Below, one piece after another: positions 1-45,371 of a stretch of 45,371 bases of DNA. How positions within the stretch are numbered: position 1 is the first letter of the stretch; every line of letters starts with the position of its first letter. This stretch comes from Prochlorococcus sp. AG-679-K21 (GTDB lineage: Bacteria; Cyanobacteriota; Cyanobacteriia; PCC-6307; Cyanobiaceae), in NCBI GenBank assembly GCA_003208885.1, contig QCUP01000006.1, forward strand, positions 1 through 45,371. The letters run 5' to 3'. The notes beneath the pieces were generated by a model. That model saw only the letters and a program-made list of their open reading frames with translations. It did not search any database and was not told the origin of the DNA. The position numbers and the translations under genes were made by a program.

Positions 1-10
1 ACTCAGCGAA

Positions 11-226
11 ATGATTGAAGATAAAGATTTAATGGAATCAATAACAAAATTTGCAAAAAACAACAAAAACACATCTTCACCGAGTAAGGCAGCGGTTTTC
101 GAAAACAAAAGTAAAAACTTAGCGCCTGATCCTTTTGCAAGGCCAGTTAAAAATACTCCTAGTGAAGAGATTCAACATGACAAAGAAGAACTTAAAGAAA
201 AAGAAGTAGAAGGGGATGACAAATAA
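11..226 (+). CDS. Small charged hypothetical protein, possibly partial at its 5' end
   Basis: I do not recognise this protein. It is about 71 residues, very rich in Lys, Glu, Asp and Asn, with no membrane segment or signal peptide, and it looks largely disordered with an acidic Lys/Glu tail. The frame is open back to the window edge with no stop, so the real start may lie upstream and this may be the C-terminal part of a longer protein. It overlaps the trpS start by 11 bases, so the two are probably co-transcribed and translationally coupled. Confidence that the frame is coding rests on this overlap and its position; its function is unknown. Confidence 0.55.
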   Translation: MIEDKDLMESITKFAKNNKNTSSPSKAAVFENKSKNLAPDPFARPVKNTPSEEIQHDKEELKEKEVEGDDK

Positions 227-1232
227 AAAAAGGATTCTTTCTGGAGTTCAACCTACAGGAGATTTACATATTGGTAATTGGCTTGGAGCTATAAGCAATT
301 GGGTTGCACTCCAAGAGAAGCATGAAACATTCCTTTGTGTAGTTGATTTACATGCAATTACTACAGAATATGACCCCAAACAACTTTCTGAGAATACACT
401 TTCCACTGCCGCTTTATATGTTGCTTGTGGCATAGATCCTAAAATTTGTTCTATTTTTGTTCAAAGCCAGATATCTGCACATTCAGAACTTTGTTGGATA
501 TTAAATTGTATGACTCCCATAAATTGGATGGAAAGAATGATCCAATTCAAGGAAAAATCTATTCAGCAAGGAAATAATGTTTCTATTGGATTATTTGATT
601 ATCCAATCTTAATGGCTGCGGATATTTTGTTATACGATGCTGATTATGTTCCAGTAGGGGAAGATCAAAAACAACACTTAGAACTTGCCAGAGATATTGC
701 ACAACAAAGAATTAATGCCAAATTTAGTAAAGGAGAAAATATATTAAAAATTCCTCAACCAATAATTATGAAAAAAGGTTCAAAGATAATGAGCTTAAAT
801 GATGGATCAAAAAAAATGAGCAAAAGTGACAATAATGAGGGTAGTAGAATTAATTTGTTAGATACTCCTGAAATAATTACAAAAAAAATAAAAAGAGCTA
901 AAAGTGATAGTTATATGGGAATGGAATTTAATAATCCAGAGAGGCCTGAATCCAGAAATCTATTAATGATTTATTCATTATTAAGTGGTAAAGAAGTTTC
1001 TGAATTAGAGAGCGATTTATCTCAAACAGGATGGGGGACATTTAAAAAAGTATTTACAGAACAACTTATAGAATCGCTTAAACCTATCCAAGAAAGATAT
1101 CAGGTTCTGATTAACGATCCATATGAATTAAATAAGATACTTATAAAAGGTAAAGAGAAAGCTGAAGTAGTGGCAAATAAAACCCTTAGTAGAGTTAAAT
1201 CTGAATTAGGATTCTTTGAAATGGAGAAATAA
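216..1232 (+). CDS. trpS: Tryptophanyl-tRNA synthetase
   Basis: Cytoplasmic class I aminoacyl-tRNA synthetase that charges tRNA-Trp. The protein is 338 residues, the normal bacterial length. The N terminus carries the HIGH-type ATP-binding signature (PTGDLHIGN, residues 13-21). The second signature KMSKS is intact at residues 200-204. The motif DYPILMAADILLYDAD, typical of the Trp/Tyr synthetase fold, lies between them. The start codon lies in a GA-rich context and overlaps the preceding small gene; thrS follows after 3 bases, so the two synthetases probably share a transcript. Nothing is missing or truncated. Confidence 0.97.
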   Translation: MTNKKRILSGVQPTGDLHIGNWLGAISNWVALQEKHETFLCVVDLHAITTEYDPKQLSENTLSTAALYVACGIDPKICSIFVQSQISAHSELCWILNCMTPINWMERMIQFKEKSIQQGNNVSIGLFDYPILMAADILLYDADYVPVGEDQKQHLELARDIAQQRINAKFSKGENILKIPQPIIMKKGSKIMSLNDGSKKMSKSDNNEGSRINLLDTPEIITKKIKRAKSDSYMGMEFNNPERPESRNLLMIYSLLSGKEVSELESDLSQTGWGTFKKVFTEQLIESLKPIQERYQVLINDPYELNKILIKGKEKAEVVANKTLSRVKSELGFFEMEK

Positions 1233-1235
1233 ATT

Positions 1236-3152
1236 ATGCCCGAAATAACATTACCAGATGGATCTAAAAAAGTATTTGAAAAGCCAGTAACGATAAAAGA
1301 AATAGCTCAGAGTATTGGAACCGGCTTAGCCAAGGCAACAATTGCGGGCAAAGTAAATGATGTTCTTTTTGATGCAACACTTCCCATAGATAATGATTCT
1401 AAAGTGGTAATAATTACATCCCGAGATAAAGAAGGTATTGAGATAATTAGACATTCCTTTGCACATTTGATTGGTCATGCCGTTAAACAACTTTATCCAA
1501 ATATAAAAATGGCAATTGGTCCAGTAATTGATAATGGCTTTTATTACGATATTTTTTCGGAATATAGATTTACTCCTGAGGATTTAATAAAAATAGAAAA
1601 CAGAATTAATAACTTAATTAAAAAAAACTATGATGTTGAGATTTTACAAGTTACAAAAAAAGAAGCAATTAAAACTTTTCAAGAAAGAGATGAAACTTTT
1701 AAATTAAGAATAATTGAAGAAATTCCTGATGAAGGTCTCATCAATTTATATAAACATGAAGAATACATTGATATGTGCAGAGGTCCTCATGTTCCAAATA
1801 CAAGCCATCTTAGACATTTTAAATTATTAAAGTTATCTGGTTCATATTGGAGAGGTAATAGTGAAAATGAATCATTACAGAGAATATACGGAACTGCTTG
1901 GGCTAAAGAGAAAGAACTCAATGATTACTTAACAAGAATCGAAGAGGCTGAAAAAAGAGATCATAGAAAACTTGGTAAAAAGCATTCACTCTTTCATATA
2001 CAAGAAGAATCTCCAGGCATGATTTTTTGGCATCCAAATGGATGGACAATCTACCAAGTTCTTGAAAAATATATAAGAGAAATACTTAAAAAAAATAATT
2101 ATCTAGAAATTAAAACCCCTCAAGCTGTTGATAAATCTCTTTGGGAAAAATCAGGTCATTGGGAAAAATTCAGAGAAGATATGTTTACTACCGCATCAGA
2201 AAATAGAACTTATGCAATTAAACCAATGAATTGTCCTTGCCATATTCAAGTATTTAATCAAGGATTAAAAAGTTATAAAGATTTACCTATTCGTCTTGCT
2301 GAATTTGGTTCTTGTCATAGGAATGAACCATCTGGAGCATTACACGGCTTAATGAGAGTTAGAAACTTTACTCAGGATGACGCACATATTTTTTGTACAG
2401 AAGAACAAATTCAAGCTGAGGTATCTACTTTTATTGATCTTGTTTTTGAGGTTTATAAAACTTTTGGTTTTGATGAAATTATTATCAAATTATCAACCCG
2501 TCCTGAGAAAAGGGTGGGTAGTGAAAATATTTGGGATAAATCAGAAGAGGCACTTACCAAGGCTCTTGAAAATAAAAGTCTAAAATGGGAACTACAACCT
2601 GGAGAAGGGGCTTTTTATGGTCCAAAAATAGAGTTCTCTTTAAAAGATTGTCTTGATAGAGTCTGGCAATGTGGAACAATTCAAGTTGATTTTTCAATGC
2701 CTATAAGATTGGATGCAACTTATGTAGATTTAAATAACGAAAAAAGAAATCCAGTTATGCTTCACAGGGCAATTTTGGGTTCTTTTGAAAGATTTATAGG
2801 AATCTTAATTGAACAATATGAAGCTAAATTCCCAATCTGGCTTGCACCTTATCAAATTATTTTGTTGAGCATTACAGATAGGAATAATGAGAAATGTTTA
2901 AAATTTAATCAATTGATAAATACTAAGGGGTATCGTTCAAAAGTTGATACCAGAAATGAAAAAATAGGCTATAAGATAAGAGAAGCAACTATTGGAAGAA
3001 TTCCATTAATTGCCGTTATCGGCGACAAAGAAGAACAGGTTGATTCAGTTGCTTTAAGAGCATTGGATGGAAAAAATTTAGGAATTTTTAAGTTAGATGA
3101 TCTCTACAAATTAATGGATAACTTAATAGAAAAAAAAGGAAGAACAGAATAG
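1236..3152 (+). CDS. thrS: Threonyl-tRNA synthetase
   Basis: Class II aminoacyl-tRNA synthetase that charges tRNA-Thr and edits mischarged Ser-tRNA. The 638 residues contain the expected order: a TGS domain (about 1-64), an editing domain with an HxxxH motif near residue 73 and a CRGPH motif near 180, the class II catalytic core, and a C-terminal anticodon-binding domain from about residue 540. The zinc-binding Cys of the MNCPCH motif is at residue 333, and motif 2 ([14 protein letters not shown]) begins at 361. It follows trpS after 3 bases. No T-box or other leader is visible; none would fit in the spacing. Confidence 0.97.
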
Positions 3153-3162
3153 TTTTGATTAG

Positions 3163-4200
3163 ATGAATTTTCTTGCTTGTGATCTAGGAGGGACAAAAGT
3201 TCTATTAGGAATTTTCAAAAAGGATGTAAATACTGATTCTCCTAATTTAATTTTTAAAAAAAAATATGTATCTTCTGAATGGGATTCAATTGACTTAATT
3301 TTAGAAGATTTCTTAAAATATAAATGCAAGAATATTAATCATCCTTTGTATGCTTGTTTCGCTGTAGCAGGTCCTATATCTAAAAACAATGCAGAAATTA
3401 TTAATTTGTCATGGAATATTTCTGGAGATGGATTAAAAAAGAAATTTAAATTCAAAATTTGTGAGCTAGTAAATGATTTTGCGGTGCAAATTTATGGAAT
3501 ACCTTTTATAAAAAAAAGTCAATATTTTACTCTTCAAAACGGAGACCATTCAGCAGGCGGCAATAAAGATTTGCATGCTATTGTTGGCGCAGGAACTGGT
3601 CTAGGCATTGCAAAAGGCCTAATATCTGGAAGTAACGTAAAAGTCTTGGCTAGCGAAGGTGGTCATGTTGAATACTCTCCAAAGTCAGAATTAGAATGGG
3701 AATTAAAGAATTGGCTCAAATGTTCCCTAAAAGTTGAAAGGATATCTTGTGAAAGAATCATAAGTGGGACTGGGTTATCAAGAATAGCCGAATGGAGACT
3801 TAGCAAACCTGATGCTAAAAACCACCCTCTACAAAAACAGTTAAAAGAGTTAAAAATTTCTGATAATTTTAGAAAAGAAATTCCTCAAAAAATTTGTAAT
3901 CTTTCTAACCAAGGGGATACCCTAATGATTCAAGTGGAGAGGATATGGTTAGATGCTTACGCTTCTTTGTTGGGCGACGTTGCTCTTCAAGAATTATGTT
4001 TTGGAGGCTTATGGATTTCTGGAGGGACCGCACCAAAACATTTCATAAACTTTAAATCAGGTTTATTTATGAAACAATTTTCAGATAAAGGAAGATTAAA
4101 AGATATTCTTAAAAACATACCTGTGAATGTAATTTTAGATGAAGAGTTTGGACTATTTAGCGCAGCCTGCAGAGCAAAAATGCTTTCACAAATAAAATAA
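3163..4200 (+). CDS. glk: Glucokinase
   Basis: ATP-dependent phosphorylation of glucose to glucose-6-phosphate in the cytoplasm. The 345-residue protein fits the Glk family (PF02685) rather than the ROK family. An N-terminal phosphate-binding motif DLGGTK is at residues 7-12, a VNDFAVQ motif carries the likely catalytic Asp (D105), and there are a GAGTGLG loop near residue 142 and an SEGGH motif that contacts sugar. It sits 10 bases after thrS and 7 bases before thrB, so it is probably part of the same run of genes. A role in recycling glucose from glycogen or sucrose is inferred; glgB is also in this window. Confidence 0.9.
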   Translation: MNFLACDLGGTKVLLGIFKKDVNTDSPNLIFKKKYVSSEWDSIDLILEDFLKYKCKNINHPLYACFAVAGPISKNNAEIINLSWNISGDGLKKKFKFKICELVNDFAVQIYGIPFIKKSQYFTLQNGDHSAGGNKDLHAIVGAGTGLGIAKGLISGSNVKVLASEGGHVEYSPKSELEWELKNWLKCSLKVERISCERIISGTGLSRIAEWRLSKPDAKNHPLQKQLKELKISDNFRKEIPQKICNLSNQGDTLMIQVERIWLDAYASLLGDVALQELCFGGLWISGGTAPKHFINFKSGLFMKQFSDKGRLKDILKNIPVNVILDEEFGLFSAACRAKMLSQIK

Positions 4201-4207
4201 TTTTCAT

Positions 4208-5155
4208 ATGTCTTTTCCAGAAGTAGGGAAAAAAATTATCGTAACAGTTCCCTCTACAACTGCTAATCTAGGACCTGGATTCGACTGTCTAGGTGCAGCA
4301 TTAGATCTATATAATGAATTTATTTTTACAAGAATAGATGGAGGTGGAGATCGATTTGATTTGATAATGGAGAGTACCGATGGTAATCATTTAAGAGGAG
4401 GTCCAGAAAATTTAGTTTTTAGGGCTGCCCAGAAAGTATGGGAAAGTGCCAATATCAAACCTTTCGCACTTGAAGCTAGAGTAAAATTAGCAGTCCCCCC
4501 TGCACGCGGACTAGGGAGTAGTGCTACAGCAATAGTTGCAGGACTAATCGGAGCAAACGCGATTATGAACTCCCCTTTACCTAAAGAAAAACTTTTAGAA
4601 CTTGCAATTGATATTGAAGGTCATCCTGATAATGTAGTCCCTTCTCTTTTGGGGGGCCTTTGTTTAACCGCTAGGTCATCTTCTCAGAGATGGAGAATCA
4701 TTAGGTGTGACTGGCACGAATCCATTAAAGCTGTAGTGGCAATACCTGCTATACGTCTTAGTACAAGTGAAGCAAGGAGAGTAATGCCGAAGAATGTGCC
4801 TATTTCTGATGCAGTAACAAATATGGGAGCACTTACTTTATTACTAAATGGCTTAAAAACAGGTAACGAAGAATTAATAAAAGAGGGAATGTTTGACAGA
4901 TTACATGAACCATATAGATGGAAACTTATTAAAGGTGGATTGGAAGTTAAAGATGCTGCACTACAAGCTGGTGCTTTAGGCTGTGCAATTAGCGGGGCAG
5001 GGCCAAGTATCTTAGCTTTGTGTAAAAAGGATAATGGCAGAGAAGTCAGTCAAGCTATGGTAAAAGCTTGGGAAAACTCAGGCGTGGCAAGTAGAGCGCC
5101 ATATTTGAACGTGCAAACAACAGGCAGTCAATTTAGGGACATCTCTGGTAAGTAG
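4208..5155 (+). CDS. thrB: Homoserine kinase
   Basis: Phosphorylates L-homoserine to O-phosphohomoserine, the step before threonine synthase. The 315-residue protein is a GHMP-family kinase. Motif 1 (STTANLGPGFDCLGAALD) lies near residues 16-33, the ATP-binding motif PPARGLGSSATA at about 97-108, and the C-terminal motif CAISGAGPS at about 259-267. The length is normal. It follows glk closely and is separated from ndhD by 78 bases, where a new transcript could begin. Base composition is slightly less AT-rich than its neighbours, as expected for a conserved enzyme. Confidence 0.96.
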   Translation: MSFPEVGKKIIVTVPSTTANLGPGFDCLGAALDLYNEFIFTRIDGGGDRFDLIMESTDGNHLRGGPENLVFRAAQKVWESANIKPFALEARVKLAVPPARGLGSSATAIVAGLIGANAIMNSPLPKEKLLELAIDIEGHPDNVVPSLLGGLCLTARSSSQRWRIIRCDWHESIKAVVAIPAIRLSTSEARRVMPKNVPISDAVTNMGALTLLLNGLKTGNEELIKEGMFDRLHEPYRWKLIKGGLEVKDAALQAGALGCAISGAGPSILALCKKDNGREVSQAMVKAWENSGVASRAPYLNVQTTGSQFRDISGK

Positions 5156-5233
5156 TTTTACTTAGGCATTTTTAATGTTATAGTCTCAAGCTAGAACAAC
5201 TTCAACTAGAATAAAAAAATTATTCATTATTCT

Positions 5234-6778
5234 ATGAATTTAGAATCTTTTCCTTTACTATCATCAATTGTTTTATTACCCTTGGTTGGGGCATTGATAA
5301 TGCCTTTCTTAAGTTCTAAGGAAGGAGAAGATAATACACTCCCAAGAAATATCTCATTAAGTTTTTTATTTATAGATTTTTTACTCATAATTGGAGTCCT
5401 TTTCCAAAAGTTTGATACAACAGATAGCTCACTTCAACTTGTTGAAAGATTAACTTGGCTACCTTCAATAGGCTTAGAGTGGTCTCTTGGCGTAGATGGA
5501 TTATCTGCACCATTAGTAGCTTTGAGTGGATTAATTACATTCTTATCAGCTGCAGCTAGTTGGAAGATAAAGAAAAAGTCTAATTTGTATTTTGCTCTTT
5601 TATTAGTTCAGGCCTCAGCTCAAGCACTAGTTTTCCTTTCTCAAGATTTCTTATTATTTTTCTTGGCTTGGGAATTAGAATTAGTTCCTGTTTATCTTCT
5701 TATTGCTATTTGGGGAGGCAAGAAAAAATTATATGCAGCTACAAAATTTATTCTTTACACTGCTTTAGCATCTTTACTAATACTTATAAGTGGACTTGCA
5801 CTCGCATTGAGCGGAGATATATTTACCCTAAATCTGACCGAACTAACAAATAAACATGTAACAGGTAGTCTCGCATTATTATCTTATCTAGGATTTTTAA
5901 TAGGTTTTGGAGTAAAACTTCCTATCTTCCCATTGCATACTTGGTTACCTGATGCTCATGGGGAAGCTAACGCACCAGTCTCAATGTTACTAGCTGGAAT
6001 CCTTTTAAAGATGGGGGGATATGCTCTCTTAAGATTCAATGTTCAAATATTACCCGAAGTGCATCTACAACTTGCGCCTGCTTTAATTATTCTTGGAATT
6101 ATTAACATAATTTATGGAGCCTTAAATGCATTTGCTCAAGATAATGTAAAAAGAAGAATCGCTTGTAGTTCAGTAAGTCATATGGGTTTTGTTCTTCTAG
6201 GTATTGGAGCAGTTGATGCTTTAGGCATAAGCGGAGCAATGCTTCAAATGATAAGTCACGGACTTATTGCAGCAGCTATGTTCTTCGTCACGGGCTCTTT
6301 CTATGAGAGAACAAATACTCTGTCAATTCCCAACATGGGTGGTTTAGCAAAGGTCTTGCCAATAACATTTGCTTTTTTCCTTGCGAGTTCACTAGCGTCT
6401 CTAGCATTACCAGGAATGAGTGGATTTATAAGCGAAATCACCGTATTCTTAGGGATCACAAGTCAAGATGGATTTAGCTCTCTTTTTAGATCAATCACAA
6501 TTCTTATTGCAGCAATTGGTCTTGTCCTAACGCCCATATATCTTCTTTCGATGTGTAGAAGAGTATTTTTCGGACCTAGAATTCCTGCGCTAGCTACGGT
6601 AAAAGAAATGAATGGTAGAGAATTAACAATTGGGTTCAGTTTATTATTGCCTACTTTAGTGATAGGTTTTTGGCCAAAAATTGCCATAAATTTATATGAA
6701 TCATCAACAAACGCTCTCAGTCAACAACTAACATTAGCTAAATTAATTGGGTTAATCTCAAACATAAGTCAATTTTAA
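5234..6778 (+). CDS. ndhD: NAD(P)H-quinone oxidoreductase subunit 4 (NdhD)
   Basis: Proton-pumping membrane subunit of cyanobacterial NDH-1, acting in respiration and cyclic electron flow at the thylakoid membrane. The protein is 514 residues and almost entirely hydrophobic with about 14 predicted membrane segments. It carries MrpD/NuoM signatures: [12 protein letters not shown] with the key membrane Glu, a Lys in the ATKF segment, and [22 protein letters not shown]. The start is the first ATG after a 78-base AT-rich gap. It is probably the respiratory or cyclic D1-type subunit; a distinction from CO2-uptake D3/D4 paralogues needs phylogeny. Confidence 0.93.
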
Positions 6779-6789
6779 TCTTCGACAAA

Positions 6790-8877
6790 ATGGAAAGTTC
6801 AATTTTTAATTACGGAGAATTACCAGAATTTAATAAATTTACTTCAGATAGAATCAATCAAGAATTTCCAAGTGTAATAGAGAAGATTAATCTAGATTTC
6901 AAAAAATTTGAAAAATTCCTATCTAATTACTTGGAGCAAGAGAATTTAGAATGGGACAAAGTAATTAATCCTTTAAATGAAGTTAATGAAATTTTAAGGT
7001 GGAGTTGGGGAGTAATAAGCCATCTTAATGGAGTAAAAAATTCTGAAAGCTTAAGAGAAATTTATGCAAAATTTCTCCCCGAAATTATTAATTTAAGTAA
7101 TAAGTTTGGACAAAGTAAAATAATTTTCAATGTTTTGGTAAAGCTTAAAGAAACAAATAATTTTGATGAGATCAGGAATAGAATTCTAGATAAAGAAATT
7201 ATAGAAATGGAACAAAGAGGTATTTCATTAAATATAGCTAATCAGAAAGAATTTAATATCAATTCTGAAAAGCTTGGGAAACTATCTACAAATTTCAGTA
7301 ATAATGTTTTAGATGCCACTAATTCTTGGTTTTTAATCCTAAATGATAAATCTCAAATAGATGGAGTTCCAGAAAGGGTCCTAGAATTAATGTCAATATC
7401 AGCTCACAAATACTTAAAAAAAGAAGGAGAAGCTGATGCAAAAAATGGTCCATGGAAGCTAAGTTTAGATATTCCGACATACACCGCGTTTATGACATAT
7501 GCCAATGATCGTAATCTCAGGGAAAAATTATATAAAGCTTATGTAAGCAGAGCCTCTCATGGAGAGAAAAATAACTCTCAAATTATTGAAGAGATTCTAT
7601 CTCTCAGGACTAAACAGGCTAAACTTCTTGGTTATGAAAGCTGGGCAGAATTAAGTCTTTCAACAAAAATGGCTAAGGAAATTAAAAATGTTGAAAAACT
7701 TCTAGAGGAGCTAAGAAAACCTGCCTTTGAAACAGCCAAAAATGAATTAGATAGACTTAATAAGTTTTCAAAAGATAATGGATTCCCAAATTCAGAAAAT
7801 CTTCAATCTTGGGATATAAGCTATTGGTCTGAGCTTCTAAGAAAAGAAGAACTTAATTTAGATCAAGAGTCACTTAGGCCCTGGTTCCCTCTTAATGATG
7901 TTTTAAAAGGTCTTTTTAAACTCAGTGAAAAGCTCTTCGAAATTAAAGTAATTGAAGCCAGGAATGAAGCTCCTATTTGGAATAATGACGTTTTATTTTT
8001 TAATATCCTGAATAAAGATGATAAAAAAATAGCTTCATTTTATCTAGACCCATACTCACGTCCCGAGTCAAAGAGAGGAGGGGCATGGATGGATGAATGC
8101 CTTAACAAAAACAATATTGGTAGAAATACATTACCGGTTGCCTATTTAGTTTGTAATCAAACCCCACCATCCAAAGATAAACCAAGTTTGATGAGTTTTG
8201 ATGAAGTTCAAACCTTGTTCCATGAATTTGGTCATGGTCTTCAACACATGCTAACAACAGTAAATCTTCCACAAGCAGCCGGTATTAATAATGTTGAATG
8301 GGATGCTGTTGAACTTCCAAGTCAATTTATGGAAAACTGGTGTTTTCACAAAAACACCTTATTAAATATTGCAAAACACTATAAAACAGGGGAAAGATTA
8401 TCTGATGAGAATTTCGAAAAATTAGTAAAGAATAGATCTTTTAATTGCGGAATGGCTACTCTAAGACAATTACATTTTGCAATTACAGATATAAGATTGC
8501 ATAGCAATATTGATAGTAATCAGGGCAAAAATTCTGATGAGATCAGAAAAGAAATTGCCAGAAATACAACCGTAATCGAACCTATCCGAGAAGATAGATT
8601 CCTTTGTAGCTTTAGTCACATATTTGCAGGAGGTTATTCGGCTGGGTATTATTCTTATAAATGGGCTGAGGTTTTAAGTGCCGATGCTTTTTCTATGTTT
8701 GAAGAGGCAGACTTAGAAAATAATCAAAATATAAAGGCAATCGGTAAAAAATTCAAAGATACAATTTTAAGTCTTGGAGGAAGTTTATCTCCTTTAGAGG
8801 TATTTAAATTATTTAGAGGGAGAGAACCAAAAACGGATTCTTTGATAAGACACTTAGGTCTATCATCTGTTAATTAA
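6790..8877 (+). CDS. prlC: Oligopeptidase A-like M3 zinc metallopeptidase
   Basis: Cytoplasmic thimet/oligopeptidase (peptidase family M3) that degrades short peptides. The protein is 695 residues, the family's usual size. The zinc site is HEFGH at residues 478-482, followed by the downstream Glu-containing segment NNVEWDAVELPSQFMENW that supplies the third ligand. A C-terminal substrate motif (GGYSAGYYSYKWAEVLSAD) is present near 617. No signal peptide is seen. It starts 11 bases after ndhD. Its 3' end overlaps the convergent alpha/beta hydrolase gene by 8 bases. The symbol follows the enterobacterial prlC/opdA; orthology is inferred. Confidence 0.9.
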   Translation: MESSIFNYGELPEFNKFTSDRINQEFPSVIEKINLDFKKFEKFLSNYLEQENLEWDKVINPLNEVNEILRWSWGVISHLNGVKNSESLREIYAKFLPEIINLSNKFGQSKIIFNVLVKLKETNNFDEIRNRILDKEIIEMEQRGISLNIANQKEFNINSEKLGKLSTNFSNNVLDATNSWFLILNDKSQIDGVPERVLELMSISAHKYLKKEGEADAKNGPWKLSLDIPTYTAFMTYANDRNLREKLYKAYVSRASHGEKNNSQIIEEILSLRTKQAKLLGYESWAELSLSTKMAKEIKNVEKLLEELRKPAFETAKNELDRLNKFSKDNGFPNSENLQSWDISYWSELLRKEELNLDQESLRPWFPLNDVLKGLFKLSEKLFEIKVIEARNEAPIWNNDVLFFNILNKDDKKIASFYLDPYSRPESKRGGAWMDECLNKNNIGRNTLPVAYLVCNQTPPSKDKPSLMSFDEVQTLFHEFGHGLQHMLTTVNLPQAAGINNVEWDAVELPSQFMENWCFHKNTLLNIAKHYKTGERLSDENFEKLVKNRSFNCGMATLRQLHFAITDIRLHSNIDSNQGKNSDEIRKEIARNTTVIEPIREDRFLCSFSHIFAGGYSAGYYSYKWAEVLSADAFSMFEEADLENNQNIKAIGKKFKDTILSLGGSLSPLEVFKLFRGREPKTDSLIRHLGLSSVN

Positions 8878-9463
8878 GAATTCTTTCGATAATCTTATCG
8901 ACCGCAACTGGATTGCTTACCAAATTTTTATGTTTATAGATCTTTAATGGTATTTTCTCACCCGAATTCAAACTAGCTCTCCATCCAGGGAAAACCATAA
9001 GATCCCAATAAGTAAAAAAACTAATACAATTGATTCCACTAAGAAGGTAATCGTATCTAGAAAGCTCTCTTAATAAAAGACTATTTATTTTCATCTCATA
9101 TATTCCTCTAAACGGATATTTAGGAACTAATTGGGATGCAAGAGTTCCTTTGTGAGGAGAACCAACAGTAATAAATCTTCTAGTTCTTTTATAACCATTG
9201 AATTTTTTAATCCAATACCTCCCGATTACTCCACCCATCGAGAATCCTAAAATATCAATCTCGTTTTCTAAACCATACTTCTCTAAAATTAAATCATTTA
9301 ATAAATTAGTTAATTCAACAATAGATGTCATTCCATATGCGTGCTTTAAAGTTGGTGCAAAATATTCAATTCCAATTTTATCTAGTTTAGAAGTAATAGA
9401 GGAAAATATATCTGCGGTATTCCAGAGACCATGAATTAATATTATTGGATTTCTCTTTGACAA
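8870..9463 (-). CDS. Alpha/beta-fold lipase-like hydrolase
   Basis: Serine hydrolase of the triacylglycerol-lipase-like alpha/beta group. The N terminus has the oxyanion motif ILIHGLWN (residues 8-15), the nucleophile elbow GFSMGG places the catalytic Ser at 75, and a GSPHKGT motif near 122 is typical of this lipase group. A His in the last 25 residues (KHKN) is the probable catalytic His. There is no signal peptide, so it is likely cytoplasmic or membrane-associated. The substrate is unknown. It is the last gene of a minus-strand run folB-hydrolase with a 5-base gap, and its tail overlaps the M3 peptidase tail by 8 bases. Confidence 0.8.
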   Translation of the reverse strand: MSKRNPIILIHGLWNTADIFSSITSKLDKIGIEYFAPTLKHAYGMTSIVELTNLLNDLILEKYGLENEIDILGFSMGGVIGRYWIKKFNGYKRTRRFITVGSPHKGTLASQLVPKYPFRGIYEMKINSLLLRELSRYDYLLSGINCISFFTYWDLMVFPGWRASLNSGEKIPLKIYKHKNLVSNPVAVDKIIERILN

Positions 9464-9468
9464 AACCT

Positions 9469-9831
9469 TTAATTATTTTCAAAAACTCTTACTATTGAAA
9501 CACCTCCATCAAACCCAGTAATTGGAGGTTTGCATTTCGTTAATATAATTTTTATTCGGCTAAGTTGGAACTCTTCATCAATAATTCTTAAAATTTCATT
9601 TGAATATTTCTCAATCGTAAAGCAACATATATTCTTAGATTGATATTTCAATATTTCAACTAATTTTGAATAATCAACTGTACTTTTAATATCATCATTT
9701 TGAGTAGAATTTTCAAAATCAGCCCATAAAAAAACATCTAAACTAAAAAGTTGGCCTAATTCCCTTTCTTCTTCCAGGACTCCTACTCTTGCCCAAAGTT
9801 TAATGTCCTTGATTTTTAAATATGTTTCCAT
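9469..9831 (-). CDS. folB: Dihydroneopterin aldolase
   Basis: Converts 7,8-dihydroneopterin to 6-hydroxymethyl-dihydropterin and glycolaldehyde in folate synthesis. The protein is 120 residues, as usual. Visible family features are the N-terminal IKLWARVGVLEEERELGQ segment (with the conserved Gly-Val and Glu), the DYSKLVEIL helix, the IEKYSNEI helix and the C-terminal catalytic-Lys region ILTKCKPP. It lies 11 bases downstream of proA and 5 bases upstream of the hydrolase, so the three are probably co-transcribed although not metabolically linked. Confidence 0.92.
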   Translation of the reverse strand: METYLKIKDIKLWARVGVLEEERELGQLFSLDVFLWADFENSTQNDDIKSTVDYSKLVEILKYQSKNICCFTIEKYSNEILRIIDEEFQLSRIKIILTKCKPPITGFDGGVSIVRVFENN

Positions 9832-9842
9832 TTTAAAAATAT

Positions 9843-11153
9843 TTAAACATCTTTATGAGTATATATTGATTTTCCAGATAAAAAATCGTCAACAATATGG
9901 CCTTTGCCTCTTAAAAAATACTTATAAGTTACTAATCCCTCTAGTCCTACCGGACCTCTTGGGGGTAATGTCTGAGTAGATATTCCAACTTCCGCGCCAA
10001 AGCCATATCTAAAACCATCTGCAAATCTTGTTGAGCAATTATGAAAAACGCCTGCGCTATCAATCTCGCTCATGAATTTATTGGCATTACTAATATTTTC
10101 AGTAACTATTCCATCTGTATGTTTTGAACTAAATTTTTGTATATGAGCAATGGCCTTATCTAAATCATCAACAATTTTTACGGAGAGAATAAGATCTAGA
10201 TATTCAGTTTGCCAGTCTTTGTAATTAGCTTCAAATGCAACACCCATTTGGACTGATTTTTCATCTCCAATCAATTTAACATCGTTGGAATTAAAAATCG
10301 GAATCGCTTTTTTTAAAAAGTTAGAGGCAATATCTTTATGTACTAAAAGAGTCTCAACAGAATTACATGCAGCTGGATATTGAACCTTACTATCTAAAGC
10401 CACTTTTAATCCAATATCTAGATTTGCTTCATTATCTATATACAAATGACAAATTCCATCAGCATGTCCCAAGACAGGAATCGTTGTATTTTCCTGTATA
10501 AATTTTACGAGTTCATTACTTCCTCTTGGAATAATTAAATTTATAAATTTTTCTAAATTCAGCATTGCCATACTATCTTTTCTACTTGTTAATAAACAAA
10601 TTGTCTTTTCATCAAGATTTGATTTTTGTAAACCCTTCTTTAGTGCAGAAACTATTGCAAGATTAGTAAGATTTGCTTCACTTCCCCCTTTAAGCATTAC
10701 TCCATTACCGGATCTAATTGCCAAAGAACTTATTTGCATTACAGCATCAGGTCTTGATTCAAAAATAACTCCTAATACTCCTATAGGAACTGTTTTTCTT
10801 TCAAGAACTAACCCTTCAGAAAGTTCCTTTTTTATTTGTATTTGGCCAACCGGATCTGATAAATTGCCAACTTTTCTTATCCCTTCGATTCCTGATATTA
10901 GTTTTTCTTTTGATAACTTCAATCTAGAAAGTAAAGCCTTAGGAATTCCTTTATTTTTTGCTTTTATATAATCTTCAATATTAGCCTCAATTATTTCTTT
11001 AGAGTTTTTTTCTAAAGAATCAGCCATTAAGTTCAAGGCTCTAATTCTCTCATTATTTTTGGTTTGGCTTGTTTTAATTGAAGCTAGACGTAGTTGCTCT
11101 GCTTTATCTAAAAGATCAGTATCAGGTATCGGAACTTCAAATATATCAGTCAT
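9843..11153 (-). CDS. proA: Gamma-glutamyl phosphate reductase
   Basis: Reduces gamma-glutamyl phosphate with NADPH to glutamate semialdehyde, the second step of proline synthesis. The protein is 436 residues, within the normal range, and has the aldehyde-dehydrogenase superfamily fold. The catalytic Cys is at 263 in YPAACNSVETLL. The cofactor-binding segment includes PIGVLGVIFESRPD, and a signature near the C terminus is FGAEVGISTQ. The gene begins 64 bases downstream of the tamB-like gene's stop on the same strand. No proB is present in the window. Confidence 0.95.
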   Translation of the reverse strand: MTDIFEVPIPDTDLLDKAEQLRLASIKTSQTKNNERIRALNLMADSLEKNSKEIIEANIEDYIKAKNKGIPKALLSRLKLSKEKLISGIEGIRKVGNLSDPVGQIQIKKELSEGLVLERKTVPIGVLGVIFESRPDAVMQISSLAIRSGNGVMLKGGSEANLTNLAIVSALKKGLQKSNLDEKTICLLTSRKDSMAMLNLEKFINLIIPRGSNELVKFIQENTTIPVLGHADGICHLYIDNEANLDIGLKVALDSKVQYPAACNSVETLLVHKDIASNFLKKAIPIFNSNDVKLIGDEKSVQMGVAFEANYKDWQTEYLDLILSVKIVDDLDKAIAHIQKFSSKHTDGIVTENISNANKFMSEIDSAGVFHNCSTRFADGFRYGFGAEVGISTQTLPPRGPVGLEGLVTYKYFLRGKGHIVDDFLSGKSIYTHKDV

Positions 11154-11217
11154 AATATAAATTAACTAATACTTATAATAATTCAAAATAAGCACTCTTT
11201 AAACTTTATTTAAGGAA

Positions 11218-14200
11218 TTAATATCTGAAAAACAATTGAACTTGACTTTTCCACTCTCCCTCGGAATCAATAGAACCTAATAATTCTAAGTTTGGATTAG
11301 CTTGTAAAGTCAGTATCCCTAAAGGGGGTAAATCATCTCTATCTGGAGTAGCTTGAACAGAAAAGTTTACTCTATCAGTAATATCAAGACCTATTTCAGC
11401 AATCCAAGCTTGAGTAGACAACCCAGTATTTGAAGATGATTCATCTGTATCATCTAAGTCAAGGTTTTCATTAGAAAAAACATTATTAATTGGTTCATTA
11501 TTTTCAATTAGGGCAGGATATAAAGACAATTGAAATTTCTCACTAAATGCATTTGCGGTATTTATTTGAGAAATAAATGCTCTATTTATTAAATTTGCGG
11601 AGTTTCCTCCTATCAAACCAATAATTTGAGATCTGTTATAACTTGGAGTACTTCTTAATTGTATTTTTTTATTTTCATCCTCAAATGATAATTGATCTAG
11701 AAATCCTTCATATGATGCTTCGATTTTTATAAGTCTTGTATTACCGATTCCAACCGCTCCAAAGCCACTTGAACTAACATTCGCATCTTGGCCACTTGAA
11801 ATATTGAGATCTTGATCATTTTCACTAATTGGTATTATTGAATCTGGAACTTTACTGATAAGTGAAAAGTTAATAAAAGGAACAATACCACTTCTTGAGG
11901 CAAATAAAATATAATTTTCTTTATTTTTGTCTAATCTGAATGGTGTTGTATATAAATTTGCTGTACCTCTACTTAAATTAATAAGGCCTCTGGCATTTAA
12001 ATCTTCTCCAACTTGTCCATTAAAACTTAAATCTAACTTGGTATCTAAATAAGCCTTTACTATCCCTGCATATTGAATTCTAAAATCTGGGCCAAGTTTT
12101 AATATTAAATTCTTAAAACTTAAATTTTCAAGATAATTTGGGAGATTTTCTCCTAAAAGAAAAGAATTTAATATGGTCTCATTAGAAATTATTTCAATAT
12201 TCTTATCTTTTTTCCAAAATAGTTCAGGCCAATTGCTCTCATAATTCCTTCCTTTAACATTATTTTTTTTATTATTTTTTTTATTATTTTTTTTATTAGC
12301 ATTGTTTAAATTAATAAAACCGTTATTTAGTGCTAAGTTTCCACTAAATATAGGTTCTTTGAATGATCCATCAATATTGATTTTAGAGTCAGTTAGAAAT
12401 TTCATATTATTAGATTTAATAGTAAAATTATTACTTAATAATCTAAAATCTGTTTCATTTAAAATTCCTTTATTATAAAAAGGCAAAACCCCCTTAATAA
12501 AAATATTTCCAGAATTATCATCAGAAGCCTCAAAGCTTTTAATTTCTATTTGATCAAAATCGAAAATTATTGTGCTATTGATATTTTTAATGACATTACT
12601 ATAAATATCAATTTCAGAATCCTTAATAAAAACAAAACCATTAGCAATAGGTTTATTAAGAGTTCCTTTTATTATCATTCTTAGAGTTACATCACCTTTC
12701 TTAAAAGTAAAATAATCTCCAGCAAAGATATCGACTAATTCAATAAACTTTCCATTACCATTTAATCTCAAGTCTAATTTATCCAGAGTATTAAAGGGAA
12801 TAGAACCTGAAATATTTATTGGGGTATTTGAATTATTCAATAAAAAAGATAACTCTAAATCAAGAATTGAATCAATATATTGGACTTCTCCAATATCTAA
12901 TGTGATCGGGCTATTATTAACAGATATATTATTTGAAGAAATATTAGTCGTAAAGATTTTTTTATCTAGATTATAAAGTAAATTAATATCCAAATTTCCT
13001 TTAAAATCTCTAGGTTTATCTAAAAAGATATTTATAGTTTTTAAAGGTAATTTATTAATATTTATAAAACCTTTTCCTGTAAAAAGTCCTCCTTCTAAAT
13101 CTAGAGAAAACTCTTCTTTAGAACTTTTCTTAGTTTCGCTTTTAATATCAAGATATCCATTTAATTTAGTTTTTAATCTAAAATTAGATCTATTATCACC
13201 TGCTATCGATACATTTGCATCATATCTACTTTTAAATTTTCCTAAATATCTTTTTAAATTAAATTTATCTTCCAAAGATTTATTATTATTTAAAAAATTA
13301 TTTATAAAAAGTATTTTTTCGTTAAATGAGCTATCAATATTATCAATTTCTATATCATCCAAAGCTCCAGAATTACTATTAGGAAGAACTTGTTTATTAT
13401 CAAAATTTAAAATATCGACTGCTGTTAGTAATGTCCAACTAGTACTAATATTATTAAAAATTATATTAAAATTATCATCTTTATTAGAATCATATTCAAT
13501 ATCAATCATACCTCCATCAATTGGATATAATGATGAATTAATATAAAGTGATTTATCATTAAACGTAAAATCAAATAATGAATTAGCAAACTTTATATTC
13601 CTATATTTGCCCAAACTCCAAGCTAAACGACCATCAAAATAAGTTTGATCTTTAGATAAAAAACCAGAACCATTAACAATACCACTAACTCTATCGAATT
13701 CATTATTACTAATAGCCAATTCAAGCTCATCTAAAGGAAAATTATTTGCATTCCAAAGATACTTATCATCATCTTTAACTAAATTTATACTACCTTTATT
13801 AGAATTGAATATTCTGCTAAAGGTTATATTCTCTAATTTAATATTTGAATCAAGATTAAAGGTAAGAAAAGAAGGCACAGGTGAATATCTATTCTTCATA
13901 TTTACTACATATTTATTATTTTGATTTTTGATCTCACCCTCCCATATTTCTCTTATCCTTATACCTTTGTAATGAGGATAATCAACATTGAAATTTATTT
14001 GAATATCAGGTTTATTTATCTCACCATTTAATTCGCCTTTTGCAGTAATAAAACCTCTTATCTTATCTTTACGGAAAATATTTAAATTAGATAATTGGGT
14101 TCTATTTAGAATAAAACTTGAATTAATATTTCCAAAATTTATTCCCCTTTTATCAAACCAATATGGCATTTCTCCCGATAATTGTATTTCAGGATTTAAA

Positions 14201-15120
14201 CTATCTAAATAACCAACATTACCTTTTAAATTTATATTATTAATATTTTTATTTAAAGGAACATTTAGATCAAAATCCGAGATCAAAGTACCATAATTAA
14301 GATTTTTTATATTGGCGATAATTTCATTGCCTTGGCATAAAAACCTAATAGAATCAGCTTTTATATCCTCTACTAATTTATTGGTTTTTAACCTTAAGTT
14401 ATTCAAAGAAAGATTTCCATTGCAAAAAGTTTTTTTGGGAGATTTATAAAATTTAAAATTGGATTTAATTTGTCCACCTCTTAAGGCAAATTTCCTATCA
14501 CCAAAAATATACTCAGAATCCTTCAAATTTATACCCCTAGATAATATCTCGAGATTCAAAAAGTCTTTATTTAATTTAGTATTTAGTTTTAAATTTAAAT
14601 TACCTTTGCCCTTAGTATATGTCTGTAAATTACCAATAAAATGCTGAAATTTTGATTTGTATATTAATTTCCCTTTTAGTTTAGTCTCTATTCCAATATC
14701 ATTTAATTTGAAATTTGCAGGTTCTTTTAAATTAAAATTCAGATCATACTTTACTTTATTTTTAATAAATCTTTTTTCATTATTATCAAATTCTCCTCTT
14801 TTGAAAAAAGAATTATTTATTTCAATTTTAGTTTTTTTTGGTGTTACATTAAAAATCCATCTTTGATTTAAAAATGATCTAATTGGCATAATGCCTATAT
14901 ATAGATCCTTCACAAAGATTTCAGAATTTAAATTTTTATTATCAACAACTTTTAGATTTTTTAAAGAAATGCCAAGAAATCTGATCCCTGAATAAACACC
15001 CAAATCTACTTCTTTATTTAGATATTTTTCTATCCTATCTTCAAGTATGTTTTTTCTATTATTATAAAAATCTTCAAGAAACTTATTTAGCAACAAAGTT
15101 CCTAAAAAACTAATTGACAA
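11218..15120 (-). CDS. tamB: TamB/DUF490-like inner-membrane-anchored translocation protein
   Basis: A 1300-residue TamB-family protein, probably a periplasm-spanning bridge between inner and outer membranes. The body is long, repetitive and beta-strand-rich, rich in Asn, Ile and Phe. The last ~330 residues fit the conserved DUF490 domain: an RGLINLSRGTANLYTTPFRL segment, an IKLIEASYEG-like strand, a QIIGLIGG motif, and a Phe/Tyr-ending tail (QVQLFFRY) like an outer-membrane strand. A low-complexity KKNN repeat lies near residue 945. The annotated start is TTG and includes only part of a hydrophobic anchor; the same frame continues upstream with a better anchor (see findings). Function is inferred from the family. 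Confidence 0.82.
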   Translation of the reverse strand: MSISFLGTLLLNKFLEDFYNNRKNILEDRIEKYLNKEVDLGVYSGIRFLGISLKNLKVVDNKNLNSEIFVKDLYIGIMPIRSFLNQRWIFNVTPKKTKIEINNSFFKRGEFDNNEKRFIKNKVKYDLNFNLKEPANFKLNDIGIETKLKGKLIYKSKFQHFIGNLQTYTKGKGNLNLKLNTKLNKDFLNLEILSRGINLKDSEYIFGDRKFALRGGQIKSNFKFYKSPKKTFCNGNLSLNNLRLKTNKLVEDIKADSIRFLCQGNEIIANIKNLNYGTLISDFDLNVPLNKNINNINLKGNVGYLDSLNPEIQLSGEMPYWFDKRGINFGNINSSFILNRTQLSNLNIFRKDKIRGFITAKGELNGEINKPDIQINFNVDYPHYKGIRIREIWEGEIKNQNNKYVVNMKNRYSPVPSFLTFNLDSNIKLENITFSRIFNSNKGSINLVKDDDKYLWNANNFPLDELELAISNNEFDRVSGIVNGSGFLSKDQTYFDGRLAWSLGKYRNIKFANSLFDFTFNDKSLYINSSLYPIDGGMIDIEYDSNKDDNFNIIFNNISTSWTLLTAVDILNFDNKQVLPNSNSGALDDIEIDNIDSSFNEKILFINNFLNNNKSLEDKFNLKRYLGKFKSRYDANVSIAGDNRSNFRLKTKLNGYLDIKSETKKSSKEEFSLDLEGGLFTGKGFININKLPLKTINIFLDKPRDFKGNLDINLLYNLDKKIFTTNISSNNISVNNSPITLDIGEVQYIDSILDLELSFLLNNSNTPINISGSIPFNTLDKLDLRLNGNGKFIELVDIFAGDYFTFKKGDVTLRMIIKGTLNKPIANGFVFIKDSEIDIYSNVIKNINSTIIFDFDQIEIKSFEASDDNSGNIFIKGVLPFYNKGILNETDFRLLSNNFTIKSNNMKFLTDSKINIDGSFKEPIFSGNLALNNGFINLNNANKKNNKKNNKKNNVKGRNYESNWPELFWKKDKNIEIISNETILNSFLLGENLPNYLENLSFKNLILKLGPDFRIQYAGIVKAYLDTKLDLSFNGQVGEDLNARGLINLSRGTANLYTTPFRLDKNKENYILFASRSGIVPFINFSLISKVPDSIIPISENDQDLNISSGQDANVSSSGFGAVGIGNTRLIKIEASYEGFLDQLSFEDENKKIQLRSTPSYNRSQIIGLIGGNSANLINRAFISQINTANAFSEKFQLSLYPALIENNEPINNVFSNENLDLDDTDESSSNTGLSTQAWIAEIGLDITDRVNFSVQATPDRDDLPPLGILTLQANPNLELLGSIDSEGEWKSQVQLFFRY
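12259..12294. repeat. Three perfect 12-bp tandem units inside the tamB-like gene
   Basis: Three exact copies of ATTATTTTTTTT (plus strand) run head to tail, with a 4-base partial fourth copy. On the coding strand each unit contains an A8 tract and encodes Lys-Lys-Asn-Asn in frame. The repeat lies between two beta-rich parts of the protein and looks like a flexible linker generated by slippage. Its copy number is likely to vary between strains without breaking the frame. Confidence 0.85.
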
Positions 15121-15242
15121 AACAGTCCCTAAGAAAAAAAGCTTTTTATTAAGAATTAGAGATCTAATTTTTTTTCAAGTTAGAAGCCCAAAATAGAGTA
15201 GGCTTACAAAATATAAGAAATTAATCAGGTTAAAGCCACTAA

Positions 15243-15686
15243 ATGTCTTTTTTTGAACTATTAAAGAATACACCTAAGATATTTGGGTTTTTAGGGATAT
15301 TTCTTTTTCTTGTTACTTTAATTGCATTTATTTTTAACTTTAATTTTAAATTTAGAATTACGGGAGCAACTATATTTTCATTATTACTCTCTTTGAGCAG
15401 TTGGGCTTTTATACAAAGCTATTCAGATAATACAAAAATAGATGGAGCAAAATATGTTCCAATTGTTTATGATAATGGATTTGATTTAATTGTTACAAAA
15501 GCTGATAGTGAATTTCCAGAGGAAGCAATTGAGCCAACTTTAAGGCAATTATCTGAAAATCTTAAAAAAGGTAGTAGATCAGGATCAAACGTTAAAATTA
15601 TAATTAGGAAACTTGATAAGATATCCGATGACGTTAGTAAGCCAGTAATTATTGGAGAAATAGAAAAAAGCTTTAATATGAATTAA
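15243..15686 (+). CDS. Ycf51/DUF2518-like membrane protein
   Basis: A 147-residue protein with two N-terminal membrane segments (about residues 13-31 and 36-56) followed by a soluble domain of about 90 residues containing the segment YVPIVYDNGFDLIV. This arrangement and length fit the cyanobacterial and plastid Ycf51 (DUF2518) family; the assignment is from recall, not a search. The function of the family is not known to me. It is divergent from the tamB-like gene across a 122-base gap, and is followed after 8 bases by the DUF4332-like gene, so the two are likely co-transcribed. Confidence 0.7.
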   Translation: MSFFELLKNTPKIFGFLGIFLFLVTLIAFIFNFNFKFRITGATIFSLLLSLSSWAFIQSYSDNTKIDGAKYVPIVYDNGFDLIVTKADSEFPEEAIEPTLRQLSENLKKGSRSGSNVKIIIRKLDKISDDVSKPVIIGEIEKSFNMN

Positions 15687-15694
15687 ACGAATAA

Positions 15695-16102
15695 ATGGTA
15701 GATGAAAAATTTTTAGAAATTTTACCTGAGAATTTCAGACATGAAAAGTCTTTTTTAATTAAAAGGAAACTAGATGACATTAAAAGATTAAGTCAACTTA
15801 GTGATTCTGAATTAAATAACATTCTAAAATCTCACTCATTATGTACATTAAATAATTTAAGAAAAATTAGAGCTATCGCTAATTTTAAAAATCAGCTTTC
15901 AATAACTCCATATGAATCTTATTTACTATTACATTGTGGGATAGGGTCTATCAAATCTCTTTCAGTTTTAAACCCATATGATCTCAAAGAGAGAATTGGA
16001 AGGTTGGAGAGAAGTCTTAGAACTAATACTCAAACAAATATAACTTTATCCACTTTAAAAGATTGGATAAAAAGGGCTAGTGAAATCTGTAAATCTATTT
16101 AA
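15695..16102 (+). CDS. DUF4332-like helix-hairpin-helix protein
   Basis: A 135-residue soluble, mostly helical protein. It shows repeated short helical units such as LSQLSDSELNNILKSH and YLLLHCGIGSIKSLSVLNP, the second resembling a helix-hairpin-helix GIGSI turn. This matches the DUF4332 type common in cyanobacteria. The HhH-like turn suggests nucleic-acid or protein binding, but this is inference. It follows the Ycf51-like gene after 8 bases and its stop codon lies at the base of a putative terminator hairpin. Confidence 0.65.
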   Translation: MVDEKFLEILPENFRHEKSFLIKRKLDDIKRLSQLSDSELNNILKSHSLCTLNNLRKIRAIANFKNQLSITPYESYLLLHCGIGSIKSLSVLNPYDLKERIGRLERSLRTNTQTNITLSTLKDWIKRASEICKSI

Positions 16103-16125
16103 AATCTTGGTTAAAAGATTTTTTT
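16101..16125 (+). terminator. Putative AT-rich intrinsic terminator after the DUF4332-like gene
   Basis: An 8-bp perfect inverted repeat (AAAATCTT and AAGATTTT) with a 6-base loop, followed by further Ts. It begins inside the stop codon of the DUF4332-like gene. The stem has only two G-C pairs, so it is weak; it may end the two-gene unit that starts at 15243. Confidence 0.4.
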
Positions 16126-16155
16126 AATGTAGAATTTATAAAAGATTATAAATAA

Positions 16156-16422
16156 ATGAATAACTTTTTTTTATTATCATTTTTATCGATAAGCTATTTA
16201 AATCCTGTTTTAAGTCAATCAAATCTTTTGGAAAGCGTCAAAAAGAATCCTGCTGATGCAATTAAGATCTGTAATAAATTTAAAGAATTAAACTCAAAAG
16301 GCATCTCAGCAAGTTCAGATAAAGCTATAGAATTTGTTTCAAAAAAAAATAACTTGAATCCAATTAATGCTGAAATTCTATCTATTTATGTAATTGGACT
16401 TCATTGTCCTCAGGTTATATAA
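16156..16422 (+). CDS. Small exported hypothetical protein
   Basis: An 88-residue protein that I do not recognise. The first ~20 residues form a signal-peptide-like hydrophobic stretch ending in PVLSQS, so cleavage near residue 21 would leave a soluble ~68-residue helical domain. A Cys near 37 and another near the C terminus (LHCPQV) could form a disulfide. It is 8 bases before the CocE-type hydrolase, which suggests co-transcription. Confidence 0.65.
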   Translation: MNNFFLLSFLSISYLNPVLSQSNLLESVKKNPADAIKICNKFKELNSKGISASSDKAIEFVSKKNNLNPINAEILSIYVIGLHCPQVI

Positions 16423-16430
16423 ACACTTAA

Positions 16431-18008
16431 ATGCGGGAAGTAAAATGGGTTGATAAGTCTTTAAGATTAAATGATGGGGTTGAACTAGTATCAAGAATTT
16501 GGACACCTAAAGAAAAAGGTTCTTGGCCCGCTTTATTAATGAGACAACCATATGGAAGAGAAATAGCTTCAACAATTACTTATTCTCATCCTGAATGGTG
16601 GGCTTCAAAGGGATACGTTGTAGTAGTACAAGATGTTAGAGGTCAGGGATCATCTGGTGGGGTATTCAAAGGGTTTTCTCAAGAACCTAGTGATACATCA
16701 GAAACGCACCAATGGGTAAGATCTCTAAAAGAATGCAATGGAAAACTTGGCTTATATGGCTTTTCATATCAAGGATTAACACAACTTACAGGAACAAAAG
16801 ATTCAAAGCCTCCTGATTGCTTATCGCCCGCAATGACGGGGATAGATTTTAAAAATCATTGGAGTTCGGATGGGGGGGCTTTTTGGTGGAATAATAATAT
16901 TTCTTGGGGATTACAAATAGCTGCCTTAAAGATGAGAAGGGAAAATAATTTTTTAGGTTGGGAAGAAATAATATCAGCCCTAGAAAATAAAAGTTATTTA
17001 AGAAAAGGAATAGATCTTTTAAAAAGATATGATCCCAATAACTTCGTACTTGAATGGCTTAACAATCTAAATCAAAATAAAGATTTTCTAGAGATAAAAC
17101 TAATTACATCATGGCTAAAAAAACCAATGTTAATTATTGGAGGTCTTTGGGATCCTCATTTAGGAGGTGCATTTGACCTTTATCAAAAATCAATAGCCGC
17201 AGGTGGAAATCCTGACATAATTATTGGGAATTCTACGCATCTGAATTGGTGGGAGGGATCACAAAAAACTCTTTTAGATTTTTTTGATACCCACCTCAAA
17301 AAAGATAAAGAAGTTAATAAAACAAGTTCTTTTAAACATAAAAAAATTTGGAATCTTTCATTAAAAAAATGGGATCTAATTGAAGAGGACAATATTCATT
17401 ATTGCAAGTTTGGTCTTGAAAGCAAAGGCACAGCAAATGTCGAAATTATAGATGGAAGTCTCAACTTGAATTCAAGAGGGTCGGGCTGGTTTTCAATTGT
17501 TCATGATCCGTGGAGGCCATTTCAAGCAGACGGAGGACACTTAGGTCCAAATCCTGGCTTGTTTGATAGATATCTTTTTGACAAAAGATTAGATGTGGGT
17601 GTTTTTCAAACCAATCCCTTCCAAAAAGATCTTCAGCTTTCAGGAATACCTATACTTGAAACCTCTGTAAAGAGTGATAAGAAAAGCTTTGATATATGCC
17701 TTGCTTTATCTCTAGTTAATGAACAAGATAAAACTGTTAAACAATTTTCTACTGGATTTTTAAGAGTTAAAAACTCACAAAGAGACGAAAAATGTGATTG
17801 TAAAATCTCAATGCATCCTACTAACATTACGATTCTAAAAGGTACAAAACTAAGGTTATCTATATCAGCAGCTGCATACCCAGCTATTGGTGTTAATTCA
17901 GGATTTGGTGACGATCTGATTGGTGCTCCAACTATTAATCACAAAATAATAACTTTGAGTTTTGAACTTAATAAAACATTTATGAGAATGACTCCATTTT
18001 TTAATTAA
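16431..18008 (+). CDS. CocE/NonD-family serine hydrolase (X-Pro dipeptidyl-peptidase-like)
   Basis: A 525-residue alpha/beta hydrolase with the two-part CocE architecture. The catalytic domain (about 1-290) has DVRGQGSSGG, the nucleophile elbow GFSYQG (Ser112), the acid in GLWDPH (Asp241) and a His in NSTHLNWW (His270), so a complete triad is visible. The C-terminal ~220 residues form the jelly-roll domain (PepX_C type). No signal peptide is seen. Family members hydrolyse acyl esters, beta-lactam side chains or X-Pro peptides; the substrate here is unknown. It follows a small exported-protein gene after 8 bases, and 54 bases separate it from glgB. Confidence 0.85.
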   Translation: MREVKWVDKSLRLNDGVELVSRIWTPKEKGSWPALLMRQPYGREIASTITYSHPEWWASKGYVVVVQDVRGQGSSGGVFKGFSQEPSDTSETHQWVRSLKECNGKLGLYGFSYQGLTQLTGTKDSKPPDCLSPAMTGIDFKNHWSSDGGAFWWNNNISWGLQIAALKMRRENNFLGWEEIISALENKSYLRKGIDLLKRYDPNNFVLEWLNNLNQNKDFLEIKLITSWLKKPMLIIGGLWDPHLGGAFDLYQKSIAAGGNPDIIIGNSTHLNWWEGSQKTLLDFFDTHLKKDKEVNKTSSFKHKKIWNLSLKKWDLIEEDNIHYCKFGLESKGTANVEIIDGSLNLNSRGSGWFSIVHDPWRPFQADGGHLGPNPGLFDRYLFDKRLDVGVFQTNPFQKDLQLSGIPILETSVKSDKKSFDICLALSLVNEQDKTVKQFSTGFLRVKNSQRDEKCDCKISMHPTNITILKGTKLRLSISAAAYPAIGVNSGFGDDLIGAPTINHKIITLSFELNKTFMRMTPFFN

Positions 18009-18062
18009 TTTTTTTTATTTGGTTGATAATTTGATAAACTAATTTCTTAACAGCTACCAGTC

Positions 18063-20327
18063 ATGAAAGAAACTATTCAAACAGACTGGATTAAATCAGA
18101 AGCTTTCAACCTCGAAAATTGTTGCAATGATAATCCATTAAATATTTTAGGTCCCCATTTCGTTAATGGAAAGTGGGTAACAAGAGTATGGATGCCTGAG
18201 GCCGATGAAGTAAATATTACTTTTAAAGATAAAACATATAAAACAACTACGTTAAATCATAAATGGCTGTTTGAAGTAACACTTCCTGAAGACCCCCAAA
18301 ATAATTATCAAATAAATGTACTAAGAGGAGGAGTTTCTCATTCACAGCATGATCCTTGGGCTTTCAGGGAAGAATGGATGGGGGAATTAGACAGACACCT
18401 TTTTGCTGAAGGTAATCACCATCATATTTGGGAAAAAATGGGGGCTCACATCCATGAAGAGACAAATCAAAAAGGGGTAATGTTCTGTATTTGGGCACCA
18501 AATGCAAAATCAATCTCAATAATCGGAGATATAAATTCTTGGGACGGGAGACATCATCCTATGCAAAAGAGGTTAGGTGGTATTTGGGAATTATTTATGC
18601 CAACAATGAAAGAAGGAGATGCTTATAAATATGAAATAAGAACTCAACAAGGACATATTTATGAAAAAGCAGATCCATATGGTTTCCTTCATGAAGTCAG
18701 ACCCCAAAATGGCTCAATAGTATCTAGGCTAAATAATTTTAATTGGGAAGATAGTTCTTGGATAACTAATAGAGATTCATCTAGTCAAATTAATAAACCT
18801 ATTTCAGTTTATGAGATGCATTTGGGAAGTTGGATGCACGATTCAATTGATAATAAATATATTGAAAAAAATGGACAGTCAAGATCTCCAGTTCCTGCAG
18901 CAGACTTAAAACCTGGGACAAGGTTTTTAACTTATCCAGAGTTAACAGAAAAACTTATCCCATATGTAAAAGAAAGAGGATTTACTCATATCGAATTAAT
19001 GCCTATTTCAGAACATCCTTTCGATGGATCCTGGGGCTATCAAGTCACTGGTTGGTACGCCCCAACAAGTAGATATGGTACTCCTAATGAATTCAAAGAG
19101 TTTATAAATAGATGCCATGAAGAGGGTATAGGTGTAATTCTCGACTGGGTTCCTGGCCATTTTCCAAAAGATAAGCATGGTTTAGCTTTCTTTGATGGTT
19201 GTCATCTTTACGAACATGGTGATCCTCGTATTGGAGAGCATAAAGAATGGGGTACTTTAATATTTAACTACAGTAGAAATGAGGTAAGGAATTTTTTAGT
19301 AGCAAACCTTATTTATTGGTTTGAAGAATTCCATATTGATGGGATAAGAGTAGATGCTGTAGCTTCAATGTTATATAGAGACTATTTACGTCCTGATGGT
19401 GAATGGATTCCAAATGAAAATGGCGGGAATGAAAATTTAGAAGCTGTTAAATTTCTTCAGCAAGCAAACCATGTACTTTTTCAGCATTTTCCAGGAGCAC
19501 TATCTATTGCTGAAGAATCCACAACTTGGCCAATGGTTACCGAGCCTACAAATGTAGGTGGGCTAGGTTTCAATTTAAAATGGAATATGGGGTGGATGCA
19601 CGATATGCTCGATTATTTTGAAATAGATCCTTGGTTTAGGCAATTTCATCAAAATAGTGTGACCTTTTCAATAACTTATAATTACACCGAAAATTTTATG
19701 CTTGCCCTTAGTCACGATGAAGTTGTTCATGGGAAAAGTCATCTTTTACATAAAATGCCTGGAGATGATTGGAAAAAATTCGCGAATACAAGGGCTTTAT
19801 TGACTTACATGTGGACGCATCCTGGTAAAAAGACAATTTTTATGGGAATGGAATTTGGACAAAGGCAAGAATGGAATGTTTGGGATGATCTTCAATGGGA
19901 ACTATTAGAATTTGAACCCCATAAAGGTATTAGAAACTTGGTTGATGACTTAAATAAACTTTATAAAAATGAGCCATCTTTATGGAAAAATGACTTTGAT
20001 CCTTATGGATTCCAATGGATAGATTGCGATGACACTTCTAATTCAGTTATCAGTTTTATGAGAAGGGAAAATGAAAGTAATGAATGGCTTGTAGTTGTGG
20101 CAAACTTTACCCCTAACTTTCATGGATCCTATAAAATAGGTGTTCCTCTTGAGGGTTTTTATAAAGAAATTTTCAATTCAGACGGTTCTAGATATGGCGG
20201 CAGTAACAAAGGGAATATGGGAGGGAAGGAAACTTTAAAATATAATATTCATAATTATGAAAATGCTCTTGAAATTGTTTTACCACCCCTAAGTGTAAGT
20301 ATCTTTAAGCATCAATTAAAGAAATAA
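18063..20327 (+). CDS. glgB: 1,4-alpha-glucan branching enzyme
   Basis: Introduces alpha-1,6 branches into glycogen. The 754-residue GH13 protein has an N-terminal CBM48-like module (about 115-215), an additional N-terminal domain typical of cyanobacterial enzymes, the TIM barrel with [31 protein letters not shown] (nucleophile Asp), IAEEST (acid/base Glu) and [10 protein letters not shown] (transition-state Asp), and a C-terminal beta domain. All catalytic residues are present. A 126-base gap to hemE follows. The ATG start follows a short AT-rich leader with no clear Shine-Dalgarno. Confidence 0.97.
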
Positions 20328-20453
20328 TAAAGGTTTATTAATTAGTCAATTTCATTTAATTCTTCACATAGTGAATTTAATCTGCTCCACGTTGTAAAAT
20401 TTTTAGGTTAAAGATTTTTAATTTTTAAAAAAAAATCATATTGAACTCAAAAA

Positions 20454-21494
20454 ATGGGTGAGAATTTACCACTTTTACTATCTGCTGCCTTAGGAAAGAA
20501 AGTTAATAGGCCTCCAGTATGGATGATGAGACAAGCGGGCAGATATATGAAGATTTACAGAGATTTAAGAGAACGCCACCCTAGCTTTAGGGAAAGATCT
20601 GAGAATCCTGAACTCTCTTATGAAATTTCAATGCAACCTTTTATGGCTTTCAAGCCAGATGGTGTAATTCTTTTTTCAGATATACTTACCCCTCTTCCTG
20701 GAATGGGAATCAACTTTGAAATAATAGAAAGTAAGGGTCCAATAATAGAGGATCCCATAAGAAATATTCACCAAATAGAAAATTTAAAAGAATTAATTCC
20801 GAACGAAAGTTTAAGTTTTGTGGGAGAAGTCCTTTCAGCATTAAGAAAAGATGTAAAAAATGAAGCAACGGTTCTTGGATTTGTTGGAGCACCTTGGACT
20901 TTGGCTGCATATGTCGTTGAAGGGAAAAGCAGTAAAAATTATTCTTTAATAAAGTCAATGGCTTTTAAAGAACCTGATTTACTTCACAAACTTCTTGATC
21001 ACTTTGCGAAATCCATTGGTGAGTATTTAAAGTATCAAATAAAATCTGGCGCTCAAGTTGTACAAATTTTTGACTCTTGGGCAGGACAATTAAGTCCTCA
21101 AGACTATGATATTTTTGCTGGGCCCTATCAAAAAAAAGTTGTTGACATCGTTAAAGAAGAATTCCCAGATACTCCGATAATATTGTATATATCGGGAAGT
21201 GCTGGGGTATTAGAAAGAATGGCTAAAACTGGCGTAGATATAATTTCACTAGACTGGACTGTAGATATTGAGGAGGCTTGCAAGCGAATCCCTAAAGGAA
21301 TAGGAATACAAGGAAATGTTGATCCAGGTATATTATTTGGAAATAAAGATTCCATAAAAGAGAGAATCGATAATACTTTCAATAAAGTAAAAGAGAGAAA
21401 ATATATTCTTAATTTAGGTCATGGAATTTTACCAGGCACACCAGAAGAAAATGCTCAAACATTTTTTGAACATGGTAAAAAACTAACTTATTAA
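20454..21494 (+). CDS. hemE: Uroporphyrinogen decarboxylase
   Basis: Decarboxylates uroporphyrinogen III to coproporphyrinogen III, a shared step of heme and chlorophyll synthesis. The protein is 346 residues, as expected. Signatures include [13 protein letters not shown] (about 20-32, with substrate-binding Arg), [12 protein letters not shown], a [12 protein letters not shown] motif, and [15 protein letters not shown] at the C terminus. The start codon follows a long A/T run. The epimerase gene begins 8 bases after its stop. Confidence 0.97.
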
Positions 21495-21502
21495 TTTATA
21501 TT

Positions 21503-22486
21503 TTGGCAATTAAAAACTTATTAATAACAGGTTCTAACGGATGTGTTGGTCAATATTTGATTGATTGGTTTTTAAAAAACACTCGATTTAGGCTTTATCT
21601 CATGGTAAGAGATAAAAATAAGCTCTCCCTTGCTATACAGAAGAACAAGCGGATTAAATTGCTTATATGTGATATCAGAGAATGCAATAGATTTAGTAAA
21701 GAAATTAGTCAGGTAAACTTTCTTATCCACACTGCTACAGCTTGGGGTGATCCAAAAAGGGCATATGATGTAAACATAAAAGCGTTCGAAGAGTTATTAG
21801 GAATGCTTGAAAAAGATAAATTAGAGAAAATAATTTATTTTTCAACAGCCAGCATACTTAACAAACAATGTGAATTAATGAGGGAATCTTTAATTTATGG
21901 AACAGAATATATACAAACAAAATATAAGTGTTTTGAAAGACTTAAAGAAAGCTCATTTGCAGAAAAAACATTCGCAGTTTTTCCTACATTAGTTTTTGGA
22001 GGGACTCTTAATAAAAGAAGTAAGTATCCTGTAAGCTATTTAACAAGCGGATTGAAAGAAATAAATAAATGGCTTTGGTTGGCAAGATTTCTAAAACTTG
22101 ACTCAAAGTTTCACTTTATACATGCCAATGATATTGCACAAATTTGTGGGTTTCTAATTAAAAATCATAAAGAAGAGAATTACAAAGGGTTCAAAAAATT
22201 TGTATTAGGTCAAAACTTTATTTCAATTGATGATGCGATAAATATCCTTTTAAAGAGAAAGGGAATAAATAGATATTTTTCCATCCCCTTAACAAAAACA
22301 ATAATGAAAATATTATTAAGAGTGCTTCCTATTCAAATGACTCCTTGGGATAGCTTCAGCATAAAAAAATATGACTTTAACCATGTGCCCATAACGAATC
22401 CTGAGAAATTAAATTTAAAGAGTTATGCTAGATCCCTGCAAGATGTTTTAAGGTTAGCAAAGTTACCAGGTTGTAATATCAATTAA
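21503..22486 (+). CDS. NAD-dependent epimerase/dehydratase (extended SDR)
   Basis: A 327-residue extended short-chain dehydrogenase. The N-terminal Rossmann motif TGSNGCVGQYL (residues 9-19) binds NAD(P). Family features are the HTATAWGDP segment and STASILN; the catalytic YxxxK appears as YIQTK, near residue 137. The substrate is unknown; it may be a nucleotide sugar or a steroid/flavonol-like compound. The start codon is TTG, 8 bases after hemE; no ATG lies before the Rossmann motif, so TTG is the best start. It is probably co-transcribed with hemE. Confidence 0.8.
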   Translation: MAIKNLLITGSNGCVGQYLIDWFLKNTRFRLYLMVRDKNKLSLAIQKNKRIKLLICDIRECNRFSKEISQVNFLIHTATAWGDPKRAYDVNIKAFEELLGMLEKDKLEKIIYFSTASILNKQCELMRESLIYGTEYIQTKYKCFERLKESSFAEKTFAVFPTLVFGGTLNKRSKYPVSYLTSGLKEINKWLWLARFLKLDSKFHFIHANDIAQICGFLIKNHKEENYKGFKKFVLGQNFISIDDAINILLKRKGINRYFSIPLTKTIMKILLRVLPIQMTPWDSFSIKKYDFNHVPITNPEKLNLKSYARSLQDVLRLAKLPGCNIN

Positions 22487-22544
22487 ACTTCTCGCGATTT
22501 AGTTCCAAAAACCTTGTAATATATATAGATAGTAAATTTAAATT

Positions 22545-22895
22545 ATGTTACGTTCAATCTTTGCAGGTTTTTTTGCAATAGTTTTAACTCTAGGCTTAGG
22601 AATTTCTTCTGTTTCTGCTAAAACTGTTGAAGTTAAGCTTGGTACTGACGCTGGAATGTTAGCTTTTGAACCAAGTTCTGTAACTATCAGTACAGGTGAT
22701 ACTGTTAAATTCATCAATAATAAATTAGCTCCTCATAATGCTGTTTTTGATGGCCATGAAGAATTAAGTCATGCTGATCTAGCCTTCGCTCCTGGTGAAT
22801 CTTGGGAAGAAACATTTGATACAGCAGGAACTTTTGACTACTATTGTGAGCCTCATAGAGGAGCAGGGATGGTAGGAAAAGTAATTGTTGAATAA
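22545..22895 (+). CDS. petE: Plastocyanin
   Basis: Soluble copper protein that carries electrons from cytochrome b6f to photosystem I in the thylakoid lumen. The 116-residue precursor has a signal peptide ending at SVSA (cleavage after residue 25). The mature protein has all four copper ligands: His64 (APHN), Cys101, His104 and Met109 in CEPHRGAGM. It stands apart from both neighbours (58 and 69 bases), consistent with its own promoter; TATATA at 22522-22527 is a possible -10 box, though the leader would be short. Confidence 0.97.
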
Positions 22896-22964
22896 AATCA
22901 TTAATTAATTAAAAAAATTTACTAAATATTGCGATTATTTTAATTAATCAAATCAAATACTAAA

Positions 22965-25547
22965 ATGAAATTTGTCCCAAGTGAATTCTCAAATTCTGCT
23001 TGGGATATTTTTATTTTATCAAAGGAAATTGCGCATAATAATTTTCAGCAAAATGTAGATTCTGAAAATATATTACTTGCACTAGTAAAACAAGATATTT
23101 TAACCTCTAAAATACTAAAAAAAAATGGTTTAAATATTAGAAAGTTAGAAACAAAGTTAATTTCTTTATTGAATGCGAAAGCAAAAATGAAGAATAAACA
23201 AAAAACTCTATTTATAGGCAAAACCACAGAAAGAGTTTTTTTTAAAGCAAATGATTTAAGAGTTTCGTTTAATGATGTAGTGATATCAACAGAACACATA
23301 CTTTACGGTTTATCTTATGATGAAGTTTGCAGTGAATTAGTTTTAAATACAAAAAAAATCCCTGAATTTTTAGAACTTTTAAATAAAATGAAATCTGAAT
23401 CCACGATTAATAATAATTTTGAAAGCTCAAATGAAACTTTAGATAAATTCGGCATTGATCTTACAAAATCAGCTAGAGATGGCATCCTTGACCCTGTGAT
23501 TGGGAGGGATGAAGAAATCAGGAGAACGATTCAGATTTTAAGCAGAAGAACAAAAAATAATCCTGTTCTGATAGGAGAACCTGGAGTAGGAAAAACTGCA
23601 ATAGTAGAAGGTTTAGCGCAGCGAATCGTTAATGGAGATGTCCCATCTTCATTAAATAACAGGCAATTAATATCAATCGATATGGGTTCATTAATAGCTG
23701 GAGCAAAATACCGAGGCGAATTTGAAGAGAGAATTAAAAATGTTTTAAAAAAAGTTAAAAGTTCTGAAGGTAAGATTATTCTTTTTATAGATGAAATTCA
23801 TACAGTTGTTGGAGCAGGAGCAACTGGAGGATCTTTAGATGCAAGTAATCTTTTAAAACCAATGCTTGCTAGGGGGGAATTAAGATGTATAGGTGCTACG
23901 ACAATTAATGAGCATAAACAAAACATTGAAAAAGATCCTGCGCTTGAAAGGAGATTTCAGAAAATAAAAATTAACGCTCCTTCAGTAGATGATACGATTT
24001 CAATACTTAGAGGGCTAAGAGAAAAATATGAGGTTCATCACAGTGTAAGAATTTCTGATAATGCTCTTGTTGCAGCTGCCAGTTTAAGTGAGAGATATAT
24101 AAATGATAGATTTCTACCAGACAAAGCAATCGATTTAATTGATGAAGCCGCTTCAAGATTAAATATGGTAATAACATCCAAACCAGAAGAAATTGATGAG
24201 ATTGATAGAAAAGTTTTACAACTAGAAATGGAGAATTTATCCTTAAAAAGGGAATCAGATGATTTTTCTTTAGAAAGGCTAAAAAGAATTAATAATGAAC
24301 TTCAGGATCTTAAGATTAGGCAATCTGAATTAAATAATCAATGGAGAAAAGAGAAAGAAGAAATTGATGAGATTAGTAATTTAAAAGAAGAAATTGAATC
24401 TACTCAATTAAAAATTGAACAAGCCAAAAGAAGTTTTGATCTCAATAAAGCAGCAGAATTAGAATTTGGAACCTTAACTTCTTTACAAAAAAATTTAAAG
24501 ACAAAAAGCGAAAATTTAGTAGATTCTTTTAAAAATGGTGAAAAGAATCTTTTAAGGCAAGAGGTTAATTTCGATGATATAGCGGAAGTTGTCTCGAAGT
24601 GGACTTCTATTCCAGTAAATAATTTAAACCAATCTGAAAAAGAAAAACTTTTAAAACTAGAATTGACTCTTAAAGAAAAAATTATTGGTCAGAATAATGC
24701 TATCTGCGCTGTTTCAGATTCAATTAAGAGATCAAGGACAGGACTAAATGATCCGAATAGACCAATAGCTAGTTTCTTATTTTTAGGGCCAACAGGAGTA
24801 GGAAAGACTGAACTAAGCAAAGTAATCGCCAAAACAATATTTGACTCGAATTCATCAATCACGAGACTAGACATGTCTGAATATATGGAAAAGCATTCTG
24901 TAAGCAAAATTATTGGAGCCCCTCCAGGGTATCTAGGTTTTGAATCAGGAGGCCAATTAACCGAAGCCGTTAGGAAAAACCCTTACTCTCTTATACTCCT
25001 AGATGAAATAGAAAAAGCCCACAAAGATGTTTTAGATATCTTATTACAAGTTCTTGATGATGGGATTATTACCGATGGGCAAGGCAGAACAATTAGTTTT
25101 AAAAATTCAATAATTGTTCTTACAAGTAATTTAGGAGGTCAATCTATAAATGATTTATCTATTAGGAACGAAGATAAAAATGAAATTAAAAATATTGTGA
25201 ATGTTGAATTGAAGAAATTTTTTAAACCAGAATTTTTAAACCGCCTAGATGAAATAATTATATTTCAAAATTTAGAATTAAATGAATTAAAAGATATAGC
25301 TAAAATACAACTAAAAATCCTAAAAAATAGGCTCATCAAAAAAGACCTAAACTTTCAAATTACAGATGAGGCTATTGACCATCTAGTCAAAAACAGTTTT
25401 GAAAGTAGTTATGGAGCCAGACCATTAAAAAGATTTATTCAAAAAGAAATTGAGACAAAAATTGCAAATAATATTCTCAATAACAATTACTTAAATAAAA
25501 AAGAGGTTTATATTTCTATTAAAAATGGATGCATATTTGTAGATTGA
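22965..25547 (+). CDS. clpB: ClpB-type AAA+ disaggregase
   Basis: Hexameric ATP-driven chaperone that resolubilises aggregated proteins with DnaK. The 860-residue protein has an N-domain with two Clp repeats, NBD1 with Walker A GEPGVGKT (204-211), a full coiled-coil middle domain (about 405-530) rich in Glu/Lys, and NBD2 with Walker A GPTGVGKT (608-615). The long middle domain separates it from ClpC/ClpA. The N-domain is rather diverged, so it may be a second ClpB paralogue rather than the main heat-shock one; that requires comparison with other clp genes of the genome. Confidence 0.9.
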
Positions 25548-25566
25548 TATTTTGATTAAATAAATC

Positions 25567-26031
25567 TTAATACCACTCTGGGAATCTTTCAAAACTAGCA
25601 GAATTTGATTTATTTTCTTTTGATTCAGCTTTCCAGCAGCATGTTCTTCCTTTATCATTATTCTTCAAGTATTCATTAGCCCATTGCCAAATCATTTCAG
25701 AAGAAAATTCCATTCCAACATTATCCATAATCTTCAAATTTAAAGCATCTAAATCATCTAATTTCCTCCAGTAATTTAATAAAGGATCATCACTATTTAC
25801 AAGAAATGTATGATCAAACTGTTCTTTAAGCCTTTTCTCAAGAGGTTTCAAACCAGAAAAATCAACGACAAAACCATTTTTATCCAGTTCTTTCGCAGCG
25901 AACCAAAAGGTAAATGTCCTTGAATAACCATGAACAAATCTACAATGTCCTTTATGGCGCCATTGCCTATGAGAGCAGGGGAAATCCTCATAACTTTTGC
26001 TGCAAGAAAATTGTGATGAATGATTATCCAT
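25567..26031 (-). CDS. 6-carboxytetrahydropterin synthase-like (QueD/PTPS) protein
   Basis: A 154-residue member of the PTPS/QueD family, whose members make 6-carboxytetrahydropterin (for queuosine) or 6-pyruvoyl-tetrahydropterin. The alignment by eye gives a zinc-ligand His at 21, the catalytic Cys at 30 and a His at 34 in CRFVHGYS; the third expected zinc His is Tyr36. Downstream VVDFSGLK and FDHTFL motifs and a conserved Glu (SSEMIW) are present. The Cys-rich C-terminal tail (RTCCWKAES) is distinctive. It is divergent from hisIE (63 bases) and convergent with clpB (19 bases). Whether it makes QueD product is uncertain. Confidence 0.78.
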   Translation of the reverse strand: MDNHSSQFSCSKSYEDFPCSHRQWRHKGHCRFVHGYSRTFTFWFAAKELDKNGFVVDFSGLKPLEKRLKEQFDHTFLVNSDDPLLNYWRKLDDLDALNLKIMDNVGMEFSSEMIWQWANEYLKNNDKGRTCCWKAESKENKSNSASFERFPEWY

Positions 26032-26094
26032 TAATAAACTGATAAGATAAACTTTAGTAAAATAAAGAGAAAGAGGTCTAACACATTAAATATA

Positions 26095-26760
26095 ATGGCT
26101 TATTCAACAAATTTTTCCATAGAAGAACTTCGTTTTGATAATAATGGATTAATCCCTGCAATAGCACAAGATTGGCTAGACGGATCCATTCTTATGTTGG
26201 CTTGGATGAATAAAGAATCTTTAAATAAAACACTCGAAACAAGAAATGTACATTACTGGAGTCGATCTAGATCTGAGATATGGAGAAAAGGAGCAACGAG
26301 CGGTAGTACTCAATTTCTTAAAGAAATTAGATTTGATTGCGATAATGATGCACTTGTTCTTTCAATAGAACAGAATGGCTCAGGGGCATGTCATACAGGC
26401 GAAAAAAGTTGTTTTTTCAATGAAATCGATAGTAATTCAGTTAATAAAACATCAAAGAAAATAAATCCCTTTTCTAATATTTGCTCAGAATTATTTGATA
26501 CTATTAATGAAAGATCAATTAATCCTTTAGAGAAAAGTTATACCAATCATTTGTTAACAAAAGGTAGTAATACTATCTTAAAAAAAATGGGAGAAGAAAC
26601 TGCTGAATTTATTATGGCCTGCAAAGATAATGACAAAAATGAAATTGCAAATGAAGCTTCTGATATAATTTATCATCTTCAAGTAGCATTGCTGCATAAG
26701 GGAGTTAGGTGGAGAGATGTACTAACTATTCTTGAATCAAGAAGAAAAAAAAATAATTAA
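26095..26760 (+). CDS. hisIE: Bifunctional phosphoribosyl-AMP cyclohydrolase / phosphoribosyl-ATP pyrophosphatase
   Basis: Catalyses steps 2 and 3 of histidine synthesis. The 221-residue fusion has a HisI part (about 1-115) with the WMNKES and HYWSRSRSEIWRKG segments, the metal-binding FDCDNDA and CHTGEKSCF motifs, and a HisE part (about 130-221) with the MaG-like pattern GEETAEFIMACK and NEASDIIYHL. Both active-site regions are intact. It is divergent from the QueD-like gene. Confidence 0.95.
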   Translation: MAYSTNFSIEELRFDNNGLIPAIAQDWLDGSILMLAWMNKESLNKTLETRNVHYWSRSRSEIWRKGATSGSTQFLKEIRFDCDNDALVLSIEQNGSGACHTGEKSCFFNEIDSNSVNKTSKKINPFSNICSELFDTINERSINPLEKSYTNHLLTKGSNTILKKMGEETAEFIMACKDNDKNEIANEASDIIYHLQVALLHKGVRWRDVLTILESRRKKNN

Positions 26761-26897
26761 ATATTTATATTTGCAGACTATAAATCTAATCAAATTAATA
26801 AATAATAATTATTAATTAAATATTAATTAATTATTACATGTGTAGCTTATTAAGAAATTAACTATAAGTTAAATATATTAAGCAAAAGGTGTAAATC

Positions 26898-27821
26898 GTG
26901 AGTTCATTGAGCGATTTTCTTGGAGAAATAGGTCGTCATCAACTTTTGACACCAGAGAAGGAACTCACTATGGGAAGAAAAGTCCAAGAAATGGTTGTAC
27001 TTATAAATAGATGTCAAATAGCCGGTGGTAAAGGTCCCGATTGTGAATATTCCGAAGAGGAAAAAAAGAAAATAAAAATTGGGGAAAAAGCTAAGAACGA
27101 AATGATTACAGCAAATCTAAGATTAGTAGTTAACCTTTCAAAAAGATATCAGGGAAAAGGTTTAGAATTATTAGATTTAATTCAAGAAGGCACTCTTGGG
27201 CTTACGCGAGCTGTAGAGAAATACGACCCTTCAAGAGGGCATAGATTCTCTACTTATGCCTATTGGTGGATAAGGCAGGGATTAAATAGAGCACTCTCAA
27301 CGCAAAGTAGAACAATAAGAATCCCAGTAAACATTAATGAAAAGCTGACTAAATTAAGAGCAGCAAAATCAAAGCTAATGCAACTTAAAGGTTTTCCTCC
27401 AACTAGCATTGAGTTAGCAAATGAGCTGAAAATTACTAAAGAGGAGATAGATGAACTTCTTTCTTGCGAGTTGAGAAGTATAACAGTTAGTCTTCAAGGT
27501 ACTGTAAAATCTAAGTCCGATCCATCTGAACTTGTTGATATTCTGCCAAGTGATCAAACACCTCCTATGGAATTAGCAGAATTAGCTGAGAGGACAGCCT
27601 CTGCCTGGACATTATTAGATAAGGCAAATCTAACTGAAAAAGAAAGAAAAATAGTAAGCCTTAGATTCGGTTTAGATGGTTCAAATGAATGGAGAACTTT
27701 AGCTGAAGTTGCAAGACATATGAATTGTAGTAGAGAATATTGCAGACAAGTTGTACAAAGAGCCTTGAGAAAGCTAAGGAAAGCAGGAATCCAAAATGGA
27801 CTAGTTGATAGTGTTAGCTAA
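26898..27821 (+). CDS. Group 2 (non-essential, primary-like) sigma-70 factor
   Basis: RNA polymerase sigma subunit of 307 residues with regions 1.2, 2, 3 and 4 but no long region 1.1, typical of cyanobacterial group 2 sigma factors. Region 2 includes ANLRLVVNLSKRYQ, LDLIQEG and the core-binding and -10 recognition helix RFSTYAYWWIRQGL. Region 4.2 has a helix-turn-helix around RTLAEVARHMNCSREY. The start is GTG, which places the conserved SSLSDFLGEIGRHQLLT at the N terminus. A 137-base AT-rich leader precedes it. It probably controls adaptive gene sets such as light or nutrient response. Confidence 0.93.
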   Translation: MSSLSDFLGEIGRHQLLTPEKELTMGRKVQEMVVLINRCQIAGGKGPDCEYSEEEKKKIKIGEKAKNEMITANLRLVVNLSKRYQGKGLELLDLIQEGTLGLTRAVEKYDPSRGHRFSTYAYWWIRQGLNRALSTQSRTIRIPVNINEKLTKLRAAKSKLMQLKGFPPTSIELANELKITKEEIDELLSCELRSITVSLQGTVKSKSDPSELVDILPSDQTPPMELAELAERTASAWTLLDKANLTEKERKIVSLRFGLDGSNEWRTLAEVARHMNCSREYCRQVVQRALRKLRKAGIQNGLVDSVS

Positions 27822-27849
27822 AAATCATTAATTAATTAAATTAAAAATT

Positions 27850-28224
27850 ATGAATGATAGCTATTACAAAAACAAAGAGAAAATTTATGATGCAGAGGTT
27901 TTAGAAAGCTCATCATTAGATGAAAATATCATTATAAAAATCTTAATAAGAGCTGGTAGAACTATTGCAAAACCAGCTTTAGAAGTTCTAGAAATGGCTC
28001 TCGATCCTTTTACTCCAACACAAGTAAGAGTTTCCTTAATGGCAGCACTAGCTTATTTAATAATGCCATTTGATCTATTTCCTGACTTTATGCCTTTAGT
28101 AGGTTACAGTGATGACTTTGTTGCTCTCACTGCAGTTTTAAGTATATGGAGTAGATATATGACTCCTGCAATAAGAGCAAGAGCAGAAAGGAAACTTAAT
28201 AAATTGTTCCCTTTTGTTAAATGA
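27850..28224 (+). CDS. YkvA-like DUF1232 membrane protein
   Basis: A 124-residue protein with a DUF1232-type core: one hydrophobic segment around residues 60-80 (VSLMAALAYLIMPFDLFPDF), with the signature Asp-Leu-Phe-Pro-Asp after it, followed by VGYSDDFVALTAVL. The family is of unknown function and thought to be membrane-associated. It lies 28 bases after the sigma factor and overlaps the next gene by 4 bases (ATGA), so it is translationally coupled to it. Confidence 0.85.
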   Translation: MNDSYYKNKEKIYDAEVLESSSLDENIIIKILIRAGRTIAKPALEVLEMALDPFTPTQVRVSLMAALAYLIMPFDLFPDFMPLVGYSDDFVALTAVLSIWSRYMTPAIRARAERKLNKLFPFVK

Positions 28225-28541
28225 GTGAACTATCACAGGGAGAAGAAAAAAAACTTATATCTTTTATTAAAGATTGGTTAAAATCCCATGGATATACACA
28301 AAAAGATCTAGCTAATGAATTAAATCTCAAATCAAGCCGAACCTCAGAAATCACCCAAAAACTTAAAGAATTTTATAAAAAAGGAGGTATTTTCAACATT
28401 GTAAAAAATCTCATAAAGATAGAACAAAATTGGCTAAACAATACTCCAACCAATTCTAAAGGAATAAACGAAACCCACCCATATAATCAATTAGATATCG
28501 ACTCCTTAGTGAACCAAATAAAAAAAGACAGTAGTAAATAA
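28221..28541 (+). CDS. Hypothetical protein with a helix-turn-helix
   Basis: A 106-residue protein, not recognised as a named family. Residues ~20-55 have a plausible XRE/MarR-like helix-turn-helix (HGYTQKDLANELNLKSS) followed by the helix EITQKLKEFYKK. The C-terminal ~40 residues look disordered and Asn/Thr-rich. It starts within the last codons of the DUF1232 gene (ATGA overlap), so the two products are likely made together. DNA binding is inferred from the helix pattern only. Confidence 0.65.
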   Translation: MSELSQGEEKKLISFIKDWLKSHGYTQKDLANELNLKSSRTSEITQKLKEFYKKGGIFNIVKNLIKIEQNWLNNTPTNSKGINETHPYNQLDIDSLVNQIKKDSSK

Positions 28542-28753
28542 AATATTTAAATAAAGCTATTTTTTATTTAAAAACTAACTTAAATATCTATATATACGTA
28601 GTATTTTAGAATCATTTTTATTGAGAATTCTATTATTTATTTATAATTTTTTCTTATAAATAAAAAACTTATTTTTACAATTTTAAAAAATATTTGCCAT
28701 TCTAATTATAAATAAAATCATCTAAAAGATTATTGTTTTTTATATAAACTTTA
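28542..28753. other. 212-base AT-rich convergent intergenic spacer with a hairpin
   Basis: Between the HTH gene (+) and the YciI-like gene (-). I see no coding frame. The segment 28636-28664 is a perfect 11-bp inverted repeat (TTTATTTATAA and TTATAAATAAA) with a 7-base loop. Because it lies between convergent genes and has T-runs in both orientations, it may act as a weak bidirectional terminator. Its pure A/T stem makes this tentative. Confidence 0.35.
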
Positions 28754-29026
28754 TTAAAATGCTTGGATCCATGGATAAATATTAAAATCAATCCATATAC
28801 CTTCCTGCCAATAAATATCTTTCTCAATTAATTGTCTTAATTCTTTTTCATTATTAGCGTTAAAAATACCAAATAAATATTTTGTACATTTAGTAGGTCC
28901 TAAAGTAATTAAAATATTTCTATTTTTTAAATCCCCAAGTCTATCAAGATGCTTTTTACGAAATGGTTCCCTTTTGTTAATTGCATCATCACAATACTTC
29001 CCAAATACTATAAATTTTTCCATCAT
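28754..29026 (-). CDS. YciI-like protein
   Basis: A 90-residue YCII-related protein. It shows the small ferredoxin-like fold pattern FIVFGKYCDD, RKKHLDRLGDL (with the conserved His) and GIFNANNEKELRQLIEKD. The Asp-His pair usual in YciI proteins appears to be present as HLDRLG. Members are presumed enzymes of unclear substrate. The gene is divergent from cyAbrB across 96 bases. Confidence 0.82.
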   Translation of the reverse strand: MMEKFIVFGKYCDDAINKREPFRKKHLDRLGDLKNRNILITLGPTKCTKYLFGIFNANNEKELRQLIEKDIYWQEGIWIDFNIYPWIQAF

Positions 29027-29063
29027 TAAAAGATAACTAATTGAATAAATATATGATTAATAA

Positions 29064-29093
29064 TTGCACAAATTACATACTAATTGCTATGTT
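29064..29093 (+). promoter_or_regulatory. Putative sigma-70 promoter of cyAbrB
   Basis: TTGCAC (29064-29069) and TATGTT (29088-29093) are separated by 18 bases and would start transcription about 20 bases before the cyAbrB ATG. In such AT-rich DNA chance matches are common, so the support is limited. Confidence 0.35.
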
Positions 29094-29122
29094 AATTAAG
29101 AATAACTTTTTATTAATTTATT

Positions 29123-29473
29123 ATGCTAAGTGGTAGCGATCTCCTTGCTAAAGTTAAAGAACTTGGTGATGTCAGCAAGTCGGATCTTGTTCGTGCATGT
29201 GGATACGTTTCCACGAAAAAAAATGGAAACGAGCGTTTAAATTTCACTGCTTTTTATGAAGCACTTCTTGAAGCAAAAGGGGTTAACCTCGGAGATACCG
29301 GAGTTGCAGGTATTGGTAAGGGTGGCAGAAAGTTAAGTTATATAGCGACAGTTCAAGGTAATGGTAATCTTTTAATTGGGAAAGCATATACAGCACTTTT
29401 AGACTTAAAAGCAGGCGACGAGTTTGAAATAAAGCTTGGGAGAAAACAAATAAGATTATTACCCTCGGAATAA
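29123..29473 (+). CDS. cyAbrB-type transcriptional regulator
   Basis: A 116-residue cyanobacterial AbrB-like DNA-binding protein. The family pattern is visible: an N-terminal helical part beginning LSGSDLLAKVKEL with VRACGYVS, then a C-terminal AbrB-like DNA-binding part (GGRKLSYIATVQGNGNLLIG), ending in a basic IKLGRKQIRLLPSE segment. cyAbrB proteins regulate carbon and nitrogen balance in cyanobacteria. The gene has its own promoter-like region and is followed by a clear terminator, suggesting a single-gene unit. Confidence 0.92.
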   Translation: MLSGSDLLAKVKELGDVSKSDLVRACGYVSTKKNGNERLNFTAFYEALLEAKGVNLGDTGVAGIGKGGRKLSYIATVQGNGNLLIGKAYTALLDLKAGDEFEIKLGRKQIRLLPSE

Positions 29474-29505
29474 TCCCTATAAAATTATCCTAAGTTATAA
29501 GAATT

Positions 29506-29533
29506 AAAACCCCTTTTCATCTAGGGGTTTTTT
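29506..29533 (+). terminator. Rho-independent terminator after cyAbrB
   Basis: The inverted repeat AAAACCCC (29506-29513) and GGGGTTTT (29524-29531) has a 10-base loop and ends in a run of six Ts. It has four G-C pairs at the top of the stem, strong for this genome. It lies 33 bases past the cyAbrB stop, and the A-run on the other side gives it potential to act on trpA transcription from the minus strand as well. Confidence 0.85.
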
Positions 29534-29570
29534 AATAAAAAAACATGCAAAATTAGCTTTTTAATTACAT

Positions 29571-30410
29571 TTATTGATCAGCAGCTTTACGCATTTCTTC
29601 ACAAAATTTACCAATTTGATTAACAACTTCCTTTTCATTACTATTAGAGATTCTTTTAACAAATGCACTTCCAATAATTACTCCATCTGCCCCCCATTTA
29701 CGAACTTTATTAACATGTTCAGGAGAAGATATTCCAAAACCAACCGCTACTGGATTAACGCTTATTTCTTGTAATTTAATAATAAGATTCTCTACTCTAT
29801 TTTCCATTTTGTTTCTCTCTCCTGTTACTCCTGTCACGCTTACTAAATAAGTAAAACCTTTTGTATTATTAGATATAATTTTCATTCTTTCAGAGGGCGT
29901 AGTAGGAGCAACTAATAATATCAAGTCTATAGAATAAGAACTAATTATTTCTGAAAATTTATATGCTTCTTCCAAAGGAAGATCCGGAATTATTAATCCT
30001 GAAACTCCTACTTTAGATGCTAATTCACAAAAATTCTCAAGGCCAAAATTTAATACAGGATTAAAATAAGTGAAAAGTATTATTGGAATATGCAACTTAT
30101 CTTTCAAAGACTCTAATAATTGAATAACATTTTTCAATGTAGTTCCTGACTTTAATGCTCTAGAAGCTGATAATTGAATGATTGGGCCATCAGCAAGAGG
30201 GTCGCTATAAGGAATGCCTAATTCAATAAGATCCGCACCCTTTTCTTGCAACTTTAATAAAATCTCTGATGTAGTCTCAATATTAGGATCACCTGCCATT
30301 ATGAAAGGCATCAAGGCTAATTTATTGTTTTTCTTTAGTTCCAAGAACTTCTTATTTATTTTTGATAAAGTTTCATTCATAGGAATTTGCGTTTTCTTGT
30401 TTTCTTTCAT
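29571..30410 (-). CDS. trpA: Tryptophan synthase alpha subunit
   Basis: Cleaves indole-3-glycerol phosphate to indole and glyceraldehyde-3-phosphate; indole is passed to TrpB. The 279-residue TIM-barrel protein carries the catalytic Glu in ADLIELGIPYSDPLADGP and the conserved Asp in that same motif, plus the phosphate-binding GFGISSPEH and GVIIGSAFVK loops. It is the third gene of the minus-strand set ndhL-DUF3007-trpA with 38 bases between trpA and the DUF3007 gene; trpB is not in this window. Confidence 0.96.
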   Translation of the reverse strand: MKENKKTQIPMNETLSKINKKFLELKKNNKLALMPFIMAGDPNIETTSEILLKLQEKGADLIELGIPYSDPLADGPIIQLSASRALKSGTTLKNVIQLLESLKDKLHIPIILFTYFNPVLNFGLENFCELASKVGVSGLIIPDLPLEEAYKFSEIISSYSIDLILLVAPTTPSERMKIISNNTKGFTYLVSVTGVTGERNKMENRVENLIIKLQEISVNPVAVGFGISSPEHVNKVRKWGADGVIIGSAFVKRISNSNEKEVVNQIGKFCEEMRKAADQ

Positions 30411-30448
30411 GAATTTTTGAGATTTTTATTTGATAATTATTAAGGAGT

Positions 30449-30769
30449 TTATGGATTTTTTTCTAAATCTTCCATTAGTTTTTCCTGCTCTTCTTTTGGT
30501 AATAAGTTAAATTTGGTTTCTAGTTTATCATTCACAATTTTTTCATACTCTTTTCTATAACGCTTCCTTTGTTCCATAAAAGTCATTTTTCCATTTAAAA
30601 CTCTAAGAATATAAGATGAAACCCAAGTTATCACAATCACAATCAAGATAAAGTTTGAGATAGTGCTAACTGTAAAGTTATCAAGACCGAATTGTGGCCC
30701 CAATTTATAACTTAACAGTCCTAATAATGAGATTAATAAACCTATTTGTACTACCTTACCTTTAGTCAA
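30449..30769 (-). CDS. DUF3007-like two-helix membrane protein
   Basis: A 106-residue protein with two predicted membrane helices (about residues 8-22 and 38-58) and a charged C-terminal half rich in Lys/Glu (RKRYRKEYEKIV). It matches the cyanobacterial DUF3007 family from recall. The family is often next to ndhL, as here with a gap of 4 bases, so a role in NDH-1 assembly or stability is a reasonable inference, but is not shown by sequence. Confidence 0.75.
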   Translation of the reverse strand: MTKGKVVQIGLLISLLGLLSYKLGPQFGLDNFTVSTISNFILIVIVITWVSSYILRVLNGKMTFMEQRKRYRKEYEKIVNDKLETKFNLLPKEEQEKLMEDLEKNP

Positions 30770-30773
30770 TTAT

Positions 30774-31007
30774 TTAACCTTTGCTATCTCCTCTTAATCT
30801 GAGATTTAAAAAAGGAGAAAATAAAATTAAACCTGGAAAAAAAAGAAATACTAATCCATAAACTACTAATCTCTCAAATTTGCCCATAACATTCCACCTA
30901 TTATTCATCCAGTAAAAAAGTATTAACGGAATAACCACTAAATAAATAGAAATAATTCCAACGTAGGCAACTAAAGTAGCAAATGAATTATTAAAAATAC
31001 TTTCCAT
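30774..31007 (-). CDS. ndhL: NAD(P)H-quinone oxidoreductase subunit L (NdhL)
   Basis: Small membrane subunit specific to cyanobacterial and chloroplast NDH-1, historically linked to inorganic carbon transport. The 77-residue protein has two membrane helices (about 10-32 and 46-64), with the NdhL signature [16 protein letters not shown] between them and [17 protein letters not shown]. It lies downstream of tRNA-Leu on the same strand with a 79-base gap and upstream of the DUF3007 gene. Confidence 0.93.
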
Positions 31008-31086
31008 TTAAATTTCGGGTTTATTTAGTTAAAACTTAACAACTATTGAAAGTTATCGTTAGAACTAAAAATAAATAGATTTAGAA

Positions 31087-31172
31087 TGGGAGTGGGGGGA
31101 CTTGAACCCCCACGAGCTAAAGCGCTCGACGGATTTTAAGTCCGGCGCGTCTACCAATTCCGCCACACTCCC
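31087..31172 (-). tRNA. tRNA-Leu (UAA)
   Basis: An 86-base class II tRNA. The acceptor stem pairs GGGAGTG with CACTCCC, with discriminator A; the CCA end is not encoded. The D arm has GCG/CGC and GG; the anticodon loop is CTTAAAA with anticodon TAA (31136-31138 on the plus strand); the long variable arm is CGAGC/GCTCG; the T arm is GGGGG TTCAAGT CCCCC. The outermost anticodon-stem pair is a C-U mismatch. There is no group I intron, which some cyanobacterial tRNA-Leu(UAA) genes have. Its 5' half is duplicated at 31770-31809. Confidence 0.97.
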
Positions 31173-31241
31173 AAAAGGAATTTGCGCTTTTTAATCGTAG
31201 CCGAAAGTATCTCAATTGAACAAGAAAAATGCGAATATTTA
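31133..31241. repeat. Direct repeat copy 1: tRNA-Leu 5' half plus upstream region
   Basis: This segment covers the anticodon loop, the 5' half of the tRNA-Leu gene and about 70 bases upstream of it. It matches 31770-31878 without gaps at a constant offset of 637 bases; by hand count 93 of 109 positions agree. The first 15 bases, starting in the anticodon loop, are identical. Confidence 0.9.
31194..31223 (-). promoter_or_regulatory. Putative promoter of tRNA-Leu
   Basis: On the minus strand TTGTTC (31218-31223) and TACGAT (31194-31199) are separated by 18 bases and the -10 ends 21 bases before the tRNA. The TACGAT box and the bases just before it are identical in the decayed duplicate at 31831-31836. 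Confidence 0.45.
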
Positions 31242-31371
31242 CACTTTTAAGGAAGCAATAGCGGCGCTGGATATTTTTAGAATTAGATTATTTTGAATTA
31301 TACAAATATTTACTAGTAAAAATTAAGATCGCTGATAAGTTATTAATAATTACTTTTAATTGAAAAAATAA

Positions 31372-31563
31372 ATGACGAGGATTATCAGAGCAAAAAAAGG
31401 GTCCTGGTTTTTAGGCGTCTGCAAAGGTCTTGAAAAATCTAATAGAGGAAATGTTTTTTTCTGGCGATTAGTTTTTTTCATCTCTGCATGTTTTACCTTT
31501 GGCATTCCAATTTTGATATATCTTGGACTGGCTGTTATTTTTCCTATTGAAAAATCAGAATAA
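31372..31563 (+). CDS. PspC-domain small membrane protein
   Basis: A 63-residue protein with a single PspC-like module. The N-terminal motif is IIRAKKGSWFLGVCKGLEK, followed by a hydrophobic helix of about 20 residues (residues ~38-57, ending LAVIFPIE) that crosses the membrane. PspC proteins act in envelope-stress responses in enterobacteria; here there is only the module. It lies between the two tRNA-Leu repeat copies. The frame ends at a TAA just after an A5 run, and another frame stays open past it for about 45 codons (see findings). Confidence 0.75.
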   Translation: MTRIIRAKKGSWFLGVCKGLEKSNRGNVFFWRLVFFISACFTFGIPILIYLGLAVIFPIEKSE

Positions 31564-31697
31564 GTATTTCAGCTAGTGATCTAAAGTCAAAAAATCTCGA
31601 AATTAGTGAAATTCATTTAAAAATACTGGGAAATTTAATGGTTTATGATTTGCCAGATTATGTCTTGGATATTTATCCTAATGTAGATAGGTTATAA
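31551..31697 (+). other. Orphan open reading frame behind the PspC gene, possible broken extension
   Basis: A stop-free frame of about 48 codons, offset -1 from the PspC frame, begins just after TGA at 31548-31550 and ends at TAA 31695-31697. It has no ATG, GTG or TTG except an ATG at 31638, so only a 19-residue peptide (MVYDLPDYVLDIYPNVDRL) could start normally. The composition is protein-like (acidic, Leu/Ile/Tyr). It may be a decayed C-terminal part of a longer PspC-type protein or chance; I do not recognise it. Confidence 0.3.
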
Positions 31698-31987
31698 ATT
31701 AAGAAAGGGACTAAGTTTTACCTCAATCCCTAAATTAGCTTTTCGCTAGTATATTAAATTATAGATTTAATTTTAAGTCCGGCGTTTCTACCAACTCCGC
31801 CACACGCCCAAAAGTAATTTGCGTTTCCCAATCGTAGCCGAAACCATATCAATTAAAAAAGAAAAATACCAATATTTAAGTTTTCTCGGAAATTTAAAAT
31901 TGAATTATATCTTTCAATCATAAAATTAATCTTTTTAAAAAAATTTTAAACTCATATTTTCCTTTAGTTTATGCATTTTCTTAATTT
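31564..31987. other. Gene-free 424-base region between PspC and pyrC
   Basis: Contents in order: the orphan frame described above (to 31697); a small inverted repeat AGGGA...TCCCT (31706-31731); a hairpin TAGC-ttttc-GCTA (31736-31748); an inverted repeat ATTAAAT-TATAG-ATTTAAT (31753-31771) that abuts the tRNA fragment; the second repeat copy (31770-31878); and an AT-rich stretch to pyrC. No complete gene is visible. Confidence 0.7.
31770..31878. repeat. Direct repeat copy 2: decayed tRNA-Leu 5' half with upstream region
   Basis: Positions 31770-31809 (minus strand) are the 5' half of a tRNA-Leu: acceptor GGGCGTG, D arm and 5' side of the anticodon stem-loop. The 3' half is absent, and the acceptor no longer complements the real tRNA. 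Substitutions at four tRNA positions show decay. The 70 bases beyond match the upstream region of the intact tRNA, including the putative -10 box. Confidence 0.88.
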
Positions 31988-33037
31988 TTATTTAACTACT
32001 CCCTCTACTCGCCAATTTAAAGTTTCACCTCCATGAAATGGTTTTATTTGTCCAACAACTTTATTTTTCTCAATTACTTCAATAAATTCTGGAATTTTAT
32101 TTGACCTAGATACCAATCTTATTTTTTCTTTATTAATAGGTAAATTATAAAAAGTAGGTCCATTCAAGCTAGCAAACTTTTCGAATTGATTTAGTGCATT
32201 TTCCTCCTCAAAAACTTTTAAATAACTTTCAATTGCTACTGGAGAATTGAAGATGCCTGCACAACCACAAAAAGCTTTCCACTGTCTTAGGTGAGGAGCA
32301 GAATCTGTACCCAAGAAAAAGCATTCTTTTCCACTAGTAGCAGCTTTCCTTAAAGCAATTCTATTATTTTCTCTCTTAGCGACTGGTAAGCAGTAAAAGT
32401 CACTATTAAGACCTCCAAAGAACATTGCATTTCTATTTATATGTAAATGATGGGGAGTAATAGTAGCTCCTAAGTTATTCCTCTGAACAAAATCAACTGC
32501 ATGAGAGGTAGTTATATGTTCTAAAACAATCTTTAACTTTGGAAATTGTTTTATTAAAGGTGAAAGTTCTTTATCTATAAAAACCTCTTCCCTATCAAAA
32601 ATATCTACTTCAGGATCTGTTACTTCTCCATGAATTAAAAGTGGCATTCCTAGTTCTTGCATAACTTCAAATATTCCATAAAGATTTTCTATTTTTTTAA
32701 CTCCATGGCTTGAGTTTGTTGTTGCATTAGCAGGATACAATTTGGCAGCAAAAAAAACTTTATTATTAAAGCCTTCTATTATTTCATGTTTTATTGTCTC
32801 ATCCGTCAGATATATCGTCATTAATGGCTCAAAAGTAGAATTCGCCGACAATGCTTCAGATATAGATTTCTTATAAGTAATACATTTTTCAATTGATGTT
32901 ATTGGGTTTTTGGTGTTTGGCATCACAATGGCTCTACCAAAAACTTCAGAGGTAAACCTAATAATATTTTTTAAAACAATGCCTTCCCTTAAGTGTAAAT
33001 GCCAATCATCAGGTTTTAATATAGTTAATTCTTTCAA
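31988..33037 (-). CDS. pyrC: Dihydroorotase
   Basis: Cyclises N-carbamoyl-aspartate to dihydroorotate in pyrimidine synthesis. The 349-residue protein is class II (E. coli PyrC-like). The metal-binding HLH is at residues 13-15 in DWHLHLREG, the carboxylated Lys at 99 (AAKLYPA), and further His ligands in LLIHGE and LEHITT, with the catalytic Asp in FLGTDSAPH. All are present. Its start faces a divergent antiporter gene across 107 bases. Confidence 0.95.
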   Translation of the reverse strand: MKELTILKPDDWHLHLREGIVLKNIIRFTSEVFGRAIVMPNTKNPITSIEKCITYKKSISEALSANSTFEPLMTIYLTDETIKHEIIEGFNNKVFFAAKLYPANATTNSSHGVKKIENLYGIFEVMQELGMPLLIHGEVTDPEVDIFDREEVFIDKELSPLIKQFPKLKIVLEHITTSHAVDFVQRNNLGATITPHHLHINRNAMFFGGLNSDFYCLPVAKRENNRIALRKAATSGKECFFLGTDSAPHLRQWKAFCGCAGIFNSPVAIESYLKVFEEENALNQFEKFASLNGPTFYNLPINKEKIRLVSRSNKIPEFIEVIEKNKVVGQIKPFHGGETLNWRVEGVVK

Positions 33038-33144
33038 AATTTTAATTATTTAATTAATCTTAACAGCAAATAAAAATTGACAATAGTTTTTAGATAGTTA
33101 TTGAATAAATTAAAGATATAATCATCTAAATAAGTCTTTTAAAT

Positions 33145-34224
33145 ATGAGTGAATTTATATTGCCAATAATAGAGATTTTAATTGGAATAATATTACTTTT
33201 TACAGGTGGAGAATTATTTATACAAGGGGCAATTTCTTTATCATTAATTTTAGGGATACCTCAAATAGTAATAGGATTAACTGTAGTTTCCTTAGGTACA
33301 AGTTCTCCTGAATTATTAGTAAGTTTAAATTCAATCTTTAAAGGGAGTGACTCACTGGCAGCAAGCAATGTTATAGGAAGTAATATTTTTAATGTTCTTG
33401 TTGTATTAGGAATAAGTTCATTAATTACCCCTTTAAAAGTAAAAAGTAGAATTGTCCGCAGAGATGTTCCTCTTTTAATAGCTATTTCATGTGCGGTTTG
33501 GGCAATGTCTTCAACTGGTCTTTTAACTTGGCAAGCAGGCATTTTTCTAATATTTTGTTTAACTTTAAATACAATTTGGGAAATAAATACTATTAAAGAA
33601 AATGAGGAGGATACTAAAAAAGCTGAGCCAGAGATTGAAGAATCTTCAGGTATCGAGAAAGGTAAATTTAATATTATATTAAAATTAGTATCTGGAATTT
33701 TTCTTCTAAGCTTTGGTTCAAATATTTTAGTAAATGGTTCTCAATCCTTAGCTACTCTATTAGGGGTAAATGAAATCATTATTGGTCTAACTATAGTTGC
33801 CACAGGGACATCTCTACCAGAACTAGTTACTTCAATAATTGCAGCATTGAAAGGTAAAACAGATCTTGCAATTGGTAATGTTATTGGAAGCAATTTACTG
33901 AATCAGCTTCTTATTCTTGGAAGTTGCAGTGTTTTTTCTGGATTAAAAGGTTTCACAATTGATCAAAGCCTAATAAAAGTTGACTTACCATTTATGGTTT
34001 TAACTACTTTTGCCTGCCTCCCAATCTTCTGGACCAAGGGTAAAATCACTAGGACTGAAGGCTTTATACTATTAAATCTATATATTTTCTACATCATTGA
34101 TAAGATATTGTTCTTAAATGGATTTAACAATCTCTATGAATTGAGAGTTTTTATTTTTATTTATTTTGCATTTTTCACAGTATTTCTTTTTGCCCAAGAA
34201 AGTCTCAAAATTTCTAGAAGATAA
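33145..34224 (+). CDS. Calcium/sodium antiporter (CaCA family)
   Basis: Inner-membrane cation/Ca2+ exchanger of 359 residues with about 10 membrane helices. It has the two inverted repeats typical of the family: alpha-1 contains VSLGTSSPELLVS and alpha-2 contains VATGTSLPELVTS, with GNVIGSNL following the latter and SNVIGSNIF the former. A short acidic cytosolic loop (near residues 150-170) lies between. It is YrbG-like; substrate specificity (Ca2+ versus other cations) is inferred. It converges on glutathione reductase with a 5-base gap. Confidence 0.9.
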   Translation: MSEFILPIIEILIGIILLFTGGELFIQGAISLSLILGIPQIVIGLTVVSLGTSSPELLVSLNSIFKGSDSLAASNVIGSNIFNVLVVLGISSLITPLKVKSRIVRRDVPLLIAISCAVWAMSSTGLLTWQAGIFLIFCLTLNTIWEINTIKENEEDTKKAEPEIEESSGIEKGKFNIILKLVSGIFLLSFGSNILVNGSQSLATLLGVNEIIIGLTIVATGTSLPELVTSIIAALKGKTDLAIGNVIGSNLLNQLLILGSCSVFSGLKGFTIDQSLIKVDLPFMVLTTFACLPIFWTKGKITRTEGFILLNLYIFYIIDKILFLNGFNNLYELRVFIFIYFAFFTVFLFAQESLKISRR

Positions 34225-34229
34225 TTTAA

Positions 34230-35594
34230 TTATCCATACATGGTTACAAATTCCTCTGAGATAGTTGGATGCAACGCCATTGTAGTATCAAAATCCTTTT
34301 TAGTAATCCCTGCATTTAAAGATACTGAAACCATTTGTACAATCTCAGAAGCTGCTTCTCCAAACATATGGCAGCCTAGGACCCTATCATTCTTTTTATG
34401 GACCACAAGTTTTAACATACATTTAGATTTATTTTTTTTGAAGGTATTTGACATAGGAGTAAAATTACACTTAAAAACTTTTACATTTACTTCCGAATAA
34501 ATTTCTTTTGCCTTTTCTTCACTAAGTCCAACTGTTGAAATTTCTGGGATAGTAAAGACTGCCTTAGGAATATTTTCATAATTAACTTTTCTTTTAAGAT
34601 CAGCGAAAAAATTATCTGCAAAAACTCTCCCTTGCTCAATTGCTACTGGCGTTAAATTTGGTTTTTTTATGATATCCCCAATAGCAAATATATTAGAATT
34701 GCTTGTCTGATTTAGTTCATTAACTTCTAAATATATGCCATCCATTTTTAGATTTAAGTTATCTAAATGCAATTTTTCAAGAGCAGGCTCACGTCCTGTC
34801 GCAAAAAGTATATTATTGGTAACAAATTTACTTCCTGATTCCAAAGTCGACTCTAAATTATCATTTATCTTTTTTATTGATTTTAATTGATTTTGGAATT
34901 TTAAATTTATACCCAAGGAAGTCATTGATTTTTCTAAACATTCTGACAAATCTTTATCAAAGCCATTTAATAAGTTCTTACCTCTAACTAATTGCGTAAC
35001 TTCAGTGCCCAAGTTTTTGAAAATGGAAGCAAATTCACAGGCAATATAACCTCCGCCAACTATCAATAATTTTTTTGGAAAATCTTTTAATTCAAAAATA
35101 TCATCGCTACTCCATGCTAAATCTGCTCCGGGAATATTTAATTTTTTTGGTTTGCCTCCAACTGAAATAAGAATATTTTTAGCACTTATTTTTCTTAAAA
35201 TATTTTTAGTTTTTGGACAAACTACTTCTATCGTGTTTTGATTTAAAAATCTTCCAAGGCCCTCAAAAACTTTAACGTTTAACTTTTTTAAAGAATTTGA
35301 ATGCAAGATACTTAATCTAGAAACTTCATCTCTAACATTATTTAGTAAGATGTTAGATTTAAAAGTTATTTCTTTGCTTATTAATCCATACCCTTCAGAA
35401 GAATCCATATTTCTTTTATTATTAGCAGCATAAACCATCAGTTTTTTTGGCACACAACCTCTAATAACGCAGGTCCCACCAATTTTATTTACTTCTATTA
35501 TTGCAACTTTTGCGCCATAACTCGCGGCTCGTTTTGCAGCAGCCAATCCTCCCGAACCAGCACCCACAACTATTAAGTCAAATTCAAATTCCAA
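34230..35594 (-). CDS. gor: Glutathione reductase
   Basis: NADPH-dependent flavoprotein that reduces glutathione disulfide. The 454-residue protein has the FAD-binding GAGSGG motif (residues 11-16), the redox-active disulfide GGTCVIRGCVPKK (Cys42 and Cys47), an NADPH-binding motif GGGYIACEFA, a second FAD motif AIGD, and the C-terminal dimer-interface His-Pro (ALHPTISEEF). It diverges from a GST-like gene across a 51-base shared intergenic region, suggesting coordinated glutathione functions. Confidence 0.94.
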   Translation of the reverse strand: MEFEFDLIVVGAGSGGLAAAKRAASYGAKVAIIEVNKIGGTCVIRGCVPKKLMVYAANNKRNMDSSEGYGLISKEITFKSNILLNNVRDEVSRLSILHSNSLKKLNVKVFEGLGRFLNQNTIEVVCPKTKNILRKISAKNILISVGGKPKKLNIPGADLAWSSDDIFELKDFPKKLLIVGGGYIACEFASIFKNLGTEVTQLVRGKNLLNGFDKDLSECLEKSMTSLGINLKFQNQLKSIKKINDNLESTLESGSKFVTNNILFATGREPALEKLHLDNLNLKMDGIYLEVNELNQTSNSNIFAIGDIIKKPNLTPVAIEQGRVFADNFFADLKRKVNYENIPKAVFTIPEISTVGLSEEKAKEIYSEVNVKVFKCNFTPMSNTFKKNKSKCMLKLVVHKKNDRVLGCHMFGEAASEIVQMVSVSLNAGITKKDFDTTMALHPTISEEFVTMYG

Positions 35595-35645
35595 AATCTT
35601 TTAAATCATTTATTATATCGTAAATATAAAGCTTAATTTCAATAA

Positions 35646-36875
35646 ATGAATAACATCATGAGTTGGGCCGATTTAAGTAAATTCAAAATTGATGATATTG
35701 ATAGAGTTAATGGGATAAATAATTCTTATTCAAATTTAAGATTATTTGGTCATAGTGAAAAAGAAGTCGAGCTAATTTTATATAGAGATCGACATTCTTG
35801 GTGCCCTTACTGCCAAAAGATATGGTTATGGCTTGAATTCAAAAGGATTCCTTACAAAGTAAAGAAAATAAATATGTATTGTTATGGCCAAAAAGAAGAG
35901 TGGTATCTCAACAAAGTAAGCTCAGGTAAATTACCTGCAATAGAATTTAATGGCAAAATAATTACTGAAAGCGATAATATTATTACTTTTTTAGAAAATG
36001 AATTTGGAACACTTGGTTCCTCTCTATTATCAAATGATATTCGAGAAGCTAGAAATTTAGAAAGAGAAATTTTTAGATCATGGTGTAATTGGCTTTGCAA
36101 AAAAAGCTTTAGTTATCTAGATGAATCATTTCGAAAAAATAAATTTAAAGAATCTATTTACAAATTAGAAAAAATATTAAATTTATCCAAAACAGGATTT
36201 ATTGATTCACCAATATATGATTCAGAAATAATAGAGCCAGGTACTGGAGACATAATTTTTATTCCATATATGGAAAGAATGAACGCTTCATTAAGTTATT
36301 ACAAGGGGTTCGATTTAAGAAATAATTATCCTTTTATTGATAGATGGTTAACCCTTCTTGAAAATTTCAGTGCATATAAAGGTACTCAAGGTGATTTTCA
36401 TACTCATTCCCATGATCTACCTCCTCAAATGGGTGGTTGCTTTAGGGATGTTAATGATCAACAAATTTCATTTTCTAATCTAATAGATGTGGGAGAAGGA
36501 CTTGGTAAGTTGGAATTTAATCAAGATATAGACTTGGATTATTACACTAAATTTGCACTTAAAAGAGTCCTGAAACACAAAGATAATATTATTAATGCCA
36601 ATCCTTATGAAAAAAACTTATTTGAGGAATCATTAAGGTCTGCTCTTACCTATATGATTACCTCTGAAATCAATGAAGCTCCAAGCAAGGCAATTATATC
36701 TATCAATTACTTAAAAAATAGAATTTCTGTGCCAAGAGATATGCCTATAATTTCTGCCAGGATATTAAGACAATCTTTAAATAAAATTGAGTCGACTAGT
36801 ATTAATTCCAAAATAGATAAAATTCCAGTAAAACATAGATACGATCAAGATCCTGCCAAATTTTTATTGAATTAA
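35646..36875 (+). CDS. Long glutathione S-transferase-like protein
   Basis: A 409-residue protein with an N-terminal thioredoxin-fold GST domain (about 40-130) with a CPYC motif (SWCPYCQK, Cys53 and Cys56) and a cis-Pro plus ESD glutathione-binding segment (KLPAIEFNGKIITESDNI). A helical GST C-terminal domain follows (about 130-235), then a ~170-residue extension with no domain I recognise, containing HTHSHDLPPQMGGC. The CPYC motif suggests a redox or omega-like thiol transferase. It is divergent from gor and ends 3 bases from the dnaA stop. Confidence 0.8.
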   Translation: MNNIMSWADLSKFKIDDIDRVNGINNSYSNLRLFGHSEKEVELILYRDRHSWCPYCQKIWLWLEFKRIPYKVKKINMYCYGQKEEWYLNKVSSGKLPAIEFNGKIITESDNIITFLENEFGTLGSSLLSNDIREARNLEREIFRSWCNWLCKKSFSYLDESFRKNKFKESIYKLEKILNLSKTGFIDSPIYDSEIIEPGTGDIIFIPYMERMNASLSYYKGFDLRNNYPFIDRWLTLLENFSAYKGTQGDFHTHSHDLPPQMGGCFRDVNDQQISFSNLIDVGEGLGKLEFNQDIDLDYYTKFALKRVLKHKDNIINANPYEKNLFEESLRSALTYMITSEINEAPSKAIISINYLKNRISVPRDMPIISARILRQSLNKIESTSINSKIDKIPVKHRYDQDPAKFLLN

Positions 36876-36878
36876 AAA

Positions 36879-38270
36879 TTATAGATTTTTTCTTGAATCG
36901 ATTTGAAGCAAATCTTTTATTTTTTGAACTTGACTTGCAACATTTGGATCACTTGACAATTTTTTTTCCACTTGATCAATAGCATACATAACTGTTGTAT
37001 GGTCTTTACCTCCAAATTCATCACCAATTTTAGGAAGGCTTAGATCAGTTCCTTGCCTCATGAGATACATACCTATTTGCCTTGCCTGGCTAACTGGCTT
37101 TCTTCTGCTTGAACTAACTAATTCTTCAGCTGAAACTTCAAAGAAATCTGAAACTTTTTTAATTACCTGCTTAGGAGTCACTACTACTCCAACACTATTT
37201 GGATCAAGCATTGGAGCAATTGATTGAACTGTCATAGGTAATCCAGTTATTGAGGCGAAAGCCACTGCCCTAGTAAAGGCTCCCTCTAATTCTCGAATAT
37301 TTGAAGAAAATCTTCCTGCAATAAACTGAATCAAATCTCTAGGGAGATTCATTCTTTCTTGTTCAGCTTTTTTCTGGAGAATCGCCATTCTTGTCTCTAT
37401 ATCAGGAGGTTGAATATCTGCTATTAATCCCATTGAAAATCTTGAGATTAGCCTTTCTTGTAATTTAGGTATTTGACTAGGAGGCCTATCACTTGCAATA
37501 ACGATTTGTTTACCAGCTTCATATAAAGCATTAAAAGTATTAAAAAATTCTTCTTGTGTATATTCCTTGCCCTCCAGGAATTGAATATCATCAATTAATA
37601 GTAGATCTACCGATCTATATTTATTTTTAAAGGCATGCATTCCATCTTTTCTAATAGATTGAATTAAATCACTGCTGAAAGTTTCCGTTGAGACATATAA
37701 AACTTTCGCATCTGGATCAATTTCTATTCGATAATGACCTACAGCTTGCATCAAGTGCGTCTTTCCAAGACCAACACCACCACAGATAAATAAGGGATTA
37801 AATTCTCTTCCTGGAGATTCTGCCACTGCCAAAGCTGCTGCATGGGCCATTCGACTATTAGGACCTACAACAAATCTTTTAAAGACATAACGTGTATTTA
37901 AAGAATGAGATTTTTTTGATCTATTAATTACATTATTACCCTGAATTGTCGAAAATGATTTTGACTGAGAATTAATATTTTGTTGGATACCAGAATCAGG
38001 ATTATTTAAATTATTGTTGATATTAGTTTCAGACTTAAAAACTACTTTTACATTATGACCACAAATTTCTTCTGCAGCTTTTTCAATAGTTTCACTATAA
38101 TTTTTTCTTAGCCAATCACTAGTAAAGTTATTTGGAGTAATCAAAGTTAGCAACCCATTTTCAAAACAATTAAATTTAGCTGGCCTTATCCAAGTTTCGA
38201 AGGAAGGCTTGCTTAAATTCTTTTGAAGTAATTGTTGAACTTCTGCCCAAATAGGATTGGCTGCTTGCAC
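36879..38270 (-). CDS. dnaA: Chromosomal replication initiator protein DnaA
   Basis: AAA+ protein that opens the origin. The 463-residue protein has domain I (about 1-85), a variable Asn/Ser-rich linker (about 85-130), the AAA+ domain with Walker [10 protein letters not shown] and Walker B LLIDDIQF, and the C-terminal DNA-binding domain with the signature [12 protein letters not shown]. dnaN is not adjacent, and I found no cluster of DnaA boxes in the flanking 173 bases, so the origin is probably elsewhere, as in other picocyanobacteria. Confidence 0.97.
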
Positions 38271-38443
38271 TAAATTTATTCAATAGATATTTAATCTACT
38301 GGGAATTTATTAATTGGTCATTATCAAATCATAAGATCATGATAAATTTAAAATTTATTAACAATGCAAATTATAAATTTTTAAAAAAGTAAAATCTATT
38401 AATTGTTTAAACCTTATAATAATTACACCTTGTTTATGTTTTA

Positions 38444-39076
38444 TTGGATAAAGCACTACTCATAGTGATGGCTAAGTGGCATGCTTATGGTCGTTGTAAA
38501 AATAGATTATCAAAAGATATAGGGAAAGTTAGTTCTGCAAAAGTGCAGAGAAAAATGACATGGCATACTATTTCAGTTGCTAAATTTCTAGAGAAGAAAG
38601 GTTTGATTGATATTTCCTTAGCCATATCTGGACTAGGATTCAAAAGTAGTAAAAGATGGTGTAATGAATTAGGAATTAAAAACTTTAATTTACAAGGGAG
38701 AGGATGTTTAGGAGAAAAAATGAGAAGGCAAATTCTCATAAATAAAAAATTTAGTTTAAAAAAAAGAAGAAATATTATTTTTATAGGGACTGATCTTCCA
38801 GACTTTTGTCATATGGATTTATTAAATACTCTTTCAAAACTTAAAAAAAATGATCTGATTTTAGGCCCCTCGAATGATGGTGGATATTGGCTTATTGCTT
38901 TTTCTGAAAGATTATTATCTGGAGATTTATTTTTACCCTTTATAAACATTAAATGGGGTAGAGAAGACGTCCTTGAACAAACTATTAAAAACTTTTCTTC
39001 AACGAACTTTAAACATGACTTACTTCATAGAAAAATAGATATTGATACAATAATAGATATCGAAAAAAGAGAATAA
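38444..39076 (+). CDS. TIGR04282-type arsenosugar biosynthesis glycosyltransferase (DUF2064)
   Basis: A 210-residue GT-A fold nucleotidyl/glycosyl-transferase of the DUF2064 type. Key segments are LLIVMAKWHAYGRCKNRL near the N terminus, IFIGTDLPDF and LGPSNDGGYWLIA, which bind nucleotide sugar and metal. The start is TTG, as no in-frame ATG precedes the conserved N terminus. It is 5 bases upstream of a TIGR04283-type partner, a pair often found together and annotated in arsenosugar synthesis; the specific role is inferred. Confidence 0.75.
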   Translation: MDKALLIVMAKWHAYGRCKNRLSKDIGKVSSAKVQRKMTWHTISVAKFLEKKGLIDISLAISGLGFKSSKRWCNELGIKNFNLQGRGCLGEKMRRQILINKKFSLKKRRNIIFIGTDLPDFCHMDLLNTLSKLKKNDLILGPSNDGGYWLIAFSERLLSGDLFLPFINIKWGREDVLEQTIKNFSSTNFKHDLLHRKIDIDTIIDIEKRE

Positions 39077-39081
39077 TTAAA

Positions 39082-39765
39082 TTGCCTAAAATCTCAATTA
39101 TTATTCCAACATATAACGAATCTCAACACTTACCATTACTGCTCTCGGATTTATCAATTTCTAATGAGGAAGCTGAAATAATAATTGTAGATTGTAATAG
39201 TGAGGATAAAACTATAGAAATAGGAAAGTTATATGGATCTAAGATATATAAATCAAAAGAAAAGAACAGGGGATTGCAATTAAATATTGGAGCCAAAAAG
39301 GCTAAAGGGAAATGGTTTATTTTCATACATGCCGATTCTAGGCTTAAAAAAGATTGGTTAAAAAAATTGAAGTCAGTTATTAGATACCATGAAGATTTTG
39401 TTTGTTTTTTTAAATTCAAGATTAACAATAAAAAGATTATTTACAGATTTCTTGAAATTGTTGTAAACCTTAGAAGCTACATCTTCAAAGTTCCATATGG
39501 TGATCAAGGACTTTTAATTCGCAGGGAAATATATTTTAAAAATAAAGGTTATCGAAAAATTCCTTTAATGGAGGATTTAGATTTTATAAAAAGATTAAAG
39601 AATAAGGTATCTTTAAAAATGTTAACTATTCCAATTTATACAAGTAGTAGAAAGTGGGAAAAAACTAATATTATTTTTCAAGCATTCAAGAATTGGAATT
39701 ATAGGAAAAGGTGGTTAAGAGGGGAGTCAATAAAATCTTTGCATAATGATTATTATAAAAATTAA
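39082..39765 (+). CDS. TIGR04283-type arsenosugar biosynthesis glycosyltransferase (GT2)
   Basis: A 227-residue family 2 glycosyltransferase. The N terminus is ISIIIPTYNES, followed by IIVDCNSEDKT and a metal-binding FIHADSRL (DxD-like) segment, then YGDQGLLIRR and MEDLDFIKRL, which includes the catalytic-site ED motif. The start is TTG, directly before PKISIIIPTYN. It lacks a membrane helix. It pairs with the preceding DUF2064 gene in a two-gene unit, and its 3' end faces the GNAT gene with 1 base between. Confidence 0.78.
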   Translation: MPKISIIIPTYNESQHLPLLLSDLSISNEEAEIIIVDCNSEDKTIEIGKLYGSKIYKSKEKNRGLQLNIGAKKAKGKWFIFIHADSRLKKDWLKKLKSVIRYHEDFVCFFKFKINNKKIIYRFLEIVVNLRSYIFKVPYGDQGLLIRREIYFKNKGYRKIPLMEDLDFIKRLKNKVSLKMLTIPIYTSSRKWEKTNIIFQAFKNWNYRKRWLRGESIKSLHNDYYKN

Positions 39766-39766
39766 A

Positions 39767-40297
39767 TTAATTTGCATACCAAAAAGCACATTTTGAACCT
39801 TTTGGTTCTAATGTCCACCCCTGCTTTTTATAAAATGAAACTACCTCGGCATCAGCGAATAAAGTAACCTTTGATATCCCAATTTTTTTTAATTCTTGCA
39901 ATATATATTTCATCAATTCTTTACCTAAACCCAGTCCTTGATAAACAGGATTAACCGCAACATCCCATATAGTTGCCTCAATAATCCCGTCCCCAGTACA
40001 TCTAGCGAAACCTACAAGCCTAGGGAATTTTTCATCATGACGCCATAACCCAACGACTAAAATACTAAATTCCAAAGCTCTTTTAACTCTCCTTATTGGC
40101 CTCCTACTCCATCCAACAGTCTGCAAAAGTTGATCTAACTCTATAAGATCAAACTCCTTAACCTTACTACAAACAAAAATCTCTTTTTTATCTTGATGAG
40201 TGAATTCATAAGAATTTAAACCATAATATTTAATCAGCTCATCTTGAGAAAGAGTATTTGTTTTCTTGATTGATGACCCTTTGTTCCTAAAAATCAT
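39767..40297 (-). CDS. GNAT-family N-acetyltransferase (Ycf52-like)
   Basis: A 176-residue acetyltransferase. The acetyl-CoA-binding motif is visible as NPVYQGLGLGKELMKYIL, with the ELKKIGISKVTLFAD strand and the terminal FYKKQGW motif, as in other GNATs. The family resembles the plastid Ycf52/NSI protein, whose targets are proteins or melatonin precursors; I cannot assign the substrate. Its ATG shares one base with the ABC transporter stop codon (TAATG), so it is translationally coupled to that gene. Confidence 0.82.
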   Translation of the reverse strand: MIFRNKGSSIKKTNTLSQDELIKYYGLNSYEFTHQDKKEIFVCSKVKEFDLIELDQLLQTVGWSRRPIRRVKRALEFSILVVGLWRHDEKFPRLVGFARCTGDGIIEATIWDVAVNPVYQGLGLGKELMKYILQELKKIGISKVTLFADAEVVSFYKKQGWTLEPKGSKCAFWYAN

Positions 40298-42093
40298 TAA
40301 AAGCTAGCAAATCCTTTTTCTTGAAGCTCTGAAAGTTGGAAATATAATCCTTTTTTAAGTCTAAGCTCTCTATGATTTCCTTCTTCAATTAAAACCCCAC
40401 CTTTTAAGACTAATATCTTATCAGATTTCTCAATAGTAGCTAATCTATGCGCAATCACTAATGCCGTTCTTTTATTTAATATCCTTTCAAGATCCTTTTG
40501 CAAGGTCGCTTCTGTAGATGGATCCATAAATGCGGTAGCTTCATCCATTATTAAGATAATTGGATTTCTTATCGCTACCCTAGCTACTGAAAGAAGTTGT
40601 CTTTCGCCCGATGAAAGATTACCTCCTCTCTCTCTAAGATAAGTATTCAAACCATCAGGTAACTTTTTCAATAAAGTATCTAAGCCAAGCTCTCTACAAA
40701 TATTTTCTAAATCTTGATTATTAATATCGGTACTTAATTTTAAGTTTTCTGAAACATCACCACTGAAAATAAAAGTATCTTGTAGCACTACACCAAGCAT
40801 ATTTCTAAGTTTTTCTATTGGTATATCCTTTATATCTACATCATCTATCAAAATCTGACCTTCTTGAGGCTCATATAGCCTACATAACAATCTTATTATG
40901 GTTGTTTTACCAGAACCAGTTGGACCAACAAAAGCAACATGTTCACCTTGATTAACTAAAAAAGATAGATCTTTTATTACATGTTCACCCTCGTTATAGA
41001 AAAAACTGACATTCCGAAATTCAATTTTCCCTTTAAATTTGTAATTCTTACTTAGAATTCCTCCTGAAAGTTGTTGAGTAGAGACAGAGTCTTTAATCTC
41101 AATTTCTTCATCTAACAATTCATTTATTCTCTCTACAGCGGTAAGTCCCCCTTGAATCTGTGTAAATCTCTCTGCTAACTGTCTTAAAGGCTCGAAGAGT
41201 CTTTGGGAATAAAGAATAAAAGTTGTTAATGTTCCTAAACCAATATTACCCGAAGTAACTAGATACCCTCCCACAGCTAATACTAATGATACTGCTGCAA
41301 GAGAAATCCATTCTATAAAAGCAGATATACTACTATCGTAAAAAATTGTCCCATTAACTGCTTTCTGGTATGCAATACCTGTATTAGAAAACTTCCTACT
41401 ATTGAAAGATTCTCTCCTAAACATTTGAACCACCTCTAAACCTTGAAGATTTTCTTGGAAGTCAGAGTTAAGTTGAGACAATTCCTCTCTTACTTGATAA
41501 TTTGCTTTTCTATAGCGTTTTTGAAGCCAAATAATAAAATATGAAACCGGAATTTGAGTTAAAAGAAGCAAAGTAGCCAGCCCTTTATCTATAGAAAGCA
41601 TTGTTAATGAAATGACTATAAGACTAACAAAATCAGCAATGACTCCAACGGCTCCACTACCAAAAACCTCAGCCAAGGCATCTACATCATTGGTAAGTCT
41701 TGTTAGCAATTTACCGACAGGCATTTTATCGTGATATTTAAGAGAAAGAGAAATAGAATGTTCGAAAAGTTCTCTTCTAATCCTTGCTGTTAATCTTTGT
41801 CCAACGGATTGAATATTATATGATTGATATCCTTGCAAAACCAGTCTAAACAGAACAGTTATAAACAAAGTGATTATGATGATATTTATGGATTGTCCAA
41901 AGAAGGTTTTACTTAACCAGACATCTGTGCTCTCATTCTTCAAGATTGTTATGGCTTGACCAACTAATAATGGTTGAATTGCCCCCGCAAAAGAAACAGG
42001 TAATAAGACAATCAAAATAAGATAAATAGTTTTTTTATCTTTAGTTAAATATCTACCTAATTTTTTTATTCTATCAAAATCATTTAAAAACAT
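40297..42093 (-). CDS. ABC-type exporter, fused membrane and ATPase domains
   Basis: A half-size ABC exporter of 598 residues. The N-terminal ~330 residues have six membrane helices; the ATPase domain follows with Walker A GPTGSGKTT, the signature LSSGERQLLS, Walker B ILIMDEATA and a switch His (VIAHRLAT). It probably functions as a homodimer or with a partner and resembles MsbA/MdlB-like multidrug or lipid exporters; the substrate is unknown. It follows hisG by 4 bases and is upstream of the GNAT gene. Confidence 0.92.
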   Translation of the reverse strand: MFLNDFDRIKKLGRYLTKDKKTIYLILIVLLPVSFAGAIQPLLVGQAITILKNESTDVWLSKTFFGQSINIIIITLFITVLFRLVLQGYQSYNIQSVGQRLTARIRRELFEHSISLSLKYHDKMPVGKLLTRLTNDVDALAEVFGSGAVGVIADFVSLIVISLTMLSIDKGLATLLLLTQIPVSYFIIWLQKRYRKANYQVREELSQLNSDFQENLQGLEVVQMFRRESFNSRKFSNTGIAYQKAVNGTIFYDSSISAFIEWISLAAVSLVLAVGGYLVTSGNIGLGTLTTFILYSQRLFEPLRQLAERFTQIQGGLTAVERINELLDEEIEIKDSVSTQQLSGGILSKNYKFKGKIEFRNVSFFYNEGEHVIKDLSFLVNQGEHVAFVGPTGSGKTTIIRLLCRLYEPQEGQILIDDVDIKDIPIEKLRNMLGVVLQDTFIFSGDVSENLKLSTDINNQDLENICRELGLDTLLKKLPDGLNTYLRERGGNLSSGERQLLSVARVAIRNPIILIMDEATAFMDPSTEATLQKDLERILNKRTALVIAHRLATIEKSDKILVLKGGVLIEEGNHRELRLKKGLYFQLSELQEKGFASF

Positions 42094-42097
42094 TAAT

Positions 42098-42745
42098 TTA
42101 AATATTCAATATATCCTTAGAAGATTCTATTGATAAAATTATATCTCGGAGAGGATTACTATCTAATCTAAGAGAAAGAGGATTAGCTATTAACCTTGCT
42201 GTTGAATAAAAAAGATCGTCAATTTTACTTAAACCGTTTTCTTTAAGAGTCTTACCTGTTGCTACAAGATCTACTATAGCTTCTGCCATTCCAGTAATAG
42301 GGCCGAGCTCTACTGAGCCGGTTAAATGAACAATCTCAACTGGTATATTTAAATTATCAAAATAAGCTCTTGCAGTTTTTGTGAATTTACTTGCTACCTT
42401 GCAATTAGCCGGAAGATCCGTAGGCTTTGAATACTTACTATTATTTTTTACGGCAAGTGACATGTGACATCCACCAAACTCTAAATCAAGCAACTTAGCA
42501 ACTTTCAATTCAGATTCCTGTAATACGTCGTATCCTACAATTCCTAAGTCTGCTTGCCCATAACTCACATAAACTGGAACATCTCCATTTCTTACCAATA
42601 AGGCTTTAGCTCGTTTACATTTAGATTCAATAGTTAATGATCTATTATTCTCTAACAGTGCATCAGAGAAGTTCAATCCTGCTTTTTTAAAAATAGAAAT
42701 TGAATCTTCTAACAGAGCTCCTTTAGGTAAAGCTATAGTAATCAT
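42098..42745 (-). CDS. hisG: ATP phosphoribosyltransferase, short form
   Basis: Condenses ATP and PRPP in the first step of histidine synthesis. At 215 residues this is the short HisG_S form, which lacks the C-terminal regulatory domain and needs the HisZ partner, not seen in this window. The N-terminal [29 protein letters not shown] and the PRPP-binding [18 protein letters not shown] segments are present. It heads the minus-strand hisG-ABC exporter-GNAT unit. Confidence 0.95.
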
Positions 42746-42789
42746 GTATCAAATTATTTTCAAACAATTTTTTTAATTCTAAGGTAATA

Positions 42790-43530
42790 ATGGGATTTAA
42801 TAAAGAGCAAAAAATAATTGGGATTAGAGTTCTAAGTGATAATGTGATTTGGCTCTGGAAAAAAAATAAATCAGCAGTAGTTATTGATCCTGCTCTTTCT
42901 CAACCTGTAATGGAATACCTTAGGGCCAATAATCTTTATTTGGAAGCTATATTACAAACACATCATCACTCAGATCATATAGGAGGTACTAGAGAACTCA
43001 TAAAAGAATGGCCAAATGCTAAGATTATTGCTTCCTTTAAAGAAAAAGATCGTATACCATTTCAAAATTCATCAGTTAAGGATGGAGACACACTAGAGTT
43101 ATTAGATGAAGAGGTTAAAGTAATCGAATTAATAGGACACACAAGATCTCATATAGCTTTCTTCTTAAATAACAAAGTCCCTATTCTCTTTGTAGGTGAT
43201 ACTTTATTTTCAGCTGGATGTGGAAGAATCTTTGAAGGCACTTATAAACAAATGTACAATTCTATTAAAAAAATTAAGTCATTACCCAAAAACACTCTTA
43301 TTTACTGTGCGCATGAATATACGAAGTCAAATCTTTTGTGGGCATTAGATATTGAACCTGAGAATCAAAATATTAAAAATAAACTCATTGAAGTTGAGAA
43401 GAAAATTGCTTTAAAAGAACTTACAATCCCGTGCCTACTTGAAGAAGAGATGAAAATCAATCTGTTTTTAAGAGCAGATACTTTAAAAGTATTTTCTTTT
43501 TTAAGAGCAAATAAAGATTCATGGGTTTAA
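42790..43530 (+). CDS. gloB: Hydroxyacylglutathione hydrolase (glyoxalase II-like)
   Basis: A 246-residue metallo-beta-lactamase-fold hydrolase. The binuclear metal motif [10 protein letters not shown] is at residues 57-66 (His58, His60, Asp62 and His63), with a further His in LIGHTRSH and the [16 protein letters not shown] glyoxalase II signature and CAHEYTKSN. This fits hydrolysis of S-lactoylglutathione. It diverges from hisG (44 bases) and precedes the RidA gene by 24 bases. Confidence 0.9.
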
Positions 43531-43554
43531 ATTTATATAAATATCTCTAATCAA

Positions 43555-43947
43555 ATGTCTTCAACAAAAGTAATTAAGACTTCTAATGCACCAAACCCTG
43601 TTGGACCTTATAACCAAGCAATCAAAGCAGGAAATTTTATTTATTGTTCGGGTCAGATTGCCATTGATCCAGTTTCAAATAAAATAAATTGCCTAGGTAA
43701 TATTGAGAAGGAAACTACTCAAGTTTTAAAAAATCTTTTAGCTGTTCTTAATGCCGGAGGAGCAAGAGCAGAAGATGTAATTAAAACAACTATTTATTTA
43801 ACTGATTTAAAAAATTTTAAAACTGTTAATGATATATACAGTGATTATTTTAATGTAGAGAATCCTCCGGCAAGAGCATGTGTAGAAGTTTCTTCTTTGC
43901 CAAAAGACGTTTTAATTGAAATAGATTGCGTGGCTTTTCTAGATTAA
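43555..43947 (+). CDS. ridA: RidA-family enamine/imine deaminase
   Basis: A 130-residue RidA (YjgF/UK114) protein that hydrolyses reactive 2-aminoacrylate-type enamines and imines. The family signature is present: NAPNPVGPYNQAI near residue 13, FIYCSGQIAIDP, NLLAVLNAGGARAEDVIKTT and the C-terminal PPARACVEVSSLPKDVLIEID with the catalytic Arg. It follows the glyoxalase II-like gene in the same direction. Confidence 0.94.
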   Translation: MSSTKVIKTSNAPNPVGPYNQAIKAGNFIYCSGQIAIDPVSNKINCLGNIEKETTQVLKNLLAVLNAGGARAEDVIKTTIYLTDLKNFKTVNDIYSDYFNVENPPARACVEVSSLPKDVLIEIDCVAFLD

Positions 43948-44032
43948 TTTATTATTATTTAGAAATTTGAAATAAGAGCCAATTGTGCGCCATATTTGTA
44001 TAGATTATTAATTAACAAAACTTCTTTGATCT

Positions 44033-44260
44033 ATGACAGCAGCAAAGCTAAATATAGACGAACTAGAAGCAGGTTACCCTTTATTCTGTAAAGCGCTAAG
44101 GTTATTAATTTTAAAAGGAAATTCACTTAAAGAAATTGAAAGGACAGTTTGTTGGGGGCACCTTGAAACATTAAATAGATGCCTTCCTGGAAGATATAAA
44201 GCCCCTACTTATTTAATGGCTCTTATTAAAAGAGATATAGATAAACCCAATCATTATTAA
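44033..44260 (+). CDS. Small hypothetical protein near the carboxysome locus
   Basis: A 75-residue soluble protein, mostly helical, that I do not recognise by name. It has a Cys at about 19 and 40 and basic residues near the end (GRYKAPTYLMALIKRDIDKP). The helix pattern LKEIERTVCWGHLETLNRCLPGRY could be a helix-turn-helix-like fold, unproven. It has an 85-base AT-rich leader and is convergent with the acRAF-like gene with 5 bases between. Confidence 0.6.
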   Translation: MTAAKLNIDELEAGYPLFCKALRLLILKGNSLKEIERTVCWGHLETLNRCLPGRYKAPTYLMALIKRDIDKPNHY

Positions 44261-44265
44261 GCAAA

Positions 44266-44505
44266 TTATGTTTCTAGAAAGTAGTTATCTAGTGTCATAG
44301 AAAAATCTTTTTCATTACTCGATATTTCCTCAGAATCTAAAAAGATGGATACACTTACAAAATTCTTACCAAAACTAATATTGGGATAGATATTTTTTTC
44401 TTTACATAATTCATCTATTTTTCTCAAAAATATACTAATTTCTTGATACTCTTCAAACTCAAATCTTTTTTCAATTCTTGAAGGCGACTCCCTTTGTTTC
44501 CACAT
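44266..44505 (-). CDS. Pterin carbinolamine dehydratase-like carboxysome assembly factor (acRAF-like)
   Basis: A 79-residue protein with the carbinolamine dehydratase fold pattern: N-terminal Trp, the EKRFEFEEYQEISIFLRKIDEL helix, and the FVSVSIFLDS strand. The catalytic HHP motif of true enzymes is replaced by Ile39-Tyr40-Pro41, so dehydratase activity is unlikely. Its position next to csoS4B, in the same direction, matches the alpha-carboxysome Rubisco assembly factor acRAF. The function is inferred from context and known relatives. Confidence 0.7.
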   Translation of the reverse strand: MWKQRESPSRIEKRFEFEEYQEISIFLRKIDELCKEKNIYPNISFGKNFVSVSIFLDSEEISSNEKDFSMTLDNYFLET

Positions 44506-44604
44506 TAAGTTGTAATTTATAACCTCAATTAATACTATACATTTTTTGATATTTTTACTAATTATTTTGACTAATAAATCAGGATAAGAAAAAACTATAA
44601 AAGT

Positions 44605-44853
44605 CTAATTTGATTCCCAGTAATCAATGATTCCTCCAATGGTTAAATCAGTTTGAACTTCTGGATTAGGGCAAGCAAACCTTGCTGCTGAGCCACTAGC
44701 AGTAAAAACCCAATTACCCTCCCTAGCTCCAACAGGATCAACTGCAACAACTTTTTTACCTTTATTATTTTCTAAAATTCTCAAATTCATGTGTCCAAGG
44801 CCAGCTACTCTCTGGGTGCAGACCATTCTTCCACATACCTTCATTATTTCCAA
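44605..44853 (-). CDS. csoS4B: Carboxysome vertex pentamer protein CsoS4B
   Basis: An 82-residue BMV/EutN-type pentamer that caps the vertices of the alpha-carboxysome shell. It shows the family pattern VCGRMVCTQRVAGL, VAVDPVGAREGNWVF, SGSAARFA and LTIGGIIDYWE. It lies 5 bases after csoS4A, and 99 bases before the acRAF-like gene. Confidence 0.95.
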   Translation of the reverse strand: MEIMKVCGRMVCTQRVAGLGHMNLRILENNKGKKVVAVDPVGAREGNWVFTASGSAARFACPNPEVQTDLTIGGIIDYWESN

Positions 44854-44858
44854 AATTT

Positions 44859-45125
44859 CTACACCTCAATTTGTTTTGGACTATCGGGATCCCAATGATC
44901 AATAATTCCAACAATCGTTAAATCACTTGGATATGATTTACTTCCTGCAGCTTCTCTAGCAGCAGAACTACCCACACAAATAACCCAATCACCGGGCTTA
45001 CATCCCACGGCATCAACAGCAACTTTATTAGAAGAGCCATCTAAAACTACTTGAAGATGCTTATGCTCGAATCCCGGTATTCTATTTGTAGAAACAAGTG
45101 GTTTCAATACCTTACAAATAAGCAT
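44859..45125 (-). CDS. csoS4A: Carboxysome vertex pentamer protein CsoS4A
   Basis: An 88-residue pentameric shell vertex protein, paralogue of CsoS4B. It shows the matching pattern VLKPLVSTNRIPGF, VAVDAVGCKPGDWVI, GSSAARE and LTIVGIIDHWDP. It starts 3 bases after the csoSCA stop codon, as in known cso operons of alpha-cyanobacteria. Confidence 0.96.
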   Translation of the reverse strand: MLICKVLKPLVSTNRIPGFEHKHLQVVLDGSSNKVAVDAVGCKPGDWVICVGSSAAREAAGSKSYPSDLTIVGIIDHWDPDSPKQIEV

Positions 45126-45128
45126 GAT

Positions 45129-45371
45129 TTAATGGGCCTCCTTTGTTTTTTGATCTAATGACATTCCAATGATTTGGGCGGAATGAATGTTGTCCCTATC
45201 TCTAATAGTAAGACAAGTATGCAACAACCCTTTATCAACTAAACTTTTATATCTAATTGATATCGCATTATTGACTCTATTACAATCTTTTGCAGCCCTT
45301 TCTTTAGCCCCCGGAACTTTACCAGAATAATCAAATCTTATTACTACGGGAATAGGTAGATCTTGAGAAAC
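45129..45371 (-). CDS. csoSCA: Carboxysome shell carbonic anhydrase CsoSCA, C-terminal part
   Basis: The reading frame enters from the right edge and ends at TAA (45129-45131). The C-terminal 80 or so residues include HTCLTIRDRDNIHSAQ and the ending LDQKTKEAH, which fit the CsoSCA (CsoS3) C terminus. The enzyme supplies CO2 to Rubisco inside the carboxysome. Active-site residues lie outside the window, so only identity by context and C-terminal sequence is supported. Confidence 0.88.
   Translation of the reverse strand, partial: VSQDLPIPVVIRFDYSGKVPGAKERAAKDCNRVNNAISIRYKSLVDKGLLHTCLTIRDRDNIHSAQIIGMSLDQKTKEAH

Follow-up and report, generated by a model that had tools for sequence, protein, structure and literature searches.

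A duplicated tRNA-Leu half in Prochlorococcus as part of a likely cassette with T7-like cyanophage attachment arms

The window analysed here, a 45,371-nucleotide stretch of Prochlorococcus sp. AG-679-K21 (contig QCUP01000006.1), carries an intact tRNA-Leu(UAA) gene and, at an offset of 637 bp, a second copy of the 5' half of that gene. How did a tRNA half and its promoter come to be present twice at this locus? An earlier note, made from the sequence alone, had proposed one old integration event and had kept a simple segmental duplication as the alternative.

The repeat and the DNA between its copies

Positions 31133-31241 and 31770-31878 are identical at 93 of 109 positions without gaps, including all of the leading 15. 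The next-best 109-mer in the whole window, on either strand, has 55 matching positions, and a repeat search of the window extends the pair to 122 nt at 82% identity. The copy begins at tRNA nucleotide 41, immediately 3' of the anticodon (nt 36-38), spans the 5' half of the tRNA, and continues into the upstream region. The counts, the separation, and the start at the anticodon loop given in the earlier note all held. Its 109-bp identity has been refined: the recombination core is reflected by the tRNA half only (31770-31810, 90%), and the upstream identity of the copies exists because a host-type promoter lies at both tRNA copies in the window cassette. The features of the locus are as follows.

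30774-31007, minus strand: conserved left flank gene, 77 aa (synteny)
31086-31173, minus strand: intact tRNA-Leu(UAA) (ARAGORN; Rfam RF00005, 59.8 bits)
31133-31173, minus strand: 5' half of the intact tRNA-Leu(UAA) with the recombination core inside (39-bp core common to T7-like phage attP)
31174-31254, minus strand: promoter region currently serving the tRNA, host-type sequence (repeat of 31811-31891)
31257-31274, no strand assigned: degenerate near-arm motif at the offset where phages have CGCTAG (phage int gene end); best identity to phages 17/22
31372-31563, plus strand: cargo gene, 63-aa PspC-domain membrane protein (Pfam PF04024, E 9.5e-11)
31652-31768, no strand assigned: far attP arm, with homology to the intergenic arm that T7-like cyanophages have between core and RNAP (85% over 117 nt; CGCTAG at 31744)
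31770-31810, minus strand: displaced tRNA-Leu 5' half, the outer attachment-site copy, partly decayed (90% identity to the intact half)
31811-31891, minus strand: displaced former host promoter region of the tRNA (resemblance to empty sites)
31988-33037, minus strand: conserved right flank gene pyrC (synteny), coding for dihydroorotase (function named from sequence)

The promoter at 31174-31254 is inferred to be cassette-borne despite its host-type sequence. A coding reading of the open stretch past pspC (31564-31697) was dropped, as the portion from 31652 is phage-type attP arm. No recombinase ORF is present in the 637-bp insert, and the earlier statement that the window has no integrase holds for the insert. 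No phage genes were found within it, and PspC is its sole cargo. The insert therefore does not meet the definition of a T7-like prophage in gene content, nor does it carry an integrase in cis. The window copy is partly decayed and is possibly immobile now.

Empty sites, occupied sites, and phage-type arms

In total, 184 loci were classified. Of these, 173 were resolved, with both the tRNA and pyrC present (the window locus included), three had the tRNA with pyrC out of reach, and eight, from five genomes, lacked a full tRNA. The 173 loci are a non-random sample of 266 genomes, since those with unusual matches had been retrieved before the others, and the window genome (G000) is a 1.07 Mb draft that is 66% complete. 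The tRNA-Leu site was empty in 124 resolved loci, with 102-192 bp between the tRNA and pyrC, and was occupied by diverse genes in 49, with distances of 355-3559 bp. The gene order orf106, orf77, tRNA, insert, pyrC, naCa, gor was retained in the loci compared for synteny. Relatives of the window with an empty site have a tRNA promoter that continues directly into the pyrC spacer.

Comparison with the empty sites shows that insertion took place. A direct partial-tRNA repeat flanks the insert and the site is uninterrupted in relatives, which meets the criterion for tRNA-targeted site-specific insertion. Presence or absence of cassettes at one tRNA with partial-tRNA repeats also meets the criterion for an additive flexible genomic island. 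The alignment of this locus across Prochlorococcus genomes, which the earlier note had named as a check, gave variable inserts and empty sites and favours integration. The claim of one old event held in part: integration is strongly supported, but more than one event took place.

A recognisable copy of the tRNA 5' half was found in 39 of the 49 inserts, and three loci (L072, L073, and L251) hold tandem inserts with two half-tRNA copies each. At 60-110 nt upstream, the half-tRNA-copy side was closer than the intact-tRNA side to some empty site in 38 of 39 loci. From this comparison, it is inferred that the half copy retains the old host side and that the intact tRNA received a new one. For the window, the displaced copy agrees with the empty site L085 at 32 of 35 positions at 75-110 nt, where the intact copy is alignable over 15 columns only. 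At 0-75 nt, the intact copy is nearer to L085 (70/74, against 65/75 for the displaced copy), because the near-arm promoter is host-type and the displaced copy is decayed.

Some observations at this site stand apart from the counts. Matches to the tRNA-Leu half in G145 and G206 (L227 and L079) were considered as new insertion loci and rejected, and neither was counted. L227 is a tRNA-Leu(CAA) and hence no new insertion locus; L079, at a contig end with the same kind of neighbour gene, is read likewise, with no tRNA called there. In L039 (G072:C22), the entire locus occurs twice, inverted, on one 16-kb contig, which is probably an amplification or an assembly chimera. In about twelve draft genomes, a contig ends approximately 2.0-2.4 kb left of tRNA-Leu (near 28800 in the window, by analogy), a recurrent assembly break.

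The attachment motifs of T7-like cyanophages are 39 bp long and match the first half of tRNA-Leu (PMC8776855), a point that bears on the earlier remark that a duplicated 5' half is unusual. Integration of P-SSP7 and S-TIP37 into tRNA-Leu has been seen by PCR and required int and attP (PMC8776855). In P-SSP7, the half-tRNA sits between int (4896-5768) and RNAP (from 6039) with a TATAAT ahead of it, in line with the statement of the earlier note that this phage has a tRNA-Leu stretch beside its integrase. An exact 39-mer search of IMG/VR matched 90 stretches, 80 of which were fetched and examined. A T7-like RNAP lay beside the core in 78 of these 80 viral loci and an integrase on the other side in 68; at least one of the two was next to the core in each.

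The 117-nt far-arm match of the window is to phage locus L185 (E 2e-33, 131 bits), and far arm plus core are 86% identical to phage over 160 nt. The proposed comparison with P-SSP7-type attP sequences thus showed that the tRNA half is the attP core and that the adjoining DNA is homologous to the arm. With an attP-like core and arms of phage type, the insert meets the criterion of attP membership, its near-arm motif being degenerate.

Phage-type attP arms are shown for most inserts. Identities of cassette arms to T7-like phage attP reach 98%, and in L055 the two arms are 95% and 89% identical to those of a single phage. The far arm was detected in 42 of 49 (E<=1e-5). It was undetectable in seven, four of which (L048, L308, L037, and L259) have neither arm at this threshold. 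In the first set, 30 of 31 fragments had a far arm at 72-234 bits, the second fragment of L073 giving only 30.1 bits; the best of 155 shuffles scored 31.9 bits. Homology of the P-SSP7-type far arms stops at -117 to -127 from the core in 22 of 26 cases (the remaining four end at -87, -136, -136, and -140), and the phage RNAP starts at -129 to -140, just past the usual end. For other phage types, the far-arm homology ends at -83 to -216, sometimes inside the RNAP gene.

A phage-type near arm is present in 20 of 49 inserts (E<=1e-5), in 18 of them immediately at the intact tRNA. Seven of these near arms end at 97-100 nt, beside the int stop codon (~96), and seven at approximately 200-223 nt. Other inserts, including that of the window, have a host-type promoter at the tRNA followed by a motif about 83-100 nt out, at the same offset as in phages. 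This motif has at least 16 of 22 identities to phages in 28 of the 31 loci whose intact tRNA has no phage near arm beside it (low scorers: L308 with 15, L269 with 15, and L259 with 12). One of the 124 empty loci reaches 16/22, and none is higher. These values are from a repeat of the test on all 31 loci and all 124 empties; the first test used 25 hand-picked host-type cassettes and 40 of the 124 empties.

Phages and cassettes alike have CGCTAG near +88/91 and -118/-26. The exact hexamer was found in the near arm of 9 and the far arm of 20 of the 25 cassettes examined; among the 124 empties, none has it in its first 140 nt. CTAGCG has six plus-strand copies in the examined P-SSP7 stretch, four of them around attP. 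In the window, where the near motif is degenerate, a single exact CGCTAG is left (31744, far arm). The CGCTAG copies are inferred to be arm-type integrase sites.

In empty host sites, the distance from the best TATAAT-like hexamer to the tRNA is mostly 25-26 nt; in phages, it is mostly 24-25 nt. Phages have their own TATAAT-like element upstream of the half-tRNA (e.g., P-SSP7 L135 5820-5860, near arms). Therefore, integration would swap the tRNA promoter and not destroy it.

Turnover, cargo, and the search for an integrase

Repeated turnover at the site is also shown. The host tree was a FastTree tree of one pyrC-naCa segment for 170 loci, 47 of them occupied (L082, L263, and L296 were left out). 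Occupancy required 41 changes on this tree; 500 shuffles required 41.3 on average, and 253 of them needed no more than the observed number. On this one-segment tree, occupancy tracks host phylogeny no better than shuffled labels, with the reservation that poor resolution also raises the number of changes. PspC inserts required 13 changes for 13 loci, a count made without a shuffle comparison.

Of the 266 genomes, 13 have a PspC relative with 70% identity or more, in each case at the tRNA-Leu site. The cargo is found in two arm frameworks: the P-SSP7 type (window, L081-L083, L043, and L047) and that of L194 and relatives (L060, L062, L063, L068, and L069). Divergence of the cargo is shown to be at odds with that of the flank. 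The dS of pspC is lower than that of the adjacent pyrC for the window and L043 (0.19 vs 0.66) and for L068 and L060 (0.10 vs 0.53), and higher for L047 and L068 (1.41 vs 0.32). Single dS values are rough because pspC is short. This discordance in both directions indicates that cassette and flank did not simply move together. Against four close relatives, the window PspC gives dN of 0.021-0.028 and dS of 0.13-0.26, and in this comparison the cargo gene is still constrained.

Three distant PspC relatives (54-56% identity) are located elsewhere. Two of these, L360 (G233) and L361 (G198), lie beside tRNA-Ser(GCT), perhaps another tRNA hotspot. The third, L359 (G166), has no tRNA called nearby, and an ORF near it resembles a small DNA-binding excisionase. 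These loci gave short, weak matches at most to the tRNA-Leu cassette arms.

The inserts, about 0.25-3.5 kb in size, contain 85 ORFs of at least 60 aa, which fall into 30 clusters after overlap removal. Some of these clusters are surely spurious, one being the antisense of pspC. Most inserts carry one gene and some carry two or three, in either orientation. Pfam named 7 of 10 scanned cargo proteins (PspC, outer-membrane beta-barrel, DUF805, TM2, TPR, DUF4234, and PDZ), and a simple hydropathy scan found a signal or membrane segment in many cargo proteins. PHROGs matched 3 of 10 (phage 2OG-Fe(II) oxygenase-like, phage membrane protein-like, and a phage family of unknown function). No match was found by tblastn between the 85 cargo ORFs and 81 phage loci, integrase included. 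Searches of viral contigs with the PspC, TPR, and OMP cargo, sensitive to close relatives only, returned none. A defence role is speculation because none of 10 cargo proteins had a defence match in PADLOC. A role of the cargo in envelope change or phage entry is possible, but this is a guess.

The P-SSP7 integrase had no match (E<=1e-6) in the window genome or in the 266 genomes of the genus, many of them incomplete. An alignment of 10 phage integrases found distant tyrosine recombinases (at most 50.4 bits) in 34 of 266 genomes and none in the window genome. Of the 49 occupied genomes, eight belong to these 34 and 41 had no hit. Four phages that are themselves members of the alignment scored 459-478 bits, a control that proves that the search works but not how far it reaches. 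The missing integrase is not proof of absence because many genomes are incomplete drafts. An integrase acting in trans from an infecting phage is inferred, as the simplest source of the enzyme, because no close relative was found in cassettes or host genomes.

In one genome, a phage is shown to be joined to the host at the same junction. The G034 contig reads, in order, pyrC (in two frames), tRNA half, phage far arm, RNAP, and more phage genes; the far arm is 96% identical to L143, and the RNAP has 91% amino acid identity to that of P-SSP7. The feature is as follows.

L226 (G034:C40:15500-25258), 1091-9759: apparent P-SSP7-like podovirus at the host tRNA-Leu; the phage sequence continues for about 8.6 kb, up to the contig end

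This junction has the geometry of a cassette with a phage as cargo. A chimera is possible, as there is one junction only and the genome is 55% complete. Relatives of the P-SSP7 RNAP occur in only 3 of 266 genomes. According to one paper (PMC7852597), no prophage has been seen in any isolate or single cell of Prochlorococcus, and G034 is therefore noteworthy. Apart from this, T7-like RNAPs 26-29% identical to that of P-SSP7 were seen in two Prochlorococcus genomes, at G114:C13:7557-9869 and in G076 (C43 and C34), perhaps from other phages in infected cells.

Mechanism, rival explanations, and meaning

Site-specific insertion at a T7-like cyanophage attachment site is very likely, indeed close to certain. 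The repeat would be the attachment-site pair around a 637-bp integrated cassette made up of a PspC-domain gene and a T7-like attP (far arm, tRNA-Leu 5'-half core, promoter, and near arm). Recombination in the tRNA 5' half would have placed this cassette between the tRNA and its old promoter and pushed the old 5' half and promoter to the pyrC side. The tRNA would be preserved because the cassette supplies the same 5' half plus a promoter. The integrase would come in trans from T7-like cyanophages (P-SSP7 and relatives) infecting the cell, and the process would have been repeated with many different genes, sometimes in tandem, giving an integron-like hotspot driven by phage.

This whole reading, in which integrase-less, integron-like cassettes are inserted by a cyanophage integrase in trans, is likely, with mobilisation itself unobserved. 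Catalysis in trans, the circular intermediate, the intercellular vehicle, and the cargo function are inferred. That the phage enzyme recombines the cassette site is likewise inferred, from arm homology and from the fact that no close host relative of the integrase was found. No free or phage-borne cassette was seen in the PspC, TPR, and OMP searches of viral contigs, which reach close relatives only. Points against the trans reading are the host-type near arm and degenerate motif of the window, the seven inserts without a detectable far arm (four of them with neither arm at E<=1e-5), the lack of a near-arm motif in L259 and L308, and the distant host recombinases, which could act in place of the phage enzyme.

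The strongest rival is that the inserts are prophage remnants, in which T7-like phages at tRNA-Leu lost nearly all genes and left attP arms plus a later-acquired gene. The phage joined to the host in G034, the seven near arms of 200-223 nt that pass the int stop codon (~96), the several far arms (-147 to -216) that reach into the RNAP gene, and the resemblance of three cargo proteins to phage families support it. Against it stand the absence of tblastn hits for 85 cargo ORFs in 81 phage loci, the uniform boundaries in 22 of 26 P-SSP7-type arms, the PspC cargo in two different arm frameworks, the tandem inserts, and the discordant divergence of cargo and flank. It is unlikely as a general explanation, although deletion remains possible as the origin of the first cassettes.

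Ordinary homologous recombination, through flanking DNA or through the duplicated tRNA half with its promoter and without an integrase, is very unlikely. In its favour, the flanking genes are syntenic, P-SSP7 mispackages host DNA (PMC7852597), and one cassette class has host-type promoters, which hints at exchange. However, all 39 inserts with a recognisable copy have their junctions within the same half-tRNA, the cassettes have kept phage-type arms and arm motifs, and the pspC and pyrC dS values are discordant in both directions. A further rival is that a host or tycheposon tyrosine recombinase, and not the phage enzyme, moves the cassettes. This idea rests on the distant recombinases in 34 of 266 genomes, eight among the 49 occupied. 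Cassette arms up to 98% identical to T7-like phage attP, scores of at most 50.4 bits against 459-478 for phages in the alignment, and the 41 of 49 occupied genomes without a hit (drafts, partly incomplete) speak against it, making it very unlikely. A simple segmental duplication of the tRNA 5' half and promoter, to which two similar copies 637 bp apart had pointed, is all but excluded and refuted by the existence of empty sites: the whole insert is missing in near relatives, phage-type attP and a gene confined to such inserts lie between the copies, and other strains have different inserts at the same point.

The proposed cassettes resemble several known systems. T7-like cyanophage integration (P-SSP7 and S-TIP37) has the same attP core, insertion point, and orientation, with homologous arms (PMC8776855). 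In contrast, the window insert consists of one gene not found in phage loci, has no integrase, measures 637 bp, and persists, whereas phage integration was concluded to be transient (PMC8776855). Cassettes with tRNA-fragment repeats are already known from additive flexible genomic islands of Actinomarinales, Alteromonas, and Methylophilaceae (PMC7771536, PMC4119200, PMC10872708). In the sections bearing on it, the repeat of the Methylophilaceae and Alteromonas examples is the tRNA 3' end, whereas the tRNA-Leu cassettes repeat the 5' half with promoter, carry one to three genes, and have T7-like attP ends. Integrons and CALINs (PMC11389934) share small, sometimes tandem cassettes, recombination sites, and an integrase in trans (inferred for the tRNA-Leu cassettes), but the sites here are tRNA/attP sites of a phage tyrosine recombinase and cargo lies in either orientation.

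Tycheposons are likewise tRNA-linked cargo elements in Prochlorococcus. They are described as 4-200 kb, and those of Methylophilaceae have a tyrosine recombinase (PMC10872708). By these values, taken second-hand from that paper, the 637-bp window insert without a recombinase ORF is no tycheposon, and the inserts in general differ in their size of about 0.25-3.5 kb, the lack of a recombinase found, the use of the tRNA 5' half, and the podophage attP match. For a phage satellite, the indirect evidence is negative, as the viral contigs gave no close relative of the PspC, TPR, or OMP cargo. In the literature searched, by title and opening of the abstract, no paper described integrase-less cassettes that have a podophage attP and sit at tRNA-Leu.

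Prochlorococcus is among the most abundant photosynthetic organisms and has small genomes. Only a few ways in which it gains single genes are known. Although T7-like cyanophages are lytic, they often retain an integrase, the benefit of which has been called uncertain (PMC8776855). The window copy belongs to a large class of such inserts, and the site is a hotspot for small cassettes whose ends are of phage type. A duplicated tRNA 5' half is not necessarily just a decayed curiosity. Cassettes with phage-type attP would show that phage recombination leaves lasting marks in host genomes, and they would offer a direct assay as well as a census of the genes exchanged at a phage attachment site.

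A bolder reading can be put forward, for which the evidence at present falls a little short of even support. Prochlorococcus would have an integron-like gene exchange with a recombinase from lytic T7-like phages, and the cassettes, as part of the same joint claim, would imitate attP, bring the tRNA promoter, stack at tRNA-Leu, and shuttle mainly envelope and secreted proteins between lineages. It is possible that the shuttled proteins modulate phage entry. If true, this reading would mean that the transient integration of these lytic phages matters for evolution.
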